DNA from: Halorhabdus utahensis DSM 12940
Lineage (GTDB): Archaea; Halobacteriota; Halobacteria; Halobacteriales; Haloarculaceae
Assembly (NCBI RefSeq): GCF_000023945.1
Contig: NC_013158.1
Location: 806,001 to 870,000 of the forward strand
Reading direction: 5' to 3'
Length of the DNA: 64,000 nt
A model generated the notes under the pieces. The model searched no databases and was not told the origin of the DNA. It was given only the letters and a program-made list of their open reading frames with translations. The first letter of the stretch is position 1, and each line of letters opens with the position of its first letter. The position numbers and the translations under genes are program-made. Shown here piece after piece: positions 1-64,000 of the stretch.

Positions 1-505
1 GGCCGCTCTTGCGCTTGGCCCACCGGAGTTCGGGCTCGCCGCCCAGCTCGCGGATCGCGTTGGCGACCGTCGTCCGGGCGTCGGGGAGGACCTCGACCGG
101 GACCACAGTGTCCAGCACGTCGGTCTCCTTGGTCGGATCGGCGACGATCTGGAGGCTGTCGGTCGCGCTCGCGACGATCTTCTCGCGGGCGTGGGCCGCG
201 CCGCCGCCCTTGATCAGGTCGGAGCCGGCGAACTGGTCAGCGCCGTCGATCGTGACGTCGATGTGGCCGTCCGTCTCGTCGAGCGTCGTGAGGTCGATCC
301 CCTTCTCGATGGCGATCTCGCGAGCCTGAAAGGAGGTCGTCACGCCGACGATGTCCAGCCCCTCCTCGACCCGATCGCCGAGGATGCGGATGGCGTGCTC
401 GGCCGTGGAGCCGCTGCCGAGGCCGACGACGTCGCCGTCGCTGACGGCTTCAACCGCACTCTCGCTTGCCCGTCGCTTCGCCGCGTCACGAGTTTGTTCG
501 TCCAT
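1..505 (-). CDS. rpiA: Ribose-5-phosphate isomerase A (5' part; gene runs off window start)
   Basis: Interconverts ribose-5-phosphate and ribulose-5-phosphate in the cytoplasm (non-oxidative pentose phosphate pathway, PRPP supply). About 168 N-terminal residues are visible of a family usually 220-240 long. Family motifs seen: GLGSGSTAEHA near residue 28 (phosphate loop), TIDGADQF near residue 83 and the KGGGAA loop near residue 94. The start is the ATG whose complement lies at 503-505. Divergent from rpe with 87 bp between the starts, so the two pentose-phosphate isomerising enzymes share a promoter region. The C-terminus is outside the window. Confidence 0.95.
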   Translation of the reverse strand, partial: MDEQTRDAAKRRASESAVEAVSDGDVVGLGSGSTAEHAIRILGDRVEEGLDIVGVTTSFQAREIAIEKGIDLTTLDETDGHIDVTIDGADQFAGSDLIKGGGAAHAREKIVASATDSLQIVADPTKETDVLDTVVPVEVLPDARTTVANAIRELGGEPELRWAKRKSG

Positions 506-592
506 GTGAGATTGGTCGCCGTGGGGGAGGAAATACCCTGCCCTTCGGCGGCGGTAGACACCGTTATAGGACTGGCTTGGAAACCGGGGACC

Positions 593-1243
593 ATGGCGCG
601 CATCGCACCGTCGATCCTCGCAGCGGACTTCGCCGATCTCTACGGGGACGTCCGGCAGGTCGAGTCGGCCGAGATCCTCCATCTCGACGTCATGGACGGC
701 CACTTCGTGCCGAACATCTCCTTTGGCCCGCCGGTGATCAGTTCGCTCCGGGAGCGGACCGACCTCTACTTCGATACGCACCTGATGATCGAACACCCGA
801 GCGAGTACGTCGAGGCGTTTCAGAACGCCGGCGCGGATCGGCTTACCGTGCACGTCGAAAGCGAGGACGATCCGGGAGCGGTCATCGAATCGATCCACGA
901 CCACGGCATGGACGCCGGGATCGCACTGAATCCCGACACCGATGTGGGGAGAGTCGAGCCGTACCTCGACGACGTCGAAGTCGTCCTCGTCATGAGCGTC
1001 CAGCCAGGCTTTGGCGGGCAGTCGTTCATGCCGAAGACGCTCGATCGGATCGAGCGACTCGACGCGATGGGGGCCGCCGAAATCGAGGTCGACGGCGGCG
1101 TGAACAGTGAGACAGGACCGAAGTGTGTCGAGGCAGGGGCGGAGACGCTCGTCATCGGTTCGTCGCTGTTCGGCCAGTCGGACGTGGCACGGGCGCTCGC
1201 GGATCTGAGAGAAAGCGTCGGCATCGAGGCCAAGTCGCAGTAG
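593..1243 (+). CDS. rpe: Ribulose-phosphate 3-epimerase
   Basis: Epimerises ribulose-5-phosphate and xylulose-5-phosphate. 216 residues, the normal TIM-barrel length. Visible family motifs: the start APSILAADF, the metal-site stretch LHLDVMDGHFVPN, MSVQPGFGGQSF in the phosphate/active-site loop, and EVDGGVN plus GSSLF at the C-terminal phosphate site. The frame is open far upstream, but homology starts at the ATG at 593, and a TATA-like GTTATAGG about 25 nt upstream fits a leaderless transcript. Lies between rpiA and prs, so three enzymes of ribose-5-phosphate metabolism cluster here. Rpe is uncommon in haloarchaea and suggests pentose catabolism. Confidence 0.95.
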   Translation: MARIAPSILAADFADLYGDVRQVESAEILHLDVMDGHFVPNISFGPPVISSLRERTDLYFDTHLMIEHPSEYVEAFQNAGADRLTVHVESEDDPGAVIESIHDHGMDAGIALNPDTDVGRVEPYLDDVEVVLVMSVQPGFGGQSFMPKTLDRIERLDAMGAAEIEVDGGVNSETGPKCVEAGAETLVIGSSLFGQSDVARALADLRESVGIEAKSQ

Positions 1244-1271
1244 CAGGAACGGTCAGGAAAACAGCGATGGC

Positions 1272-2114
1272 TTACAGCACGTCGGCAATGGGCGGCGCGG
1301 CGCTGACGCGGCTGATCGAGCGGTCGATCGTGTCGGTCGCGTACAGCGACTTGACGCCGGCCCGGGCGAGTTTGCTCAGGGCGTTGTCGACGAGCAGCGG
1401 GTGGACACACGAGACGTAGACGTGGTTCGTGTCCTGCTTGCTGATGAGCCGGACGGCCTCGCTCATCGTCCCGCCGGTCGCGATCATGTCGTCGACGAGG
1501 ACGACGTCGCGGTCGGTGAAGTCCTTGTCGTCGGCGCTCATCTCGACTTCCGTCGCGGAGTGGCGGATCTTCTCGAAGTTGTCGACGTGTCCCTCGCCGT
1601 ATGTCTCCTGGACGGACTCGGCGAGCCAGACCGCGTCCTCGTCGGGGCCGAGGAAGACGGGATCGGAGAGATCGTCGGGCAGGGGCTCGGCAAGTTGAGG
1701 GGCCGCGTCGATCGGCTCGGCCGGAACGTCGAAGTAATCCAGCACCGAGACGTTGTGTGGATTGACCGAGTAAACGCGATCCGTGCTCGGGCTGAGGGCC
1801 TTTGCGATCGCCCGGACGGAGACCGCCTCGCCGGGGTTGAACAGCTTGTCCTGGCGGGAATAGCCCATGTAGCCGATAACCGTGACGATCTCGTCGGGAT
1901 CGCGCTGGACGGCCCGCTCCTGGAGTTCCAGCAGTTCGAGGTGGGCCTGACTCGACGTCGTCGAGCCGACGATGACGACCCGCTCGTCGTCGCCGACGGT
2001 GACGTCCTCGGCCGCCTCGACGCTCCCGTCGAAAGCCAGTTCGACCAGTGGCTCCCCAAGGATGTTCGAGACTTCCATCGCGATGGGCTGGGCAGTCGAC
2101 GTCCCCGTGATCAT
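1272..2114 (-). CDS. prs: Ribose-phosphate diphosphokinase (PRPP synthetase)
   Basis: Makes PRPP from ribose-5-phosphate and ATP for nucleotide, histidine and tryptophan synthesis. 280 residues, the short archaeal form. Visible motifs: GYMGYSRQDK (ATP/metal loop near residue 100), NPHNVSVLDYF, and the PRPP-binding signature DVVLVDDMIATGGT near residue 215. The ATG start complement is at 2112-2114. Convergent with rpe (28 bp between stops). The gene consumes the ribose-5-phosphate produced by the neighbouring isomerases. Confidence 0.95.
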   Translation of the reverse strand: MITGTSTAQPIAMEVSNILGEPLVELAFDGSVEAAEDVTVGDDERVVIVGSTTSSQAHLELLELQERAVQRDPDEIVTVIGYMGYSRQDKLFNPGEAVSVRAIAKALSPSTDRVYSVNPHNVSVLDYFDVPAEPIDAAPQLAEPLPDDLSDPVFLGPDEDAVWLAESVQETYGEGHVDNFEKIRHSATEVEMSADDKDFTDRDVVLVDDMIATGGTMSEAVRLISKQDTNHVYVSCVHPLLVDNALSKLARAGVKSLYATDTIDRSISRVSAAPPIADVL

Positions 2115-2217
2115 GTATCCCTTCCTTCGTCAGAGGTGAATAAGACACTTCGGTCTTTGCCCGCCGAAGCGAAGACTGCCGAAACGGCGAAGGCTCCGAC
2201 CGTCCAGCGCCTAGCCG

Positions 2218-3237
2218 TCACTCGCCGTAGGTGTGGAAGTCCACGGCCTGTTCGAGCAACTGATCCGGGATGCCGGGGACCTCTTCGTCACGAACCGGAC
2301 CCTGTGCGTCCAGCACGTCGGGATCACGGGGGAAGTCACGCAGTGAGAAGTGAATATCGATGCCGGCTTTCGCGCCGGCCCCGAGTGCGATCGGGAGTTG
2401 ATTGTGACCCGGCGTCAGATCCCCGACTGCGTAGACGTTGTCGGCGCTTGTCCGGCCGTGATCGTCGACCTCGACAGTCCCGTCGTCGTTGATCGCACAC
2501 CCGAGTTCCCGCGCGAGACCGTTGTTGTATTCGGCACCGTACATGGCGAAGCCGCCCTTGTATTCCCGGATCTCGCCGTCAGCAAACTCCAGCGTTTTCA
2601 ACCAGCCGTCCTCGCCGTTCTGGACCCCGGCGATGTCTTCGTGGATCACATCGATCGGATGCCCTTCGATCGTCTCGGCGGTCCCCTCACTCCACTCGGG
2701 ATCATCGCCGCGGGTCAACAGATCCACTTCGTCGGTGAAGTTGAGCATTATCCCCGCGACGTGGACAGCACTCTCGCCGTGACCCATGACGTAGACCGGT
2801 TCGTCGACGAACATGTGGGCGTCACAGTGCAGACAGTAGTGCAGCCCCCGCCCGGTCCGAGGCAGCGGCGGCTCCGGCCGGACGTCATTGAACCCAGTCG
2901 CGAGAACGACCGCCGTGGCACTGTACTCGTTGGAGTTACCCACCAGCCGAATGTCGTCTCCCTCGCGTGAACAGGAGGCAACCCGGTCGCGATAGAAGTC
3001 ACAGCCGTAGCCTTCGAGTTGCTCCCGGCCCGTCTGAAGCAACTCCATCCCGCTGTCGTCTTCGGGGACGCCGATCAGATTGTGGACGTCCTGGATCATC
3101 GCCGCTCGGCCGCCACCAACATCGACGATCGCCGTCCGATGGCCGAGTCGCGTGGCATAGAGCGCCGCCGACTGGCCCGCCGGCCCGCCGCCGACGACGA
3201 CCACGTCGTACTCGCTCGGTTCGTTCGATTCGGTCAT
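2218..3237 (-). CDS. Thioredoxin-reductase-like FAD/NAD(P) flavoprotein
   Basis: 339 residues. The N-terminal FAD Rossmann motif VVVGGGPAGQSAALYA sits near residue 13, a second nucleotide-binding segment (VYVMGHGESAVHVAG) near residue 150, and the FAD-binding YAVGDLTPGHNQ near residue 278. The redox centre reads CLHCDAH where classical thioredoxin reductases have CATCDG, so a CxxC is kept but the surroundings differ. Likely reduces a thioredoxin or glutaredoxin-like protein with NAD(P)H; the substrate is unknown. Divergent from a peroxiredoxin-like gene, a plausible functional partner. A TATA-like element at 3258-3267 lies 21-30 nt before the ATG. Confidence 0.85.
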   Translation of the reverse strand: MTESNEPSEYDVVVVGGGPAGQSAALYATRLGHRTAIVDVGGGRAAMIQDVHNLIGVPEDDSGMELLQTGREQLEGYGCDFYRDRVASCSREGDDIRLVGNSNEYSATAVVLATGFNDVRPEPPLPRTGRGLHYCLHCDAHMFVDEPVYVMGHGESAVHVAGIMLNFTDEVDLLTRGDDPEWSEGTAETIEGHPIDVIHEDIAGVQNGEDGWLKTLEFADGEIREYKGGFAMYGAEYNNGLARELGCAINDDGTVEVDDHGRTSADNVYAVGDLTPGHNQLPIALGAGAKAGIDIHFSLRDFPRDPDVLDAQGPVRDEEVPGIPDQLLEQAVDFHTYGE

Positions 3238-3257
3238 GACTCCACCGACGGAGAGAT

Positions 3258-3267
3258 CTTATAAATA
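3258..3267 (-). promoter_or_regulatory. TATA-like box of the thioredoxin-reductase-like gene
   Basis: The minus strand reads TATTTATAAG, a good match to haloarchaeal box A, ending 20 nt before the ATG of the flavoprotein gene. This spacing implies a leaderless or near-leaderless transcript. The AT-rich block stands out in a GC-rich intergenic region shared with the divergent peroxiredoxin-like gene. Confidence 0.55.
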
Positions 3268-3359
3268 GCTCTGTCCTCCGGAAGGCGGGTTACGCCAGCC
3301 ACAGGGCCTTACGGGGACGGTACCGACTGTTGATACGCCCCGATATCGAACGGCCCGAT

Positions 3360-3905
3360 ATGTCAGAGACGACGCTCGCCGAGGGCGTATTCGACTTCGA
3401 GTTACCGAACGTCGGCGTCGGGCCGGACCCACTGGGTCTGGACGCTGTCGTGGCCGCTTCGGACTTTGCCGTCTTGCTCTTCCTGCGGGACTATCACTGC
3501 CCGAAGTGCAAAGCCCAGGTGTCCGAAATCAGCGAGCACGCCCGGACGTTCAACGAACTGAAAACGGCCGTCCTGCCGATCCTGCCAGAGCCACGCGAGC
3601 GGGCCGAACAGTGGCGTGAGAAGGTCGTCGAGGACTTCCCGTTCCCGCTGCTTGCCGACGGCGAGAAGCGGGTCGCCGAACAGTACGACCAGCCGACGCG
3701 ATACGGCCCCGTCGGGAACCTGCACGACCTCCTCGGACGACTCCCACAGAGCGTCGTGCTTGACACGCGAGGCGATGCCGTCGAGGTGATCTTCACCCAC
3801 CAGGGTGATTCAATCGACGATCGACCGGCCGCCGCGGAACTGATCGGGACCGTCGAAGACATCCAGGAATCGTTCGTCTTCGATTGCTCACTGGTGGAGT
3901 GTTAG
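3360..3905 (+). CDS. Peroxiredoxin-like / AhpC-TSA family protein
   Basis: 181 residues with a thioredoxin fold of the redoxin/AhpC-TSA type. A strand reading FAVLLFLRDYHCPKCKAQ (near residues 31-48) places a CPKC pair at the peroxidatic/thioredoxin position, and a PQSVVLDTRG strand follows near residue 133. Likely reduces peroxides or disulfides in the cytoplasm using the flavoprotein encoded divergently. I chose the ATG at 3360; a TTG ten codons upstream is also in frame. Two further cysteines at the C-terminus (FDCSLVEC) could act as resolving residues, which is an inference. Confidence 0.8.
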   Translation: MSETTLAEGVFDFELPNVGVGPDPLGLDAVVAASDFAVLLFLRDYHCPKCKAQVSEISEHARTFNELKTAVLPILPEPRERAEQWREKVVEDFPFPLLADGEKRVAEQYDQPTRYGPVGNLHDLLGRLPQSVVLDTRGDAVEVIFTHQGDSIDDRPAAAELIGTVEDIQESFVFDCSLVEC

Positions 3906-4008
3906 CGACGGGAGCGTGAGATCGATCTGTTCTCATACAGATTGCTCTACCTGTTTACCGTGACGACGATCCGACTGCAGGCGGTCGATATTGTGATGAC
4001 GTAAACAA

Positions 4009-4080
4009 CCTCGGGCGCGGTGTTGACGCAAATCGGAGATTTGCGAAAGCCGAAAACCTGCGGTTTTCGGAAGCCCGAGG
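4009..4080. repeat. IS end (tnpB side): 72-nt three-way-junction palindrome
   Basis: The outer stem pairs CCTCGGGC (4009-4016) with GCCCGAGG (4073-4080). Inside are two perfect hairpins: CGCAAATC/GATTTGCG (4027-4034 and 4038-4045, 3-nt loop) and CCGAAAACC/GGTTTTCGG (4050-4058 and 4062-4070, 3-nt loop). Spacers are 10, 4 and 2 nt. It starts 14 nt beyond the tnpB stop, where TnpB elements carry the right end and the 3' part of the omega RNA. The same fold recurs at 5862-5933. Confidence 0.85.
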
Positions 4081-4094
4081 CTTTTGTAATTCCC

Positions 4095-5399
4095 TCAGCC
4101 GTGCGCTAGCACTCCCTGCTCGGCAAGCGAGCGGGATGAGGTTGGGCGGCTTACACGCCCCGACCCGGACAGACGCACCAACCGAACCTGCGGCTGGGTT
4201 TTGTGAGTCCGGTAATCCGCATTATTACCGTCAAGTTTCGCCTTCTCGCGCCACGCGATGTTCACCGACGCATTCCGGTCAGCGTGGTCTTGCACCACGT
4301 CACACTCGTCGTTCGGACACCGGAACCGCCGTCCTTGACGATCCCCACGCTCACCACAGCACGAACATGTCTTCGAGTTGTAGTACGCATCCACAGTGTC
4401 CGTGGGAATCTCTCGCCACGTCGCCTTGTACGAGACGAACGTCTCGAACTTGTGGAACGGCAGTTTGTGCAACCGGCGGTTCATATACGACCCGTACTGC
4501 ATTTCCTCGCGAATACCCTCCATATCCTCGAACACGATGACCGGGTTCGGGAACTATTCTGCGAACGCCACGACAGCACGGGAGAGCCGATGCAACACCC
4601 ACTCGGTGAATCGTTCCTCTTTGTCACCGAGTTTCCGGTGGATGCTCGTCTTGCCGTGTTCTTGACAGCGAGTAGTGATGGTGTGGTAGCGTTGGCGTTC
4701 CTGCTTGACTCGTCCGTAGTCAAGGACGAGCGTGCCCTTCGTCCGCATTGTCTCGTGGTCGAGGGCGGTGAGTGCGACGTTGCGCTCGTTGATGTCCACT
4801 CCGACGAGCGTGTCGCTGATGTCGGGGTCGGGCACGTCGAACTCGCGTGTGACCGTGACGTGTAGGTAGTACACGCCATCGCGGTACAGGAGTTCGGCCT
4901 GCCCCACATCCACCTCATCCGACGTGATGGCGTCTCGAAGTTCGTCCATCGCGTCTGGCTCACCCCGAAGGTGGCCTGTTACCTTCTTGTAGGGTTTTGG
5001 GCTGATGCGGACTTGGACGCGGTTCGTGTCGTCGTCCACGGTGAGGCGGTAGCCTTCCGTGTGCGCCATCACGAGCGGGTACGCACCAGATTTGTCCGTA
5101 CTCGGCGGCGTCGGCTTGCCACCATCAGGGTCATCTTGTTCGCGCCACCAGTCAAGGAGTGACTGGTAGGAGTCCCATGTTTGGAGTGCTTTGCCGACGA
5201 CCGCGCACTTGTTGTTCCGCAAGAAGTCGTCGCGATCAACCTCCTGCTGAATCTTAGTGCGCGTGTATCCCTGTTGTTTGAGGTGGATGGTTTGGTTGAA
5301 TATCTCGCGTGAGGCGAGGCGGGCGTCGTGAAGCCACGACCGCTCACCAGACGCTATATGGAGGCGCGTCTGAATCGTCTTCGTGGCTTCTTCACCCAT
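4095..5399 (-). pseudogene. tnpB: IS200/IS605 TnpB (OrfB) RNA-guided nuclease gene with in-frame amber codon
   Basis: 435 codons from the chosen ATG (complement at 5397-5399; an ATG nine codons upstream is also possible). TAG at 4554-4556 interrupts the frame at codon 282; both sides stay in the same frame. RuvC-like residues are all present: Asp in VGVDINERN (about residue 202), Glu in VIVFEDMEG just after the amber codon (about 291), and Asp in QDHADRNAS after a CxxC...CxxxxC zinc finger. The wild-type codon was probably CAG (Gln), as AFAE-Q-FPNP reads naturally. TnpB proteins are omega-RNA-guided DNA nucleases; this copy would be truncated before RuvC-II unless the amber is read through. 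Confidence 0.85.
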
Positions 5400-5443
5400 G
5401 CTTTGACAATCGTTCCAGACTGTCATAAATGTAGGGATTAGGG

Positions 5444-5851
5444 ATAGAGGAGTATCGCAGTCATGCACATTCTATTAGTTCCTGCAAGTATCACTTCGTC
5501 TGGTGTCCGAAGTACCGCCACCTGGTTCTCAACGTGATTGAAGACGATATCCGGGATCTGTTAGGTTAGGCTGCTGACCACTTTGGGCACGAGATCCTTA
5601 CGTTGGAGATCGCAGATGACCACGTTCACCTGTTCGTGCAAGCAGACCCGAAGCACAGTCCAGCCGACCTTGCCCGGCAGTTCAAGTCGTACTCGGGAAA
5701 GCACTTGCTGGAGCGGTACCCTGAGATTCGGGAGTCGTATTTCTGGGGCGGTGGGTTCTGGAAGGTCGGGTACTACGTGGGAACAACGGGAGCGGTGTCG
5801 GAAGAGGTGGTTGAGCGGTATATCGAAGAGACGGAACATGCGCCGAAGTGA
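5444..5851 (+). pseudogene. tnpA: IS200/IS605 TnpA (HUH Y1 transposase) with amber codon and no clear start
   Basis: One frame encodes a recognisable TnpA: CKYHFVWCPKYR near the N-terminus, the HUH motif in DDHVHLFVQAD, the FWGGGFWKVGYYVG segment and the presumed catalytic Tyr in VERYIEET. It is interrupted by TAG at 5567-5569, again where Gln (CAG) is likely. No ATG, GTG or TTG precedes the conserved N-terminus in this frame; the position where I expect the start reads ATA (5444-5446), so the left boundary is approximate. The gene is divergent from tnpB, with starts about 45 bp apart. Confidence 0.75.
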
Positions 5852-5861
5852 CGCGCTTCAC

Positions 5862-5933
5862 CCCCGCCCACGGTGTTGACGCAAATCGAAGATTTGCGAA
5901 AGCCGAAAACCGTAGGTTTTCGGAAGGGCGGGG
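5862..5933. repeat. IS end (tnpA side): 72-nt three-way-junction palindrome
   Basis: Same architecture and identical length as 4009-4080. The outer stem is CCCCGCCC (5862-5869) with GGGCGGGG (5926-5933); inner hairpins are CGCAAATC/GATTTGCG (5880-5887, 5891-5898) and CCGAAAACC/GGTTTTCGG (5903-5911, 5915-5923). The outer stem sequence is different from the other copy but still perfectly paired, and the remaining differences fall in hairpin loops or in the 10-nt spacer. It begins 11 nt after the tnpA stop. Confidence 0.85.
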
Positions 5934-5993
5934 AACTCGCGCTACTTTTCGTTTAGAGCAATCCGTATCAGTCGCGTCCCGTTTGACTGACTC

Positions 5994-6597
5994 TCAGGGT
6001 GGGAGGATGTCGTCGTCGAGGAACTCGGCACAGTCAACGGGAATGCTTGTCCAGGCGTGCTTGACGACTTCGTAGCCCGTCCACCCTTCCGTCCGGATCA
6101 TCTCACCCGTCGCCTCGCAGAATGCAGCCTTCGAAATGAGGTCGTTATCAAATAGAACGTGGAGAAGATACGGCGGCCCCACAACGTCAACGTCGTATCC
6201 GTGGTCCTCGACCAGTCGCCTGATCGACCGGCGTGCGGCTCCATCGAGCAGCGAGACGACCTGGTAGGCGTCACCGTGTGCGGACAGCTCCTGCTGTAGC
6301 GATTGCTCACCTGCATCCGGCCCGTGGGGGGCGCGGAACGACAGTCACACACGACCACGACGAGGAATCATCGTCTACGTGCTCAAGCACGCGCTCACTG
6401 CCTTCTTTCAGGTACTGTTCGCGGCTTCCTTCCGGTGCGTACGTGTTCGAGTTGACGTGGTTCTGCAGTTCGTGCTTGCAGACGTTCGTGGTGGTCAACG
6501 CGAGCGAGTCCGCCAGTACGTCCCACTGGTCGGTGTTCGCAACGGCAATCAGGGAGCTCGTATCGGCCAGGAGTGGGTGGCGAGGCTCACTCGCCAT
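5994..6597 (-). pseudogene. PIN-domain toxin-like nuclease, frameshifted in a G6 tract
   Basis: Starts at an ATG overlapping the antitoxin gene by 11 nt. The first frame encodes HPLLADTSSLIAVA (first PIN Asp), a CKHELQNH segment (Glu) and VTVVPRP, then leaves frame at the six-base tract 6326-6331. The second frame continues with GPDAGEQSLQQEL, LFDNDLISKAAFCEA and a normal end. Removing one base of the tract restores a 200-residue protein with the acidic residues of a PIN RNase. It could be a true mutation, a slippage-prone switch, or a base-calling error. Longer than classical VapC (about 130 residues). Confidence 0.7.
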
Positions 6598-6913
6598 CGC
6601 TCTCAGCGAGGAACGTCGAAGTGTCCCGCTCCATTGCCGACTCGAAGGCGTCTCGCTCCGCGTCCATCCGGTCGATCTTCTCACCGAGAAGAACCTGAGC
6701 CACGTCTTCGTCGATCTCGTCGCGGCTATATCGTTCGTAAATTGCGATCTCATCCCGTTCGTCAAGCGACCGGCGGAGCATCTCGACCAGGCCTGTCCGG
6801 GCGAGTTCACTCACGTTGATGCCCCCGATATGGACCTCGTCGAGCAGTTCTGCGGCCTCCTTTTCGGACCCGGCGCGGAACTGAATCGTCGTATCGTAGC
6901 TCGAACCACTCAT
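6587..6913 (-). CDS. Antitoxin-like protein, partner of the PIN gene
   Basis: 108 residues. The N-terminal part TTIQFRAGSEKE followed by predicted helices (VSELARTGLVEMLRRSL) looks like a ribbon-helix-helix DNA-binding unit; the rest is acidic and helical, suited to bind a toxin. It overlaps the downstream PIN reading frame by 11 nt, the coupled order typical of VapB-VapC modules. If the toxin is dead, the antitoxin may be retained only as a DNA-binding protein. The family call comes from context and pattern, not a firm motif match. Confidence 0.6.
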   Translation of the reverse strand: MSGSSYDTTIQFRAGSEKEAAELLDEVHIGGINVSELARTGLVEMLRRSLDERDEIAIYERYSRDEIDEDVAQVLLGEKIDRMDAERDAFESAMERDTSTFLAESDGE

Positions 6914-7012
6914 ATTGAGGCGTCCGTCGCGCAGGCGGTTATATGTTATGACGTGTGGGTACCTGTTAGTACATTTTTCGGCGCCCGGTCTCGCGAGTTG
7001 CAGTTTCCGTGA

Positions 7013-8386
7013 TCAGGCGTCCAGGGCGTCCCGGAAGGCGTACTCGACGGCCTTGTTCAGCGTCGGATGGGCGTGGATCGTATCAGTGATGTCGCTAAGT
7101 TGCCCCGAACCAGCCCGCATCGCCACGAGCACCTCGTGGATCATCGTCGAGACTTCCTCGCCGAGCATGTGACACCCCAGGATCTCGCCGTCGGGAGTGG
7201 CGAGCACCTTCACGAACCCTTCCTCGAGTTTCTTCGCACGTCCCATGGGGGTGTCGGGCAGAGCCTGCCGGCCGACGACATACGGGTGATCAGCTGTCTT
7301 GAGTTCGGCTTCCGTCGCGCCGACGCCGGCGATCTGTGGCTCGGTGAAGACAGCGTGGGGCAGCGCAGAGAGATCCATCTCCCGGCCGGCGTCGTGAACA
7401 ACGTTGTCGATCACCACGCGGGTCTCGTAATCGCCGGCATGCTTGAACATCGCGTTGCCCGCGATGTCGCCCTGGGCCCAGACGTTCTCGGCACTGGTTT
7501 GCAGGCGTTCGTCGGTCACGATGAAGCCCCGGTTGTCGGTCTCGATGCCCGCCGACGCGACGTCGAGGGAGTCAGAATTCGGCCGCCGACCGGCGGCCAC
7601 GAGCACGTCCTCGCCGGAACATTCGATGACGTCGTCGCCACCGTCACCACCCTCGGCAAAGACGCGGACGCCCTCGCCGAGCGGTTCGACCGCTGTCGCA
7701 CGATAGCCGGTGTGAACGTCGTGGCGCTTTCGGGCGATTTCCGTGAACGCTTCGCTGACCTCAGGATCTTCCCGGCCGAGCAAGGTCTCCCCGCTCTCGA
7801 TGATCGTGACGTCGGTCCCCAGCGTCTCGAAAACGTATCCCAGTTCCACCGCGATGTACCCCCCGCCGATGATCACCAGACTCTCGGGTTGTTCGTCGAG
7901 GTAGAGCGCCTCGCGACTCGTGAGATATTCGACGGTTCCGAGCCCCTCGATCGGCGGAATAAACGGCCGACTCCCGGCGGCGACGACGACTTTCTCCCCA
8001 CTGATGTGCTCGTCATCGACCAGAACCGTCCGCTCGTCGACGAAGACAGCCTCGTCGTCGTACAGCGTCAGATCGTCCGTTGCCCGGTAGTCGGCTTCCA
8101 TCCCCTCGGCAAGTCCGGACAGTGTCTCGTCCATGTCGGAGACGATGGCAGAGAAATCCACGTCATGCAGAGAAGCGTCGAGAAAGAATCGGTCAGCGTC
8201 CTGCACCTGTTGGGCAGCATTTGCGGCCTGGATGAGCATCTTCGAGGGATTACAGCCGCGATTCAGACACGTGCCGCCGAGCGATCCCTTCTCGATCAGT
8301 GCCGTGTCCAGCCCGGCGTCGGCAGCGGCCGCTGCGACATTGTTTCCGGTGCCGCCACCGATCACGACGACGTCGTAGTGAGCCAT
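7013..8386 (-). CDS. Pyridine nucleotide-disulfide oxidoreductase, glutathione-reductase/Lpd type
   Basis: 457 residues. N-terminal FAD motif VVVIGGGTGNNVAAAAA, redox-active disulfide in GGTCLNRGCNPSKM (residues about 38-51), NAD(P)-binding VIIGGGYIAVELGYVF near residue 173, FAD site VWAQGDIAG near 305, and the C-terminal HAHPTLNKAVEYAF that supplies the partner active-site His. The CLNRGCNPSK variant differs from CxNxGCIPSK of dihydrolipoamide dehydrogenase. It could be a reductase of a low-molecular-weight disulfide such as bis-gamma-glutamylcystine, the haloarchaeal thiol; that is inference. Its ATG overlaps the HxlR regulator stop (TGATG), so the two are co-transcribed. No lipoyl-complex genes adjoin. 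Confidence 0.8.
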   Translation of the reverse strand: MAHYDVVVIGGGTGNNVAAAAADAGLDTALIEKGSLGGTCLNRGCNPSKMLIQAANAAQQVQDADRFFLDASLHDVDFSAIVSDMDETLSGLAEGMEADYRATDDLTLYDDEAVFVDERTVLVDDEHISGEKVVVAAGSRPFIPPIEGLGTVEYLTSREALYLDEQPESLVIIGGGYIAVELGYVFETLGTDVTIIESGETLLGREDPEVSEAFTEIARKRHDVHTGYRATAVEPLGEGVRVFAEGGDGGDDVIECSGEDVLVAAGRRPNSDSLDVASAGIETDNRGFIVTDERLQTSAENVWAQGDIAGNAMFKHAGDYETRVVIDNVVHDAGREMDLSALPHAVFTEPQIAGVGATEAELKTADHPYVVGRQALPDTPMGRAKKLEEGFVKVLATPDGEILGCHMLGEEVSTMIHEVLVAMRAGSGQLSDITDTIHAHPTLNKAVEYAFRDALDA

Positions 8387-8769
8387 CAATCGTCCTCCAC
8401 GCGGTCAAACTCGGCGTCCCACTGGAGGAGTGCCGCGATAGCTGGTTCCAGTGCCGAACCGCGGTCGGTGAGAGAGTATTCGACGCGCACCGGCTGGTCG
8501 CTGACGATCTCACGGGCGACGATCCGTTGTGCTTCCAGGGCGGAAAGGCTCTCTGAGAGCATCTTCGAAGAGACCCCGTCCAGAACCCGCTTAAGTGCAC
8601 TGAAACCCATCGGGCCCGCCTCCAGAAGGTGGTAGACGATCCGAAGGTGCCACTTCCGTCCGGTGATCTCCTGAATCGTATCGAACGCCTCCCCGGGTTC
8701 GAAAAACCGTGGTGGGTTCGCCATCGTTTGTTCGGGAACGCTCGTCGCCGTCTGGGCGTCGGAACTCAT
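8386..8769 (-). CDS. HxlR-family winged-helix regulator
   Basis: 127 residues with the HxlR core: ITGRKWHLRIVYHLLEAGPMGFSALKRVL, then SSKMLSESLSALEAQRIVAREI and a wing with VEYSLTDRG. Proteins of this family are small dimeric DNA-binding regulators, often redox- or aldehyde-responsive. First gene of a two-gene operon with the disulfide oxidoreductase, so it probably controls that enzyme and itself. An 8-bp inverted repeat over the promoter (8779-8809) is the likely operator. Confidence 0.85.
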   Translation of the reverse strand: MSSDAQTATSVPEQTMANPPRFFEPGEAFDTIQEITGRKWHLRIVYHLLEAGPMGFSALKRVLDGVSSKMLSESLSALEAQRIVAREIVSDQPVRVEYSLTDRGSALEPAIAALLQWDAEFDRVEDD

Positions 8770-8778
8770 GATCTACGA

Positions 8779-8809
8779 ACACGTTATACCGAATACATAT
8801 TTAACGTGT
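8779..8809. promoter_or_regulatory. Inverted-repeat operator over the HxlR/oxidoreductase promoter
   Basis: ACACGTTA (8779-8786) and TAACGTGT (8802-8809) form a perfect 8-bp inverted repeat with 15 nt between. On the minus strand the right arm runs into TTAAATATG, a TATA-like box about 25-35 nt before the ATG. Half-sites overlapping the box A element fit repression by a dimeric winged-helix protein, most simply HxlR autoregulation. Confidence 0.55.
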
Positions 8810-8948
8810 CCCGGGTGGGCACTGACCGTCCAGATCACCGATGGATTTAAGTATTAGGTCGGGAATCCCACGCACTCAGCCGGGGCGAGAAAAGACAGGA
8901 TGGGGGTCTAACCATAATATAAAACCGTGTGCCACTGAACACCAAGGT

Positions 8949-9323
8949 ATGCCGGAAGATTTCGAAGACGTCGTCAAACACGTCAAGTCCCACGCGGGCG
9001 AGACACTGCAGGCGATCGTGATCTACGACGAATCCCGTCATCGAGACATCTACCGCCGCGAGGACGTTGACGCGCTGCATAACTCGAACCTGGAAGCGGA
9101 GGTTCTCGCGGACATCCGTACAGATCGCCGGCGACGGGAGAGTCCGGAAGCCACCGAGTACGAGGGCGAACACCGCGCGAGTGCCCACGTGTTCGACGAA
9201 CGAGTGATCCTCCATCTCCCGCGGGACGCGGACTCGGGCACGATCCTCATCCTCGAGACGGCAGCCGCCCGCGACCTCGCCGAATTCGTCGCGGACATCC
9301 GCGGCGACATCTACAGCGAGTGA
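8949..9323 (+). CDS. Conserved haloarchaeal small protein, function unknown
   Basis: 124 residues, acidic, no signal or membrane segment. The pattern is a mixed alpha/beta fold: an N-terminal helix FEDVVKHVKSHAGETLQ, strand AIVIYD, helical middle, strands SAHVFDERVILHLP and TILILE, then helix AARDLAEFVADI. It looks like the soluble haloarchaeal proteins that occur as single genes; I cannot assign a function. Start is the ATG at 8949. Confidence 0.7.
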   Translation: MPEDFEDVVKHVKSHAGETLQAIVIYDESRHRDIYRREDVDALHNSNLEAEVLADIRTDRRRRESPEATEYEGEHRASAHVFDERVILHLPRDADSGTILILETAAARDLAEFVADIRGDIYSE

Positions 9324-9350
9324 GTTCGACTGGTGGAAAACCGGTCACAG

Positions 9351-9785
9351 TCACATCCCACTTGAGTCCGCCATCCCGGAGGGGCTCCGCGTCATGATGA
9401 GCCCGCTGACGAGCATGAGAAGGGCGAGTGCGACCATCCCGGCGTCCCAGCCCATCCCGCTGGTCATCGCGCTCCCGCCCATCCCCATCCCGCCGTCCAT
9501 TCCCGTGCCCATCCCGCTGCCGTCGTCCAGCATGCCGTTCGCCAGCAACGCCTGGTTGAGCAGCATGACCGCCGCGTAGCCGATCATCAGCGGCCCGCTG
9601 GCTGTCCCGAGTCGGTCGGCGAGATGCGTCAGCAGGACGGTGCCGTGAACCAGCACGACGACGCCGAGACCGAGCATGAGCCAGCTGCTTGTCACCATCT
9701 CGCTCGCCGAACTGGCACTCCACAGCGAGTATAGCCCGGAAGCGAAGGCGATCGACGCGCCGTACAGTCGCGTGTTCGAGACCAT
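9351..9785 (-). CDS. Four-TM membrane protein with Met/Gly-rich loop
   Basis: 144 residues from the ATG at 9785 (a GTG lies 4 codons upstream). Four hydrophobic segments are visible: LYGASIAFASGLYSLW, SSWLMLGLGVVVLVHGTVLL, GPLMIGYAAVMLLNQALL and DAGMVALALLMLVSGLIM. Between segments three and four lies a loop rich in Met, Gly and Asp, with repeated GMG-type steps. Met-rich loops can bind copper, but nothing else here shows that. Function unknown. Confidence 0.65.
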   Translation of the reverse strand: MVSNTRLYGASIAFASGLYSLWSASSASEMVTSSWLMLGLGVVVLVHGTVLLTHLADRLGTASGPLMIGYAAVMLLNQALLANGMLDDGSGMGTGMDGGMGMGGSAMTSGMGWDAGMVALALLMLVSGLIMTRSPSGMADSSGM

Positions 9786-9887
9786 GGTCTGGACCACGGA
9801 CGGAATACCTAAAGAAATACGTGACAGGTCATTCGGGTTACCGGACGGTAACCAATCGTTTAGACCGCTGGTGCCGTAGCGAAACGC

Positions 9888-10673
9888 ATGCTCTCGGCGT
9901 TCACGCCGGAACTGATCGTGGCCATAACTGTCGTGATCGTCGTCGCTGGCGCAGTCAATGGCCTGGCTGGCTTCGGATTCGCTCTCGTCGGGACGATGGC
10001 CCTGGCGACGGCCATCGATCCCACCACGGCGGTCGTGTTCATGATCGCACCCATCCTGGGCGTGAACCTCTCGCTGCTCGGTGACCTCTCACTCACGGAC
10101 CTCCGAACCTGCGGCCGTCGGTTCTGGCCGCTCATGTTCGCAGCGCTGGTCGGGACGCTGGCGGGTCTCGTCGTCCTGGATCGCGTCCCCCAGGGACCGC
10201 TGAAGGTCGGCCTGGGCGTGCTCTCGCTGGGGTTCGTCCTCAGTACACAGCGCCACCTGCGGGTTCCCGGGCTCGACCGTGCGAAAAAGGACTGTTTCGT
10301 CGAATCGACCGCAGGCATGGTCGGCGTGGGTGCCGTCTCGGGACTCCTCTTTGGCGGGACGAACGTCGGCGTCCAGCTGGTCGCGTATCTCCGAAGTTGT
10401 AACCTCTCGCACGGCCTGTTCGTCGGCGTCGTCGCGATGGTCTTTCTTGTACTCAACGGAATCCGGATCGGCGCGGCCGGCGCACTCGGTCTGTACCCGA
10501 GCGTCGGGCTCGCGGCAGCCTCGTTCGTTGCTGTCGGCCCGGCTGTCGCTGGCGTCGCCGTCGGGAAACGGTTGCGCGCGATCGTCGGCGAGCGTGAGCG
10601 CCAGTTCGTCGTGCTCGGTCTGTTGACCGTGATCGGCATCCGGCTGCTCCTTGGCGGGTTCGGGATCGCGTGA
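9888..10673 (+). CDS. TauE/SafE-family membrane transporter
   Basis: 261 residues with about eight hydrophobic segments and the family pattern: an N-terminal GAVNGLAGFGFALVGT half and a second GAVSGLLFGGTNVGVQL half, reflecting the internal duplication of TauE/SafE proteins. These export sulfur oxyanions or organic acids, or import them. The cargo cannot be told from sequence. Stands alone between a membrane protein gene and regulator genes on the opposite strand. Confidence 0.85.
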   Translation: MLSAFTPELIVAITVVIVVAGAVNGLAGFGFALVGTMALATAIDPTTAVVFMIAPILGVNLSLLGDLSLTDLRTCGRRFWPLMFAALVGTLAGLVVLDRVPQGPLKVGLGVLSLGFVLSTQRHLRVPGLDRAKKDCFVESTAGMVGVGAVSGLLFGGTNVGVQLVAYLRSCNLSHGLFVGVVAMVFLVLNGIRIGAAGALGLYPSVGLAAASFVAVGPAVAGVAVGKRLRAIVGERERQFVVLGLLTVIGIRLLLGGFGIA

Positions 10674-10698
10674 ATGCAGTGGAACTGCACACAGAGCG

Positions 10699-11316
10699 CT
10701 ACTGGTCGTCAGCCCGCGCGCCGTCGAACTCCTCCCAGAAGATCGCATCGAGCGATTCCTCGTGATCGGCATCCACGTACTCCGCCTTCGTGAGATTGGC
10801 CTCCTCGATGAGGGCAGCCGCCTCGCCGGCCCAGGCGTAAAATCCCGTCAACGTTTCGCGTCGCATTTCGTCTAAGTCCACCGAGTGAAAGACCGAGACG
10901 AACCCGCCACCTTCGCGGTTGAGCTGAGACTGCTGGAGGAGTCCCAGATCGACGAGTTCGTTCAGATACGACCGGATCGTGCTCTCGTCGTAATCGAGTT
11001 GAGCGGCGACTTCCGCCGGCGAGAGCGGTCCCTCGCCGATGACACACAGACAGATATCCAGGCCCGCTTTCGGGAGGCCGAAGGCGTCGAGCAGAACTTC
11101 CCGAAGATCCGGTGGCTCGATATCCATCGCCGCCTCGGTGACGCGCTCCATCGGCTCATCGTGACAGGTCATCCCACCGTCACAATCCTGCATCGAGAGG
11201 ACAACGTTCCGACAGTCGGTACACCGATAGATTGCGTAGGGCCGATCGGTGATGTCACCGTCTGTAGCCGTCTCGGAGCGAAACGCCGGGGCTTCCTCGG
11301 AGTTCTCGTGGCTCAT
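10699..11316 (-). CDS. HTH regulator with N-terminal zinc-ribbon-like segment
   Basis: 205 residues. The N-terminal segment holds CTDCRNVVLSMQDCDGGMTC, a CxxC...C...C pattern likely to bind zinc or iron. A winged helix follows: LPKAGLDICLCVIGEG, SPAEVAAQLDYDESTIRSYL and ELVDLGLLQQSQ (about residues 82-135), of the TrmB/ArsR-like type. The C-terminal region is helical and acidic. Probably a metal- or redox-sensing transcription factor. It is divergent from nothing close; the TauE/SafE gene converges from the other side. Confidence 0.7.
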   Translation of the reverse strand: MSHENSEEAPAFRSETATDGDITDRPYAIYRCTDCRNVVLSMQDCDGGMTCHDEPMERVTEAAMDIEPPDLREVLLDAFGLPKAGLDICLCVIGEGPLSPAEVAAQLDYDESTIRSYLNELVDLGLLQQSQLNREGGGFVSVFHSVDLDEMRRETLTGFYAWAGEAAALIEEANLTKAEYVDADHEESLDAIFWEEFDGARADDQ

Positions 11317-11378
11317 CGATCGTTGCAGTGTGGCTCAATCACTGGGTGGGTCGCCTATAGGAGTTTCGCGCGCGGCAG

Positions 11379-11639
11379 TCACGAGGAATCGTCCGTGTCC
11401 ACGATGATCGGCCCGCACTCGACATCGAGATCGAGGAACTCCCGGCCGGTTACGGTCGGTCGGTACCCGTCCTGAACGGGCGCGAGCAACTCACAGTCGA
11501 CGAGTTGCCGAAACCGTGTTGCAACGGCCGCCTCGTCACGGTCAAGGGTGTCCGTGATAGCTGCCGGCGTGACAGGGCCACCGGTGCTGTCGTAATACTC
11601 GACGGTCGCGGCCAGCACCGGGCAGTTGGCTCGTTCCAT
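11379..11639 (-). CDS. Small winged-helix DNA-binding protein
   Basis: 86 residues starting at the ATG whose complement is 11637-11639. The pattern CPVLAATVEYYDSTGG, then TPAAITDTLDRDEAAVATRFRQLVDCELLAPV, then YRPTVTGREFLDLDV is a classical winged helix with recognition helix and wing. Likely a transcription regulator; target unknown. It lies tail-on behind the zinc-ribbon regulator gene start, both read on the minus strand. Confidence 0.65.
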   Translation of the reverse strand: MERANCPVLAATVEYYDSTGGPVTPAAITDTLDRDEAAVATRFRQLVDCELLAPVQDGYRPTVTGREFLDLDVECGPIIVDTDDSS

Positions 11640-12210
11640 CAGCGATCTGTGTTGGTATGCATTGGTTGGTGACGACAGCACTGAATCGTGAGATCGGCGG
11701 CCGGACAGATGCTCGGTCTCCTTAGTCGCCGTGGTTACGCTGACGGAGTCCAGTATATAACCGCTTGCTGAGGGGCGAGAAAGGCAGTCACAGGGAGGTA
11801 ACCGACCGGAGGTGCCGAGAGGACGCAGAACAAATAGGCGACAGTAGTGAAACCGCGATATTCAGCAGGCGGACACGTGAATCGATAAGCGAACCCTGAG
11901 CAAACAGCTGTGATGGGTGCGACAGGATCGAACAGCTGTGATGGGTGCGACAGGATCGAACAGCTGTGATGGGTGCGACAGGATCAAACAGCTGTATTGT
12001 CCGCGACGGAACGCAACACTGTGGGTCTCAAAAAGGATGCTGGCTACACGAACGAGATGCAAACCAACATAGTGGCGACGAAGAGACCGGGCACTTCATC
12101 GGTCCATGACCGCTCTGAGCTGGCCGGATCCTCGGGGATAGACAAGGCGTTGCTTTGCGGCCAACTTCATCCCGTGGCACAGGTATATCTGTAGTGAACC
12201 TTAATTGAAA
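11640..12210. other. 571-bp intergenic region with tandem repeat array
   Basis: No credible gene is seen. The stretch before 11900 is of mixed composition with no recognisable motif. At 11903-11995 there is a 28-bp tandem repeat (separate entry). From 12180 a TATATC element and an AT-rich leader precede the small gene at 12211. Short open frames across the repeats on the minus strand are repeat-driven and not credible. Confidence 0.6.
11903..11995. repeat. 28-bp tandem repeat, three units plus a partial fourth, each with ACAGCTGT
   Basis: Units lie at 11903-11930, 11931-11958 and 11959-11986; the third differs only in its last base. A fourth starts at 11987 and breaks off after nine bases. 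Each unit carries the 8-bp perfect palindrome ACAGCTGT (11904, 11932, 11960, 11988), giving four identical sites exactly 28 bp apart. There are no variable spacers, so this is not CRISPR. It may be an array of protein-binding sites or a slippage expansion. Confidence 0.85.
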
Positions 12211-12438
12211 ATGATGAGTGAATCTGACACGGGAGCCGAGAACACCATCGAGGAGACGACCAACTGGCCCGAGCTCGCGGTTGGGCTGTACGATCGACTG
12301 ACCGGTCGGGGCGCCGAAATCGTCTACGACTTCGAGGACCTCGACGTGGCCGTTCCGAGCAAAGTCGGCGAGGACGCCGAGCACGCACACTGGCACGTCG
12401 ACGGAACGGTCCGCGTCACGACCAACGAGCGTGAGTAA
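12211..12438 (+). CDS. Small haloarchaeal protein, function unknown
   Basis: 75 residues from the ATG at 12211 (the next codon is also ATG). The core WPELAVGLYDRLTGRGAEI and a run of beta-type segments (YDFEDLDVAVPSK, HWHVDGTVRVTT) suggest a compact soluble protein. A TATA-like TATATC about 25 nt upstream supports the start. The next gene begins two bases after the stop, so they form an operon. I do not recognise the family. Confidence 0.6.
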   Translation: MMSESDTGAENTIEETTNWPELAVGLYDRLTGRGAEIVYDFEDLDVAVPSKVGEDAEHAHWHVDGTVRVTTNERE

Positions 12439-12440
12439 CT

Positions 12441-12818
12441 GTGCCAGCGAGCGGTGACCTGCTCGCAACCGTAGAGGGTCTCGCTCGACGCGGTCCCGAC
12501 CTCAGTGTCACCGCCAATCTTTCAGTCACGGTCAATGACATCGACCTCGCTATCAGTACTGTCGAGGATCGGATCCGCATCCAGGTGCCGTCAGTGTGGG
12601 CCGGGTTCCGTCTATTACGAAGTGAACGCGACCGGTTACCGCAGCTTTCGCGGGTGCTTTCGGCGGCTGATCTGACCGCCGAGGTCCGCGTCGGCAGTGC
12701 CGTGATTGCGATCGCCGGGGCGGACGCCGTGCCCGGGCGGCTGTCAGGCCGACTCGCAGTGGGGCCAGTCGAGGTTCGCCTCCGGGCGCTAGTGCTTGCT
12801 ATCCTGCGGCTCCGGTAA
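12441..12818 (+). CDS. Hypothetical protein, second gene of a two-gene operon
   Basis: 125 residues from a GTG two bases after the preceding stop. Sequence has an N-terminal helix (ASGDLLATVEGLARR), beta-rich middle (LSVTVNDIDLAISTV, RIRIQVPS) and a hydrophobic C-terminus (AVIAIAGADAVPG and VRLRALVLAILRLR). Basic C-terminal residues are unusual for this acidic proteome. No family recognised; coding is supported mainly by tight linkage and frame length. Confidence 0.5.
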   Translation: MPASGDLLATVEGLARRGPDLSVTANLSVTVNDIDLAISTVEDRIRIQVPSVWAGFRLLRSERDRLPQLSRVLSAADLTAEVRVGSAVIAIAGADAVPGRLSGRLAVGPVEVRLRALVLAILRLR

Positions 12819-12947
12819 CGATTGTGCCGTGTTGCCCGGGTAAAGGACCAGAAACCGCCGGACAATCCAGAACGCAACTGGTGTCAACGAGAGGGGGTTA
12901 CCACAACGTGAGATGCAGATTTACCTCGCACTCACACACGTCCTCTC

Positions 12948-13505
12948 GTGACCCGACTCGACCTGCTCGACATCGACGAGATTCCGGAGGCGTACCATCA
13001 CCTCTTCACCGACGACTACCTGGGTGATCGCCACATCTTCCGCGTGTGGGCACACAACCCCGAAGTGCTGGAAGCCACGCTGGAGTACCTCAACACGCTG
13101 TACGATCAACTCACCCCGCGGACGAAGGAACTCGTCATTCTCACGGTTGCACGGACCCACCAGGCCCGGTACGAGTGGCACCAGCACGTCGACATCGCCC
13201 GGCCCAAGGGCGTCGAGACCGGCGAAATGCGGGCGATCGGCGGCAACGACTTCTCCGTGTTCCCCGACGACGAGTTCGTCCTCTTGCAGTACGCCCGCGC
13301 GGTCGCCGAGGGCAACGTGACGGACCAGATCCACGACGCGCTCGCGGCCGTCTACGACCCCAGCGAGATCGTCGCCATCGGCCTCATCGTCGACTTCTAC
13401 GTCGGCCTGTGTAACTACGTCGCGTCGGTCGACCTGCCGTTCGAAGGCGGCGAGTTCGTCGGCTGGACGCCAAGCGACGAACGGGTCGCCGACTTCTTCG
13501 CGTAG
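12948..13505 (+). CDS. Carboxymuconolactone decarboxylase-like (AhpD fold) protein without catalytic Cys
   Basis: 185 residues. The AhpD/CMD helical core is seen at about residues 45-90: LTPRTKELVILTVARTHQARYEWHQH, followed by GETGEMRAI-like and a second helix bundle (IVAIGLIVDFYVGLCNYV). The CxxC of peroxidase-type AhpD is absent; the EWHQH motif is as in CMD-type members. Function could be lactone or ring chemistry, or a stress role; uncertain. GTG start. The downstream TauE/SafE gene follows after 2 bp, so the two are one transcription unit. Confidence 0.75.
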   Translation: MTRLDLLDIDEIPEAYHHLFTDDYLGDRHIFRVWAHNPEVLEATLEYLNTLYDQLTPRTKELVILTVARTHQARYEWHQHVDIARPKGVETGEMRAIGGNDFSVFPDDEFVLLQYARAVAEGNVTDQIHDALAAVYDPSEIVAIGLIVDFYVGLCNYVASVDLPFEGGEFVGWTPSDERVADFFA

Positions 13506-13507
13506 CG

Positions 13508-14461
13508 ATGGACGTGCCAGTTCAGGGGAACCGGTTCGTCGCATTCGGCACGGTGGCCTCGCTGAGCATGGTCGCGATCACGGGCCAGCTCCCGTCAATC
13601 GCGGCGTTCCCGACCGAGCAGTTCCTCGCCCACTGGTGGGTCTTTCCGGCGTCGATCGTCTTCTCGACGGTCGCGCTGGCCGCCGGGGTTTCCGGGGCCC
13701 TGTTCTTTAGCCCCTTCTTCATGCTCGGCGTCGGGCTGACCCCCGCCCAGGCGATCGGGGCCGGCCTCCTGACGGAGGTATTCGGGATGGGCAACGGCCT
13801 CCGATCCTACGTCAAGCAGGGCGTCGTGGACTACGACACTGCGAAGTGGCTACTGGCCGGCGCGGTCCCGGCGACCGTCGTCGGCGCACTGCTCGCTCAC
13901 GCCGTCGATCCGACGCTGTTGAAACTGCTGTTCGGTGCCGGACTGATCGCGCTCGGTGCCTTCCTCGTCTACTACGATCCACCGGAGGACTGCGAACCCG
14001 GGGAAGGCGAGGGAAAGTTCCTCGAAGCACAAAACACGGGCCGCGGCACGACGACGATCGAAGCGGCCGACGGCGAGACGTTCACCTACGAGACGTGCTG
14101 GCGAGCGCCCGGATTGACACTCTCGACCGTCGGTGGGTTCATTACCGGCCTCATCAGCGCTGGCCTGCCCGAAATCGTCACGACCCAGCTCATCGTCCGG
14201 TGTCGCCTCCCGCCGCGAGTCGCAGTCGCGACGAGTGTCTTCACGCTCGGGATCGCCGCTGGCGCAGGCGCGCTCGTCCACGCGCTGTCGGCCTCGCCGG
14301 TCTGGTACGTCGTCGCCTGGTCGATCCCGGGCGTACTCGTCGGCGGAACGATCGGGTCTCGGGTCGGCAAGTACGTTCCGGGCGACCTGATGGAAGTCGG
14401 TCTCGGAATCGTCTTCGGGCTCGTGGGCGCGTTGGTGCTCGGCGTCGAGCTGTTGGCGTGA
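13508..14461 (+). CDS. TauE/SafE-family transporter (second copy)
   Basis: 317 residues. Two homologous halves: VALAAGVSGALFFSPFFMLGVG with TPAQAIGAGLLTEVFGMGNG in the first, and GGFITGLISAGLPEIVTTQLI with RVAVATSVFTLGIAAGAG in the second. A hydrophilic loop of about 50 residues (152-200) with an acidic EPGEGEGKF stretch separates them. Likely moves a sulfur-containing or organic anion across the membrane. Follows the CMD-like gene after 2 bp and precedes the CARF-like regulator; the three may form one unit. Confidence 0.85.
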   Translation: MDVPVQGNRFVAFGTVASLSMVAITGQLPSIAAFPTEQFLAHWWVFPASIVFSTVALAAGVSGALFFSPFFMLGVGLTPAQAIGAGLLTEVFGMGNGLRSYVKQGVVDYDTAKWLLAGAVPATVVGALLAHAVDPTLLKLLFGAGLIALGAFLVYYDPPEDCEPGEGEGKFLEAQNTGRGTTTIEAADGETFTYETCWRAPGLTLSTVGGFITGLISAGLPEIVTTQLIVRCRLPPRVAVATSVFTLGIAAGAGALVHALSASPVWYVVAWSIPGVLVGGTIGSRVGKYVPGDLMEVGLGIVFGLVGALVLGVELLA

Positions 14462-14541
14462 ACGAACTCGAGGTCCGTAGAGAGGGATCGGTCTCGACGA
14501 CGACCGAAACGTTCCTGACAATCGGCGTTGGTATCTGTGAC

Positions 14542-15294
14542 ATGCAACCCATCGAGGAAGTCCACGTCGTGCCCCTGGGGTACGAGCACGACCGGATTCT
14601 CTCGCCGATTCGCGAACACGACGCCGACCGCGTCTATCTGCTCGCGGCGGCCCACCAGGACCGTCACCTGACACCCTATCAGGAAGCGCTCGTCGAGGAA
14701 CTCGAAGCGGACAGCCGGGCGGTCGCGTTTCGAGAAACCGATCTCGCCGACATCTACGACGTGCTTGCGGTGGTCACCACCGTCGCCGCCGAACACGCCG
14801 AGGACGTGGTTCGCGTCAACGTCTCCAGCGCCGGGAAGCTCGCGGCCATCGGCAGCGCGATCGCCTGCATGGCGACCGACGCGACTGCCTACTACGTCCA
14901 CGTCGAGGAGCACGTCCCGGACCTCGAATCGAACCCACGAACGCGGGGGTTCGAGGAGGCGGAAGTCCTCCCGTCGTATCCGATCGAGGCCGTCTCCTAC
15001 GATCAGGTGGCGGTGTTGGACTACCTGGCCGAGACGAACACCGACGCCTACACGGCCAAGAAGTCAGACCTGATCGAGTTCGCCGAGGCCGCCGAGCTAT
15101 CCTTCATGACCGAGGCCGATCCGGCCAACGACAAAGCCAAGTTCGCGCTGTTGAACGCCAACATCGTCGATCCGCTCGAATCCGACGGCTACATCGCGGT
15201 CGAGGCAGTCGGTCGCCAGAAACAGATCGATCTCACGGAAACCGGCTGGAACGTGCTCCACGCGTTCCGGCACAAATTACAGGACGACAGCTGA
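14542..15294 (+). CDS. HFX_2341/DUF6293-type regulator (CARF-like sensor plus winged helix)
   Basis: 250 residues. The N-terminal half has the Rossmann-like pattern seen in CARF-related haloarchaeal regulators: VHVVPLGYEHDRILSPI, RVYLLAAAHQD, VRVNVSSAGKLAAIGSAIAC and AYYVHVEEHVP. The C-terminal part (about 175-250) is a winged helix: KKSDLIEFAEAAEL, AKFALLNANIVDPLESDGYI, IDLTETGWNVLHAF. Probably a transcription factor sensing a nucleotide-like ligand; no CRISPR or cas gene is in the window. I chose the ATG at 14542; the open frame upstream lies within the transporter gene. Confidence 0.75.
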   Translation: MQPIEEVHVVPLGYEHDRILSPIREHDADRVYLLAAAHQDRHLTPYQEALVEELEADSRAVAFRETDLADIYDVLAVVTTVAAEHAEDVVRVNVSSAGKLAAIGSAIACMATDATAYYVHVEEHVPDLESNPRTRGFEEAEVLPSYPIEAVSYDQVAVLDYLAETNTDAYTAKKSDLIEFAEAAELSFMTEADPANDKAKFALLNANIVDPLESDGYIAVEAVGRQKQIDLTETGWNVLHAFRHKLQDDS

Positions 15295-15659
15295 CTGTCC
15301 CGTCCGACTAGCTGTCTCGGTCGGTAGATATGTTTTGATAGCCATGTCGTTAATGAAACTACCGCATATAAGTATAGATTCGATTGTATAAATAGTATTG
15401 TTACTATTGGTAGTAAGTATTGTATTACGATAGAAGCTACAAACTACCCGGGTATAGCTGGAATTGCGCAGGATGGCGGGGGTGTGGTAACCCATCGAGA
15501 TCCGGTCTCCGCCCGCTTCGGCCCTCCGAACGCCGTTCCCGCCGCCCTGTGCATTTCGACACTGCCCGTTTCCCGTGGGCGTGTGGATCAAAACTGCTCC
15601 TTTTCGGGCGCTGTACCAACCAGCGTGCGGTCTGTGGAGTCAGGCGATTCCGTGCCCCC
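15295..15659. other. 365-bp intergenic region with an AT-rich block
   Basis: No gene is supported. At about 15330-15430 the sequence turns strongly AT-rich (runs such as TATAAATAGTATTGTTAC) in contrast to its flanks. This could hold promoter elements or be a scar of inserted DNA. The remaining bases to 15659 show no clear signal. Confidence 0.5.
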
Positions 15660-15838
15660 TCAAAAAGTGTCACCGCTGATGGCAAAGCCGACCGAGATGA
15701 GTGCGCCGGTGAGCCCGAAGAAGCCGACGATCAGAAGTACCAGTGGCGGATCGTCCCGTCGCACGGTGACGAGGACTCCAAATGCACCGAGGCCGACCAC
15801 GGCCAGACCAACCGTCAGAATCAGATCCGACCACCCAT
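15660..15838 (-). pseudogene. Small two-TM protein gene, probably frameshifted at its start
   Basis: A frame on the minus strand encodes about 58 residues with two hydrophobic helices (LILTVGLAVVGLGAFGVLV and LVLLIVGFFGLTGALISVG) split by RRDD, ending at TGA (15660-15662). No start codon precedes it: the ATG at 15836-15838, which overlaps the end of the upstream gene, is out of frame by one base. Adding one G in its ATGGG run would give a clean MGWSDLILTV start. It may be a decayed or wrongly read partner of the upstream membrane gene, or may start at an internal GTG. Confidence 0.35.
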
Positions 15839-15839
15839 T

Positions 15840-16103
15840 CTAGGACGATTCGAGCGCCGGTTCGAGCTGGGACAGCCACCAGTCAGAGTCGTCGGCTGGC
15901 GAATCGACCGGCTCGGGACGGCCGATTAATCGCCTCAGAGCCGTCCGTCCACCCGTAGCGAACAGCGCGATCAGCGATGCGACCCCGAAGCCGACCACTA
16001 CCGCGGGTGGCACGAGTCCGGTCCGCGCGAACAGGAACGTCAGGATAAAGCCGATGGCTGCCAGCCCGGCCAGCATGCCTCGAAACACCGTGTGGGCACC
16101 CAT
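15840..16103 (-). CDS. Small membrane protein, two TM segments
   Basis: 87 residues. Hydrophobic segments GMLAGLAAIGFILTFLFA and PPAVVVGFGVASLIALFA are followed by a basic then acidic soluble tail (RRLIGRPEP, DDSDWW). No family recognised. It is followed, with overlap, by the frameshifted two-TM frame at 15660-15838, so two small membrane proteins may have formed an operon. Confidence 0.6.
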   Translation of the reverse strand: MGAHTVFRGMLAGLAAIGFILTFLFARTGLVPPAVVVGFGVASLIALFATGGRTALRRLIGRPEPVDSPADDSDWWLSQLEPALESS

Positions 16104-16268
16104 TCGATACGGGATTTCCGTCGAGGGACCCCCTGTATATACCGATATTCGACGATTGGTGGCTAACGCGTTCGCTGCACCAGCAGTTGAGTGAGTGTGC
16201 CGATGATGCCGAGGAACTTACGTCACCGTGAGCTACCATTATCCGTGGGGCATGCGAGTGCTATCCGT

Positions 16269-17129
16269 ATGAGTGATGATTTCGATCTGAGCGCACCTGA
16301 ACTGACCCCCGAGGACCTGCTCGTCCTGGAAGACCCTCGATTCACCGAAGAGAGTGTCGCACTCGTGACGGGCGCAGCCTCCGGCATCGGCCAGGCGACC
16401 GCCGTCGCACTCGCGGCGAACGGCCTGACGGTCGTCGGGGCTGACGTCGACGAAGACGGGCTCGCCGAGACGGACGGTTTGATCGACGAATTCGATCTAC
16501 CTGGCCCGTACCACCCCGTCGAAACTGACCTAACAGACGACGATGCCGTGGACGCCGTCGTCGAGGCCGCCGCCGAGCAAGGCGATCTGCGATACGTCGC
16601 CAACATTGCCGGGATGCAACACATCGATCCGATCGCCGAGTTCCCGATGAAGAAATACGATCTCCTGACGGACATCATGCTTCGCGCCCCCTTCTACACC
16701 GCGAAGCGAGCCATGCCGCACATCCGCGAGACCGAGGACGGCGTGGGAGCCATCGCGAACATGTCCTCGGTGCACGGCCACTACGCGACCCAGGCCAAGC
16801 CGGCCTACATCACGGCCAAACACGGCATTACGGGCCTGACGCGGTCGATCGCCGCCGAGGGCGAGGGTGACCTGCGCGGATTCTCTGTCTCGGTGGGATA
16901 CGTCCTGACGCCGTTGATGGTCAACCAGATCCGGGACACCGCCGCGGAGCGTGGCATCAGCGAGCAGGAAGTCGTCGAGGACGTGATGCTCGGTCAGGCC
17001 CGAACCAAGGAGATGATGACGCCTGCCGAAGTCGCGAACCTCTTCGTCTTCGGCTTTTCGAGCCACGCCAGTCACCTCAACGGCGGCGACCTCTGCTTCG
17101 ACGGCGGCTACACCACCACCTATGAGTGA
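16269..17129 (+). CDS. bdhA: SDR dehydrogenase, likely 3-hydroxybutyrate dehydrogenase
   Basis: 286 residues. NAD(P) motif VTGAASGIGQATAVAL near residue 38, NIAG (for NNAG) near 121, catalytic Ser in NMSSVHG and Tyr-Lys in YITAKHG near 180, and the C-terminal LNGGDLCFDGGYT. The stretch of about 30 residues before the Rossmann fold is longer than usual. It directly precedes a patatin-like gene (23 bp), the pairing known for 3-hydroxybutyrate dehydrogenase BdhA and the polyhydroxyalkanoate depolymerase PhaZh1 of Haloferax mediterranei. I infer the same job: oxidising 3-hydroxybutyrate released from PHA granules. Confidence 0.8.
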   Translation: MSDDFDLSAPELTPEDLLVLEDPRFTEESVALVTGAASGIGQATAVALAANGLTVVGADVDEDGLAETDGLIDEFDLPGPYHPVETDLTDDDAVDAVVEAAAEQGDLRYVANIAGMQHIDPIAEFPMKKYDLLTDIMLRAPFYTAKRAMPHIRETEDGVGAIANMSSVHGHYATQAKPAYITAKHGITGLTRSIAAEGEGDLRGFSVSVGYVLTPLMVNQIRDTAAERGISEQEVVEDVMLGQARTKEMMTPAEVANLFVFGFSSHASHLNGGDLCFDGGYTTTYE

Positions 17130-17152
17130 GTGGCGTGTGAGTCAGTTCACAG

Positions 17153-18118
17153 ATGAGTGAGACGACGAACGTGGCCATCGCCTGCCAGGGCGGCGGCAGC
17201 CACACGGCGTTTACCGCGGGCGTCCTGGAGGAGTTACTCCGGGAGTGTGACTGGGACGAGGAGTTCGAACTCGTCGGGATCAGCGGGACGTCCGGCGGGG
17301 CGTTCAACGCGCTGGCGGTGTGGTACGGGCTGGTCACCGAGGGACCGGACCGCGCGGCCGACCTGGTCACGTCGATCTGGGATGACCTCGCGGCCGACGA
17401 GTACGGCGATCGGCTGCTCAATTCCTGGCTGACGAGCCTCAACCGGCTGGGCGACAGCGGCTGGCCACTCCCCCGGATCAGTCCCTACCAGGTGCCGGGC
17501 AAGGAGATCGGCAAGGAGCGCATCCGCGAGGTACTCGAGACGCACATCGACTTCGATGCGATCCCCGTGTTCTGTCGGCACGAGACGCCGGAACTCGTCG
17601 TCGGAACGGTCAACGTCAACGCGGGCGTCTTCGAGACGTTCGTCGACGAGGACGTCACCGTCGAGGCTGTTCTCGCGTCGGCAGCCGTCCCGAACGTCTT
17701 CGAAGCGGTCGAGATCCACGGCCATTACCACTGGGACGGGCTGTTCTCACAGAACCCACCCGTTCGGGACATGATGCATCAGCCACCCGAGCGCAAGCCC
17801 GAGGAGCTCTGGATCATCCAGATCAATCCCCAGGAACTGGAAGGCGAACCGACGACCTTGGAGGAGATCGCCGACCGGCGAAACGAGCTGTCGGGTAACA
17901 TCTCGCTGAACCAGGAACTGGGGTTCGTCGAGCAGATCAACGAGTGGGTCGCCGAGGGAAAACTTCCGACCGAAGAGTTCGCCCAGACGGAGATCCACCG
18001 CATCGAGATGGGCCGCGATTACCACTGCTCGACGAAACTCGACCGTGATCCGGAGTTCATCGCCGAGCTGATGGATCTCGGTCGATCACAGTGTGGAGCG
18101 TTTCTCGACGAACGGTGA
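17153..18118 (+). CDS. phaZh1: Patatin-like phospholipase family, likely PHA depolymerase
   Basis: 321 residues. The oxyanion-hole loop CQGGGSHTAFTAGVL near residue 11, the nucleophile elbow GTSGG (GxSxG) near 45, and an Asp in HWDGLFSQNP near 202 as the catalytic dyad partner, all as in patatins. No signal peptide, so it acts inside the cell. The bdhA-like gene lies just upstream; haloarchaeal PhaZh1 is a granule-bound patatin-like PHA depolymerase, which fits. A phospholipase role remains possible. Confidence 0.75.
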   Translation: MSETTNVAIACQGGGSHTAFTAGVLEELLRECDWDEEFELVGISGTSGGAFNALAVWYGLVTEGPDRAADLVTSIWDDLAADEYGDRLLNSWLTSLNRLGDSGWPLPRISPYQVPGKEIGKERIREVLETHIDFDAIPVFCRHETPELVVGTVNVNAGVFETFVDEDVTVEAVLASAAVPNVFEAVEIHGHYHWDGLFSQNPPVRDMMHQPPERKPEELWIIQINPQELEGEPTTLEEIADRRNELSGNISLNQELGFVEQINEWVAEGKLPTEEFAQTEIHRIEMGRDYHCSTKLDRDPEFIAELMDLGRSQCGAFLDER

Positions 18119-18196
18119 GTGGGTCAGCCGAGTGGCCAGCAGTCCAGACGCATTCAGCGCGGGATTTTTGCTCGACACACGAGTAGCGAAACCCCA

Positions 18197-18883
18197 ATGA
18201 ATCTCCCGTATCCACACTTCCAGATCAACTACAAAGTGTACCCGGGGACGTGGGGGGCTGACGGCCTGGCGCTGGCCGAGAAAGTCGAACAGGTGAGCGA
18301 CGAGACCGGCGCAAATTTCGTCCTGACGCCACAGGTGCCTGATATTCGGCTGGTCGCCAGGGAAACCGACCTACCCGTCACCGCGCCGGCCGTCGATCCC
18401 GTCGAGCCGGGTCGCGGCATGGGAAAGCTCCTCCCCGAGGCACTCGCGGAAGCTGGCGCGGTCGGTGCGGTCATCAACCACGCCGAGAACCGCGATACCC
18501 TCGCCGACATCGAACGGAAGATCGACCGGTGCCAGGCCGTCGGGCTGGACGCGATTGTCTGCGTCGACAGCGTGGCGATGGGACGAGCCGTCGCGGCATT
18601 CGAACCGGACCAGCTGCTCTTTGAGCGCCCCGGCGACATCTCGACCGACCGGGCGATCTCTCGAAGTCATCCCGACCGCATCGAGGCGTTTCTCGCCATG
18701 CGTGACGAGGTGGCTCCGGACACGAAGGTCCGCGTCGGCGGTGGAATCTCGACCGCCGAAGCTGTCGATCGGGCCTTCGAACTCGGGGTGGACGCGACCG
18801 GTGCGGCCTCGGCGATCGCGACCGCTGATGATCCCGCGAATCAACTCCGAAAGATCGGCGAGGTCGTCGCCGCACTCAGCTGA
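18197..18883 (+). CDS. Triose-phosphate isomerase-like TIM barrel
   Basis: 228 residues, the size of archaeal TpiA. Active-site features can be placed: NYK at residues 10-12 (TIM Asn-Lys), NHAENR near 94 (TIM His) and an aligned Glu in LLFERPGDIS near 140. The flexible loop that normally reads PPELIGTG is altered to RPGDISTDRA, while the phosphate loop VGGGIS and DATGAASA are kept. This may be a paralogue with changed substrate rather than the glycolytic enzyme. It lies among pentose phosphate genes but is not tightly linked to any. Confidence 0.7.
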   Translation: MNLPYPHFQINYKVYPGTWGADGLALAEKVEQVSDETGANFVLTPQVPDIRLVARETDLPVTAPAVDPVEPGRGMGKLLPEALAEAGAVGAVINHAENRDTLADIERKIDRCQAVGLDAIVCVDSVAMGRAVAAFEPDQLLFERPGDISTDRAISRSHPDRIEAFLAMRDEVAPDTKVRVGGGISTAEAVDRAFELGVDATGAASAIATADDPANQLRKIGEVVAALS

Positions 18884-18950
18884 GGGCCAAGTCAGAAGAG
18901 GCGTCGAGCGGGTATGTTAAGACCCGGGGAAGCGAATATTCGATCGAACA

Positions 18951-19790
18951 ATGCCTGTCCCAACCACGACACTGCCGAGTGGCGACGAACTGCCCGTCGT
19001 CGGCAAAGGAACGTACGAACTCGAGGGTGAGACCGTCCAGGAACCGGTCGAGATCGCGCTCGAGTCGGGGTACACCCACGTCGACACCGCCGAGGGGTAC
19101 ATGAACGAGGCCGCGCTGGGCGAGGTCCTGGCCGAGCACGACCGCGAGGACCTTTTGTTGACCTCGAAGGTACTCCCCAAGCACCTCAACTACGAGTCGG
19201 TGATCGAGACGGCCAAACAGACCCTGGCAGACCTCGGGACGGACTATCTCGACCTCTATCTGATCCACTGGCCGAACCCGGCGATCTCCGTGCGCGAGAC
19301 GATGGATGCGATGGCCACGCTCAAAGCGGAGGGGCTGGTCCGGAACGTGGGTGTCTCGAACTTCAGCCGCTACCAGCTGAGTGCTGCCCAGCACGTCGCC
19401 GACGTGCCGATCGCGGTCAATCAGATCGAGTTCAATCCCTACTTCCAGCGCACCGAACTCGTCGAGTACTGCCAGGACAACGACATCGTCGTCGAGGCGG
19501 CCGCGCCGATCGCCCGGGGCGAAGTTCTCTCGGATCCGACACTGCAGGAACTGGGCGAGAAATACGACAAGACGCCCGTTCAGGTCGCCCTCCGGTGGGC
19601 GGTCGAGAAGGATATCGTCGTGCTTCCGCGCTCGACCTCCCGAAGTCACATCGAGGAGAACGTCGATCTCTTCGACTTCGAACTCGACGACGACGAGCAC
19701 GCCCGCATCGACGACCTCGATCGTGGCGAACCGTCCTACGACGACCGCGCCCGATCGTGGGACGACGAGGTCTGGGGCATGGCGGAGTAA
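18951..19790 (+). CDS. Aldo/keto reductase
   Basis: 279 residues, a typical AKR barrel. The catalytic tetrad is visible: Asp and Tyr in HVDTAEGYMNE near residue 44, Lys in LLTSKVLP near 70 and His in LYLIHWP near 103. NADPH-binding VLPRSTS lies near residue 225. Likely reduces sugar aldehydes or other carbonyls; in this context xylose or a sugar-derived aldehyde is possible, but no motif fixes the substrate. Ends 78 bp before the convergent transaldolase gene. Confidence 0.85.
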   Translation: MPVPTTTLPSGDELPVVGKGTYELEGETVQEPVEIALESGYTHVDTAEGYMNEAALGEVLAEHDREDLLLTSKVLPKHLNYESVIETAKQTLADLGTDYLDLYLIHWPNPAISVRETMDAMATLKAEGLVRNVGVSNFSRYQLSAAQHVADVPIAVNQIEFNPYFQRTELVEYCQDNDIVVEAAAPIARGEVLSDPTLQELGEKYDKTPVQVALRWAVEKDIVVLPRSTSRSHIEENVDLFDFELDDDEHARIDDLDRGEPSYDDRARSWDDEVWGMAE

Positions 19791-19868
19791 CGACGGCTGA
19801 TCAAATCGCATCGCTGGAGGTCAGTTTCTCCGTTCTATCGACCGCGTGAAAACGAAGATGTCGCGTCG

Positions 19869-20525
19869 TTACTTCAGTGCGGGACTCTCGCGGTCGCCCC
19901 AGTCGTCGAGGAAGGCCTCGAGCCCGCTGTCGGTGCGGGGGTGGTCGAACATCTTGTCGGCGACGCTCGGCGGCAGCGTGGCGATGTCCGCGCCGGCCTT
20001 GGCGACCTCCTGGACGTGGTAGGGGTGGCGGAGCGACGCCGCGAGGATGTCCGTCTCGAAGTCGTAGTTGTCGTAGACCTCGCGGATGTCCTCGATGAGG
20101 CCGACGCCGTCGTGACCGTTGTCGTCGAGGCGGCCGATGAACGGCGAGACCATTGTCGCGCCGTTCTTCGCGGCGATGAGTGCCTGGTTGACGGAGAAGA
20201 TCAGCGTGATGTTGGTCTGGACACCCTCCGCGGTGAGTGTCCGGAGAGCCTTCATGCCGTCGCGGGTCATCGGCAGCTTGACCGCGATGTTGTCGCCCCA
20301 GGTGTCGTACTCCCGGGCCTCCTCGAGCATCTCCTCGTAGTCGGTCGCGATGACCTCGACGCTGATCGGGCCATCGACGAACTCCGTCAGCTCGTCGATG
20401 ATGTCCCGGTACTCCCGGTCGGTCCCGGCGACCAGCGACGGGTTCGTCGTGACCCCGTCGACCAGCCCGAGTTCGTATGCTTCCCGTACGTTTTCGACTT
20501 CCGCTGAATCAATGTATGTTCTCAT
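19869..20525 (-). CDS. tal: Transaldolase / fructose-6-phosphate aldolase family
   Basis: 218 residues, the short class. The N-terminal YIDSAEVENVREAYELG, GVTTNPSLV near residue 25, the Schiff-base Lys in NIAVKLPMT near residue 84, and ATLPPSVADKM near 183 are family marks. Transfers dihydroxyacetone units between sugar phosphates in the non-oxidative pentose phosphate pathway; the FSA subtype that splits fructose-6-phosphate cannot be excluded. Follows the transketolase genes after 22 bp on the same strand, so tktA-tktB-tal form one operon. Confidence 0.9.
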   Translation of the reverse strand: MRTYIDSAEVENVREAYELGLVDGVTTNPSLVAGTDREYRDIIDELTEFVDGPISVEVIATDYEEMLEEAREYDTWGDNIAVKLPMTRDGMKALRTLTAEGVQTNITLIFSVNQALIAAKNGATMVSPFIGRLDDNGHDGVGLIEDIREVYDNYDFETDILAASLRHPYHVQEVAKAGADIATLPPSVADKMFDHPRTDSGLEAFLDDWGDRESPALK

Positions 20526-20547
20526 GGTTGCAATCCTCCTAGTCGGC

Positions 20548-21480
20548 TTACGCCAGTAGGTCTTTCGCTGCTTCGGCGATGTCTTCGCCGGTAAATCCGT
20601 AGTAGTCGTAGAGATCCAGCCCGTTGCCGGAGGTCCCGAACTCGTCTTCGATGCCGACGCGCTTCATCGGGGTCGGCTGGTTCTCGGCCAGCACTTCGGC
20701 GACCGCGCTGCCCAGCCCGCCGATGACGTTGTGGTCCTCTGCGGTGAGGACAGCACCGGTCTGCTCGGCGGACTCGACGATGAGTTCCTCGTCGATGGGT
20801 TTGATCGTCGACATGTTGATCACACGAGCGTCGACGCCCGCCTCGGCCAGGACTTCGGCGGCTTCCTGGACGACGTGGACCATCGCACCGTGAGCGATCA
20901 GCGTCACATCCGAGCCATCGCGAAGGACCTCGCCCTTGCCAATTTCCGGCTCGTAATCGTCCTCGTCGTGGATGACGGGGACGGATTCACGGATGAGTCG
21001 GAGGTAGGCGGGATCGTCGTCCTCGGCGAGGGCAGTCACGAGCGCGTTGGCCTCGACGGCGTCGGCCGGCGAGATGACGCGCATGTTCGGCAGCCCACGG
21101 TACGCCGAGATGTCCTCGATGGTCTGGGCGCTGGGGCCGTCCTCGCCCGTGATGACGCCGGCGTGGCTGCCGACGACGGTCACGTTGCGCTTCGGGCGGG
21201 CGATCTGCTGACGCACCTGCTCGAAGCCACGCTCGGAGAAGATGGCGAAGGTGTTGGCAAAGACAGGGCGACCGGTTTCGGCGATGCCGGCCGCCGTCGC
21301 GAACAGATCCTGCTCGGAGATACCGACGTTGATCCAGCGCTCGGGGAGTTCGTCACGGAACCAGCCCCCGCGGGTGGATTTCGCCAGGTCGGCGTCCATG
21401 ACGATGAAGTCCTCACGTTCCTCAGCCTCGCGAAGCAGTCCGTTCCCGAAGCCGTTCCGGGTCGAAATCTTCTCGCTCAT
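20548..21480 (-). CDS. tktB: Transketolase, C-terminal subunit
   Basis: 310 residues covering the pyrimidine-binding and C-terminal domains of transketolase. Seen: WINVGISEQDLFATAAGIA near residue 48 (the Glu that activates thiamine diphosphate), SHAGVITGEDGPSAQ near 103, and the C-terminal ITAEDHN-type VLTAEDHNVIGGLG. Works with TktA, as split transketolases occur in many archaea. The ATG overlaps the tktA stop as ATGA, which fits a 1:1 complex. Confidence 0.93.
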   Translation of the reverse strand: MSEKISTRNGFGNGLLREAEEREDFIVMDADLAKSTRGGWFRDELPERWINVGISEQDLFATAAGIAETGRPVFANTFAIFSERGFEQVRQQIARPKRNVTVVGSHAGVITGEDGPSAQTIEDISAYRGLPNMRVISPADAVEANALVTALAEDDDPAYLRLIRESVPVIHDEDDYEPEIGKGEVLRDGSDVTLIAHGAMVHVVQEAAEVLAEAGVDARVINMSTIKPIDEELIVESAEQTGAVLTAEDHNVIGGLGSAVAEVLAENQPTPMKRVGIEDEFGTSGNGLDLYDYYGFTGEDIAEAAKDLLA

Positions 21481-22376
21481 TTCGTGCTCACCTCCACGGT
21501 GTCGGGGTCAAAGCCAAGCTCTTCCATCGCCTCGTCGAGTTCGTCGTCGGTGATCGCCCCGGCGTGATAGCCGTTGGGCTGGGCCTCCATGAAGTCGATC
21601 GGGTAGCCCTTGACGGTGTTTGCGATCAGCAGGCGCGGGCCGTCCGCGTCGTTGATCTCCTCGAAGGCCTCGGCGATCTCGCCGAAGTCGTGGCCGTCGA
21701 CCTCCCAGACGTCCCACCGGAAGGCCTCGAACTTCTCGGCCAGCGGATCGATCTCCATCGTCTCGGCGACGGGGAGATCGTTCTGTTTCTTGTTGCGGTC
21801 GACGATCGCGACGACGTCGAGTTCCTTCTCGCCCGCGGACATCGCGGCTTCCCAGATGTTGCCTTCCTGGGTCTCGCCGTCGCCCAGGATGGCGTAGACG
21901 TCGTAGTCACGGTCGTCGAAGTCGGCTCCCATCGCCTGTCCGTTCGCGTACGAGAGACCCTGACCGAGCGAGCCCGACGGGAATTCGACGCCCGGGACCT
22001 TCGGCGAGGAGTGGCCCGGCAGTTCCCCGCCAAGCCGGCGGAACTCCTCGTTGGGGTCACAGTCGACGAAGTCGTATCGAGCGAGCAACGCGTACAGAAC
22101 CGGACACGCGTGACCTTTACTGTAGATGAGACGGTCACGATCCGGATCCGACGGGTTCGCGGGATCGACGTTCAGTTCCTCGTTGTACAGCCAGAGCAGA
22201 TACTCGACGGCCGAAAGCGAACCGCCTGGATGCCCTGACTGGGCCGCATAGACCATCTCGATGATGTCCCTGCGAACCTCCTGTGCTGTCTGGCGATACT
22301 GGTCGATTCGATCGTCCAGATCACCATCTGACGTACTATTTCCAGGCAAAGTTTTCACCCGGCGAGATTTTCCCAT
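21477..22376 (-). CDS. tktA: Transketolase, N-terminal (thiamine diphosphate-binding) subunit
   Basis: 299 residues from the ATG at 22376 (the frame is open 14 codons further, from a GTG). Marks: AQSGHPGGSLSAVEYLLWLY near residue 42, SKGHACPVLYALLA near 80 and the ThDP/metal motif LGDGETQEGNIWEA near 158, with DRNKKQ for the metal ligand Asn. Transfers two-carbon units between xylulose-5-phosphate, ribose-5-phosphate and erythrose-4-phosphate. First gene of the tktA-tktB-tal operon. An AT-rich AAGCTTTTTACTG lies just before the ATG. Confidence 0.93.
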   Translation of the reverse strand: MGKSRRVKTLPGNSTSDGDLDDRIDQYRQTAQEVRRDIIEMVYAAQSGHPGGSLSAVEYLLWLYNEELNVDPANPSDPDRDRLIYSKGHACPVLYALLARYDFVDCDPNEEFRRLGGELPGHSSPKVPGVEFPSGSLGQGLSYANGQAMGADFDDRDYDVYAILGDGETQEGNIWEAAMSAGEKELDVVAIVDRNKKQNDLPVAETMEIDPLAEKFEAFRWDVWEVDGHDFGEIAEAFEEINDADGPRLLIANTVKGYPIDFMEAQPNGYHAGAITDDELDEAMEELGFDPDTVEVSTK

Positions 22377-22508
22377 TTCGGCAGTAAAAAGCTTCCTATC
22401 GGCCGTAGTCACCGCCACGACGCGGCCCCCTTTTGACGGATGAACGATGGAACCGCAGCGCAGTGAACCCGTGGAAGGTGCAAGCGTCTGCGGCCGATAT
22501 AACCCCGC

Positions 22509-23684
22509 TCAAGAGAGGATATCGGCGAGTCTGTCGGCGGTCGTCGCCGGATCGGGATCGGAGACGAACTCCGCCATCGTGGACTTGACTTCGATGAGTT
22601 GCTCGGGATGGACCGCCAGACCGTGGGCCATCGACGGGACCTGTGAGGTGGCGGCGTCGAAGTCCGCCTGCTGATCCTGAAGGAAGTCCGTGAACTCCGA
22701 GCGATCGGTGTCGGTCCGGGGTGGGGTCGAACCTTTGTGACGATTGAACGCGGTCTGTGCCTCGCGGGAGCCGGCGTAGGCGAGGAACTCGTCGATCGCC
22801 GTCGTGTCGCCGGCAGTACTCGACGGGATGAGCGCGTCCATGTTGATGGGATACTCGCCCGCAGTCCCCGGGAACGGGATCGTATCCCAAGTCTCGCCGT
22901 AGTCGTCCTGATCGTACGCGCTGGCAGCCCAGTCGCCCATCAGGAACAGCGCCCCCTCGTCGTCGACAAAGTGGGCGTTGGCGTCGGGCAGCGAGGAGAA
23001 CTGCGCGTCGTCGTTGGCGAATTCCAGATAGCGTGCCAGAATCGAAAGCGTCGACGCGATGGCATCGCGGTGGCGGTCGGCATCCCCGTTGATGATGTCC
23101 CGATACGTCTGGGGATCGGTCTCCCCGAGGACGATCGTCTCCCAGACGTGGATCGCTCCCCAGGGGTTCCGGAGTGCCATCAAGAACGGCGCGACGTCGA
23201 GGGCATCATCGAGTTGTTCGAGGACGTCGACGAACGCTTGCGGTGAGTTGACGTCGATATTGACACCGGCTCGCTCGACCATCTCGACGTTGTAAAACAG
23301 GTTGTTGATCCGGTGGATGTTCAGCGGGATTGCGTAGTAACTGCCGTCGAAGCGGACCTGTTCTTTGGCCCCCTCGGTGAAGGCATCCACGAGCCCGTTC
23401 TCTTCCCAGACATCGGTGATGTCACGGACTGCACCGGTATCGATGTACGGCGTGATGTGCTGGCCCGGCCATTCGATCCAGGCGTCCGGGGCCCGTTCCT
23501 GAAGGATCCGGATCTTCACCCGGATAGAGAGATCGTCGGCCGACGTCGTCGTCTCCTCGACGGCATACGACGTTCGGCGCTCGTAGCCATCAACGAGCGC
23601 GTTCAGCGCCGCCCCGCCCCACTCAGCCCCCACTAATTGGTGCAGGAGTTCAAACCGCTTTTGTGCCGGTTCGGTCTGTGCCAT
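22509..23684 (-). CDS. Sugar ABC-transporter substrate-binding protein fold without export signal
   Basis: 391 residues from the ATG at 23684. The body resembles MalE-type sugar-binding proteins: an N-terminal lobe start (VDGYERRT), AIPLNIHRINNLFYNVEMVERAGV near residue 115, ALFLMGDWAASAYD near 240, and SREAQTAFNRHKGSTPPRTD near 315. Unlike transported versions it has no Tat or Sec signal and no lipobox; the fold starts at once. No permease or ATPase gene adjoins. It might act as a cytoplasmic sugar sensor, or be an isolated binding protein with a lost leader. Divergent from the GH4 gene. Confidence 0.75.
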   Translation of the reverse strand: MAQTEPAQKRFELLHQLVGAEWGGAALNALVDGYERRTSYAVEETTTSADDLSIRVKIRILQERAPDAWIEWPGQHITPYIDTGAVRDITDVWEENGLVDAFTEGAKEQVRFDGSYYAIPLNIHRINNLFYNVEMVERAGVNIDVNSPQAFVDVLEQLDDALDVAPFLMALRNPWGAIHVWETIVLGETDPQTYRDIINGDADRHRDAIASTLSILARYLEFANDDAQFSSLPDANAHFVDDEGALFLMGDWAASAYDQDDYGETWDTIPFPGTAGEYPINMDALIPSSTAGDTTAIDEFLAYAGSREAQTAFNRHKGSTPPRTDTDRSEFTDFLQDQQADFDAATSQVPSMAHGLAVHPEQLIEVKSTMAEFVSDPDPATTADRLADILS

Positions 23685-23892
23685 GTGGTGGAGGTAAATC
23701 ACCGACGCCCTTAAGCGTATGTCCACATCGGCCGGTCCATTACGGAGATAGGGTCAATTCGACCGGTCATGCGTCGGTCCATTCGGCCGCTGTCGGCCAT
23801 TTTTGTAACTGTGAGGAACAATCCGTTCCGATTTTCGAAAGCACTATACGATCGCCTGGACCAAAGGTACCCGGAGTCCCTGACGACACACA

Positions 23893-25350
23893 ATGACAGA
23901 ATCATCATACGGCGTACAAGCCGAGGGTATCGACACCGACGACGTGACGATCGCCTACATCGGCGGCGGGAGCCGCGAGTGGGCACCGAAGTTCTTCCGG
24001 GACCTTGCGATCTCTGACCTCTCGGGAGAAGTGCGGCTACACGACATCGACCACGAGAGCGCCGAGCGCAACGCCGAGTTCGGCAACTGGGTCCAGGACC
24101 GCGATGAAGTCGAAGCCGAATGGGAGTACGAAGCCGTCGCGGATCGCGACGAAGCGCTCGACGGCGCTGACGCTGTCGTCCTTTCGACGCAGTACAACCC
24201 CGCGGAGACCTTCGTCCACGATCTGGACATCCCCAAGGAGCACGGTATCTACGGCGCGGTCGCCGCCACCATCGGCCCGGGCGGGATCTTCCGGGCGATG
24301 CGGACGATCCCCGTCTACCGGGAGTTCGCCGCCTCCATCCGCGAGCAGTGTCCCGACGCCTGGGTGTTCAACTTCACCAACCCCGTCCACTTCGTCACCC
24401 GCGCGCTGTACGACGAGTATCCCGACATCAACGCTGTCGGCTTCTGTCACGAGGTGCTGTGGACGCGCCATCATCTGGCGAAGATCGTCGAGGAAGAACT
24501 CGGCGAGGAGGCCGCGCGGTCGGACATCTCGGTCAACGTCAAGGGCATCAACCACTTCACGTGGATCGACGAAGCCCGGTACAAGGGCCGGGACCTCTGG
24601 CCCCTGCTCGAAGACCTGGTCGACACCGACCGCGCGAACCGCGAGTTCACGCCCGAGGACCTCGAAGACGATTCGCCGTTCACCGACAAACAGCAGGTCA
24701 CCTGGGAGCTGTTCCGCCGCTTCGGCGTCTTCCCGGCGGCGGGCGACCGCCACCTCGTCGAGTACGCGACCTCCTTCCTCGTCGGCGGCAAGGAGGGGCT
24801 CAACCGCTGGGGCGTCAAACGGACCACCAGCGACTATCGCGCGAAACACTGGAACCCCGCCGAGTCCGAACAGACCACCGACGTCGAGGCCTGGATGAAC
24901 GGCGAGCGGGAGTTCGAACTCTTCCATTCGAACGAAATCTTCGACGACATGATGATGGCGCTGGCCGGGGAAGACACGATGGTCGCGAACGTCAACATGC
25001 CCAACGAGGGGCAGGTCACTGACATCGAAGACGGTGCCGTCGTCGAAACCAACGCCGTGATCCGAGAGGGCGAGATCAAGCCGACCACCGCCGGTGGGTT
25101 CCCCCGTCCGGTCCGGTCGATGATCAACGGCCACGTCGACACCATCGAATCGATCATCGAGGCCTCTCGCACCGGCGACATCGACGAAGCCTTCGCCGGC
25201 TTCCTGCTCGACCAGCAGGTCCGGACGCTCCAGACCGAGGAGGCCCGCGAGATGTTCGCCGAGCTGGTCGCTGCCGAGGAAGAGTATCTCCAGGGCTGGG
25301 ATCTCGACGGCTCGGACGTGCTGGCGGAAGCCGACGCCTACGACGCCTAA
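23893..25350 (+). CDS. GH4 family NAD-dependent alpha-glycosidase (alpha-glucosidase-like)
   Basis: 485 residues. The N-terminal Rossmann motif TIAYIGGGSREWAPKF near residue 18 binds NAD, NFTNPVHFVTRAL near 158, the metal-binding GFCHEVLWTRHH near 184 and VKGINHFTWI near 216 are GH4 marks. The four-residue CHEV is the version I associate with alpha-glucosidases in this family (CHSV in alpha-galactosidases). These enzymes cut glycosidic bonds by an NAD- and Mn-dependent redox route in the cytoplasm. Divergent from the orphan sugar-binding protein gene, 208 bp apart. Confidence 0.88.
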   Translation: MTESSYGVQAEGIDTDDVTIAYIGGGSREWAPKFFRDLAISDLSGEVRLHDIDHESAERNAEFGNWVQDRDEVEAEWEYEAVADRDEALDGADAVVLSTQYNPAETFVHDLDIPKEHGIYGAVAATIGPGGIFRAMRTIPVYREFAASIREQCPDAWVFNFTNPVHFVTRALYDEYPDINAVGFCHEVLWTRHHLAKIVEEELGEEAARSDISVNVKGINHFTWIDEARYKGRDLWPLLEDLVDTDRANREFTPEDLEDDSPFTDKQQVTWELFRRFGVFPAAGDRHLVEYATSFLVGGKEGLNRWGVKRTTSDYRAKHWNPAESEQTTDVEAWMNGEREFELFHSNEIFDDMMMALAGEDTMVANVNMPNEGQVTDIEDGAVVETNAVIREGEIKPTTAGGFPRPVRSMINGHVDTIESIIEASRTGDIDEAFAGFLLDQQVRTLQTEEAREMFAELVAAEEEYLQGWDLDGSDVLAEADAYDA

Positions 25351-25455
25351 GATCGCTCGGTTCGGTTTCAGAGTGATGCTGCGCTGAAGACAGAACGGGC
25401 CACGCGCCGGTCACCACGATTTATGCCGTCCGTTCACAATGCTTCGAACCCCCGC

Positions 25456-26004
25456 ATGAATCCGCTCCCGTGGCTGCTCGATTGGCCCCCGAATCGCGGT
25501 ACGATCGCCGTATTTGTGGTCCTGACCGCGTTCAGCGTCGGGACGCTGGTACTATTTGGCGGCGTGACCGACGAGATCACGGCCGAGAACGTCACGATCG
25601 AGTCAACCGATCTCTCCGTCAAATTGAACGGCGAGATCGACTTCCCGGACGTCGAGGACGACTCGGTGCAGACGTGTATGGGATACGGAACGCCGGGTGA
25701 CAGTGTCAGCGTCCTCGGGGACGTGTCCGTCCGGATCCCGGCCGAGAGAACCCGAACCGACGCGGAGACGGAGCGACTGACACTCGCAGTGAGTCTCGAT
25801 CACACGTCGGAGCGCACCACGCAGCCACTGACGCGGACCGGCGACGTGACGACGGACGTCTTCTGGATCCGGAACGACGACGAAACCCTCGCCGTGAACG
25901 AGACGGCAGGGGTTGAAATCAGCGTGCTGTCGGGTAATTCGACGGTGGCCAACAGCACGATGGCGATGCCCGTCGAGAACGGCACGCGAACCTATGACTG
26001 CTGA
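25456..26004 (+). CDS. Membrane-anchored extracellular protein, function unknown
   Basis: 182 residues from the ATG at 25456; an upstream ATG at 25423 is also in frame. After a short N-terminus comes one membrane segment, TIAVFVVLTAFSVGTLVLFG, then a beta-rich domain outside the cell with several N-x-S/T sites (ENVTIES, NETAG, GNSTV, NSTM). Cysteines are few. Looks like a haloarchaeal surface protein of the type that binds nothing recognisable. Stands alone. Confidence 0.6.
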   Translation: MNPLPWLLDWPPNRGTIAVFVVLTAFSVGTLVLFGGVTDEITAENVTIESTDLSVKLNGEIDFPDVEDDSVQTCMGYGTPGDSVSVLGDVSVRIPAERTRTDAETERLTLAVSLDHTSERTTQPLTRTGDVTTDVFWIRNDDETLAVNETAGVEISVLSGNSTVANSTMAMPVENGTRTYDC

Positions 26005-26108
26005 CTGGCCAGCGACAGAGATCTCGAAAGAAGGAATGCCGGAACGAAGAGCGGAATAGTATAGAACCGTACCGAAGGGCTATGTTACTCCAACCAGTAG
26101 CTGTCCAC

Positions 26109-26699
26109 ATGAACGATCAAAGTCAACCGGAAGAGTTCGCGGATGTCAACGAGGCGGTCGAAGACGAATGGGAGTCCGAGACGACTCCCTACGAACGCAT
26201 CCGGCACGTCGTCGCCCACGCGTACTCCCCTGTCTCGGCCGATGCAGTCGCCGACGACGCGCTAACAACCCCGAAGACGGCGCGAAAACACCTCGAGACG
26301 CTCGCCGAGGAGGGGTTCGTCGAGACGTCGCCCGGCGAGCATGGCGGAACGCTGTATCGCCGGTCCCCGGAATCACTCGTCGTCGAACAGGCCGCGGACA
26401 TCCTCGAGCACGTTACGACTGACGAACTCGTCACGCGGGTCACCGAGATGCGCGAGCGACTCAACGAGTACCGCACCGAGTACGGCGTCGACTCCCCGGA
26501 AGAACTCGCCGTCGAACGGACGAATCAGACGCTGTCCGAGTCTGGTTCCGCCGGGCAGGAGATCGATCCGGAAACGGTCCGTGACTGGAAAACGCTCCGT
26601 CGAAACCTCGCGTTCGCGAACGCTGCCCTCTCGATCGGGACCGCCGAGCAGTTCGTCGGCGAGGACGATCGCTCGACTGACGAGAGCATTCCCGCCTGA
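26109..26699 (+). CDS. Haloarchaeal winged-helix protein (DUF7342-like), probable antitoxin/regulator
   Basis: 196 residues from the ATG at 26109. A winged helix at about 25-85 is clear: TPYERIRHVVAHAYSPVSADAVADDA, TTPKTARKHLETLAEEGFVETSP and TLYRRSPES. A long helical acidic part follows (LVTRVTEMRERLNEYRTEYGV). The next gene begins 3 bp after its stop. The set matches haloarchaeal pairs of an HTH protein followed by a TumE-type small protein; I infer a toxin-antitoxin unit. Confidence 0.7.
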   Translation: MNDQSQPEEFADVNEAVEDEWESETTPYERIRHVVAHAYSPVSADAVADDALTTPKTARKHLETLAEEGFVETSPGEHGGTLYRRSPESLVVEQAADILEHVTTDELVTRVTEMRERLNEYRTEYGVDSPEELAVERTNQTLSESGSAGQEIDPETVRDWKTLRRNLAFANAALSIGTAEQFVGEDDRSTDESIPA

Positions 26700-26702
26700 G
26701 AC

Positions 26703-27185
26703 ATGACGGGCCCGACCGATCAGCCGGAACATCATAGCCTTCGCGGGGCGATTGATCGCCCGGCACTACTCACCATTCGGGATATCGTCGAGGAGATGGA
26801 ACCGCTCGCGACAGCCCGACTCGACGACTATCTCGATCCTTCACGTGTCGAAGTCACTCTCGACGACGGACTCGGTGAGGCAGACCGCGCACGGATCGAT
26901 ATCCGATGGACGACACGGGGAGACTACGCCTTCCACTATACGGACACGGAAGGGGTGGACGTCCGCTGGGGGAAACATCCCCATGGAGGCGAATACAGAC
27001 GTGTCGAGGGACTCGAACACCATCACCCACCGCCGGATGCGAGTTCCGATCCTGACAAGGTCCAGGACTCCTGCATCACACAGTCTTCGGAGGCACTCGT
27101 TACCCGGGCCGTTCTTAAACTCTGGCGTGTGGCCTACCACACTGAGGCATACACACCACTCAACGCTGGGAGCAACCCGCCATAG
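26703..27185 (+). CDS. TumE/DUF6516-like protein, probable toxin partner
   Basis: 160 residues. The middle part has the TumE-type pattern of beta strands: RIDIRWTTRGDYAFHYTDTEGVDVRWGKHPHGGEYRRVEGLEHHHPP in short form at residues about 60-108, with the HHHPP motif I take as a family mark. Tightly linked to the HTH gene. TumE-type proteins act as toxins in type II-like systems, but the cell target is unknown. The C-terminal 40 residues do not resemble the family and may be frayed. Confidence 0.55.
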   Translation: MTGPTDQPEHHSLRGAIDRPALLTIRDIVEEMEPLATARLDDYLDPSRVEVTLDDGLGEADRARIDIRWTTRGDYAFHYTDTEGVDVRWGKHPHGGEYRRVEGLEHHHPPPDASSDPDKVQDSCITQSSEALVTRAVLKLWRVAYHTEAYTPLNAGSNPP

Positions 27186-27264
27186 GACAGTACGCCGTGG
27201 CCCTTGTCGTTCCCGCCTGATAAACCGAAACGCAAACCCGGGTCGCGAGACCCGACGAATGGGT

Positions 27265-29616
27265 CTATTCGACCGGTTCGACGCTCGTCTCGGTCAGGTA
27301 GCTCCGGGCAGTCCGCGGGACGACTTTCGTGTCCGTGACCTCGAAATCAGCAGTGTCGACGATCTCGGCCGCGGATTCCCCGACGCGGAGTTCGTAGGGG
27401 CCTTCCTCGACGGCGAGATGCATATTGAGATCATAGTAGGCGAGTTGCGTCGCGTCGAAGGTGAACGTGACACGCTTTGACTCGCCGGGTTCGAGATGGA
27501 CGCGTTCGAAGCCGAGCAGTTCCTGGACGGGACGGGCCTGGCTCGGGTTCTCGGCGTGCTGGTAGAGCTGGACGACGTCATCGCCTGCCCGCTCGCCCGC
27601 GTTCGTGACCGTCACGCTCGCCGATAGACTGCCCATCGGTTCGACCGTTCCCTCCTCGAGTTCCAGTTCGCCGTACTCGAAGTCGGTGTAGGAGAGTCCG
27701 TGACCGAAAGAGTACAGCGGCTCGCCGTCCATGTAGACGTGCTCCTCATTGGCCGAGTTTGGCTTGCGGCTGTAGTAGACCGGTTGCTGCCCGACTGATT
27801 TCGGGATCGACACCGGCAGATGCCCGCTCGGGTTGTACTCGCCGAAGAGTACGTCCGCGATGGCGGTGCCGCCCGCTTGGCCGGGCAACCAGGCATGCAG
27901 CAGGGCCGGGACAGTCTCGGCGATCTCCGGGATCGCGTGGGGTTTGCCGCTCACCTGGACGACGACCAGTGGCGTGTCGGTCTCGGCGAGACGGTCGATC
28001 AGTTCCGCCTGGACGCCCGGTAACTCGAGGTCGGTGACGTCACAGTTCTCGCCGCTGGTCGGGACGTCAGGCAGTTCGGACGGGTTCTCACGGTCCGCGA
28101 AGTCGATGTCCGAGCGTGCGCCGACACACGCGACGGCGACGTCCGCGTCGGCGACGGTCTCCTCGGCAGCATCGAACTCCTCGGTCGAGGGGCCGGTCAT
28201 CGTCGCACCCTCGACGTACTCGACGTCGAAGCCGGCTGTCTCGCCTTTGGCTTCGAGCGCATCCCGTGGCGTGACACACTCGAAGTCACCGTCTTCCTCG
28301 GTGTCGAAGCGGGCGGCGTGGGTGTAATCGCCGACCTGCGCCCGGCCGTCGTCGGCTTGCGGGCCGACGAGCGCGACCGAGTCGAGATCCTCACCCGCGA
28401 GCGGCAGGAGGTCGTCGTTCTCGAGCAGCGTCATCGACTCGCGTGCGGCCCGGGCGGCGAGTTCGGTCTGCTCGTCGGTGTCGAACGGCTCGGACGCAGC
28501 CTCCGGGTCGACGTACGGGTCGTCGAAGACGCCGGATTCGATCTTCGCCCGGAGCACTCGACGGACAGCGGTGTCGACCGTCGCCTCGCTCAACTCGCCG
28601 TCCTCGACGGCCTTGAGGAGGTTCTCGCCGTAGCAGTCGGTCGCCGGGAGTTCGATATCGAGGCCCGCCTCCAGTGCGGCGACGCCGGCCTCGCGCTGGG
28701 TGTCGGCGATCCCGTGTTCGGTCTTGAGCAAGTCCACGCTGAAGTAGTCCGCGACGACGTGGCCATCGAAGCCCCACTCGCCACGGAGGACATCCGTCAG
28801 CAGCCACTCGGAACTCGCACACGGGACGCCGTCGATGTCGTGATACGCGTTCATCACGGCTCTGGCGTCGGCCTCCCGGATCGCGACCTCGAAGGGATAG
28901 AGATGAACCTCTCTCAATTCGCGCTCGCCGATCTGGACCGACGAGCGGTTCTTGCCGCCTTCACCGCTTCCGTGGGCCGCGAAGTGCTTCAGCGTCGCGT
29001 CGATCCCGTCGCCGTCGTTCTGGAGCCCCGAGACGTAGGCGGCACCCAACGCACCGACGAGTTGCGGGTCCTCGCCGTAGGTCTCCTCGACGCGGCCCCA
29101 CCGCATGTCTCGGGAGACATCGAGCACCGGCGAGAGCGCCTGGACCGCGCCGACTGCCGCAAGTCGTTTGCGGATCGAGTCCGTGATCGATTCGACGAGT
29201 GCCGGCGACCACGTACTCGCCAGCCCGATCGACTGCGGGAAAATGGTTCCGCCAGGGCCCCGGTAGCCGGTCAGACACTCCTCGTGTTCGAGCGCGGGGA
29301 TGCCCAGCCGCGTCTCCTCGACGAGATACTCCTGGAAGGTGTTGATCATCTCGGCCGCGTCTTCGGGATCGAGCAGTCCCTGACTGGCGATCTGGGTCAG
29401 GTGGCCGATCCCGTTTCCGAGATACTCCTCGACCACGTCATCGTCGATCCCGCCGTCGTCGTCGATCATTTCCTTCTCGGGGATCACGCCGATCTGCTTC
29501 GGGGGAATCCCGCTCAGCTGGCCGGCTTTCTCCTCGAGCGTCATCTCCGCCAGTAACGCGTCGATCCGGCGCTCGGTCGGTGCTGTCGAGTCCTGGATGA
29601 TATCGGAGTCAGTCAT
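27265..29616 (-). CDS. bglX: GH3 beta-glucosidase / beta-xylosidase
   Basis: 783 residues from the ATG at 29616. The N-terminal barrel has LLAEMTLEEKAGQ, RDMRWGRVEETYGEDP near residue 165, ATLKHFAAHGSGEGG near 213, and the nucleophile Asp in GHVVADYFSVD near 285 (aligned with the SDW/Y motif). The alpha/beta sandwich (VALVGPQADDG, TDTPLVVVQVSGKP) and a C-terminal FnIII-like domain with SYTDFEYGELEL and YPGEWKV-type ends follow. No signal peptide: intracellular, cutting cello- or xylo-oligosaccharides after uptake. Opposite strand to the neighbouring SDR gene. Confidence 0.9.
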   Translation of the reverse strand: MTDSDIIQDSTAPTERRIDALLAEMTLEEKAGQLSGIPPKQIGVIPEKEMIDDDGGIDDDVVEEYLGNGIGHLTQIASQGLLDPEDAAEMINTFQEYLVEETRLGIPALEHEECLTGYRGPGGTIFPQSIGLASTWSPALVESITDSIRKRLAAVGAVQALSPVLDVSRDMRWGRVEETYGEDPQLVGALGAAYVSGLQNDGDGIDATLKHFAAHGSGEGGKNRSSVQIGERELREVHLYPFEVAIREADARAVMNAYHDIDGVPCASSEWLLTDVLRGEWGFDGHVVADYFSVDLLKTEHGIADTQREAGVAALEAGLDIELPATDCYGENLLKAVEDGELSEATVDTAVRRVLRAKIESGVFDDPYVDPEAASEPFDTDEQTELAARAARESMTLLENDDLLPLAGEDLDSVALVGPQADDGRAQVGDYTHAARFDTEEDGDFECVTPRDALEAKGETAGFDVEYVEGATMTGPSTEEFDAAEETVADADVAVACVGARSDIDFADRENPSELPDVPTSGENCDVTDLELPGVQAELIDRLAETDTPLVVVQVSGKPHAIPEIAETVPALLHAWLPGQAGGTAIADVLFGEYNPSGHLPVSIPKSVGQQPVYYSRKPNSANEEHVYMDGEPLYSFGHGLSYTDFEYGELELEEGTVEPMGSLSASVTVTNAGERAGDDVVQLYQHAENPSQARPVQELLGFERVHLEPGESKRVTFTFDATQLAYYDLNMHLAVEEGPYELRVGESAAEIVDTADFEVTDTKVVPRTARSYLTETSVEPVE

Positions 29617-29756
29617 GGAGAGTACCGTCCCTTCGTGCTCGGGTAGCACCATTCAACGTTTCGGAAACTATCAATTCAACAATCAAAATGACACTGCAGA
29701 AGTCGAGCCGTTGACGACGTGAACGGCGTTCGCGGGCGCAGCGACTGAGTGGACCG

Positions 29757-30548
29757 TTACTCCCGGTAGCCCCAACCGTCCGCGCTCCAGCCGCCGTCGG
29801 CGTGGAGAACTTCGCCAGTGACGAAGTGATCGTCACGAGCAAGGAAGAGGATGTTCTCGGCCATCTCCTCGGGCGTCCCGTAGCGACCGACCGGCGTCCG
29901 TCGGCGGATGTCCTCGTTGGAGTAATCGGCAGAGTCCTGGGTCTGTTCCGTGATATCAGTGTAGATATAACCGGGAGCCAGGGCGTTGACGTAGATGTCT
30001 TCGGGCGCCCACTCGACGGCGAGGGTGCGGGTGAGGTTGATGACGCCGCCCTTGGCGGCGCAGTACGGCGAGCGCTTCTGGAGCCCCATCTCGCCCATCA
30101 TCGACGCCATGTTGACGATCGACCCGCCATCCTCCTGTTCGAGCATCTGCTGGCCCGCGATCTGGCTGCCGATGAACACGCCCGTGAGGTTGACGTCGAT
30201 GACCCACCGCCAGTCGTCTAAGTCCATCTCCTCGGCGGGGGCGATCTTGGTGACGCCGGCGTTGTTGACCATCACGTCGAGTGAGCCGTACTCGGAGACG
30301 GTGGCGTCGACGGCGACCTGGACATCCTCCTTCGAGGAGACGTCGGTCTCGACGTACTTGGCCTCGCCGTCGTTGTCCGCCTCGTTGATGGCCTCGTGGG
30401 TCGGCGTCCCCCCGGTCTGGGGGTCCGGCTGGATGTCCGCGTTCGTGACGTTCGCGCCGGCTTCCCCGAAGCGTTTCGCGATCGCGCGCCCGAGCCCCGA
30501 GGACGCGCCAGTGACGATAACTGCCTTGTCTTCAAATTGATCTGTCAT
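29757..30548 (-). CDS. SDR oxidoreductase, candidate fructuronate reductase
   Basis: 263 residues. Family marks are AVIVTGASSGLGRAIAKRFGE near residue 9, MVNNAGVTKIAP near 91, catalytic Ser in NMASMMGEMG, Tyr-Lys in YCAAKGGV near 162, and VLHADGGWSADG at the end. Divergent from uxuA (154 bp), downstream of which lies uxaC. In the glucuronate route, fructuronate must be reduced to mannonate before UxuA acts, and no UxuB of the usual family is present here, so this SDR is the natural candidate. A glucose-dehydrogenase-like role is not ruled out. Confidence 0.7.
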   Translation of the reverse strand: MTDQFEDKAVIVTGASSGLGRAIAKRFGEAGANVTNADIQPDPQTGGTPTHEAINEADNDGEAKYVETDVSSKEDVQVAVDATVSEYGSLDVMVNNAGVTKIAPAEEMDLDDWRWVIDVNLTGVFIGSQIAGQQMLEQEDGGSIVNMASMMGEMGLQKRSPYCAAKGGVINLTRTLAVEWAPEDIYVNALAPGYIYTDITEQTQDSADYSNEDIRRRTPVGRYGTPEEMAENILFLARDDHFVTGEVLHADGGWSADGWGYRE

Positions 30549-30702
30549 TGTTTACCTCGTCTAATCGCAATCCAGTTACTCACTTCAAGCCGTCGATACA
30601 GCCACCCTGCTGGTATTTCGGGCGTTCCGAGAGCCGCCGTTCGATGACGGGACCGACGGCCACAGCGAAAGATAGAATTGCCCACGTTCGAAAGTCGCGT
30701 CC

Positions 30703-31662
30703 ATGGATACAGCACTGATGCTCCCGCCGCGCCCCGACGAGCGCTGGACCTTCGCCAAGCAACTCGGCGTCGACACCGCCGTCGTGCGCTTCTGGGGCGT
30801 CGACGGCGAGTGGTGGGACTACGACACGCTGATGCAGACCAAGAGCCGCTTCGAGGACCACGGTTTCGACCTCGATGTCGTCGAGGACCGCCCGCCGATG
30901 GAGAAGACAGTGCTGGGCAAGGAGGGCCGCGACGAGGAGATTGAGGCCGTCAAGCAGCTGCTGCGGAACATGGGCCGGCTCGACATCGACGTCTACAGCT
31001 GGGTCTGGACGGAGCTCCCGCTCGGGGTCATCCGGACCTCCGACTCACTGCCCGGCCGCGGCGGTTCCAAGCGGATCGGCTACGATCACAAGTGGATGGA
31101 GCAGGCCGAAGACCACCCCGAGGCCGGCATCACCGAAGAAGAACTCTGGGACAACCTGGAGTACTTCCTGAACGAGGTCGTCCCCGTCGCCGAGGAGGCC
31201 GGCGTCAAGATGGCGCTGCACCCGGACGACCCGCCGCTGTCGCCGGTCCGTGGCGTCCCACGGATCGTCACCTCACTCGAGGACTACGAGCGCATTCTGG
31301 ACCTCTATGACAGCCCGAACCACGGCGTCAACTTCTGCCAGGGGAACTTCGGCGCGATGGAGGCCGACACCGAGGAAGCCATCGAGGCGCTCGCCGAGAA
31401 GATCCACTTCGTCCACTTCCGGGACGTCGAGGGGACGCCCGACTCCTTCGCCGAGACCTGGCACGACGACGGGCCGACGGACATGCTCTCGACCATGCAG
31501 ACCTACGCCGACGTCGGCTTTGATGGGCCGGTCCGGCCCGATCACGTCCCGCGGATGGTCGGCGAGGAGGACCGCGAGGAGACGATGGCCGGCTACACCG
31601 ACATGGGCCGGCTGTTCGCTGTCGGCTACATGAAGGGGCTGCTCGAGGCCGTCGAGGCCTGA
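30703..31662 (+). CDS. uxuA: D-mannonate dehydratase
   Basis: 319 residues, a xylose-isomerase-like TIM barrel. Metal-site segments are visible: VKMALHPDDPPLSPV near residue 168, NHGVNFCQGNFG near 205, IHFVHFRDVEGT near 233 and GPVRPDHVPRM near 276. Converts D-mannonate to 2-keto-3-deoxygluconate in the cytoplasm. Shorter than bacterial UxuA (about 390). Followed by uxaC after 53 bp, same strand. Confidence 0.93.
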   Translation: MDTALMLPPRPDERWTFAKQLGVDTAVVRFWGVDGEWWDYDTLMQTKSRFEDHGFDLDVVEDRPPMEKTVLGKEGRDEEIEAVKQLLRNMGRLDIDVYSWVWTELPLGVIRTSDSLPGRGGSKRIGYDHKWMEQAEDHPEAGITEEELWDNLEYFLNEVVPVAEEAGVKMALHPDDPPLSPVRGVPRIVTSLEDYERILDLYDSPNHGVNFCQGNFGAMEADTEEAIEALAEKIHFVHFRDVEGTPDSFAETWHDDGPTDMLSTMQTYADVGFDGPVRPDHVPRMVGEEDREETMAGYTDMGRLFAVGYMKGLLEAVEA

Positions 31663-31715
31663 GCGACTGCGACCGTCTCGTAACTACTTACTGCCGGCGG
31701 GTCGGACGTGACGAC

Positions 31716-33083
31716 ATGGCATTCCTCGACGACGACTATTTACTGGAGACCGACGCGGCGATCGACCTGTACGACCACATCGCCGACCGACCGATCGTCG
31801 ATCCCCACAACCACATCGATCTGGACGAGATCCTCGCGAACGATACCTGGGACGACATCTGGGCGGTCGAGGGCGCGACCGACCACTATATCTGGCAACT
31901 CATGCGCAAGCGCGGCGTCCCGGAAGCAAAGATCACCGGCGACGCCACCAATCGTGAGAAGTGGGACGCCCTGGCCGAGACGCTGCCGATGATGGCCGGC
32001 AACCCGACCTACGAGTGGCTCCATCTCGACCTCAAGCGCCGCTTTGGCATCGACAAAGAGGTCACCCCCGAGACGGCTGACGAGATCTGGGAGGAGACCA
32101 AAGCCCAACTTCAGACCGACGAGATGCGCCCCCAGGCAGTCCTCCGGGAGATGGACGTCGAGATCATCTGCAGTACTGACGACCCGACTTCCCAACTCCA
32201 AGCCCACGAGCGATTCGCCGAAGAGGTCGAGGACGTCGAACTCCACCCGACGTTCCGACCCGATCGGGGGATGAAGATCGACAACGCCGAGTGGTCGACC
32301 TTCGTCGAGGAACTCGACACCGTCACCGAGGCCGACGTTTCCACCTTCGATGGCTTCCTCTCGGCGTTCGAGGAGCAACACCACTACTTCCGCGAGCACG
32401 GCTGCAAGGCGTGTGACATCGGGACTGGCACGAACCCACATTCCAAGCCCGTCAGCCAGCAGCGGGCGGCGGAGATCTACGACGCTGCTCGCCGCGGTGA
32501 GAACCTCGACCCAGCGGCCGTCGAGGACTTCTGGGCGTTCATGCTCGAGTTCATCGGCGAGCTGAACGCCGAAGCGGGCTGGGTCACCCAGCTGCACGTC
32601 GGGGCCGTCCGAGACTATCGCGAGTCGCTGTTCGACGAGGTCGGCATCAACGCCGGCGGCGACGTCGCGACCCAAGACGTCGATATCGTCGAGGACATCG
32701 ACTACTTCCTCGATGCCTTCGACGGAAAAATGGAGATCGTCCTCTACACGCTGGATCCGACCCACTACCCGAGCGCGACCGTCGTCGCCCGAGCGTACCC
32801 GAACCTCTCGATCGGGCCGGCCTGGTGGTTCCACGACTCGCCGATGGGCATCGAGGAACAACTCGAGGAGGTCGCCTCGATCGACCTGCTGGCCAACCAC
32901 GCCGGCATGGTCAGCGACTCCCGGAAAGTGGTCTCGTACGACTCGCGCTTCGAGGTGTTCCGCCGCTCGCTCGCGAACGTCGTCGGTCGGATGGTCGACC
33001 GTGGCCAATTGTCGATGGACCGCGGCAAGGACCTCGTCGACCATCTGGCGTATGACCGGCCGAAGGAACTCTACGGGTTCTGA
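31716..33083 (+). CDS. uxaC: Glucuronate isomerase
   Basis: 455 residues, an amidohydrolase-fold uronate isomerase. Marks: IVDPHNHIDLDEI near residue 27 (metal ligands), CSTDDPTSQLQAH near 150, HPTFRPDRGM near 178, QLHVGAVRDYR near 295, and AWWFHDSPMGIEEQL near 370. Converts D-glucuronate to D-fructuronate. In an operon with uxuA. A 500-bp palindromic region follows before aguA. Confidence 0.93.
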   Translation: MAFLDDDYLLETDAAIDLYDHIADRPIVDPHNHIDLDEILANDTWDDIWAVEGATDHYIWQLMRKRGVPEAKITGDATNREKWDALAETLPMMAGNPTYEWLHLDLKRRFGIDKEVTPETADEIWEETKAQLQTDEMRPQAVLREMDVEIICSTDDPTSQLQAHERFAEEVEDVELHPTFRPDRGMKIDNAEWSTFVEELDTVTEADVSTFDGFLSAFEEQHHYFREHGCKACDIGTGTNPHSKPVSQQRAAEIYDAARRGENLDPAAVEDFWAFMLEFIGELNAEAGWVTQLHVGAVRDYRESLFDEVGINAGGDVATQDVDIVEDIDYFLDAFDGKMEIVLYTLDPTHYPSATVVARAYPNLSIGPAWWFHDSPMGIEEQLEEVASIDLLANHAGMVSDSRKVVSYDSRFEVFRRSLANVVGRMVDRGQLSMDRGKDLVDHLAYDRPKELYGF

Positions 33084-33149
33084 ACTAGCACACTCCGGTA
33101 TTCGTGCCGGGAAAACAACTGCAGAGACGACGGAATCGGTGACAGACAG

Positions 33150-33506
33150 CCTGAAAGCCCCGGCAGGCTTCGCTCCCAGGCCTCTCACGGCTTCGCCGTT
33201 CGAGGAAACGTGGCCTCGCTTCGCTCGGCCACGCACTCGTTGCGCGCGCTTGCTTCGCTGCGCGTGCTTACTTCGGCCGGGTTCGCGTAGCCTGCCGCCC
33301 CTTTCATTCCCACCCGAGCAGTTGATCAATCGGGCTACGTGGGTGGGAATGAAAGGGGCCGCTCGCTCGATCCGTCCCGGACGACGTAAGCAGCGAGGGA
33401 CCGCGGTCCCTCGGGCCGTGCGAGCGGCGTAGCCACGAGCAGAGACCGCAACGGAGTGAGGACCGCAGCGAGTCCCGGACGGATCGAGCGAGCCGGGGCT
33501 TTCAGG
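33150..33506. repeat. 357-bp nested palindromic element (three-branch cruciform)
   Basis: Outer arms CCTGAAAGCCCCGGC (33150-33164) and its complement (33492-33506) close the region; 15 bp, perfect. Inside lie three adjoining branches: 33162-33169 with 33289-33296 (8 bp), 33297-33315 with 33341-33359 (19 bp, perfect), and 33361-33381 with 33473-33493 (20 of 21). The middle branch has a loop with TTGATCAA; the third holds a 20-bp perfect palindrome at 33394-33413; the first has further TTC-loop hairpins at 33187-33199 and 33209-33233. No coding frame is credible. The gene-free stretch is 33084-33591. Confidence 0.85.
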
Positions 33507-33591
33507 TTGTTCGGAATGCTCCCAATCTACTGGAAAACGTGCTTAACGTAAATTATCTTGTAGCCAGCGCGTTACTGACTGGCAGCAGCCC

Positions 33592-35658
33592 TCAGGAAAC
33601 GCGACCCTGCTCGTCCTCGATTTCCGCGAAATCGTAGAAGTACCCGGTGATGACGTCGCGCCACTTCTCGGCCTGGTGGACCTGCTCGTCGAAGCGCGTC
33701 GCGACGTGCTCGAAGCGCCGGTCGTCGATCTTGCCTTCGAGAGACATCCATAGATCACGGAGGCGTTCGGCCTCCTCGACGCCGTCGTAGAAGTTGTCGT
33801 AGAGGCGCTGGATAACCGTGGTGCCGTCCTCGAGTTTGTGATCCCACGGGAGGTGATGGAAGAACAGGAGGTACTTCTCGGGACAGGTCTCGACGTCCTC
33901 GAAGCGCTCGGCGACGGGCTCGCGGAACTGCTGGGCGTAGCCGCTCCCTGAGGACGTTCGATCGTAGCCGATGCCGTCCTCGGTCGCTCCGTGATAGCCC
34001 GGCCACTCGCCGGGGGAGGGGAGGTAGTGGTTTTCGAGATACTCCTGACCGTTGTGCATCATGTGGATCAGGCCGAGGCCACCGGTCTCGTAGTCGATGC
34101 AGGCCTCCCAGGAGTCCAGCAGGATCTCCCGGACGGTGTCGATGACTTCCTCGTCGGCCCCGAATGTCTGGGTGATCCACTCGTCGGTGATCGTCTCCGC
34201 GTCGAGGTCGGGATCCCAGATCAGCCGCCCGAAAGCGTAGAGGTTCGATTGCATGAGGTAGTGGCCCGTCCAGGTGCGATCCTCGCCGATGGAGGTGACG
34301 CCGACGACGCCCTCGCCGTCGCCCCGGAAGAAGTCCTGGACGCGGGACTCCTGGCGGTCGGCGTGGGTGTCGAACTCGAGGATCTCCTTCCACATCGGGA
34401 GGTGGGAGGTCGCGTGGACGCCCTGGCCGGTGTACTCGCCGGTGATCTGGAGTTCCAGGCCGAGATCGGTCTCGGGCATTGCGCCGAACAGCGTCGAGAC
34501 GGGTTCGCGGGGCTGGAAGTCGATCGGGCCGTTCTTGACCTGGACGGTGACGTTCTCGGCGAAGTCGCCGTCCAGCGGTTCGAAGGTGTCGTAGGCCTGG
34601 ATGGCGCGATCCTCGTGGGAGCCGTAGACGAACGCCCGCCACCAGACGCGCCCGCCGTGGGGTTCCAGAGCCTGCGCGAGTGCGTTGGCCCCCTCGACGT
34701 GGTCGCGGTCGTAGTTGTAGGGGCCGTCCTGGCCCTCGGAGTCGGCCTTCACGAGGAAGCCACCGAAGTCCGGGATCAGGTCGTAGATCTCGTCGGCCTT
34801 CTCGCGCCACCACTGCCGGACGTCCTCGTCGAGCGGATCGAACGTGTCGAGGTCGCCGATGCGCTTGGGCGCGCCGAAGTTCACCGAGAGGTAGATCTGG
34901 ATGCCGTACCGCCGGAACACCGACGCGAGGCTGGTGAGGTCTTCGAGTCGACGAGTTTCGAGGAGTCGCCACCCATCAAATTCCTGGGACGCCTCGTTCG
35001 TGCTACCCCGGGGGTAGTACTCGGTGTTGACGTTGTTGAGGACGACACCGTTGATGCCCAGGGAAGCGAGCAGGCGGGCGTAGTCCTCGTATCGGTCCCG
35101 GAGATCGGGCAGGCGATCGAAGTCGAAGATCGACTCGCCGGCGTAGCCCCGTTCGACCGTCCGGCGGAACGGGCAGTCCCAATGGTTGATCACTCGGTTG
35201 GCGTAGGCCGGCTCTTCCCGGACGTCGATTTCGTCGATGGCCTCGCCCATGTTCAGCAGTCGAAGGAGGTGGAAGGTGCCATAGACCAGGCCCTGATCGG
35301 CCCCGCTCGTGACGACCAGGCAGTCCTGGCCCTCGTACTCGACGGATCGGATCAGATAGCCGTCGTCGTCGAGGTCGTCGACCGCCCCGTCGGGGATCGA
35401 TTCGGCGATGACTTCCATGTCGCCGGGCGTCCCGATCGCGAGGAACCCATCGACCGTCTCCGGGCGGTGTTGCCAGAGGTGGACGTCCTCGTCGAGCAGG
35501 CCGGGGATCGCCTCCCGGAGTTCGTCCCGGACGGCGGTGCACTCGGGGGATTCCTCGGCGACGTAGGCATGTTTGAGACGGCGGCGATACGACGCGCGTT
35601 GGTCCTCACTGACGCGGTCGTATCGGAGCCAGCAGTCGTCGTATTGGTCACGAGGCAT
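33592..35658 (-). CDS. aguA: GH67 alpha-glucuronidase
   Basis: 688 residues, full family length. N-terminal non-catalytic domain (CTAVRDELREAIPGLL), then the barrel: YANRVINHWDCPFRRTVERGYAG near residue 153, GVVLNNVNTEYYPRGST near 205, FLVKADSEGQDGPYNY near 300 (acid catalyst Glu), VQVKNGPIDFQPREP near 368 (Asp and Glu of the GH67 base pair) and LGLELQITGEYTGQG near 398. No signal peptide, so it acts inside the cell. It removes (4-O-methyl)glucuronate from xylo-oligosaccharides, feeding UxaC and UxuA. Lies on the opposite strand to them. Confidence 0.93.
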   Translation of the reverse strand: MPRDQYDDCWLRYDRVSEDQRASYRRRLKHAYVAEESPECTAVRDELREAIPGLLDEDVHLWQHRPETVDGFLAIGTPGDMEVIAESIPDGAVDDLDDDGYLIRSVEYEGQDCLVVTSGADQGLVYGTFHLLRLLNMGEAIDEIDVREEPAYANRVINHWDCPFRRTVERGYAGESIFDFDRLPDLRDRYEDYARLLASLGINGVVLNNVNTEYYPRGSTNEASQEFDGWRLLETRRLEDLTSLASVFRRYGIQIYLSVNFGAPKRIGDLDTFDPLDEDVRQWWREKADEIYDLIPDFGGFLVKADSEGQDGPYNYDRDHVEGANALAQALEPHGGRVWWRAFVYGSHEDRAIQAYDTFEPLDGDFAENVTVQVKNGPIDFQPREPVSTLFGAMPETDLGLELQITGEYTGQGVHATSHLPMWKEILEFDTHADRQESRVQDFFRGDGEGVVGVTSIGEDRTWTGHYLMQSNLYAFGRLIWDPDLDAETITDEWITQTFGADEEVIDTVREILLDSWEACIDYETGGLGLIHMMHNGQEYLENHYLPSPGEWPGYHGATEDGIGYDRTSSGSGYAQQFREPVAERFEDVETCPEKYLLFFHHLPWDHKLEDGTTVIQRLYDNFYDGVEEAERLRDLWMSLEGKIDDRRFEHVATRFDEQVHQAEKWRDVITGYFYDFAEIEDEQGRVS

Positions 35659-35787
35659 ATGCTCCGGAAATCACCGCCCGGCCACAAAACTGTACTGATC
35701 AGGGGGGTGGCCAACGCAGTCGGGTACGGGGCCGAAGCAGTGACCGTCGCTGGCCTTTTTCAATCAGCACGCGTGGTCACAGACAGC

Positions 35788-36237
35788 ATGGCCGATCGGC
35801 TGTTACTGGACGCGATGCTGGGGAAACTCGCGACGTACCTGCGGATGTGCGGGTACGACGCCGCCTACGCACTCGATCGCGGCATCGAGGCCGACGACCG
35901 GTTGCTCGCGATTGCCGACGCGGAAGACCGCACCCTGCTTACCCGTGATCGACAGCTCGCAACGCGGGCAGCGGACAGCCTGTTGCTTGCATCCCACGAC
36001 GTCAACGAGCAGTTGCGCGAGTTGCAGGACGCCGGATACGAACTGACACTCGCGACGCCGCCCGTGCGGTGCGGGACGTGTAACGGTCACCTCGACGCGG
36101 TGGGAGCCGACGAACCGACGCCGGCGTCGGTCCCCAGCCCGGACGCCGAGTCGGTCTGGCAGTGTCGGGACTGTGGCCAGTACTTCTGGCAGGGCAGCCA
36201 CTGGGACGACGTCGCCCAGACGCTCGACGAGTTGTGA
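35788..36237 (+). CDS. Mut7-C RNase domain protein (PIN-like with zinc ribbon)
   Basis: 149 residues. The Mut7-C start LLLDAMLGKLATYLRMCGYDAAY and LLTRDRQLATRAADSLLL give the PIN-like core with acidic residues. A zinc ribbon with two CxxC knuckles (CGTCNG and CRDCGQYFWQG) ends the protein. The frame is open far upstream antisense to aguA, but homology begins at this ATG. Predicted to be an RNase; substrate unknown. Confidence 0.85.
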   Translation: MADRLLLDAMLGKLATYLRMCGYDAAYALDRGIEADDRLLAIADAEDRTLLTRDRQLATRAADSLLLASHDVNEQLRELQDAGYELTLATPPVRCGTCNGHLDAVGADEPTPASVPSPDAESVWQCRDCGQYFWQGSHWDDVAQTLDEL

Positions 36238-36312
36238 GTGGCCACGCGAGACAGGCTGCTGGGACGGATCGAATCCAGAAGGCTGTAATACCGTGTGGGC
36301 GAATCACCGTCG

Positions 36313-36801
36313 ATGACGCTCTCCGATGAGGCCCTACAGCGCCTGGCTGACGTAGTCGCCCTCCAGCCGACGAAAAATGCCGAACTCCAGGGGGAGTGGG
36401 ACTTAGAGAGCGGCAGTGAAGTCCACCAGGTGCTCGAATCCGACCTCGGCGAGTACTATTATCGCGACGAGGACAGCCTGATCCGTGCGACGCCGGAAGC
36501 GGCCGAACTCGTCGAGCGCGAGGGACTGGTCGAGGGAGGAAACGACGACTTGACAGTCCACGTCTCGGCGTTACAGTGCCGTGTGCTGGAGGTGATCGCC
36601 GGCCCCGAAGCGGAACCCCAGAGCGTCGTCTCGGTATTGCAGGACGTTCGTGAGACCGGGGAAGATCCGTCAGTCGACGACGTCCGAAGCGCACTCGGCA
36701 GCCTGACCGACAAGGGGATTCTCGAACGCGTTCGCACGACAGTCCCGACCTATCGACTGGCCGTCGAACGTGACGAACTCACGGTCGAAAAGCGCGAGTG
36801 A
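36313..36801 (+). CDS. DUF5797 family haloarchaeal protein
   Basis: 162 residues from the ATG at 36313. I recognise the haloarchaeal family from its start (MTLSDEALQRLADVVALQPTK in short) and from SEVHQVLESDLGEYYYRDEDSLIRATPEA. The C-terminal half has a winged-helix look (ALQCRVLEVIAG, VDDVRSALGSLTDKGILERV). Possibly a DNA- or RNA-binding protein; no known function. Convergent with the DUF5787 gene. Confidence 0.8.
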   Translation: MTLSDEALQRLADVVALQPTKNAELQGEWDLESGSEVHQVLESDLGEYYYRDEDSLIRATPEAAELVEREGLVEGGNDDLTVHVSALQCRVLEVIAGPEAEPQSVVSVLQDVRETGEDPSVDDVRSALGSLTDKGILERVRTTVPTYRLAVERDELTVEKRE

Positions 36802-36822
36802 AATCCCTGCTGCGTTTCTGAC

Positions 36823-37872
36823 TTACTTCATGCCGGGGCGCTGACGCCGACGCCGCCGTGCCAGCAGTCGCTTGATCGCCGCACCTGGCCCGCCCTCGAT
36901 CGGCCATCCCTTCGTCCGCCAGACTGGCGGTTCGGGTTCGAATTCACCGCACGAACCGCGACACTCCGCGGCAGTCTGCCGTCGGTCCTTGGCGGCACAG
37001 AACGGGGTCGGTCCGGGCTCTTCCCAACTCAGCTCAAAATGGCGACAGTCGGGCCGCATCGACTCGACGTAACTTCGCCACCCGCGTTCGTAGGCGCGTT
37101 CGGCGATCTCTCGGCGTTTTTGTGCCTTCCACTCCGGGTCGACGTACTCGAAACGCGCGGCCGAGGCGTCGTGGTCGCCACCCGAGGGGCGGTCGAGAAT
37201 CCGGACGCCAGGTTTCGACGGGTCGAGCGTCCGGGGGTTCCAGGCGACATCGGCATCGCCAGCCGATGGATCGACGACCAGGATGCCGGCCTCGACCGGG
37301 ACGTTCTCGAGTAACGCGGGTTCGATCCGCTCGCCCGTCTCGGCCGTGGCGACCCACACTTCGTCGGCCAGTCCCATCGCGACGTCGCGTTCGATCTGAG
37401 GGGCGAGGTGGCGCGCCGCACTCGCGTCGAGATCCGGTTTGTTCTCGATCGCGATCACACGCTCGATCCATGACGGATACACGGACTTCCGGCGGATCTC
37501 GATCCGGCCACCGCTCTTGCGGACAGCCAGGATTCCTCGATCTCCTGCACGATGGATCGCCTCCCGGACGTACCGCCAGGGATAGCCGGGATCGGGGAGT
37601 GCATCGCGGTAGTAGGTCCACTCGGCGGGCGCATGCGGGATGACGTCGAGTAGATCCGAGTCGAGAGCGCGTTCGCCGAACTCGGCACGCTGACGGAGAC
37701 CATCGCGATCACATTCGAGGACGATCGTGTCCCACCGGCGACGTTTCGTGCCAAGTTGCCGGGCGACGACCAGTGGGTTCTCGCAGTCGCTATCGGGCGG
37801 CCAGGCGCGCTCGGCCCACTGACAGACACCCAACTCGAAGTCGAATTCGGCGTGAAAGTCCTGGCCGGTCAC
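36823..37872 (-). CDS. DUF5787 family protein, nuclease-like fold
   Basis: 349 residues from a GTG. The N-terminus (FDFELGVCQWAERAW) and LGTKRRRWDTIVLEC are family marks. A PD-(D/E)XK-like centre may lie in IERVIAIENKPDLDASAARHL near residue 137, where ENK sits after a strand, followed by DVAMGLADEVWVATAE. The C-terminus has cysteines (CRHFELSW, CAAKDRR, CRGSCGEF), likely a metal site, then a strongly basic tail. I infer nuclease ancestry; activity is unproven. Confidence 0.65.
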   Translation of the reverse strand: MTGQDFHAEFDFELGVCQWAERAWPPDSDCENPLVVARQLGTKRRRWDTIVLECDRDGLRQRAEFGERALDSDLLDVIPHAPAEWTYYRDALPDPGYPWRYVREAIHRAGDRGILAVRKSGGRIEIRRKSVYPSWIERVIAIENKPDLDASAARHLAPQIERDVAMGLADEVWVATAETGERIEPALLENVPVEAGILVVDPSAGDADVAWNPRTLDPSKPGVRILDRPSGGDHDASAARFEYVDPEWKAQKRREIAERAYERGWRSYVESMRPDCRHFELSWEEPGPTPFCAAKDRRQTAAECRGSCGEFEPEPPVWRTKGWPIEGGPGAAIKRLLARRRRRQRPGMK

Positions 37873-37965
37873 GAGTGAGGTAAGTGGCGCGGTTGTCGAA
37901 GGCGTTTCGATAACCCGGGGATGGTGAGTCCTCGCGAGTCAGATGACATCCTGCATCCCCGCGGA

Positions 37966-38661
37966 TCAGACCACGTCCCGGCGCTTGTAGATGTAATACC
38001 CGCCGATGACGTACGGACCAGCCAGCAGGACAGTCGTGAACAGGATGGACGTAAAGTACGTGATCGGGTTGGGATGCCACGCCGTTCTCGCGTTCATCCG
38101 CCTGGAGTCGTGATACACGGCGAGCGCCAGTGGCGGACCAAGCCCCAACAGGACGAGTGTCGCCGTGACGTCCAACCCGCCGATCGCAAACCCGACCAGC
38201 GCCAGCAGCCCCCCACCGACACAGAACATGACGATCGGAAACCAGAACGGAGACGACGAATCGGGCGGGAAATACTCGTACCGTTTCCGGAGATACGGCA
38301 GGACAACGAGCCCGGACAGTGCGAGTCCGCCGAGGGCATAGAGGATTGGAAGCGGATGCCACTCGATATCGGCTGCCTGGAGCGTGCTGGCGTCGGCGTA
38401 CAACCCGACCGCGGCGATCATGTGATACAGCACGCCGTACAGCGGCAAGGCGATCAACAGCCAGCCACTGATCGAGGCGATCGGTTCGGGAAACACCGCT
38501 GTGGTAGTCGTCCTGAATCCGCTCGTCGTCACTGTCGCCGCGGTCATCGAAACGTAGCTGAAAATGCCACCGGCGGCGATCGTCAGCACCCACAGCAGGA
38601 AAAACCCGTATTCGAGCACCCGACACCACCGAGTAGACAGTTCGTCCCCCTCCCCCGTCAT
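37966..38661 (-). CDS. Multi-pass membrane protein, unknown
   Basis: 231 residues with about six hydrophobic segments, including FFLLWVLTIAAGGIFSYV, GWLLIALPLYGVLYHMIAAVG, LYALGGLALSGLVVLPYL, WFPIVMFCVGGGLLALVGFAI, ATLVLLGLGPPLALAVY and ILFTTVLLAGPYVIGG. No transport or enzyme motif. Lies alone between DUF5787 and a small membrane protein gene. Confidence 0.65.
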   Translation of the reverse strand: MTGEGDELSTRWCRVLEYGFFLLWVLTIAAGGIFSYVSMTAATVTTSGFRTTTTAVFPEPIASISGWLLIALPLYGVLYHMIAAVGLYADASTLQAADIEWHPLPILYALGGLALSGLVVLPYLRKRYEYFPPDSSSPFWFPIVMFCVGGGLLALVGFAIGGLDVTATLVLLGLGPPLALAVYHDSRRMNARTAWHPNPITYFTSILFTTVLLAGPYVIGGYYIYKRRDVV

Positions 38662-38837
38662 ACAGACCGAATTTCATTAATGGCTGATAAAACTATCGGA
38701 TTTTCGGATGGGGGGCCACTCGAATCGAAGAAAGAAAGCCGCTGAACCGCGCGTCCCGTCGAGAAATACCAGGAACGGATCCGAAAACGAACCCGCCCCA
38801 GCACAACGTATTTGATTGGACGAGTAAAGCTATCAAT

Positions 38838-39128
38838 ATGAACGACAAGCAGCGATTGATTGTCGGGTTCAGTGGGATCGCGCTCGGGAACACCCTGCTG
38901 GCTCTCGGCTCCTGGCTACGGGCGGACTCAATCATCTTGACCGCCGGTCAAATCGTGGTCGCCCTCAGCATGGCCATAGTGGCAGCCGGGTATCTGTTTG
39001 ATTTCAGCCAGTACGAGCCACCCAACGACAACCGAATGTGGGAATTGTTCCCAACAACTGTCATCCTTCTCGGGATCATCATTTCGGCCATGGGTGCTGT
39101 CCTCGTCATCGTGGCGCTGATCAACTGA
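38838..39128 (+). CDS. Small membrane protein, three TM segments
   Basis: 96 residues. Hydrophobic spans LIVGFSGIALGNTLLALGSW, IVVALSMAIVAAGYLFDF and TTVILLGIIISAMGAVLVIVAL. A polar loop YEPPNDNRMW separates the last two. No family recognised. ATG start at 38838 with an AT-rich GTATTTGATT about 30 nt upstream. Confidence 0.65.
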   Translation: MNDKQRLIVGFSGIALGNTLLALGSWLRADSIILTAGQIVVALSMAIVAAGYLFDFSQYEPPNDNRMWELFPTTVILLGIIISAMGAVLVIVALIN

Positions 39129-39302
39129 TCGGTCGGTGCCAGCCGCATCGTCCCAGCCTCTTGGAGTCGTTGCCGAGGGGCCAGGCGTACTTGGTGCACA
39201 GTCAGATGTGAGTTTCAGAGACCGACACCACTGACCGTCCCAGACGTGACATCTCAAAACTATATCGTTGTTCATAAAACCCTACCAGTCGACCGAAGAG
39301 GT

Positions 39303-39632
39303 ATGCCCTCCGATATCGAAGTGCTTGCCCGACACGTCCGTGGAGTCAAGCGCTGGCTCGCCATCATCGCGACACTCCTGGCTGCCATCGTGCTACAGGT
39401 GGATGCAATGTTTTATGAGTTCACTCTGGACCCGACGCCGGCGTTGCTACTGGGTGTGATTATGCTCGTCGGCCTGGGCTATGTCGCGATCTCGTTGCTG
39501 CTCGAACCGTTCCGTCGCCTTGAGAGCGAAGTGGACGACGGTCCCACCAAGGATGACGCCGAAGAGACCGACAGCCGGCAGCTACCGAGGCGACGTGGCT
39601 CGCGGACGGAATCGCCCCGATTCCGGGAGTGA
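39303..39632 (+). CDS. Small membrane protein with acidic tail
   Basis: 109 residues from the ATG at 39303 (open upstream to 39246). Two hydrophobic spans, LAIIATLLAAIVLQVDAMFYEF and ALLLGVIMLVGLGYVAISLL, then a charged cytoplasmic tail (VDDGPTKDDAEETDSRQL). Preceded by an AAACTATATCG TATA-like element. Function unknown. Its end nearly meets the NUDIX gene coming from the other strand. Confidence 0.6.
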   Translation: MPSDIEVLARHVRGVKRWLAIIATLLAAIVLQVDAMFYEFTLDPTPALLLGVIMLVGLGYVAISLLLEPFRRLESEVDDGPTKDDAEETDSRQLPRRRGSRTESPRFRE

Positions 39633-39643
39633 CCCCAGCTGCC

Positions 39644-40066
39644 TCACAGCTCTTTCTCGTCGATGAAGTCGTGGGCCTCCTCGAAGATTTCCCGCGGGCC
39701 GTCCTGGGTGATAGTGTTTACCGCCTGTTCGTAATCGCGCCACTGATGGTCGTGGTGCTCCGTGGAGAGTTCGGCACTCGCCTCGAAGGACTTCGCGATG
39801 AACAGGTGGACGGTCTTGTGGATGGTCTCGCCGTTCGCCTCGAACACGTAGTCGTACTCCTTACGGAAGCCGTCGATGAGCCGGAAGTCGTCGATTCCGG
39901 CCTCCTCTTTCACTTCGCGGATGGCGGTTTGCTGAAGTTCCTCCTCGCCCTCGACGCCGCCTTTGGGAAACTCCCAGTCCCCCGGGCGGCTCTTGAGCAG
40001 CAGGTACTCACGCTGGCCACGCGTATCGCGAAAGAGGATGGCTCCCGCGCTCGTGGCCTCGATCAT
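39644..40066 (-). CDS. NUDIX hydrolase (Ap4A hydrolase-like)
   Basis: 140 residues from the ATG at 40066. The NUDIX box GGVEGEEELQQTAIREVKEEAG is at residues about 38-60. The start IEATSAGAILFRD and WEFPKGGV match the bis(5'-nucleosyl)-tetraphosphatase subgroup. Hydrolyses nucleoside diphosphates linked to another moiety; removes signalling or damaged nucleotides in the cytoplasm. Confidence 0.88.
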   Translation of the reverse strand: MIEATSAGAILFRDTRGQREYLLLKSRPGDWEFPKGGVEGEEELQQTAIREVKEEAGIDDFRLIDGFRKEYDYVFEANGETIHKTVHLFIAKSFEASAELSTEHHDHQWRDYEQAVNTITQDGPREIFEEAHDFIDEKEL

Positions 40067-40229
40067 TACCAACGGCTAGTCATGCGGAACTTAAGAGCAT
40101 ATCGGAGCGCGGAACGGAGCGACGTGACGGCTAATGTAAATAAGTTAAAAGCTTCAACAAATGATCGGCCGGCGTGAGCGTACCAAAAGAATGGCTTTTT
40201 CCCCCTCGACCGCGGATCCAGAAGACGAG

Positions 40230-40556
40230 ATGCCGTTCGCCATGACGTTGACGGTCGAAAGTGGGGACCGCTACGTCCTCGAAGACGTGGTGACCGAGAT
40301 CAAGGAGGCCGCCGAACAGAAGGGCGTCCAATTGAAAGGCCCGCATCCCCAGGCCCCCCAGGAGCTTCGCGTCCCCCAATCGGCGGATCTCAGTGCGGAC
40401 GGTAACCGACTCGATCCCTGGCACTACACGGTATTCACCCGGACGATCGAGATCATCGGCCACGACGAGTTCGCCCGGGATGTCACCGAATGGGACTTCC
40501 CCGAGCGCGTCCATATCGGCGTGTCCGTCGAGCAGCGCCGCGGTGCCGGTCGCTGA
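40230..40556 (+). CDS. uS10/mL48-like ribosomal protein paralogue
   Basis: 108 residues from the ATG at 40230; in-frame starts lie at 40191 and 40161. The S10 fold pattern is clear: MTLTVESGDRYVLEDVVTEIKEAAEQKGV, LKGPHPQAPQELRVPQ, WHYTVFTRTIEIIGHDEFA. It is not the S10 gene of the main ribosomal cluster; none of that cluster is here. Haloarchaea carry such a stand-alone S10 homologue; its role (ribosome variant or RNA-binding) is not known to me. Confidence 0.75.
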   Translation: MPFAMTLTVESGDRYVLEDVVTEIKEAAEQKGVQLKGPHPQAPQELRVPQSADLSADGNRLDPWHYTVFTRTIEIIGHDEFARDVTEWDFPERVHIGVSVEQRRGAGR

Positions 40557-40641
40557 GTCGGTCGGGCCGGATCAAGCGGACGAGCGCGAGCCAGGACGAC
40601 AGCACGTGCGATTTACATAGCACAAACGTTTCTGCGGACGT

Positions 40642-41916
40642 ATGACCGAAACCCCAGAGCATCTCAAGCGACTTCGACGTGATCTTCATCGGCACCCAGA
40701 ACCTGCCTGGCGGGAGTTTTACACGACAGCCCGCATCCTCGAGGAGATCGAACGGATCGGTGTCGACGAGGTGTTCGTCGGTCCCGACGCGCTCGCCACC
40801 AATGCCAGAGCCGGCGTCCCGGACGACGACCTCGCCCGGTGGCGGGAACGCGCGAGCGAGGCAGGCGTCGACGAGGCGACCCTCGACCGGCTCGACGGCG
40901 GACAGACGGGAGCGATTGCGGTCCTCAAGCGGGGAGACGGACCGACGGTCGGATTGCGAGTCGACATCGACGCACTCCCGCGAACCGAATCGAGCGATCC
41001 CGACCACCGGCCCGTCGCCGAGGGATTCCGGCCCGAACACGACGACGCGATGCACGCCTGCGGTCACGACGCCCACGCAACCATCGGCGTCGGCGTCCTC
41101 GAAGCCATCGCCGACAGCGATTTCGAGGGGACGCTGAAACTCATCTTCCAGCCCGCCGAGGAGGTTATCGGCGGCGGGCACGCCATCGCCGAGAGCGGCC
41201 ACCTCGACGACATCGACGCGTTGCTGGCGATCCACATCGGTCTGGACTACCCGACCGGCGAGATCGTCGCCGGGATCGAGGGGATGTTCGCCGTCTCGAA
41301 TTTCCGGGCGGAGTTCGCGGGGGAATCGGCCCACGCCGGCGGTCACCCGGATCACGGTCACAACGCCGTCCAGGCGATGACGACGGCCGTCGGGAACCTC
41401 TACGCGATCCCGCGACACACCGACGGCGCGACGCGGATCAACGCCGGCGACGTCGGCGGCGGTTCGGCGTCGAACGTGATTCCCGAGTCGGCGTACATTG
41501 ACGGCGAGGTCCGGGGCGGGACAACCGAACTGAGGGAGTACATGCGCGAACGCGCCGAGACGGTCATCGGAGCTGCCGCGGAGATGCATGACTGCGAAGC
41601 GAGCGTAGAATGGGGGGCACAAGCCCCGAGCGCCGATCCCGACCCGGAACTTCGGCGACTCGTCTATGATGTCGCAGGTACTGTCGACGGCGTAGCGTCC
41701 CGACGCGAACGGGGCGAACTCGGCGGCAGCGAGGACGCCACGTACCTCATGCGTCGCGTCCAGGAGCACGGCGGCCAGGCTACCTTCGTCGGAATCGGGA
41801 CGGATCACCCGGGAGGTCACCATACGGCGACGTTCGACGTCGACGAGACGTCGATCGGGATCGGCGTCGACGTCCTCACCGACGCGATCCTGGCGATCGG
41901 CGAGCAGAAGGCCTGA
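40642..41916 (+). CDS. M20 family amidohydrolase (AbgA/HipO-like)
   Basis: 424 residues. Zinc-site motifs: RRDLHRHPEPAWREF near residue 11, HACGHDAHATIGVG near 138 and FQPAEEVIGGGHA near 170 (Glu), ending with HPGGHHTATFDVDE near 391. An insertion of about 35 residues (WRERASEAGVDEATLDRL) follows the first motif, as in aminobenzoyl-glutamate hydrolases. Cleaves an amide of an amino acid or similar in the cytoplasm; exact substrate unknown. Confidence 0.85.
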   Translation: MTETPEHLKRLRRDLHRHPEPAWREFYTTARILEEIERIGVDEVFVGPDALATNARAGVPDDDLARWRERASEAGVDEATLDRLDGGQTGAIAVLKRGDGPTVGLRVDIDALPRTESSDPDHRPVAEGFRPEHDDAMHACGHDAHATIGVGVLEAIADSDFEGTLKLIFQPAEEVIGGGHAIAESGHLDDIDALLAIHIGLDYPTGEIVAGIEGMFAVSNFRAEFAGESAHAGGHPDHGHNAVQAMTTAVGNLYAIPRHTDGATRINAGDVGGGSASNVIPESAYIDGEVRGGTTELREYMRERAETVIGAAAEMHDCEASVEWGAQAPSADPDPELRRLVYDVAGTVDGVASRRERGELGGSEDATYLMRRVQEHGGQATFVGIGTDHPGGHHTATFDVDETSIGIGVDVLTDAILAIGEQKA

Positions 41917-41968
41917 AAGTCGCCACGGGCCGGGACCCGGCGGCTGTCCAGAAGTGCGCAGACGGCAG

Positions 41969-43336
41969 TCAGTACTTCGCCTCGGCCCCGGTCGTCTCGT
42001 AGACGTCCTGGATGAGGTCGTCACGCCGATCCTGCCAGGCCTCGAAGCCACTCGGTGACTCCGGATATGCCTCGTAGTGCTCGAGGAGTTCGTCGGCGTG
42101 GCGTTTGGTGCGATAGAGGTCGAGAATCGTCCCCCAGTGGCCCCGACTCTTCAGTGCCGTCTTGAGTTTCAGCGACCAGCTCAGGTCGGCCGAGCCCGAG
42201 TACAGCGCCTCGGAGAGTTTCGTCATCGGGAGGCTGGCCAGCATGCCCGTCAGGTCGTCGATCTCGTAGGCGGTCGTGAAGATGTTGTAGACGTCAAGCG
42301 CTGCGTAGCGTGCGCCGAAGTGCTCCATGACGCGCTCGTTGTACCGCCACAGCGTTGCCTCGGAGGGATCGCCGTCCTCGACGGCCTCGATAGCTTGGTC
42401 GGCGGCGTACTTCCCGGCGTAGGCCGCGCCGGCGATCCCGCCGCCGGTGGTCGGGTTGACGTGGGCTGCGGCGTCCCCGATTGCCATGAATCCGGGGGCA
42501 ACGGCGGAATCGTAGGGCCGCCGAGTCGGGATCGACGCGCCGAGTTTGTCCTTAACAGTCGCGTTTTTGAACTCCGCGCGGTTCTCGATGTCCCGCCGCA
42601 GGGCGTCGACGAGTTCCATCGGTTCCTCGCCCATCTGAAAGCCCAGCCCGACGTTGATCTCTGTCTCCGTCCGCGGGAAGTACCACAGATAGCCGGCCGA
42701 GCGCTCGGTCGGTTTGAGCACCAGCGCGTCGTGCCACTCGACGGGTTCCTCGACCTCGATGATCTCCCGGTAGCCCGAAGAGAACTGCGAGTAGGTGACG
42801 TTCGTATCAAAGGTCGCGTCGGCGAGATCGGCCTCGTCCTGGAGGATCGACAGCGCGCCGGCGGCGTCGATCACAACTGGGGCTTCGTAGGTGACTGGCT
42901 CACCCTTGCGGATCGCCTCGATGCCGGTGACGCGAGCGCCGTCCTGGAGCACCGTATTGACGACAGTGTCGTAGTGAAACGTTACGCCCGCGTCTGCTGC
43001 CCCTTCGATGAGTAACTTGCCGAACTCAAGGCGGTCGATGACGGCGAGTTCGCCCGGGACGGGGATGTCGACGGCGGTGCCCTCACTCGGTAGTTCGAAG
43101 TGGCCGTGGTCGACGACCGAGTTGGTGATCGACGGTTCGATCTGCGAGCGTGGGATCGCCTCGGGGAAGTTGCTTGCGCCTTTGAGTGCATCCCCGCACG
43201 CGATGTGGCCGGCCTCCGATTCGGACTTGCGCTCGACGATCACCACGTCGAGGCCCTCCTCGGCCATGGTCGCCGCCGCGTAGCAACCGGAAACGCCGGC
43301 TCCCACGACGACAGCGTCGTACTCGGCGGTGGTCAT
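41969..43336 (-). CDS. Geranylgeranyl reductase family flavoprotein (archaeal lipid type)
   Basis: 455 residues. FAD motif AVVVGAGVSGCYAAATMAEEG at residue 8, ACGDALKGASNF near 46, SAGYLWYFPRTETEINVGLG near 212, and GFMAIGDAAAHVNPTTGGGIAGA near 282 are family marks. Members saturate the isoprenoid chains of archaeal membrane lipids. Other haloarchaeal paralogues have unknown substrates, so lipid role is likely, not certain. Divergent from a ferredoxin gene that could donate electrons. Confidence 0.85.
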   Translation of the reverse strand: MTTAEYDAVVVGAGVSGCYAAATMAEEGLDVVIVERKSESEAGHIACGDALKGASNFPEAIPRSQIEPSITNSVVDHGHFELPSEGTAVDIPVPGELAVIDRLEFGKLLIEGAADAGVTFHYDTVVNTVLQDGARVTGIEAIRKGEPVTYEAPVVIDAAGALSILQDEADLADATFDTNVTYSQFSSGYREIIEVEEPVEWHDALVLKPTERSAGYLWYFPRTETEINVGLGFQMGEEPMELVDALRRDIENRAEFKNATVKDKLGASIPTRRPYDSAVAPGFMAIGDAAAHVNPTTGGGIAGAAYAGKYAADQAIEAVEDGDPSEATLWRYNERVMEHFGARYAALDVYNIFTTAYEIDDLTGMLASLPMTKLSEALYSGSADLSWSLKLKTALKSRGHWGTILDLYRTKRHADELLEHYEAYPESPSGFEAWQDRRDDLIQDVYETTGAEAKY

Positions 43337-43464
43337 GGACTCCGGTCAACGCCGAACGGGGTTAACTCTTTGCGCTTGGGCAGCCGATCTGGCAGAGTCA
43401 ACAACGGGTAGCGGTGCAAGCGAGCAGATAAAGAGTTTTGTCGGGGACTTGCGTACGCCACCCT

Positions 43465-43803
43465 ATGGCTGTATACACCGTCGAATTCGTCGGCACCGGC
43501 GAAACCATCGAAGTCGAGGACACGGACACCATTCTGAGCCGGTGTCTCGACGAAGGGATCGCCCAGGAGTACTCCTGCCGCGTCGGGATGTGTCTGGCGT
43601 GCTCGGCGAAGATCATCGATGGCGAGGTCACCCAACCGGCTGCCCGGGGATTGACCGACAAGGAGAAGGAGAACTACGCCCTGACCTGCATGGCCCGCCC
43701 GCAGTCGGATCTCAAACTCGATCGGGGCAAGTACCCGCCGAGCATCGAAGCCGAGGCGGCCGTCGAAGCGGGTGCGGGCGACGAAGCAGCCGCGGACGAC
43801 TGA
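43465..43803 (+). CDS. [2Fe-2S] ferredoxin, plant type
   Basis: 112 residues from the ATG at 43465. The cluster motif is in EYSCRVGMCLACSAKI (CxxxxCxxC) near residue 37, with the fourth Cys in YALTCMARPQSDL near 77. An acidic Ala/Glu tail (EAEAAVEAGAGDEAAADD) is a halophilic trait. Carries electrons to oxidoreductases; the divergent geranylgeranyl reductase is one possible client. Confidence 0.9.
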   Translation: MAVYTVEFVGTGETIEVEDTDTILSRCLDEGIAQEYSCRVGMCLACSAKIIDGEVTQPAARGLTDKEKENYALTCMARPQSDLKLDRGKYPPSIEAEAAVEAGAGDEAAADD

Positions 43804-43976
43804 CGAATTTCTTCCGGCGTCGGGCACGTAGGGGACGATAGCGCGCCATTGAACCACACACATTAGACGAGTTCTCGAAATTCGCCGTACCAGGATCGCG
43901 TACGCTCGGCGTCATCGCGTCGTTGGTAGATGATGTCCTACTTACAATCTGGTCCAGATAATCGAGTACTCCTGGA

Positions 43977-45305
43977 TCAATCCGTTGGCAATCGCGCCAG
44001 GCCCCCGGTGTCTCTGTGTGAAATGTACAGCGCGCCATCAGCCGCCGACACGCCAATCTGCGAGGATTCCGGGTTGTATTGCCACCGACGCGAACCGCTG
44101 TCAGGGTCATAGGCAGCGATTTCGTTGTCGCTGGCAACAAAGAGAACCCCACCGACACGCCCCAACGATTGAACTGTCCCGCCGATGTGGACGTCAGTCG
44201 TCGTCTGCCATCGCCGGGTGCCATCGAGGGAAAAAGCGTCCAGCCGAACCAAGATACCGCCGTCGGGGTCAACGACCGAGCTCGCAACGAAGACGCCCGC
44301 AGAAGTCGGCGTCACCCTCTCGAGTTCGTATCCGACGCTTCGACGCCACTGAATGGATCCATCCGCACGGTCGATGGCGACGAGTTCATCCGGACGTTCG
44401 TCACGGCTACTTTGCACATAGACGTGCTCGCCAAGCCAGAGTGGCGATCCAAAATGACTGGAGACGTCGCCAGCAACCGCAGTCTGCCATCGGATATGGC
44501 CATTGCTGGCCCGGCGCATGCACACGGTAGAATATGAGTCACTCCGCCAATACGCCGTGAGGACCCACTCATCCGCAGCTACGACGGAGGGAGACCGATC
44601 GCGAGCTTTCGACTCCCACAGCACTTCACCAGTCCTCGGAGCGTGCGCCACCAGCTTCTCGTCTCCATCCGAGTTCGGAGCCGAAAGGAGGCACACCGAC
44701 CCACTGAGCGTGGGGGACCTACTGAACGGAGAGGGAGGGTACGGATCGGCTTGGCCCGACAGCTGGAAGCGACGTGTACCATCACGCGCATCGTAGCCGG
44801 TGACTCCACGGCCGTCCGGAGCGGTGCCGAACAGCAACGGGCCCTGACGATCGAGCCATCTGTTCTGTGCCTGGCCCTCCACATGCCATAGCTTCGCCCC
44901 CGACAGTCCGACCGTGTAGAGGTCACCGTCAGTGCTGTGGACATGTACCGGTCCACCCGATGCAGGGACAGCCGGTCGTGCCTCGATCGGGCCACCGGTT
45001 TCGAAGCGAAAGGTTCGCTCCCCGTCAGCACTGAACGCGTGCAGTTGCGTATCCTGTCCACCGACGACAACGTGTTCATCAGTCGCGGCTGGTGGGCCCG
45101 CGGCCATCGCAGACGAGAAATCCCGTTCCCAGAGTGGTTTCACACCTGGCATCACCGACTGGAAGTTGCACCCGGCCAGTGCGAGCGTCCCAACCGACGT
45201 AAGCGAGACGAGGGCCTGACGGCGAGAGTAGTACCGGCTGCCTTCTCGCTTGGTTGCGGGCTGTCGAGAGTTCTGTGTATCGCCAGCGGTGTCGAGTTCA
45301 CGCAT
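43977..45305 (-). CDS. PQQ-type beta-propeller Tat lipoprotein
   Basis: 442 residues. A twin-arginine signal SRRQALVSLTSVGTLALAGC near residue 27 ends in a lipobox LAGC, so it is exported folded and lipid-anchored. The rest is made of PQQ-like blades: repeated units such as VVVGGQDTQLHAFSADGE, LVAIDRADGSIQWRR and IAAYDPDSGSRRWQY. No enzyme residues seen; likely a scaffold or binding protein like BamB. Overlaps the upstream homologue by 8 nt. Confidence 0.85.
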   Translation of the reverse strand: MRELDTAGDTQNSRQPATKREGSRYYSRRQALVSLTSVGTLALAGCNFQSVMPGVKPLWERDFSSAMAAGPPAATDEHVVVGGQDTQLHAFSADGERTFRFETGGPIEARPAVPASGGPVHVHSTDGDLYTVGLSGAKLWHVEGQAQNRWLDRQGPLLFGTAPDGRGVTGYDARDGTRRFQLSGQADPYPPSPFSRSPTLSGSVCLLSAPNSDGDEKLVAHAPRTGEVLWESKARDRSPSVVAADEWVLTAYWRSDSYSTVCMRRASNGHIRWQTAVAGDVSSHFGSPLWLGEHVYVQSSRDERPDELVAIDRADGSIQWRRSVGYELERVTPTSAGVFVASSVVDPDGGILVRLDAFSLDGTRRWQTTTDVHIGGTVQSLGRVGGVLFVASDNEIAAYDPDSGSRRWQYNPESSQIGVSAADGALYISHRDTGGLARLPTD

Positions 45306-46473
45306 CGGTAATCGCCTCCGGGGCGAGCCGTGTCAGACCAAACGTTTGTCCCAGATAGACGGTCTCGCCAGCTGCCTGTGCCCACTCCACGCCGCCGCCG
45401 TCCTCGAAGGGCCGCCCATCAAGCGGAACTGTCCGGACACGTGTCCCGTCCTGTTCGTGGACATAGAGAACGGTCGGGTCGAACGGGATAGTGCCGCTTG
45501 AGCCACGGATGCGGTGGTTCCCGCCGACCAGCGTCACCAGGCGATCACCGACCGGCAGTGGGCCGTGCGTCACGGCGTTCCCGAGGTCATCGCGCCACAG
45601 CTGCTGGCCCGAGACAGTGTCGAACGCCCGGAGAGTGTAGTCGGCACCACCAACGTACACGCGGTCATCGGCCACTAGCGGACGAGTGAACACGGTATTT
45701 GACAACTGGCCACGCCACAGTACGCTCCCAGTCGTGGTGTCCATCGCCAGTAGTTCCTCCGTGGCGGCACCGAGATATGCAGCCCCATCAACAGCACTCA
45801 CGGCTGAGAGCGCCGCCCCAATCTCGCGAGTCCATTCGACCGCCCCAGTCCGATCGAGGAAGAGAACACGGCCGTCGACGAGGGGTGCAATCACCCCATT
45901 TGCTGTCGCGCCAGGCGCACCCGACAGCGACGCGGGCAATGAGTGGATGAAACGCGTCTCACCGTCGGCGCGGTCGACCACGACCAACCGATCCGGAATG
46001 TCATCTTCGGTGCCGGAGATCGGGACCACAAGACGGTCGCCGAGGGGAATCGGGGCAAACTCGACGACGCCGGGGTCAGCATCGTCGATCGGAGCAAGCG
46101 GGCGCTGCCAGATGGTGTCACCAGCGGCCGCATCGACGGCGATCATCGTTTCGGCCTTCGAAATGGCATAGGCCTGGCCGCCATCGACACCAATGGGTGA
46201 GTTTTTGCCTTTCCCGACTGTCACCGTCCACGTGGTTTCCCCGGTGGTGCGATCCAGGCCAGCGACGATCGGCTGGTCGCCAAACAGACCGTGCCAGCCA
46301 GCAAGGAGATGGCCTGTGGCGGTCATGGCGACGGATGAGCACTCGTGAATTCCCGTATGCCACGAGCGCTGAATCGGGGGCGATTCTCTCCCGCGGAGAC
46401 TGGCACAGCCAGCGATGCCGCCAACGACGCTTCCGAGGACGGCGAGGGCTCCACGACGTGTCACGGAGGGCAT
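45298..46473 (-). CDS. PQQ-type beta-propeller Tat lipoprotein (second copy)
   Basis: 391 residues. The N-terminus TRRGALAVLGSVVGGIAGC is a Tat lipoprotein signal with lipobox IAGC. Blade repeats include IVAGLDRTTGETTWTVT, MIAVDAAAGDTIWQRP, LLAMDTTTGSVLWRG and LRAFDTVSGQQLWRDD. Same type as its downstream neighbour with which it overlaps by 8 nt; they were probably made by duplication and work as a pair on the outer face of the membrane. Confidence 0.85.
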   Translation of the reverse strand: MPSVTRRGALAVLGSVVGGIAGCASLRGRESPPIQRSWHTGIHECSSVAMTATGHLLAGWHGLFGDQPIVAGLDRTTGETTWTVTVGKGKNSPIGVDGGQAYAISKAETMIAVDAAAGDTIWQRPLAPIDDADPGVVEFAPIPLGDRLVVPISGTEDDIPDRLVVVDRADGETRFIHSLPASLSGAPGATANGVIAPLVDGRVLFLDRTGAVEWTREIGAALSAVSAVDGAAYLGAATEELLAMDTTTGSVLWRGQLSNTVFTRPLVADDRVYVGGADYTLRAFDTVSGQQLWRDDLGNAVTHGPLPVGDRLVTLVGGNHRIRGSSGTIPFDPTVLYVHEQDGTRVRTVPLDGRPFEDGGGVEWAQAAGETVYLGQTFGLTRLAPEAITDA

Positions 46474-46674
46474 ATCCCAAATGGTACAATAGCCTATATT
46501 TCAGTCTAACGAATGCCTTTGCGTCGTCGCAATCACCAACGATGAACGTGAGAACAATCCGGAAAGCACGATCATCATGGTGTCCGACCAGTTCTGGAAG
46601 AGAACCGTCTTTGAGCGACAATCAGCTCACTCACCTGCCGAACGCATTTTTCGACGCCGATCCTGCCCCATGTC

Positions 46675-46719
46675 ATGGAATACACCACCCTCGGCTCCAC
46701 CGGGATGGAGGTCAGTCGA
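46675..46719 (+). pseudogene. 5' fossil of an aldo/keto reductase gene
   Basis: Fifteen codons from the ATG at 46675 read METTLGS-type MEYTTLGSTGMEVSR, the standard N-terminus of haloarchaeal Tas/YghZ-type aldo/keto reductases. After this the frame runs into the antisense end of the disulfide reductase gene and stops at TGA eight codons later. So the start of an AKR gene was joined to unrelated sequence, overlapping the last codons of the neighbouring gene. The homology is by eye over 15 residues. Confidence 0.6.
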
Positions 46720-48112
46720 GTTTTGCCGCCGTATCGCCGATGAGACCGTCGAGAACTTCGGGCGTCGTCGGGTGGTATGCCCGATCGGGGATTTCTCGAA
46801 CATCGAGTTCCATCTCGACGGCGAGTTGCATCGTCTTGGCCATCACATCGGCGTGATAGTGCAGTCCCTGATACCCCAAAACAGTGCCGTCGGTGCCGAC
46901 GACCAGCCGTGCGAGTCCGTCGGCAACGTCTTTCGTCTTGAACACGCCGTCGCTTGATGCGTCCCGAGTGGCCGTCACAAAGTCCAGGCCGGCAGCCTCG
47001 GCCGACTCAACGGAGTGCCCGACGCGGGCATAGGGAAGCACGCCGAGCCCGGAGAAAATAACGTGGTGGTGAACGTTCTCGTACTCGTCGAGGGATTCGC
47101 CGTCTCGGAGATGACGGATGTTCTCGGCGGCGGTAAAGCCCTCCTCCTTGGCGACGTGAAGGATCGGTTCGCGGCCGTTGACGTCGCCGACGACGAACAC
47201 CCGGTCGTCGCCTGCGGCCTGCATCGTGTCGGAGACCCAGCCCTCGCCTGGCGAGAGTGACGTGTTCTCGATGCCGAGCCGATCGAGTGCCGGTTCGCGG
47301 CCGGTGAAAGCGAACAACTCGTCGGCTTCGATGGTGCGTGTCTCGTCGCCAACGTCGACAGTCATCCGGACGCCGCCGTCCGCTGTCTGCTCGACGTGCT
47401 GGCCCTCGGCGTCCAGCAGCACGTCGACGTCGAAGTGCTCCTTGTAGTAGTCGAGCAGTTCCTCGCCGAAGGGCTCGTCGGCCTCCTCGAGGACGTCGGG
47501 GAGCGCCTCGACGACAGTCAGATCCATGTCGGCGGCCTCGGTCAGGTACGGGACGAGTTCCAGCCCGATGTATCCGAGTCCCAGCGCGATCGCGGAGTCG
47601 CCGAACTCGGTCCGGTCGAGGACGTCGGCACTTGTCCCGACTGGGACGTCCTCGATGCCGGGGATCGGCGGGATCGCGACGTTCGATCCCGTCGCGATCA
47701 CGACGTAATCGGGCTCGATCCGGCGACCGTCGACCTCGAGGACGCGGTCGTCGACGAACCGGGCGGTGTCGTGGATGAACTCGACGTTGTCCTGCTCGGC
47801 CAGCTCAGCGATCGCGTCGCGGCGGTGCTGTGCGAACCCCGACGTGTGCTGGTCCTTGCGCTCGACGACGGCCTCGACGTCGACGTCCGGAACATCGCCG
47901 ACGAGTCGCTCGTCCTTCCGGGCCGCAAATCGGTGTTCGGCGGCCGACAAAACTTCCTTCGAAGGCATACACCCGCGAAGGATACAGAGCCCGCCGCCGG
48001 GATCGCCGTCATCGATCAGTGTGAGTTCGATCTCGGGATCGTCGGCAAGATCACCGGCGACTGCCGCGCCGGCACTCCCGTACGCACCGACGACTGCAAC
48101 GTGTGTGCTCAT
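46712..48112 (-). CDS. Dihydrolipoamide-dehydrogenase-like disulfide oxidoreductase
   Basis: 466 residues. FAD motif VAVVGAYGSAGAAVAGDLA (unusual: GAYGSAG for GxGxxG), redox disulfide in GGGLCILRGCMPSKEVL near residue 40, NAD site AIALGLGYIGLELVPYL near 172, FAD site RVFVVGDVNGREP near 303, and the end RAYHPTTPEVLDGL with the catalytic His. Class I disulfide reductase; no lipoyl enzyme genes are near, so the substrate is open. Its last codons overlap an aldo/keto reductase fossil. Confidence 0.8.
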   Translation of the reverse strand: MSTHVAVVGAYGSAGAAVAGDLADDPEIELTLIDDGDPGGGLCILRGCMPSKEVLSAAEHRFAARKDERLVGDVPDVDVEAVVERKDQHTSGFAQHRRDAIAELAEQDNVEFIHDTARFVDDRVLEVDGRRIEPDYVVIATGSNVAIPPIPGIEDVPVGTSADVLDRTEFGDSAIALGLGYIGLELVPYLTEAADMDLTVVEALPDVLEEADEPFGEELLDYYKEHFDVDVLLDAEGQHVEQTADGGVRMTVDVGDETRTIEADELFAFTGREPALDRLGIENTSLSPGEGWVSDTMQAAGDDRVFVVGDVNGREPILHVAKEEGFTAAENIRHLRDGESLDEYENVHHHVIFSGLGVLPYARVGHSVESAEAAGLDFVTATRDASSDGVFKTKDVADGLARLVVGTDGTVLGYQGLHYHADVMAKTMQLAVEMELDVREIPDRAYHPTTPEVLDGLIGDTAAKLD

Positions 48113-48345
48113 ACCGAAATACCCGGGGTCGGCGAAGAAAACCGTTTGGAAACGCCCAGTGGAGTATCACCACGTCGATCTCGTCGCCGGTTACGCCCGG
48201 TTCCCATCAGTCCAGAATCACAACTGTGATGCGTGACAGCCCGTATCCTGAAGGGCAGGCCATATATGCTCGGGTCTCGTATGGTTAGACGAATATCGGT
48301 GTCACACGATCGTCGCGCCAGATGGCCATATTCCCTGTTCAAACC

Positions 48346-48927
48346 ATGACGAGCCGCGTATACAGACTTCATTCGACGCTCGAACTGCCCCTCGAAGACG
48401 TCCACGATCACTTCGACGACCCCGACTTACCCGAAGCGATCGACGACGTCGAGATCACGCGACGGAACAACACGCTGATTTTGAGCGCGGTCGCCGACGA
48501 CGAGTCGATCAGCAAGTACACGCCGACGGCCCAGCTCAAGGCCAGCGTCACGGAAAATCGCGTCTACGAGGAAGAACCCGAACCGCCGCGGGGTACCGGC
48601 GGTGGCGGCCAGTGGGGGGCACTCGCCGAAGAGGAAGAAGAGGAGATCGAATCGGAACTCGTCGAGTACGCCTGCTTCAAGGGCGACCGCGAGACTGTCC
48701 TCCAGAACACGAGCCTGCAGTTCCCGATGTTCGAGGTACTGTGTGGCATCGCCGAGATCGCCGAGAAGGGGACGCTCACCGCAATCATTGCGATCGACGA
48801 GGAACTCCGAGCCGTCCAGATCGTCGACGGCGAGCGAACGCCCGCCTCGATCACCGTCACGGAAGACCCTGCCGACGACCAGGGAGAGGACGGGGTCGAC
48901 TGGCGCGACAACGAATTCATCCACTGA
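48346..48927 (+). CDS. Haloarchaeal protein of unknown function (DUF7110-like)
   Basis: 193 residues from the ATG at 48346. A soluble, very acidic protein: TSRVYRLHSTLELPLEDVHDHF at the start, a mid EEEPEPPRGTGGGGQW linker, an acidic EEEEEEIES run and a C-terminal domain FPMFEVLCGIAEIAEKGTLTAI. It resembles a conserved haloarchaeal family; no function known. Upstream of a PP-loop gene. Confidence 0.65.
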   Translation: MTSRVYRLHSTLELPLEDVHDHFDDPDLPEAIDDVEITRRNNTLILSAVADDESISKYTPTAQLKASVTENRVYEEEPEPPRGTGGGGQWGALAEEEEEEIESELVEYACFKGDRETVLQNTSLQFPMFEVLCGIAEIAEKGTLTAIIAIDEELRAVQIVDGERTPASITVTEDPADDQGEDGVDWRDNEFIH

Positions 48928-49032
48928 CGACGATCATCCGCTGACGGTGGGTGCCAACTGAGACGGCCCTCGATCGTCGGGTGACGCGTTCCGAAAGACT
49001 CATCCGACAAGTAATTATATCTAATTACACGC

Positions 49033-50010
49033 ATGACGAGCGCAGCCGAATTCCCCGCGTCCGTCGACGTCGATTATACCGACGGCGACGGCGAGGGGCC
49101 GGACGACTACCCGAGCATCGAACACCAGATCGAGAAGGCCATCGAGGTCACGAAGACCGGGCTCGAGCAGTACGACAACCCAGTCGTGATGTGGACCGGC
49201 GGTAAGGACTCCACGCTGACGTTGTATTTCGTCAAGGAGGTCGCCGACCGCTTCGACCTGGAGGTCCCCCCGGTCGTCTTCATCGACCACTACCAGCACT
49301 TCGACGAGCTCATCGACTTCTGTAAGCACTGGGCCGAGGAGTGGGATCTCGAAATCATCTGGGCACGAAACACCGACGTCGGCGACTACGTCGACGAGAA
49401 CGGGCTGGAGCCGGGCGACGACATCCCTGTCGATGCGCTGAGCGAGCACAACCAGCACCACATCCGGAACATCCTCGAGTACGAGGAGGACACGTTCCCG
49501 TTCCTGCTGGATACCTACGTGGGCAACCACCTGCTGAAGACCGTCGCGCTGAACGACGCCATCGAAGAGCACGACGTCGACGGGATTCTCAGCGGCGTCC
49601 GCTGGGACGAACAGGAGGCCCGCGCCGACGAGACGTTCTTCAGCCCGCGCCACGACCCCGACATCTACCCGCCGCACGATCGGATTCAGCCGATCCTTCA
49701 GTTCGCCGAGGCTGACGTCTGGGAGGCCTTCTGGAACTTCGTCGTCCCGGACACGGTCGAGGAATTCCCCGAGGAGGGATACGTTCCCCAGGGCTCCGAG
49801 GACCTGCCCGACGGACTCACCAAGGAAGACGTGCCGGTCTCGCCGAAGTACTTCGCCGGCTTCCGGTCGCTGGGAAGCGAAGTCAGCACCGACAAAGCCG
49901 CTGAAGAGCCCGCCTGGCTCCAGGACATGGCCAACACGACCGAGCGCGCCGGCCGCGCCCAGGACAAGGAAGACCTGATGGAGCGCCTGCGCGATCTCGG
50001 CTACATGTAG
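49033..50010 (+). CDS. PP-loop ATPase of the PAPS reductase / CysD superfamily
   Basis: 325 residues. The PP-loop reads VVMWTGGKDSTLTLYF near residue 51. VFIDHYQHFDELIDFC and GVRWDEQEARADETFFSPRHDP near 195, then HDRIQPILQFAEADVWEAF, follow the pattern of CysD/CysH proteins. The reductase cysteine motif (CGxH) is missing, so it more likely transfers an adenylyl group than reduces PAPS. TATA-like TTATATCTAATT lies just before the ATG. A hairpin terminator follows. Confidence 0.75.
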   Translation: MTSAAEFPASVDVDYTDGDGEGPDDYPSIEHQIEKAIEVTKTGLEQYDNPVVMWTGGKDSTLTLYFVKEVADRFDLEVPPVVFIDHYQHFDELIDFCKHWAEEWDLEIIWARNTDVGDYVDENGLEPGDDIPVDALSEHNQHHIRNILEYEEDTFPFLLDTYVGNHLLKTVALNDAIEEHDVDGILSGVRWDEQEARADETFFSPRHDPDIYPPHDRIQPILQFAEADVWEAFWNFVVPDTVEEFPEEGYVPQGSEDLPDGLTKEDVPVSPKYFAGFRSLGSEVSTDKAAEEPAWLQDMANTTERAGRAQDKEDLMERLRDLGYM

Positions 50011-50029
50011 GCGACGACCTTTTTACTTC

Positions 50030-50052
50030 GGAGGGTCGCAGGGCGACCCTCC
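50030..50052 (+). terminator. Perfect 10-bp hairpin after the PP-loop gene
   Basis: GGAGGGTCGC (50030-50039) pairs with GCGACCCTCC (50043-50052) around a 3-nt loop, 20 nt after the stop codon. A T5 run (50020-50024) precedes it. A second hairpin CCGGACAC/GTGTCCGG follows at 50078-50104. Probable transcription end; archaeal termination usually relies on T tracts, so the hairpin may instead protect the 3' end. Confidence 0.5.
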
Positions 50053-50227
50053 TCGCAAAAAGCTCGGCCAAAAACACCCGGACACTCCCTTCGGTCGTGT
50101 CCGGTGAGTGCCAATCAATTCCACGCAGTCATACCGCTCAGGGCCGCCCCGAGCATCCACTGAAAAGTACCGGCGTGCCTGCAACTTATTACCATGCATT
50201 GTGAAAACATTCCACATTGGAACGATC

Positions 50228-53200
50228 ATGAGCGAGACAGCCGAATCAGTCCGCATCCTCCACGTCGACGACGACCCGGACTTTCTCGATATCACGGCCG
50301 AATTTTTACAGCGGGAAAACGAGCAGTTCACGGTCGACGTTGCGACGAGTGCCGCGGATGGGTTGGATCGCCTCACGGAGAATGCCTACGACTGCATCGT
50401 TTCGGACTACGAGATGCCGGGCCAAGACGGGATCGAATTTCTCAAAGCCGTTCGCAAGGACCACCCCGACCTCCCGTTTGTCCTATACACCGGCAAAGGA
50501 AGCGAGACGATCGCCAGTGAGGCAATCTCGGCCGGGGTGAGCGAGTACCTCCAGAAGGGAAGCGGGACCGATCAGTACACGGTGCTTGCCAACCGGATCG
50601 AAAACCTCGTCTCCCGCCGCGAAGCCGAGATCACGGTCGCCCGGTACGACCAACGGGAGCGCGAAAGCGAGCGGTATCGGCGGGAACTTCTGGATATCAC
50701 CGCCGATCCGGACACCACAACCGACGAGAAAGCCCATCAGTTGCTCGAACTGGGCCGCGAGCGCCTCGGGGCTGAGAACGGCCATCTCGTCAAGATCGAC
50801 GAGGATCGGAACCGACACGAAGTGATCAGCGTGACCGGGTCCGAAATCGTCCAGAAGGGAGTAACCGACCTCTCGAAAACGTACTGTCGACAAACGATCG
50901 ACTCCGACTCGATCTTCGACGTTCACGACGCCCCAGGAGCTGGCTGGGAGGACGATCCTGCCTACCAGCAATTCGAGTTGGGCTGTTACATCGGCCGGAA
51001 ACTGCTCGTGGAGGGGGAGCTGTTCGGCACACTGTGTTACGTCAGCAGCGACCCGCGTGAGGAACCGTTCACCAACGACGAGAAGACGTTCTTCGAGCTG
51101 CTCGCCCGGTGGTTCACCCAATTGCTGGAACGGAAACGCTATCGGTGCCAGGCGGAGACGGTGTTCGAACACGCCCAAGATGGGATCTTCCTGATCGACG
51201 TCAGCCCCGAGCAGCGGTTTCGGATCCGGCGGGTAAATCGGGCGTACGAGGCACTGACCGGCCACTCGACCAAGGACATCGAAGGGAAAAGCCCCACCGA
51301 CATCTACGGCGCTGACATCGGGACCGAAATCGAGACCCAGTATCGTGAGTGCGTCGACCGAGAAGAACCGATCGAATACGAAGTGGCGTTGCCGGTCGGT
51401 CCCCACGACGAGCCCAGGCAGTTTCACACGAAACTCGCACCCGTCGTCGAGGCGGGCACGGTCGTCGAGCTCGTCGGTGCAACCAGAGATGTTACCCAGC
51501 GCAAGGAACGACAGTCGAAACTTGAAGCCGAGCGTGCGTTCATCGAGGAAACACTCAACAGCCTCGAAGATGTGCTATACCTGATCAATCCCGATGGCAG
51601 CCTCCGTCGCTGGAACGATCGCCTCGGTGCGGTGACCGGCTACGACGACGAGGAGATCGAGACGATGGCGGCGACTGACTTTTTCCCACCAGAAGAACGC
51701 GAGCGCATCGCCGACGCGATCGACGAGGCGCTTGCGACTGGCAGGGCAGTCGTCGAGGCAGACGTCCTCACCGCCGCGGGGGAACGGACCCCCTACGAGT
51801 TCACCGGCACGCGATTGACCGACTCGTCCGGCGACGTGCTCGGGGTGGTCGGGATCGGCCGGGACATCGCCGGCCACAAGGAACGCGAACGCGAGCTCAG
51901 ACAGTACCAGCAGATCCTCGACGCGATGCTCGACCCGGCGACCGTCATGAACGAGGACGGGGAGTACACTGTCGTCAACAACGCGATGGCAGCAGTCCAC
52001 GAGATGCAGGCCGAAGAACTGATCGGCGAACCCAGCCCGTTCATCCGGGAGCTTCGCGAAGCGCGTTCGGACGACCCCTACCGGGAACTCGTCGATGGCG
52101 AACGCGAGGAGTATCGCGGGGAGTACACGATGGAGATCCCCGACGCCGACCCCATCTACTTCGAGTATCGGCTCAGCCGGCTGACCATCGACGGGCGCTT
52201 CTGTGGGATTGTCGCGGTGGGCCGTGACGTCACCGACCGGAAGCGCCGCGAGGAGACGCTCGAAGCCCTCCACAAACGGACGCGCCCGTTCATCACGACG
52301 CCGGATCAGGAGGTCGTTGCCGAGCACGCCGTCGAGACGGTCGCCAGTGTCCTGGACCAGGGGATCAACACTGTCTGGCTCTACGACGAGGACAGCGAGA
52401 CACTGGAACCGGCCGCCTGGACCGACGCTGCCGCGGAGCTGCTGGGCGAGATGCCGAGCTATACCGGCGAAGGAAGCCTCACGTGGGACGCCTTCCGGAG
52501 CGGAGAGGTACTGGTGATCGACGAGATGAGTACGGTGAACGGCCGGCACAACCCCCAAACGCCGATCCGGAGTGAAATCATCCTCCCGCTGGGCGAGTAC
52601 GGCGTAATGAACATCGGATCGACGGAACCGGACGCCTTCGAAGACATCGACATCTCGCTCGCCCGTGTCCTCGGCGACATGGTCGAAGCAGCTCTCATCC
52701 GGACGGACCGGGAGGAGGAACTCCGCGACAGACGTCGTGAGCTCGAACGCCAGAACGAGCGTCTCGAAGAGTTCGCCAGCCTCGTCAGCCACGACCTCCG
52801 CAACCCGTTGAACGTCGCCGAGGCACGGGTCCAACTCGCCCTGGACGAGCGCGACAGCGAGCACCTGGACGTCGCGGCGAAAGCGATCGACCGAATGGGT
52901 GTCCTGATCGACGATATCCTTCAACTGGCCCGGGAAGGCGAACGGATCGACGAGATGGAACGCATCGACCTCGAAACGATCTGTGCCGATTGCTGGGACG
53001 CCGTCGAGACAACCGAGGCGACGCTATCCGTCGAATCGAACCGGCCGATCCGTGCCGACCGGAGCCGGGTTCGACAGCTGCTCGAGAACCTCTTTCGAAA
53101 CGCGGTCGAACACGGGGGCGAAGACGTACAGATCACGGTCGGTGCCCTGGAGGAGGGCTTTTTCGTCGCCGACGACGGGCCGGGTATCCCGCCGGACGAA

Positions 53201-53365
53201 CGAGAAACCGTCTTCGAGAGTGGCTATACGACCCGCGAGGACGGGACCGGGTTCGGGCTCGCGATCGTCGCCGAGATCGCCGACGCACACGGCTGGGACG
53301 TCGCTGTGACCGACAGCGAGGACGGCGGCGCTCGCTTCGAGATCACCGCCGTCGAAGCCCCGTAG
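50228..53365 (+). CDS. Receiver-GAF-PAS hybrid sensor histidine kinase
   Basis: 1045 residues from the ATG at 50228. N-terminal receiver domain: acidic DDD at 14-16, phospho-acceptor Asp 60 in CIVSDYEMPG, Lys 110 in YLQKG. Then a GAF domain (about 165-310), three PAS domains (about 315-445, 460-580, 590-710), a second GAF, and HisKA with His about 855 in SLVSHDLRNPLNV. ATPase motifs: NLFRNAVEHGG, DDGPGIPPDE and GTGFGLAI. No membrane segment: a cytoplasmic sensor, likely of redox or light/ligand. No adjacent response regulator. Confidence 0.88.
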   Translation: MSETAESVRILHVDDDPDFLDITAEFLQRENEQFTVDVATSAADGLDRLTENAYDCIVSDYEMPGQDGIEFLKAVRKDHPDLPFVLYTGKGSETIASEAISAGVSEYLQKGSGTDQYTVLANRIENLVSRREAEITVARYDQRERESERYRRELLDITADPDTTTDEKAHQLLELGRERLGAENGHLVKIDEDRNRHEVISVTGSEIVQKGVTDLSKTYCRQTIDSDSIFDVHDAPGAGWEDDPAYQQFELGCYIGRKLLVEGELFGTLCYVSSDPREEPFTNDEKTFFELLARWFTQLLERKRYRCQAETVFEHAQDGIFLIDVSPEQRFRIRRVNRAYEALTGHSTKDIEGKSPTDIYGADIGTEIETQYRECVDREEPIEYEVALPVGPHDEPRQFHTKLAPVVEAGTVVELVGATRDVTQRKERQSKLEAERAFIEETLNSLEDVLYLINPDGSLRRWNDRLGAVTGYDDEEIETMAATDFFPPEERERIADAIDEALATGRAVVEADVLTAAGERTPYEFTGTRLTDSSGDVLGVVGIGRDIAGHKERERELRQYQQILDAMLDPATVMNEDGEYTVVNNAMAAVHEMQAEELIGEPSPFIRELREARSDDPYRELVDGEREEYRGEYTMEIPDADPIYFEYRLSRLTIDGRFCGIVAVGRDVTDRKRREETLEALHKRTRPFITTPDQEVVAEHAVETVASVLDQGINTVWLYDEDSETLEPAAWTDAAAELLGEMPSYTGEGSLTWDAFRSGEVLVIDEMSTVNGRHNPQTPIRSEIILPLGEYGVMNIGSTEPDAFEDIDISLARVLGDMVEAALIRTDREEELRDRRRELERQNERLEEFASLVSHDLRNPLNVAEARVQLALDERDSEHLDVAAKAIDRMGVLIDDILQLAREGERIDEMERIDLETICADCWDAVETTEATLSVESNRPIRADRSRVRQLLENLFRNAVEHGGEDVQITVGALEEGFFVADDGPGIPPDERETVFESGYTTREDGTGFGLAIVAEIADAHGWDVAVTDSEDGGARFEITAVEAP

Positions 53366-53384
53366 GAGTCGGTGCAGATGCGTC

Positions 53385-53672
53385 TCACTCCTCGAGACTC
53401 TCGATCAGTGCCTCTAGCTGTCCAACGTGCTCCTCGAACTTCTCGCGACCGTGATCGGTCAGTCGGTAGGTCGTCTGCGGGGAGCCATCCACGAACTGCT
53501 TTTCGACGGCGACGCAGTCGGCGTCTTCGAGTTTGTTCATATGGCTGGCGAGATTGCCCTCCGTCATGTCGAGTTCGTCGACGATCTCCGAGAAGCTCGA
53601 CTCGCCGTGCCGGTACAGATACGCGAAGAGTTGTAGCCGCGTCGGCTGGTGGACGAGTGTGTCGAAGTCCAT
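53385..53672 (-). CDS. Winged-helix regulator of the ABC operon
   Basis: 95 residues. VHQPTRLQLFAYLYRHGESSFSEIVDELDMTEGNLASHMNKLEDADCVAVEK is a winged helix of the ArsR/MarR-like transcriptional type, followed by the wing TTYRLTDHGREKFEEHV. Last gene of the ABC operon (3 bp after the membrane protein gene). It may bind the inverted repeat upstream of the operon at 56293-56333. Confidence 0.8.
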   Translation of the reverse strand: MDFDTLVHQPTRLQLFAYLYRHGESSFSEIVDELDMTEGNLASHMNKLEDADCVAVEKQFVDGSPQTTYRLTDHGREKFEEHVGQLEALIESLEE

Positions 53673-53675
53673 GGA

Positions 53676-54305
53676 TCACCGTGTCAGGTAAGCATATGCG
53701 ACGACGGCATAGAGGGCGAAGATGACACCGAAAAGCCCGACGCCGACGTATCGCAGGAATGCAACGTAGGGTATCATCGAGGCGAAGGCGAGCGTCCAGA
53801 CGCCGCCGGCGTAGAACACCAGTCGATCGCGGCGGCGGACGCGGTAGGCCGAAAGGACGACGCCAGTCAGGAGCAACGCCAGTCCGAGGACGGCGATCAC
53901 GAGCCCGAAGTACAGGGTCGCCCGGTCGAGCCCACTGACCTGTCCGGCGACCTTCCCCGGGACGCTGGTGGCCGCGACGAGGAACGCACCCAGCGACCCG
54001 AAGAGGGCGCGCCAGCTCGGCGCTGTCTCGGGTGCGTCGTTTCGGGGGAGCCTGGTGGCCATCACCCACAGCGCCAGGACGGCCACGACGACGAACACGC
54101 CCCAAATGAGGACGTACGCCGTCGCGGAAAGCGTCTCGTGGAAGAAAAACGTCACCTGAACGCCGAGTGCGACTGCGCCGACGAGCACGCCGGCGAGCAA
54201 CCACAGTCGTGCGCGGCCGGGATACCGCTCGGCAAGCCCCATCGCGCCCTTGATGTCGTCGAGTTGTCGCTGGAGTTCCGCCGGGTTGACGTCTTCGTCA
54301 CTCAT
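53676..54305 (-). CDS. Membrane protein of the ABC operon
   Basis: 209 residues from the ATG at 54305. After a helical start (NPAELQRQLDDIKGAMGLAERY) come about six hydrophobic spans, e.g. LWLLAGVLVGAVALGVQVTFFF, YVLIWGVFVVVAVLALWVMA, LYFGLVIAVLGLALLLTGVVL and VGVGLFGVIFALYAVVAYAYL. No enzyme motif. Between permease and regulator genes, so it belongs to the same transport function. Confidence 0.7.
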   Translation of the reverse strand: MSDEDVNPAELQRQLDDIKGAMGLAERYPGRARLWLLAGVLVGAVALGVQVTFFFHETLSATAYVLIWGVFVVVAVLALWVMATRLPRNDAPETAPSWRALFGSLGAFLVAATSVPGKVAGQVSGLDRATLYFGLVIAVLGLALLLTGVVLSAYRVRRRDRLVFYAGGVWTLAFASMIPYVAFLRYVGVGLFGVIFALYAVVAYAYLTR

Positions 54306-54312
54306 CGGTCGG

Positions 54313-55149
54313 TCACCCGAGTTCCGCACCCCGGAAGCGCCAGTAGCCGATCGCCAGCGGCACGACAGTCCAGGCGAGCAGGATCACGACACTGAACCAG
54401 GGTTTCAGGTAGAACGGCTGGGTGGCGTCCAGGGCCGGAAGTTGTTGATACGTACTCGGGTCGAAGATGAAATACATCGTGTTCAGATGTGAGCCCGCCG
54501 GTGTGAGATTGAACACGAAATCGTAGAAGTGCTGGCCGAGTTCCAGACCGAGCGTCTCGGCGAAGAGGAACCGGAGCGCGTTGACCAGCGAGAAGTTCCC
54601 GAAGACGATCAGAACGTCCGTGAGTACGTAGAACCCGGCCGCGCCCGCAATCGCCCGCGATCGCGTGTCCGTCATCGCCGAGATGGCGACCGACGGCCCG
54701 ACGTACGCGCCGACGAAGACGATCGAGAGGACGACGAACGGTCCCACCACACCCAGCTCCAGACTCGGATACATCACGACGGCGATGATCCCGCCAACCA
54801 CGAACGCGACGAGCAGTGACCCGACGATCAGCAGACTTCGCGAGAGGAACTTCCCGGCGACGACGGCCGCCCGCGAGGTCGGCTGGCTCAACAGGAACGC
54901 GACCGTGTTCGACTCACGCTCGCCGGCGATCGCCAGGTAGCTTCCGGCGATCGCCACCAGCGGCAGCAACAGCGTCGTCATGAAGAACTGACCGAACAGC
55001 GCCGTGGCGAGGTCAGGCTCGGACGCTGTCCCCTCCGCGTAGAGGATCAGCGCCGTAAACGCGACGTAGATCCCCATCACGCCCCACAGGAGTTTCGAGC
55101 GCCGAACGTCACGGAAGTCGTTCCGCGCGACGGTCAGCGTCTGGCTCAT
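54313..55149 (-). CDS. ABC-2 type permease
   Basis: 278 residues with six hydrophobic spans. Starts QTLTVARNDFRDVRRSKLLWGVMGIYVAF, has an ER-type cytoplasmic loop SYLAIAGERESNTVAFLLSQPTSRAAVVAGKFLSR in short pieces (typical of ABC-2 permeases), and ends VVILLAWTVVPLAIGYWRF. Works with the ATPase encoded upstream, whose stop overlaps its ATG by 4 nt. Likely exporter of a drug, lipid or toxic compound. Confidence 0.85.
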   Translation of the reverse strand: MSQTLTVARNDFRDVRRSKLLWGVMGIYVAFTALILYAEGTASEPDLATALFGQFFMTTLLLPLVAIAGSYLAIAGERESNTVAFLLSQPTSRAAVVAGKFLSRSLLIVGSLLVAFVVGGIIAVVMYPSLELGVVGPFVVLSIVFVGAYVGPSVAISAMTDTRSRAIAGAAGFYVLTDVLIVFGNFSLVNALRFLFAETLGLELGQHFYDFVFNLTPAGSHLNTMYFIFDPSTYQQLPALDATQPFYLKPWFSVVILLAWTVVPLAIGYWRFRGAELG

Positions 55150-56144
55150 GCTGTCGCCTCCGTGGAACCAGCGTCAGCCTCCTCGGTCGATCCGTCAGCG
55201 TCGTCGCTGGACCCGTCGGCGTCCTCCATCCCCTCGGCCGCTGAGTCCCCGTTGGCGTAGCGATCGAACAGCGCCTCGAGGGAAGCCGGCTCGGAGATGA
55301 CGTCCCGGATTTCGGCGACCTGATCGACCCGGCGGATGACCTCGATCTTCGCGCCAGCGTCGGTCACCAGCGCAGAGAGCGTGCTGTCCTCGACGCTCAT
55401 AGAGGCCACGCCATCGAGATCGGTGAGGTCGAAGCCCTCCGGCACCGCGTCCACGCGAACGTCCAGCGGCGAATGCGTCTCGGTCCCGTCTCTGAGTTCG
55501 TCGATCGTCCCCTCGGCCACGAGGCCACCGTCGACCAGAATCCCTATCCGGTCACAGACGGCTTCGACCTCCGAGAGGATGTGACTCGAGAAGAAGACGG
55601 TCGTCCCGTCGGCGGCTTCCTCGCGGATCAGCTCGCGCAGCTCGGCCATCCCGCGCGGATCGAGCCCGGAGGAGGGTTCGTCGAGGATCAACACCTCGGG
55701 ATCACCAACGAGTGCGCAGGCCAGCGCGAGCCGTTGCTCCATCCCGGTCGAGAACCCACCGGCAGACCGGTCCCATGCGTCCTCGGTGAGCCCCACTCTG
55801 TCGAGAAGTACGTCCGGGTCGACAGCCACGTCCTTGAGATCGGCCGCGTATTTGACGTGTTCGCGGGCGGTGAGCCGTTCGTAGGGCGAGAATGCTTCCG
55901 GCAGGACACCGATGCGCCGGCGAAGCGCTCGGGACTCGCGTTCGATATCGTGGCCGAGCACCGTCGCCGAGCCCGAAGATGGATCGAGAAAGCCAAGCAG
56001 GAGGTTGATCGTCGTCGACTTCCCCGCCCCGTTCGGGCCGAGAAAGCCGTAGACTTCGCCCGTCTCGACGCTGAGGTCGAGTCCATCGAGGGCTGTCAGG
56101 TCGCCGTATTCCTTTCCGAGGCCGTCGATCTCGATGGCAGTCAT
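55146..56144 (-). CDS. ABC exporter ATP-binding protein
   Basis: 332 residues. Walker A GFLGPNGAGKSTTINLLLGFL near residue 33, signature FSTGMEQRLALACAL near 132 (a degenerate LSGGQ), Walker B VLILDEPSSGLDP near 152 and H-loop FFSSHILSEVEAV near 186. C-terminal half is an extension with acidic Asp/Ser/Glu tail (ADGSSDDADGSTEEAD). Energises the neighbouring permease. First gene of a four-gene operon. Confidence 0.92.
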   Translation of the reverse strand: MTAIEIDGLGKEYGDLTALDGLDLSVETGEVYGFLGPNGAGKSTTINLLLGFLDPSSGSATVLGHDIERESRALRRRIGVLPEAFSPYERLTAREHVKYAADLKDVAVDPDVLLDRVGLTEDAWDRSAGGFSTGMEQRLALACALVGDPEVLILDEPSSGLDPRGMAELRELIREEAADGTTVFFSSHILSEVEAVCDRIGILVDGGLVAEGTIDELRDGTETHSPLDVRVDAVPEGFDLTDLDGVASMSVEDSTLSALVTDAGAKIEVIRRVDQVAEIRDVISEPASLEALFDRYANGDSAAEGMEDADGSSDDADGSTEEADAGSTEATA

Positions 56145-56292
56145 CCACGGACACCTCCCGAGGATGGCCGGCTCGGTCCGTCTCTCGATGCGACTCGACG
56201 CTCGCGACCAGCAGTAGCCCGTCGGCTCGTGGGAAGGGCCGTCACGACAGCGCGGTTCATGCGTACGATTCCGTCATCTTCCCACCGTTCAT

Positions 56293-56333
56293 TAAACTTT
56301 GCGGTGCAAATCGACTTTTCGATGCAAAGTTTA
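56293..56333. promoter_or_regulatory. Inverted-repeat operator of the ABC operon
   Basis: TAAACTTTGC (56293-56302) and GCAAAGTTTA (56324-56333) form a perfect 10-bp inverted repeat with 21 nt between, about 150 nt before the ABC ATPase start. The spacer contains ATCGA/TCGAT (56310-56323) and TTTGC-GGT-GCAAA (56298-56310), so nested dyads are present. It is AT-rich against its flank and may include the promoter box. Likely bound by the regulator encoded at the operon's end. Confidence 0.5.
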
Positions 56334-56573
56334 CTGGTTCGGGACTGGCCCGAAGGTCAAGACAGATCCCAGAGACCGGCGACCGGCTGCCGGCGAAAAC
56401 AGCTACCACTGGTGGCGGTGAGAAAACGCCAGCACGCAGTGAAAGCGTTCCGCGATGTAGAGATTCAGGGCTCGTTTCGCTCGCCTCGGACAGTTCGACT
56501 GTCACGCTGCCACCTTTTTCTTCGTCGGGTTCGCTCCCTTCGGTCGCGAACCGCTCCTCGAAAAACGTGGGCG

Positions 56574-56604
56574 AAAAAACCGCGACTCACTCCGTCCGTC
56601 GCGG
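56574..56604 (-). terminator. Hairpin with T6 after spt5
   Basis: On the minus strand CCGCGAC pairs with GTCGCGG (56598-56604 and 56580-56586; 7 bp) and is followed by six T (56574-56579), 29 nt downstream of the spt5 stop. It looks like an intrinsic end for the secE-spt5 transcript. Confidence 0.5.
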
Positions 56605-56632
56605 CGAAACCGCTCACTTCGCTCGCGGTACG

Positions 56633-57070
56633 TTACCGCTCTTCCGAGTCGAGTACGCGGATTTGATCCCCACGCACGGTAACCGGAATCGGAACCGTCG
56701 CCTCGTAGAGCTCGACGGTGACCTGATCCTTGCCCTCGTCGATGCGCTGGACCTGGGCCTTCTCGCCCTTGAACGGGCCGGCGATGAGTTCGACGATGTC
56801 TCCCTCGGCGATCCCTTCGACGTCCGGCGTCGGCGAGAGGAAGTGCTCGACTTCCTTGATCGAGGACTTGCCCTGGACGACGCCGTTGGCGTGGGGAATC
56901 TCGTCGAGAATGCGTTCGAACACCGAGGCGTCCTCGGCCTCGACCATGACGTAGGAGGTCAGGCTGTCGGGTGCAAGCGCCGCGTGGACCGAGTCCTCCT
57001 CGCGGTTCATGATCATGTCCGCGACGGTGCGCTCCTGACTGGCCGTGGTCTTGACGGCGAAGATCCCCAT
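56633..57070 (-). CDS. spt5: Transcription elongation factor Spt5 (NusG)
   Basis: 145 residues from the ATG at 57070. NGN domain: GIFAVKTTASQERTVADMI, SYVMVEAEDASVFERILDEIPHANGVV. KOW domain: IAEGDIVELIAGPFKGEKAQVQRID near residue 93. With Spt4 it clamps RNA polymerase and couples transcription to translation. Its start overlaps the secE stop by one base (TGATG), the order seen in most archaea. Confidence 0.95.
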   Translation of the reverse strand: MGIFAVKTTASQERTVADMIMNREEDSVHAALAPDSLTSYVMVEAEDASVFERILDEIPHANGVVQGKSSIKEVEHFLSPTPDVEGIAEGDIVELIAGPFKGEKAQVQRIDEGKDQVTVELYEATVPIPVTVRGDQIRVLDSEER

Positions 57071-57243
57071 CACAGACCACCCGTGATCGGGATCATGATG
57101 ACGAAGATGAGGAACCCGAGCAATCCAACCAAAAGGATGCCCGCGCCCGCGATCTTCGCGATCTGAGAGAACTCCTGCCAGGAGGGGGTACTCGCGAGCT
57201 TGAGTACCCGCACGTATGACGTGATATCGTACGGAACGTCCAT
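57070..57243 (-). CDS. secE: Protein translocase subunit SecE (Sec61 gamma)
   Basis: 57 residues from the ATG at 57243. One TM segment AGILLVGLLGFLIFVIMIPITGG after an amphipathic helix VRVLKLASTPSWQEFSQIAKIAG, the family layout. Stabilises SecY in the translocon. Upstream of spt5, downstream of ftsZ1, the conserved haloarchaeal order. Confidence 0.92.
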   Translation of the reverse strand: MDVPYDITSYVRVLKLASTPSWQEFSQIAKIAGAGILLVGLLGFLIFVIMIPITGGL

Positions 57244-57339
57244 GGAAGAGGGTTGCAACTCGGGGCTTTTCTATCTATTGATGGCTCTCGACGGTGAGAA
57301 CAGGCGAGCGAGCAAACCTGCGAGCGCAAGAGAGAGGCG

Positions 57340-58500
57340 TTACTCGACGTAGTCGATGTCGTCGCCCATGCGCTGGGCGGCCTTCTCGCGTTCGGCCTCG
57401 CTCTTGCCGTAGATCTGTGGACTCTCGACGCCCGTGACGACGATCATCGTCTCCATCTGGCCGTCGTAGTCGTGGTTGACCGACGCGCCCCAGATGATCC
57501 GAGCGTCCGGATCGATCCGGTCGTAGATCTCCTCGACGACGCCCTCGGCCTCCTCGATGGACATGTCCGGGCCACCGACGACGTTCACGAGGGCGCTGTT
57601 TGCGCCATCGAACTCGACGTCGAGCAGCGGCGATCGAAGCGCCGAGCGGATCGAGTCCTGGGCCTTGTTCTCGCTGTCGGACTCGCCGAGGCCGATCATC
57701 GCGACGCCACCGTTCTCCATGATCGTGCGAACGTCGGCGAAGTCGACGTTGACCAGGCCGGGCTTGGTGATGAGTTCGGTCATCCCCTTGACCGAGCGCA
57801 TGAGGACGCGATCGCAGATCTTGAAGGCGTCCTGCAGCGGCATCGACGGCGCGTAATCGAGGAGTCGATCGTTCGGGACGACGATCACGGTGTCGCTGAC
57901 GGCACGGAGGCGCTCGAGGCCGGCGTCGGCGTTGGCCCGCCGTCGCTCGCCCTCCGCGGTGAAGGGGATCGTGACGATCGAGATCGTCAGCGCGCCCGAA
58001 TCCTGGGCGGCCTGGGCGATCACCGGCGCAGCGCCGGTGCCCGTCCCGCCGCCGAGACCGGCGGTGACGAAGACCATGTCCGAGCCGTCGATGGACTGCT
58101 GGATGTCCTCGATGTTCTCCTGGGCGGCCTCCTCGCCGATCTTCGGCACCGAGCCGGCCCCCCGACCGCCGGTGCGCTTCTTGCCGATCAGGATCTTCGT
58201 GTCGGCTTTGACCTCGTCGGCGAGGTGCTGAGCGTCGGTGTTGGCCGCGACCAGTTTCGCGCCGTGGATCCCCTCCTCCATCATCCGGGTGACTGTGTTG
58301 CCGCCAGCGCCCCCCGCGCCGACGACCGTGATCTTGGTTTCGAGGTCCTCGACGACGTCGGCGAGTTCCTCGTCGGTCATCTGGCCGGACGTCGCGGGCT
58401 CCTCGGCAGCGGTGTCTGTCGGTTCATCGTTCCCCTCGACCGGCGACTCCTCGGGGTCGTCGTCGGCCTCCTCCATGGCGTCGTCGATGATAGAGTCCAT
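57340..58500 (-). CDS. ftsZ1: Cell division protein FtsZ1
   Basis: 386 residues. Tubulin/FtsZ GTPase: [17 protein letters not shown] near residue 57, AANTDAQHL near 84, signature [15 protein letters not shown] near 147, and [16 protein letters not shown] near 249. An acidic N-terminal extension of about 50 residues precedes it, as in haloarchaeal FtsZ1. FtsZ1 organises the division ring. A TATA-like GATAATTA lies about 30 nt before the ATG. Upstream of secE. Confidence 0.95.
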
Positions 58501-58675
58501 ATTTAAATGAGTCGTAGCGGGTCAGGACTAATTATCTTTCCCCTCCGGTCTGACGCGCGTCAGACGTGAAGAACCACCGATTCGGCCATCGAACGTGCCG
58601 ATCTGGCTGCTTCCGCGGTGGCGGTAGGCCGGTGAACGGACTGGGAGTTCACGAGGGAGGTGCGAAAGGTAATGG

Positions 58676-59314
58676 TTACCCGAAGTTCTCGACTTTGGCC
58701 GCCTCGGCGTCGCCACCGGCCGTTTCGATCGCGTCGGTCGCCACGTCCAGAAAGTCCGCGAAGCCATAGACAAACACCTGCTCGTCGGGGTCGCCTGTGA
58801 TCGCCTCCCGTACCGCGTCAGCGACACCCCCGTCAGTTTCGGGGAGCCGGACGAACGCCCCGCGGTCGGCCAGCGCGTCCAACCGGTCGGCGTGAATCGG
58901 CTCGTCGTCGCGGTAGACCAGGGCGGCTTCGCCGTCGTCATCGAGCGCACGCTCGGCGATCCCGATCGCAGGACCGACACCGGGACCGCCCGCGAGCACG
59001 ACGACACGATCCTCGCCCTCGTAGTATGCACTGCCGAAGGGGCCGGATATCGCCACCTCGTCACCGACCGCGAGGTCGGCGATGTGTGGTCCGAGTTCCC
59101 CATCGGGGTCGATCTCGACAGTGATCTCGAACGTGTCGCGGACCGCTGGCGAGGAGACGGTATAAAATCGGGAGTGGTCGCTCACAGCGGGCAGCGAGAA
59201 CTTTACGAATTGGCCCGGGGAAGCGTCAAAGTCCGTCGGCGTCGCCAAGCCGATTGCCACCGCGTCGGAGCCAACTGACCGTATCGCCTCGACAATCGTC
59301 GTTGTTCGGTCCAT
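58676..59314 (-). CDS. Ferredoxin-NADP reductase-like flavoprotein
   Basis: 212 residues from the ATG at 59314. FAD-binding barrel with RFYTVSSPAV near residue 49 (RxYS motif) and DGELGPHIADLAVGDE; NAD(P) domain with VVVLAGGPGVGPAIGIAER near 104 and VFVYGFADFL near 180. It lacks the C-terminal cluster of dihydroorotate dehydrogenase electron-transfer subunits. Divergent from korA: may pass electrons from ferredoxin reduced by KorAB, which is inference. Confidence 0.78.
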   Translation of the reverse strand: MDRTTTIVEAIRSVGSDAVAIGLATPTDFDASPGQFVKFSLPAVSDHSRFYTVSSPAVRDTFEITVEIDPDGELGPHIADLAVGDEVAISGPFGSAYYEGEDRVVVLAGGPGVGPAIGIAERALDDDGEAALVYRDDEPIHADRLDALADRGAFVRLPETDGGVADAVREAITGDPDEQVFVYGFADFLDVATDAIETAGGDAEAAKVENFG

Positions 59315-59450
59315 ATTCGGTGCTACGACCGTAGTAGTCAATGGTGTTTGGGTTTGCGGCACGCTGACATCCAGCGAGCAACCGCGATACGCCCCGCAAA
59401 CTGCAGGTTGCAGAAGGCTTTTTCTCGGTGGCGCGATAGTTCGGACCCAC

Positions 59451-61223
59451 ATGGTAAACGATCTCAATTGGGCCATCGGCGGGGAGGCTGGCGACGGGAT
59501 CGACTCGACGGGCAAGATCTTCGCCCGGGCGCTCTCACGAGCGGGTCGCCACGTCTTCACGTCGAAGGATTTCGCCTCGCGCATCCGGGGCGGATACACC
59601 GCGTATAAAGTCCGGACGGCCGTCGAGCGCGTCGAGAGCGTGGTCGATCGCCTCGACATCCTGATCGCGCTCACCGAGCGGACCATCGACGAAAACCTCG
59701 ACGAACTTCAGGAGGGCAGCGTCATCATCTACGACGGCGAGCAGACCACGATGGCTGACGTCGAGGTCCCCGACGGCATGATCGGGCTGGAAGTCCCGCT
59801 CAACAGTCTCGCCGAGGAGGCCGGCGGGGCGATCATGCGCAACGTCGTCGCCCTGGGCGCGGCCAGCGAAGTCGCTGACTTCCCCGTCGAATACCTCGAC
59901 GAAGCCCTCGTCAAACGGTTCGGCGAGAAGGGCGAAGCCATCATCGCCAACAATCGCGAGGCGGCCCGTCTGGGCCGCGATTACGTCCGGGAAGAGACGG
60001 ACTGCAGCCACGAGTTCGCCCTCGAAACGACCGACGAGGACTACGTCCTGCTGAACGGGGACGAGGCCATCGGCATGGCCGCGATCGCCGCCGGCTGTCG
60101 GTTCTACGCCGGGTATCCGATCACACCGGCGACGGACGTCATGGAGTACCTCACCGGCCGGATCGAGGCCTTCGGCGGCGCGGTCGTCCAGGCCGAGGAC
60201 GAGTTGTCGGCGATCAACATGGCGCTGGGCGCGGCCAGGGCCGGCGCGCGGGCGATGACCGCCACATCCGGGCCGGGGATCGACCTGATGAACGAGACGT
60301 TCGGGCTGGTCGCCACCAGCGAGACGCCCCTCGTGATCGCGAACGTGATGCGTTCGGGGCCATCGACCGGGATGCCCACAAAGCAGGAACAGGGTGACCT
60401 GAACGCGATGCTCTATGGCGGCCACGGTGAGATCCCCCGGTTCGTCCTCGCGCCGACGACCATCGGGGAGTGTTTCGACCGGACCGTCGAGGCGTTCAAC
60501 CTCGCCGAGAAGTACCAGATCCCGGTGTATCTCACCGCGGACCTCGCACTGGCTGTCACCGAGCAAACCTACTCGCCGGAGCGCTTCGACATGGAGGGCG
60601 TCGAGATCGACCGCGGAAAGGTGGTCGACGCCGACGAGGTCGGGGAGTGGCTCGACGAGAAAGGGCGCTTCAAGGCCCACGCCGCGACCGAGGACGGCGT
60701 CAGCCCGCGGGCGCTCCCGGGGACACCCGACGCCGCACACATGACGACGGGCCTCGAACACGACGAGTTGGGTCGCCGGACCGAAGAGGAGGACGTCCGC
60801 GTCGAACAGGTACAGAAGCGCCAGCGGAAGGTCGACACCGCCCGCGACCGGGAGGCCTTCGACTACCGGGAGTTCGGGGATAGCGATGCCGAAACACTCG
60901 TCATTTCGTGGGGTTCCAACGAGGGAGCGATGCGGGAAGCCCTGGGGATGCTCGACGATCGCGGGATCGACGTTCGGTTCCTCTCGGTGCCGTATATCTA
61001 TCCGCGGCCTGATCTGACCGACGAGGTCGAGGCTGCGGAGGACGTTATCGTCGTCGAGTGCAACGCGACGGGGCAGTTCGCGGACTTAATCGAGCACGAC
61101 ACGCTGAGCCGCGTCCAGCGCGTCACGAAGTACACGGGCGTCCGATTCAAGGCCGACGAACTCGCCGACGAGATCGAAGGGGCGATCGCCGGCGAACGCG
61201 CCCCACAGGAGGTGAAACGATGA
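59451..61223 (+). CDS. korA: 2-oxoacid:ferredoxin oxidoreductase alpha subunit (gamma-alpha fusion), KorA
   Basis: 590 residues. The N-terminal gamma domain WAIGGEAGDGIDSTGKIFARAL and SKDFASRIRGGYTAYKVR is fused to the alpha domain with GCRFYAGYPITPATDVMEYL near residue 216, QAEDELSAINMALGAA near 247 and TATSGPGIDLMNE near 270. Oxidises 2-oxoglutarate (or pyruvate) to acyl-CoA with ferredoxin. The subunit sizes fit halophile KorAB better than PorAB, so I name korA. The korB ATG overlaps its stop (ATGA). Confidence 0.9.
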   Translation: MVNDLNWAIGGEAGDGIDSTGKIFARALSRAGRHVFTSKDFASRIRGGYTAYKVRTAVERVESVVDRLDILIALTERTIDENLDELQEGSVIIYDGEQTTMADVEVPDGMIGLEVPLNSLAEEAGGAIMRNVVALGAASEVADFPVEYLDEALVKRFGEKGEAIIANNREAARLGRDYVREETDCSHEFALETTDEDYVLLNGDEAIGMAAIAAGCRFYAGYPITPATDVMEYLTGRIEAFGGAVVQAEDELSAINMALGAARAGARAMTATSGPGIDLMNETFGLVATSETPLVIANVMRSGPSTGMPTKQEQGDLNAMLYGGHGEIPRFVLAPTTIGECFDRTVEAFNLAEKYQIPVYLTADLALAVTEQTYSPERFDMEGVEIDRGKVVDADEVGEWLDEKGRFKAHAATEDGVSPRALPGTPDAAHMTTGLEHDELGRRTEEEDVRVEQVQKRQRKVDTARDREAFDYREFGDSDAETLVISWGSNEGAMREALGMLDDRGIDVRFLSVPYIYPRPDLTDEVEAAEDVIVVECNATGQFADLIEHDTLSRVQRVTKYTGVRFKADELADEIEGAIAGERAPQEVKR

Positions 61224-62083
61224 GTTCCGACACGCACTTCACGGACTTCAAATCCGACAAGCAACCGACCTGGTGTCCCGGCTGCGGTGACTTCGGGACG
61301 ATGAACGGCATGATGAAAGCCCTCGCCGAGACCGGTAACGATCCCGACAACACGTTCGTCGTCGCCGGGATCGGCTGTTCGGGCAAGATCGGGACGTACA
61401 TGCACAGCTACGCGCTGCACGGCGTCCACGGCCGCGCCCTCCCGGTCGGAACCGGCGTGAAACTCGCCAACCCTGACCTGGAAGTGATGGTCGCCGGCGG
61501 GGACGGCGACGGCTACTCGATCGGCGTCGGCCACTTCATCCACGCCGTCCGGCGGAACATCGACATCACATACGTCGTGATGGACAACCGCATCTACGGC
61601 CTGACGAAAGGGCAGGCCTCGCCCACCTCGCGGCAGGGGTTCGAAACCTCGACGTCGCCGGACGGCACCGTCGAGCCCCCAGTCAATCCACAGGCGCTGG
61701 CGCTGGCTGCCGGTGGCACCTTCATCGCCCAGTCCTTCTCCTCGGACTCACAACGCCACACCGAACTCGTCAAGCAGGCGATCGAGCACGACGGTTTCGG
61801 CTTCGTGAACGTCTACTCGCCATGCGTGACGTTCAACGACGTCGACACCTACGACTATTTCCGGGACGCGATCGTGAACCTGGACGAAACCGATCACGAC
61901 CCCACCAACTACCAGAGCGCCCGCGACAAGATCATGGATCCGAGTACCGAGCACATCGGTATCCTCTATCAGAACGAGGAGAGCGTGCCCTTCAGCGACC
62001 GTGAGGGGATCGACGCGAACATGGCCGACATTCCCGACGGCGCGCCGGAGCGAGCCGATCGACTGGTCCGGGAGTTCTACTGA
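61220..62083 (+). CDS. korB: 2-oxoacid:ferredoxin oxidoreductase beta subunit, KorB
   Basis: 287 residues. Thiamine diphosphate and cluster features: TWCPGCGDFGTMNGMMKAL near residue 17, AGIGCSGKIGTYM near 49, AGGDGDGYSIGVGHF near 91 (ThDP motif), MDNRIYGLTKGQASPTS near 120. A late Cys in VYSPCVTFNDV near 200 completes the [4Fe-4S] ligands. Forms the catalytic complex with KorA in the citric-acid cycle. Confidence 0.92.
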   Translation: MSSDTHFTDFKSDKQPTWCPGCGDFGTMNGMMKALAETGNDPDNTFVVAGIGCSGKIGTYMHSYALHGVHGRALPVGTGVKLANPDLEVMVAGGDGDGYSIGVGHFIHAVRRNIDITYVVMDNRIYGLTKGQASPTSRQGFETSTSPDGTVEPPVNPQALALAAGGTFIAQSFSSDSQRHTELVKQAIEHDGFGFVNVYSPCVTFNDVDTYDYFRDAIVNLDETDHDPTNYQSARDKIMDPSTEHIGILYQNEESVPFSDREGIDANMADIPDGAPERADRLVREFY

Positions 62084-62150
62084 ACGCACGACGTTGCTTG
62101 CCTGACTGGCCAAGGGTTATAAATTAACGGCCGGAGTATCGACCAGAGTG

Positions 62151-62432
62151 ATGACAGAGGATACCACACCCGCGATCACGGACGACCATCGACTCCTGCT
62201 CGGCGCAGGGTTCGCCTTCGGCGTGATGATGACACTCCTGGTGCTGGTGCTCGTCCTCGTTCTGGACGGCACGTTCGCCGTCGACGACCTCGTGACGACG
62301 TCGGACGGACTGATCGCGGTCGCGGGGATCGTCTTTGCGGGCATCCTCGGGATCGCGATGTACGTCCTCGCGTTCCCGGACAACCGGGCCATGATCCCGA
62401 TCGCAAAGGACGACGAACGAGCCCGGGAGTAA
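62151..62432 (+). CDS. Small membrane protein, two TM segments
   Basis: 93 residues from the ATG at 62151. Spans LLLGAGFAFGVMMTLLVLVLVLVL and GLIAVAGIVFAGILGIAMYVLAF, then a short basic-acidic tail (DNRAMIPIAKDDERARE). No family recognised. TATA-like GGTTATAAATTAAC lies about 30 nt before the start. Confidence 0.6.
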   Translation: MTEDTTPAITDDHRLLLGAGFAFGVMMTLLVLVLVLVLDGTFAVDDLVTTSDGLIAVAGIVFAGILGIAMYVLAFPDNRAMIPIAKDDERARE

Positions 62433-62524
62433 CGCCCGCATCGACCTTGTCGACGGACCGATGCGCGCGGCGAGCGGACTGCCGGTGACGTCGGGTTTTT
62501 GCCCGGCTTCGAGAAACATCACCC

Positions 62525-62845
62525 ATGACCGAATTCGATCCGGACCGCTTCACCGACAAGTACGAGCACTACTTCACCGAGCTCCAGCAGGCCTATCGCC
62601 GGGCGTTCGAAGCGATGTCGGAGCGCCACGACTCCGACCTGATCCACGGGATCGACCAGCGAATCCTCGCCGAGAGCGAGCCCTTCTACGAGGGAGACGG
62701 CGAGTTTCGGATCGACCTGCCCGACGACGCCAGTGATCGACTCCCCGACGTGGACGCCGACCGCCTGGAGACGGTCCTCGGGGAGTACACCGGCGAACTC
62801 GAAACCCAACTGCGCTCCGTCTTTGATTTCGAGGAGGCGTGGTAG
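62525..62845 (+). CDS. DUF5783 family haloarchaeal protein
   Basis: 106 residues, soluble, all helical and acidic: FDPDRFTDKYEHYFTELQQAYRRAFEAMSE at the start, HGIDQRILAESEPFYEGDGEFRIDLPDD in the middle and LETVLGEYTGELETQLRSVF at the end. I match it to a family known only from haloarchaea. Function unknown. Upstream of the NifU-like gene. Confidence 0.75.
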   Translation: MTEFDPDRFTDKYEHYFTELQQAYRRAFEAMSERHDSDLIHGIDQRILAESEPFYEGDGEFRIDLPDDASDRLPDVDADRLETVLGEYTGELETQLRSVFDFEEAW

Positions 62846-62895
62846 TTGTCGGAGTCCAAAGGCCTAAAGCCACAGCTCGGCTACGTGAGGATACA

Positions 62896-63261
62896 ATGAG
62901 CACAGAGTCACAGGAAGGGTCGTCCGATCTCGAACAGCGCGTCGTCAACTTCCTGCGGCGCAACTTCCCGCAGATCCAGATGCACGGCGGCTCGGCCGCG
63001 GTACAGGATCTCGACGAGGAGGCCGGCGAAGTGACGATCATGCTCGGTGGCGCCTGCAGCGGGTGTGGTATCTCGCCGATGACGGTTCAGGCGATCAAGT
63101 CCCGCATGACCAAGGAGATTCCCGAGATCAACACCGTCCACGCCAACACCGGTATGGAGGGTGGCGGCATGGGCGGGATGGAAGAGTCTTCGAGTCCCGG
63201 TGACTCCCGCGGCGGCAGCCTGGACAGCGACGACGACGAAGGCCCGAGCGCACCGTTCTGA
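62896..63261 (+). CDS. NifU C-terminal domain (Fe-S scaffold-like) protein
   Basis: 121 residues from the ATG at 62896. NifU-C core: LEQRVVNFLRRNFPQIQMHGG and VTIMLGGACSGCGISPMTVQAIKSRM with CSGC as the two cluster ligands. A Met/Gly-rich then Ser/Asp tail (GMEGGGMGGMEESSS) is extra. Holds or delivers Fe-S clusters in the cytoplasm. Confidence 0.88.
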   Translation: MSTESQEGSSDLEQRVVNFLRRNFPQIQMHGGSAAVQDLDEEAGEVTIMLGGACSGCGISPMTVQAIKSRMTKEIPEINTVHANTGMEGGGMGGMEESSSPGDSRGGSLDSDDDEGPSAPF

Positions 63262-63273
63262 CTCGCCGATCCG

Positions 63274-64000
63274 TTACTTGCCGAGTTTGCTCTCCCGTTC
63301 CCAGCCCCTGAGTAGCGCCGCCAACGTCTCGTTGACCGGCGTTTCGACGTCGCTATCGGCCACGTAGCCGTTGATCGCCTCGACCTCTGTCCGGCGGCCG
63401 GACTGGACGTCACGGTACATCGACGATTCGTTGTCGGCGGTCGCGTCGACAACCGATTCGAGCGCGGCTATCGCCGCCTCGTCCGGCAGGTCGACGCCGT
63501 GATCTCTCGCGACCCGGGCAGTCTCGCGAGCGGCCCGGCGGGCGACGTCCGACAGCGGGCCGTCGCTGAGTGCGCCGTTCGGCACACGAGAGAGTGCTGT
63601 CGTCGCGTTGATACCGGCGTTGACGGCGAGTTTCTCCCAGCGCCGGCGTGGCATGTCAGCGGCGACAGTCGTCTCGATCCCGGCCGTGCTGAAGGCCTCG
63701 CCGATCCGATCCGCAATCGTGCTCTGGCCCCCGTCTGGCGGGCCAAGGACGATCTCGCCGATGCCAGTACACCGGACACTCCCGGGTTCGTCCTGGAGCG
63801 CGCCGTAGGTCGCCGTCCCTGCGAGCACCGTCGCCACGAGGGAGGCCAGCCGTTCCTCGTTGCCCATGCCGTTCTGCAGGGAGAGGACCGCGTCACAGTC
63901 ACAGCCGGAAAGGGCCTCGACGGCCGCGGGCGTGTCGTACGATTTGACGGTCACGATCGCCAGGTCTGCAGCGCCGGAAACGGTTTTCGAGGCCCGGGGA
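63274..64000 (-). CDS. panE: 2-dehydropantoate 2-reductase (C-terminal part; runs off window end)
   Basis: About 241 C-terminal residues are visible. LAIVTVKSYDT and LSLQNGMGNEE belong to the NADP domain; RRRWEKLAVNAGINATTAL and SSMYRDVQSGRRTEVEAINGYV carry the catalytic Lys and the substrate-binding segment of ketopantoate reductases. Reduces ketopantoate to pantoate for coenzyme A. The N-terminal Rossmann motif lies beyond the window. Convergent with the NifU-like gene. Confidence 0.9.
   Translation of the reverse strand, partial: PRASKTVSGAADLAIVTVKSYDTPAAVEALSGCDCDAVLSLQNGMGNEERLASLVATVLAGTATYGALQDEPGSVRCTGIGEIVLGPPDGGQSTIADRIGEAFSTAGIETTVAADMPRRRWEKLAVNAGINATTALSRVPNGALSDGPLSDVARRAARETARVARDHGVDLPDEAAIAALESVVDATADNESSMYRDVQSGRRTEVEAINGYVADSDVETPVNETLAALLRGWERESKLGK

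Follow-up and report, generated by a model that had tools for sequence, protein, structure and literature searches.

The spacer between uxaC and aguA of Halorhabdus utahensis (genome of a single 3,116,795-bp contig) raises the question of what kind of entity is represented by the extensive base pairing at positions 33150-33506 of the 64-kb window (i.e., the whole stretch of DNA that was analysed). The initial annotation described it as a nested cruciform and considered a non-autonomous mobile element, a large structured RNA, or a site for a structure-specific protein. The location proved correct: one flanking gene encodes a glucuronate isomerase (UxaC, PF02614), the other a GH67 alpha-glucuronidase. 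Both genes are convergent and point at the element. The nested cruciform itself corresponds to a four-way fold, the coordinates of which were right within 1-2 bases, and its parts (none of them assigned to a strand) are the following:

33145-33161, no strand: left outer arm, with terminal stem GACAGCCTG and core AAAGCCCC; pairs with 33495-33511, the core being conserved in 117 copies.
33162-33296, no strand: branch 1, a hairpin closed by GGCAGGCTTCGC / GCGTAGCCTGCC; in the family, its stem sequence is free and its pairing is kept.
33297-33359, no strand: branch 2 (the middle branch), with a perfect 19-bp stem GCCCCTTTCATTCCCACCC (33297-33315 / 33341-33359); the most conserved sequence of the family.
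33360-33494, no strand: branch 3, a hairpin with a covarying stem (21 of 22 proximal pairs match).
33384-33442 (boundaries approximate), no strand: probable accessory hairpin module in branch 3, including the palindrome at 33394-33413, as suggested by orthologue alignment.
33495-33511, no strand: right outer arm, with core GGGGCTTT and terminal stem CAGGTTGTT; pairs with the left arm.

Folding of 33150-33506 yielded a z-score versus shuffles of -10.2 for the plus-strand RNA, -9.6 for the minus-strand RNA, and -8.8 for the DNA, and in each case none of the 100 shuffles folded as well. The pairing of the outer arms, initially given as 15 bp, was recovered as a 24-nt arm pair that is 88% complementary (33146-33169 / 33487-33510), in which the outer-stem core consists of AAAGCCCC (33154-33161) paired with GGGGCTTT (33495-33502). 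As described, the three branches touch at their edges, the closing stem of branch 3 is nearly complete, and the palindrome at 33394-33413, CGAGGGACCGCGGTCCCTCG, has no mismatch over its 20 bp. Modules related to 33384-33442 are present or absent at the same place in orthologous copies from other Halorhabdus species. The middle branch indeed has a perfect 19-bp stem, but its loop, stated to be 8 nt long, measures 25 nt and includes TTGATCAA. The absence of a coding frame was upheld as well, since the only long ORFs across the element (32713-33432 on the plus strand and 31740-33329 on the minus strand) are mechanical readings of a GC-rich frame.

When the H. utahensis genome was searched with the element, 28 matching pieces pointed to about a dozen other places. 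The middle-hairpin pattern occurred in 43 of 293 haloarchaeal genomes, with up to 21 copies each, while the reversed pattern gave no matches in the same 293 genomes. Solely haloarchaeal records were found among the matches listed (GTDB genome contigs), and the family spans the Haloarculaceae and other haloarchaeal families. Viral contigs contained no match to the pattern, among plasmids, matches were confined to 11 haloarchaeal ones and were short and partial, and no autonomous long version with the same core stem was seen within the loci examined. Family members are roughly 230-480 bp long and consist of two inverted hairpin units (each about 100-200 nt) around an invariant middle hairpin. 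From outer left to middle, their layout reads AACAGCCAG-AAAGCCCC, variable branch 1, GCCCCTTTCANTCCC(A/G)CCC, and the loop, followed from middle to outer right by the inverted middle hairpin copy, variable branch 3, and GGGGCTTT-CTGGCTGTT. No earlier description of this family was found in the open papers searched, and the core sequence strings were absent from the relevant open literature searched, with one string occurring by chance in two unrelated papers on mouse and human.

The multiple copies, conserved ends, and covarying stems that the initial annotation had foreseen as support for a mobile or RNA element were found across 117 distinct copies. Among them, there is hardly any variation in the middle hairpin and the AAAGCCCC/GGGGCTTT core, the invariance of the middle stem being partly by construction since copies were collected by matching that stem; the sequences of the branches played no part in the collection. 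The 12 junction-nearest pairs of branches 1 and 3 were 91.2% and 91.4% paired, respectively, across 102 and 107 different 5′ sequences in the 117 copies, compared with 53-54% when partners were re-dealt among copies and 32-42% when partners were slid. Most positions of both branches show all four Watson-Crick pair types, and in a subset of 11 copies mutually differing at at least 5 of the 12 bases in both branches, pairing still amounted to 96% and 90%. The terminal 9-bp stem, in turn, varies between genera and is common to the copies within one genome. In haloarchaea, intergenic DNA has a high GC content and often contains short palindromes, so that the structure might in principle be a chance or GC-rich artefact. 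However, the z-scores of about -10, the empty reversed control, and the covariation leave this with practically no probability, and the very existence of copies refutes it.

The branches themselves also change. In orthologous copies from three Halorhabdus species, the closing stems have been kept and hairpin modules have been gained or lost inside the branches. More specifically (loci L289 and L290 vs. L029), the middle loop looks inverted in one of the three copies, and hairpin modules of about 55 nt have been gained within branch 3 of another. At one Haloarcula locus, most species carry the element or its remnants and others have almost no spacer; some of the remnants arose when the DNA between two short repeats (AAAG or GTTCA) was deleted. 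The first Haloarcula "empty sites" with an 8-bp overlap were rejected as such, being deletion remnants between these same repeats. Module gain and loss, loop inversion, and deletions between short repeats are changes that long DNA palindromes typically undergo. For this reason, hairpin-templated correction is the favoured candidate for what keeps the arms paired, and selection acting on the folded shape is a serious alternative.

These observations also bear on the large structured RNA proposed initially, i.e., a transcribed cloverleaf-like fold that would be the selected functional unit, with dispersal as a by-product. Branches 1 and 3 show very strong compensatory covariation, as would be expected from such an RNA, and the complementary 13-nt motifs GGTGCTTACGTCG (branch 1) and CGACGTAAGCACC (branch 3) could pair. 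Nevertheless, G-T (G-U) pairs make up only about 1% of the paired cells in branch 1 and 4% in branch 3, and folding is equally good on both strands, which together indicate pairing in DNA rather than RNA. The loop inversion between orthologous copies and the palindrome-type deletions likewise point to a DNA structure. Moreover, the invariant stems on both sides resemble double-strand recognition, and no Rfam family reached its gathering score for the element, which gave sub-threshold miRNA hairpin matches only. An RNA is therefore improbable.

The proposal of a non-autonomous mobile element is supported by the combination of dispersed copies, IS6-type ends, 8-bp target duplications, and one empty site. 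In some copies, terminal repeats lie further out, about 40 nt beyond the stem, which is also where excess 8-mer matches are located. Of the nine distinct copies in which both ends resemble terminal repeats, six are flanked by exact 8-bp direct repeats (e.g., ATCGAGGA and GCTGATCG in the H. utahensis genome, and GTGCAGTT in another genus). Between the terminal repeats, copies measure 307-477 bp. The H. utahensis copy at C1:2529541-2530017 carries GCTGATCG on both sides, and an empty site was identified in a sister species (...GAACCGCTGATCGACCGCC..., with a single GCTGATCG and without the copy). The same copy is also missing in four further sisters and present in one. Of 286 haloarchaeal genomes, 98 contain the terminal repeat GGTNSTGTTYAGWTNAGC (0 for the control), which also bounds insertion sequences of about 695 bp that encode a PF13610 (IS240/IS6) DDE transposase and are flanked by 8-bp repeats. 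Insertion of IS6 elements duplicates 8 bp of the target, and records exist of two IS6 MITEs, 227 and 336 bp in size (PMC7986276). The family is thus probably a MITE-like, non-autonomous one that has at least partly been moved by an IS6-family transposase. ISH6 was rejected as the helper: its ends begin with GGTCGTGT, yet the longer repeat matches IS6 elements.

Since IS6-type repeats are mostly missing from the copies of Haloarcula, Halosimplex, and further genera, IS6 may not be the mover of all copies. In the 40-60 nt outside their stem, such copies display a 3-nt periodicity in which every third base is C-rich and G-poor. The tails end at CTAG, a tetranucleotide seldom found in these genomes, and 46 of 56 flanks have it in one and the same phase. 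In copies of this second class (e.g., L099, L144, L170, and L171), the periodicity spans about 45 nt between the stem and the neighbouring DNA. At L099 (Haloarcula rara), a tandem array with the 45-nt unit GGGGCTTTCTGGCTGTTTGCGGTCTACTATGCAGCAATCGCTCAC lies left of the copy at 1683-1990, and similar tandem units of 45-54 nt, all multiples of three, were seen at L107, L108, L141, L142, and L144. A protein-coding origin of the tails was rejected, as stop codons are not depleted beyond composition and there is no consistent start or arm-spanning frame. The stop codons of neighbouring genes were likewise rejected as the source of the phase, which is shared solely by genes ending in TAG.

One elaborate core that is kept across copies with different ends exceeds the needs of a plain MITE, and as such counts against the MITE explanation. 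The core might instead be a folded-DNA recognition site, where a transposase, recombinase, or repair/nucleoid protein would bind the extruded cruciform or single-stranded hairpins, and where the structure of the arms would be selected rather than their sequence, by analogy with integron attC sites or IS200/IS605 ends. Integron attC sites have a conserved structure and a free sequence, and the present family similarly has a conserved structure and free arm sequence, although no integrase, cassettes, or attC core sites were noticed. Such a site, which we consider rather unlikely, fits with arms that are paired though free in sequence, with an invariant core at the junction, and with the above-mentioned behaviour of the terminal 9-bp stem. 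On the other hand, copies with IS6-type ends act as ordinary DDE elements with 8-bp duplications, no candidate protein was identified, and hairpin-templated correction would account for the paired arms without selection. It is similarly doubtful that the core serves as a DNA-structure module, either selfish or used by the host, that has been joined to different mobile ends (i.e., the IS6-type ends and a second type formed by the 40-60-nt, phase-locked triplet tails ending at CTAG). Because a putative haloarchaeal protein would in that case act on the shape of the extruded four-way junction or folded single strand, the arms could drift in sequence yet would have to stay paired.

With a MITE-like family as the preferred reading, the flanks of the window copy itself were scrutinized, and neither recognisable terminal repeats nor a recognisable target duplication were found there, the sister-species spacer being too different to define the insertion point. 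A GGAAAAC direct repeat noted by eye on both sides was rejected, as homology with the sister species (also judged by eye) extends past it. In one sister species, the uxaC spacer contains a small lipoprotein-like gene and no cruciform. In a second (L283), it contains a variant-subfamily cruciform (GAAAGCCCT/GAGGGCTTTC), an ISH6 transposon (446-aa transposase, 8-bp repeat CACAAATT), and the same lipoprotein-like gene. The window copy is therefore not common to this spacer in the sisters, and no clean empty site for it was found in these two species, their spacers being too divergent. The H. utahensis genome has one match to PF13610 (IS6-type transposase), at C1:1100840-1101145 in a 139-codon open frame, which is probably a truncated fragment. 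Since this match is only partial, the window copy, probably an old family member with decayed ends, is likely to be immobile. As it lacks recognisable terminal repeats, it is a relative of IS6 MITEs rather than a proven IS6 MITE.

The strong hairpins of the window copy and its position between convergent genes could also suit a bidirectional terminator or mRNA 3′-end stabiliser for uxaC and the GH67 gene, in the manner of REP/BIME. However, of 77 element sites in other genomes, which are mostly tandem or divergent, only 9 lie between convergent genes, vs. 87 of 263 other gene pairs at the same loci. Moreover, the sister-species spacer either has no copy or a different one, and the element is far larger than REP units. 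This role is thus highly unlikely, in agreement with the initial remark that the structure is not a simple terminator.

Compared with known systems, the family resembles the IS6-family MITEs of the archaeal clade in being short and gene-less, in the IS6-type ends and 8-bp duplications of some copies, and in size, with its 307-477 bp overlapping the recorded 336-bp IS6 MITE (PMC7986276). It differs from them in that its core is a long, conserved four-way cruciform whose arms covary, and in that many copies (including the window copy) are without IS6-type ends. The palindrome-associated transposable elements (PATEs) of Haloquadratum walsbyi are likewise haloarchaeal, dispersed, palindromic, and transposase-free, but have near-terminal palindromes related to IS605, without terminal inverted repeats or target duplication (PMC3119063). 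The present family, in contrast, has a central cruciform, and some of its members bear terminal repeats and duplications of 8 bp. Its core sequence does not occur elsewhere within the 64-kb window, which contains an IS605-type RNA match, i.e., Rfam sot2652 (sense overlapping transcript; 3967-4216, minus strand, 155.7 bits) at the 3′ end of an apparent IS605-type tnpB. The SMR-A small mobile repeats of Haloquadratum (about 110 bp, with terminal repeats of their own) insert into the palindromes of other elements (PMC3119063), and the accessory hairpin modules described here similarly appear to sit inside branches. These modules, however, are about 55 nt long. The closest published elements (PATE, SMR, and other Haloquadratum MITEs; PMC3119063) differ from the family. 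Finally, REP/BIME sequences are 20-40 bp palindromes tagged GTAG or CGTC and associated with a RAYT transposase (PMC3733652). They share with the family the inverted pairs of hairpin units and the many intergenic copies, but the units here are about 100-200 nt, and some copies have 8-bp duplications.

We infer that copies with IS6-type ends would be moved by an IS6-family transposase acting in trans through a conventional DDE reaction. Their long inverted repeats may then evolve as DNA hairpins, with the arms gaining and losing modules and the middle loop inverting, and some copies would shed the palindrome through deletion between short direct repeats. Arm mismatches would be repaired to perfect pairing with the other arm as template, unless selection acts on the folded shape. 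The window copy would be an old member with decayed ends.

Taken together, the family quite likely represents an ancient group of non-autonomous mobile elements of the MITE kind with an unusually conserved cruciform core, and the window copy most likely belongs to its old, immobile members. The family is widespread among haloarchaea and conserves structure rather than arm sequence. It accounts for complex intergenic folds that could otherwise be mistaken for RNA genes or terminators, and provides more than 100 natural variants for asking whether long DNA palindromes are kept paired by selection or by hairpin-templated repair.
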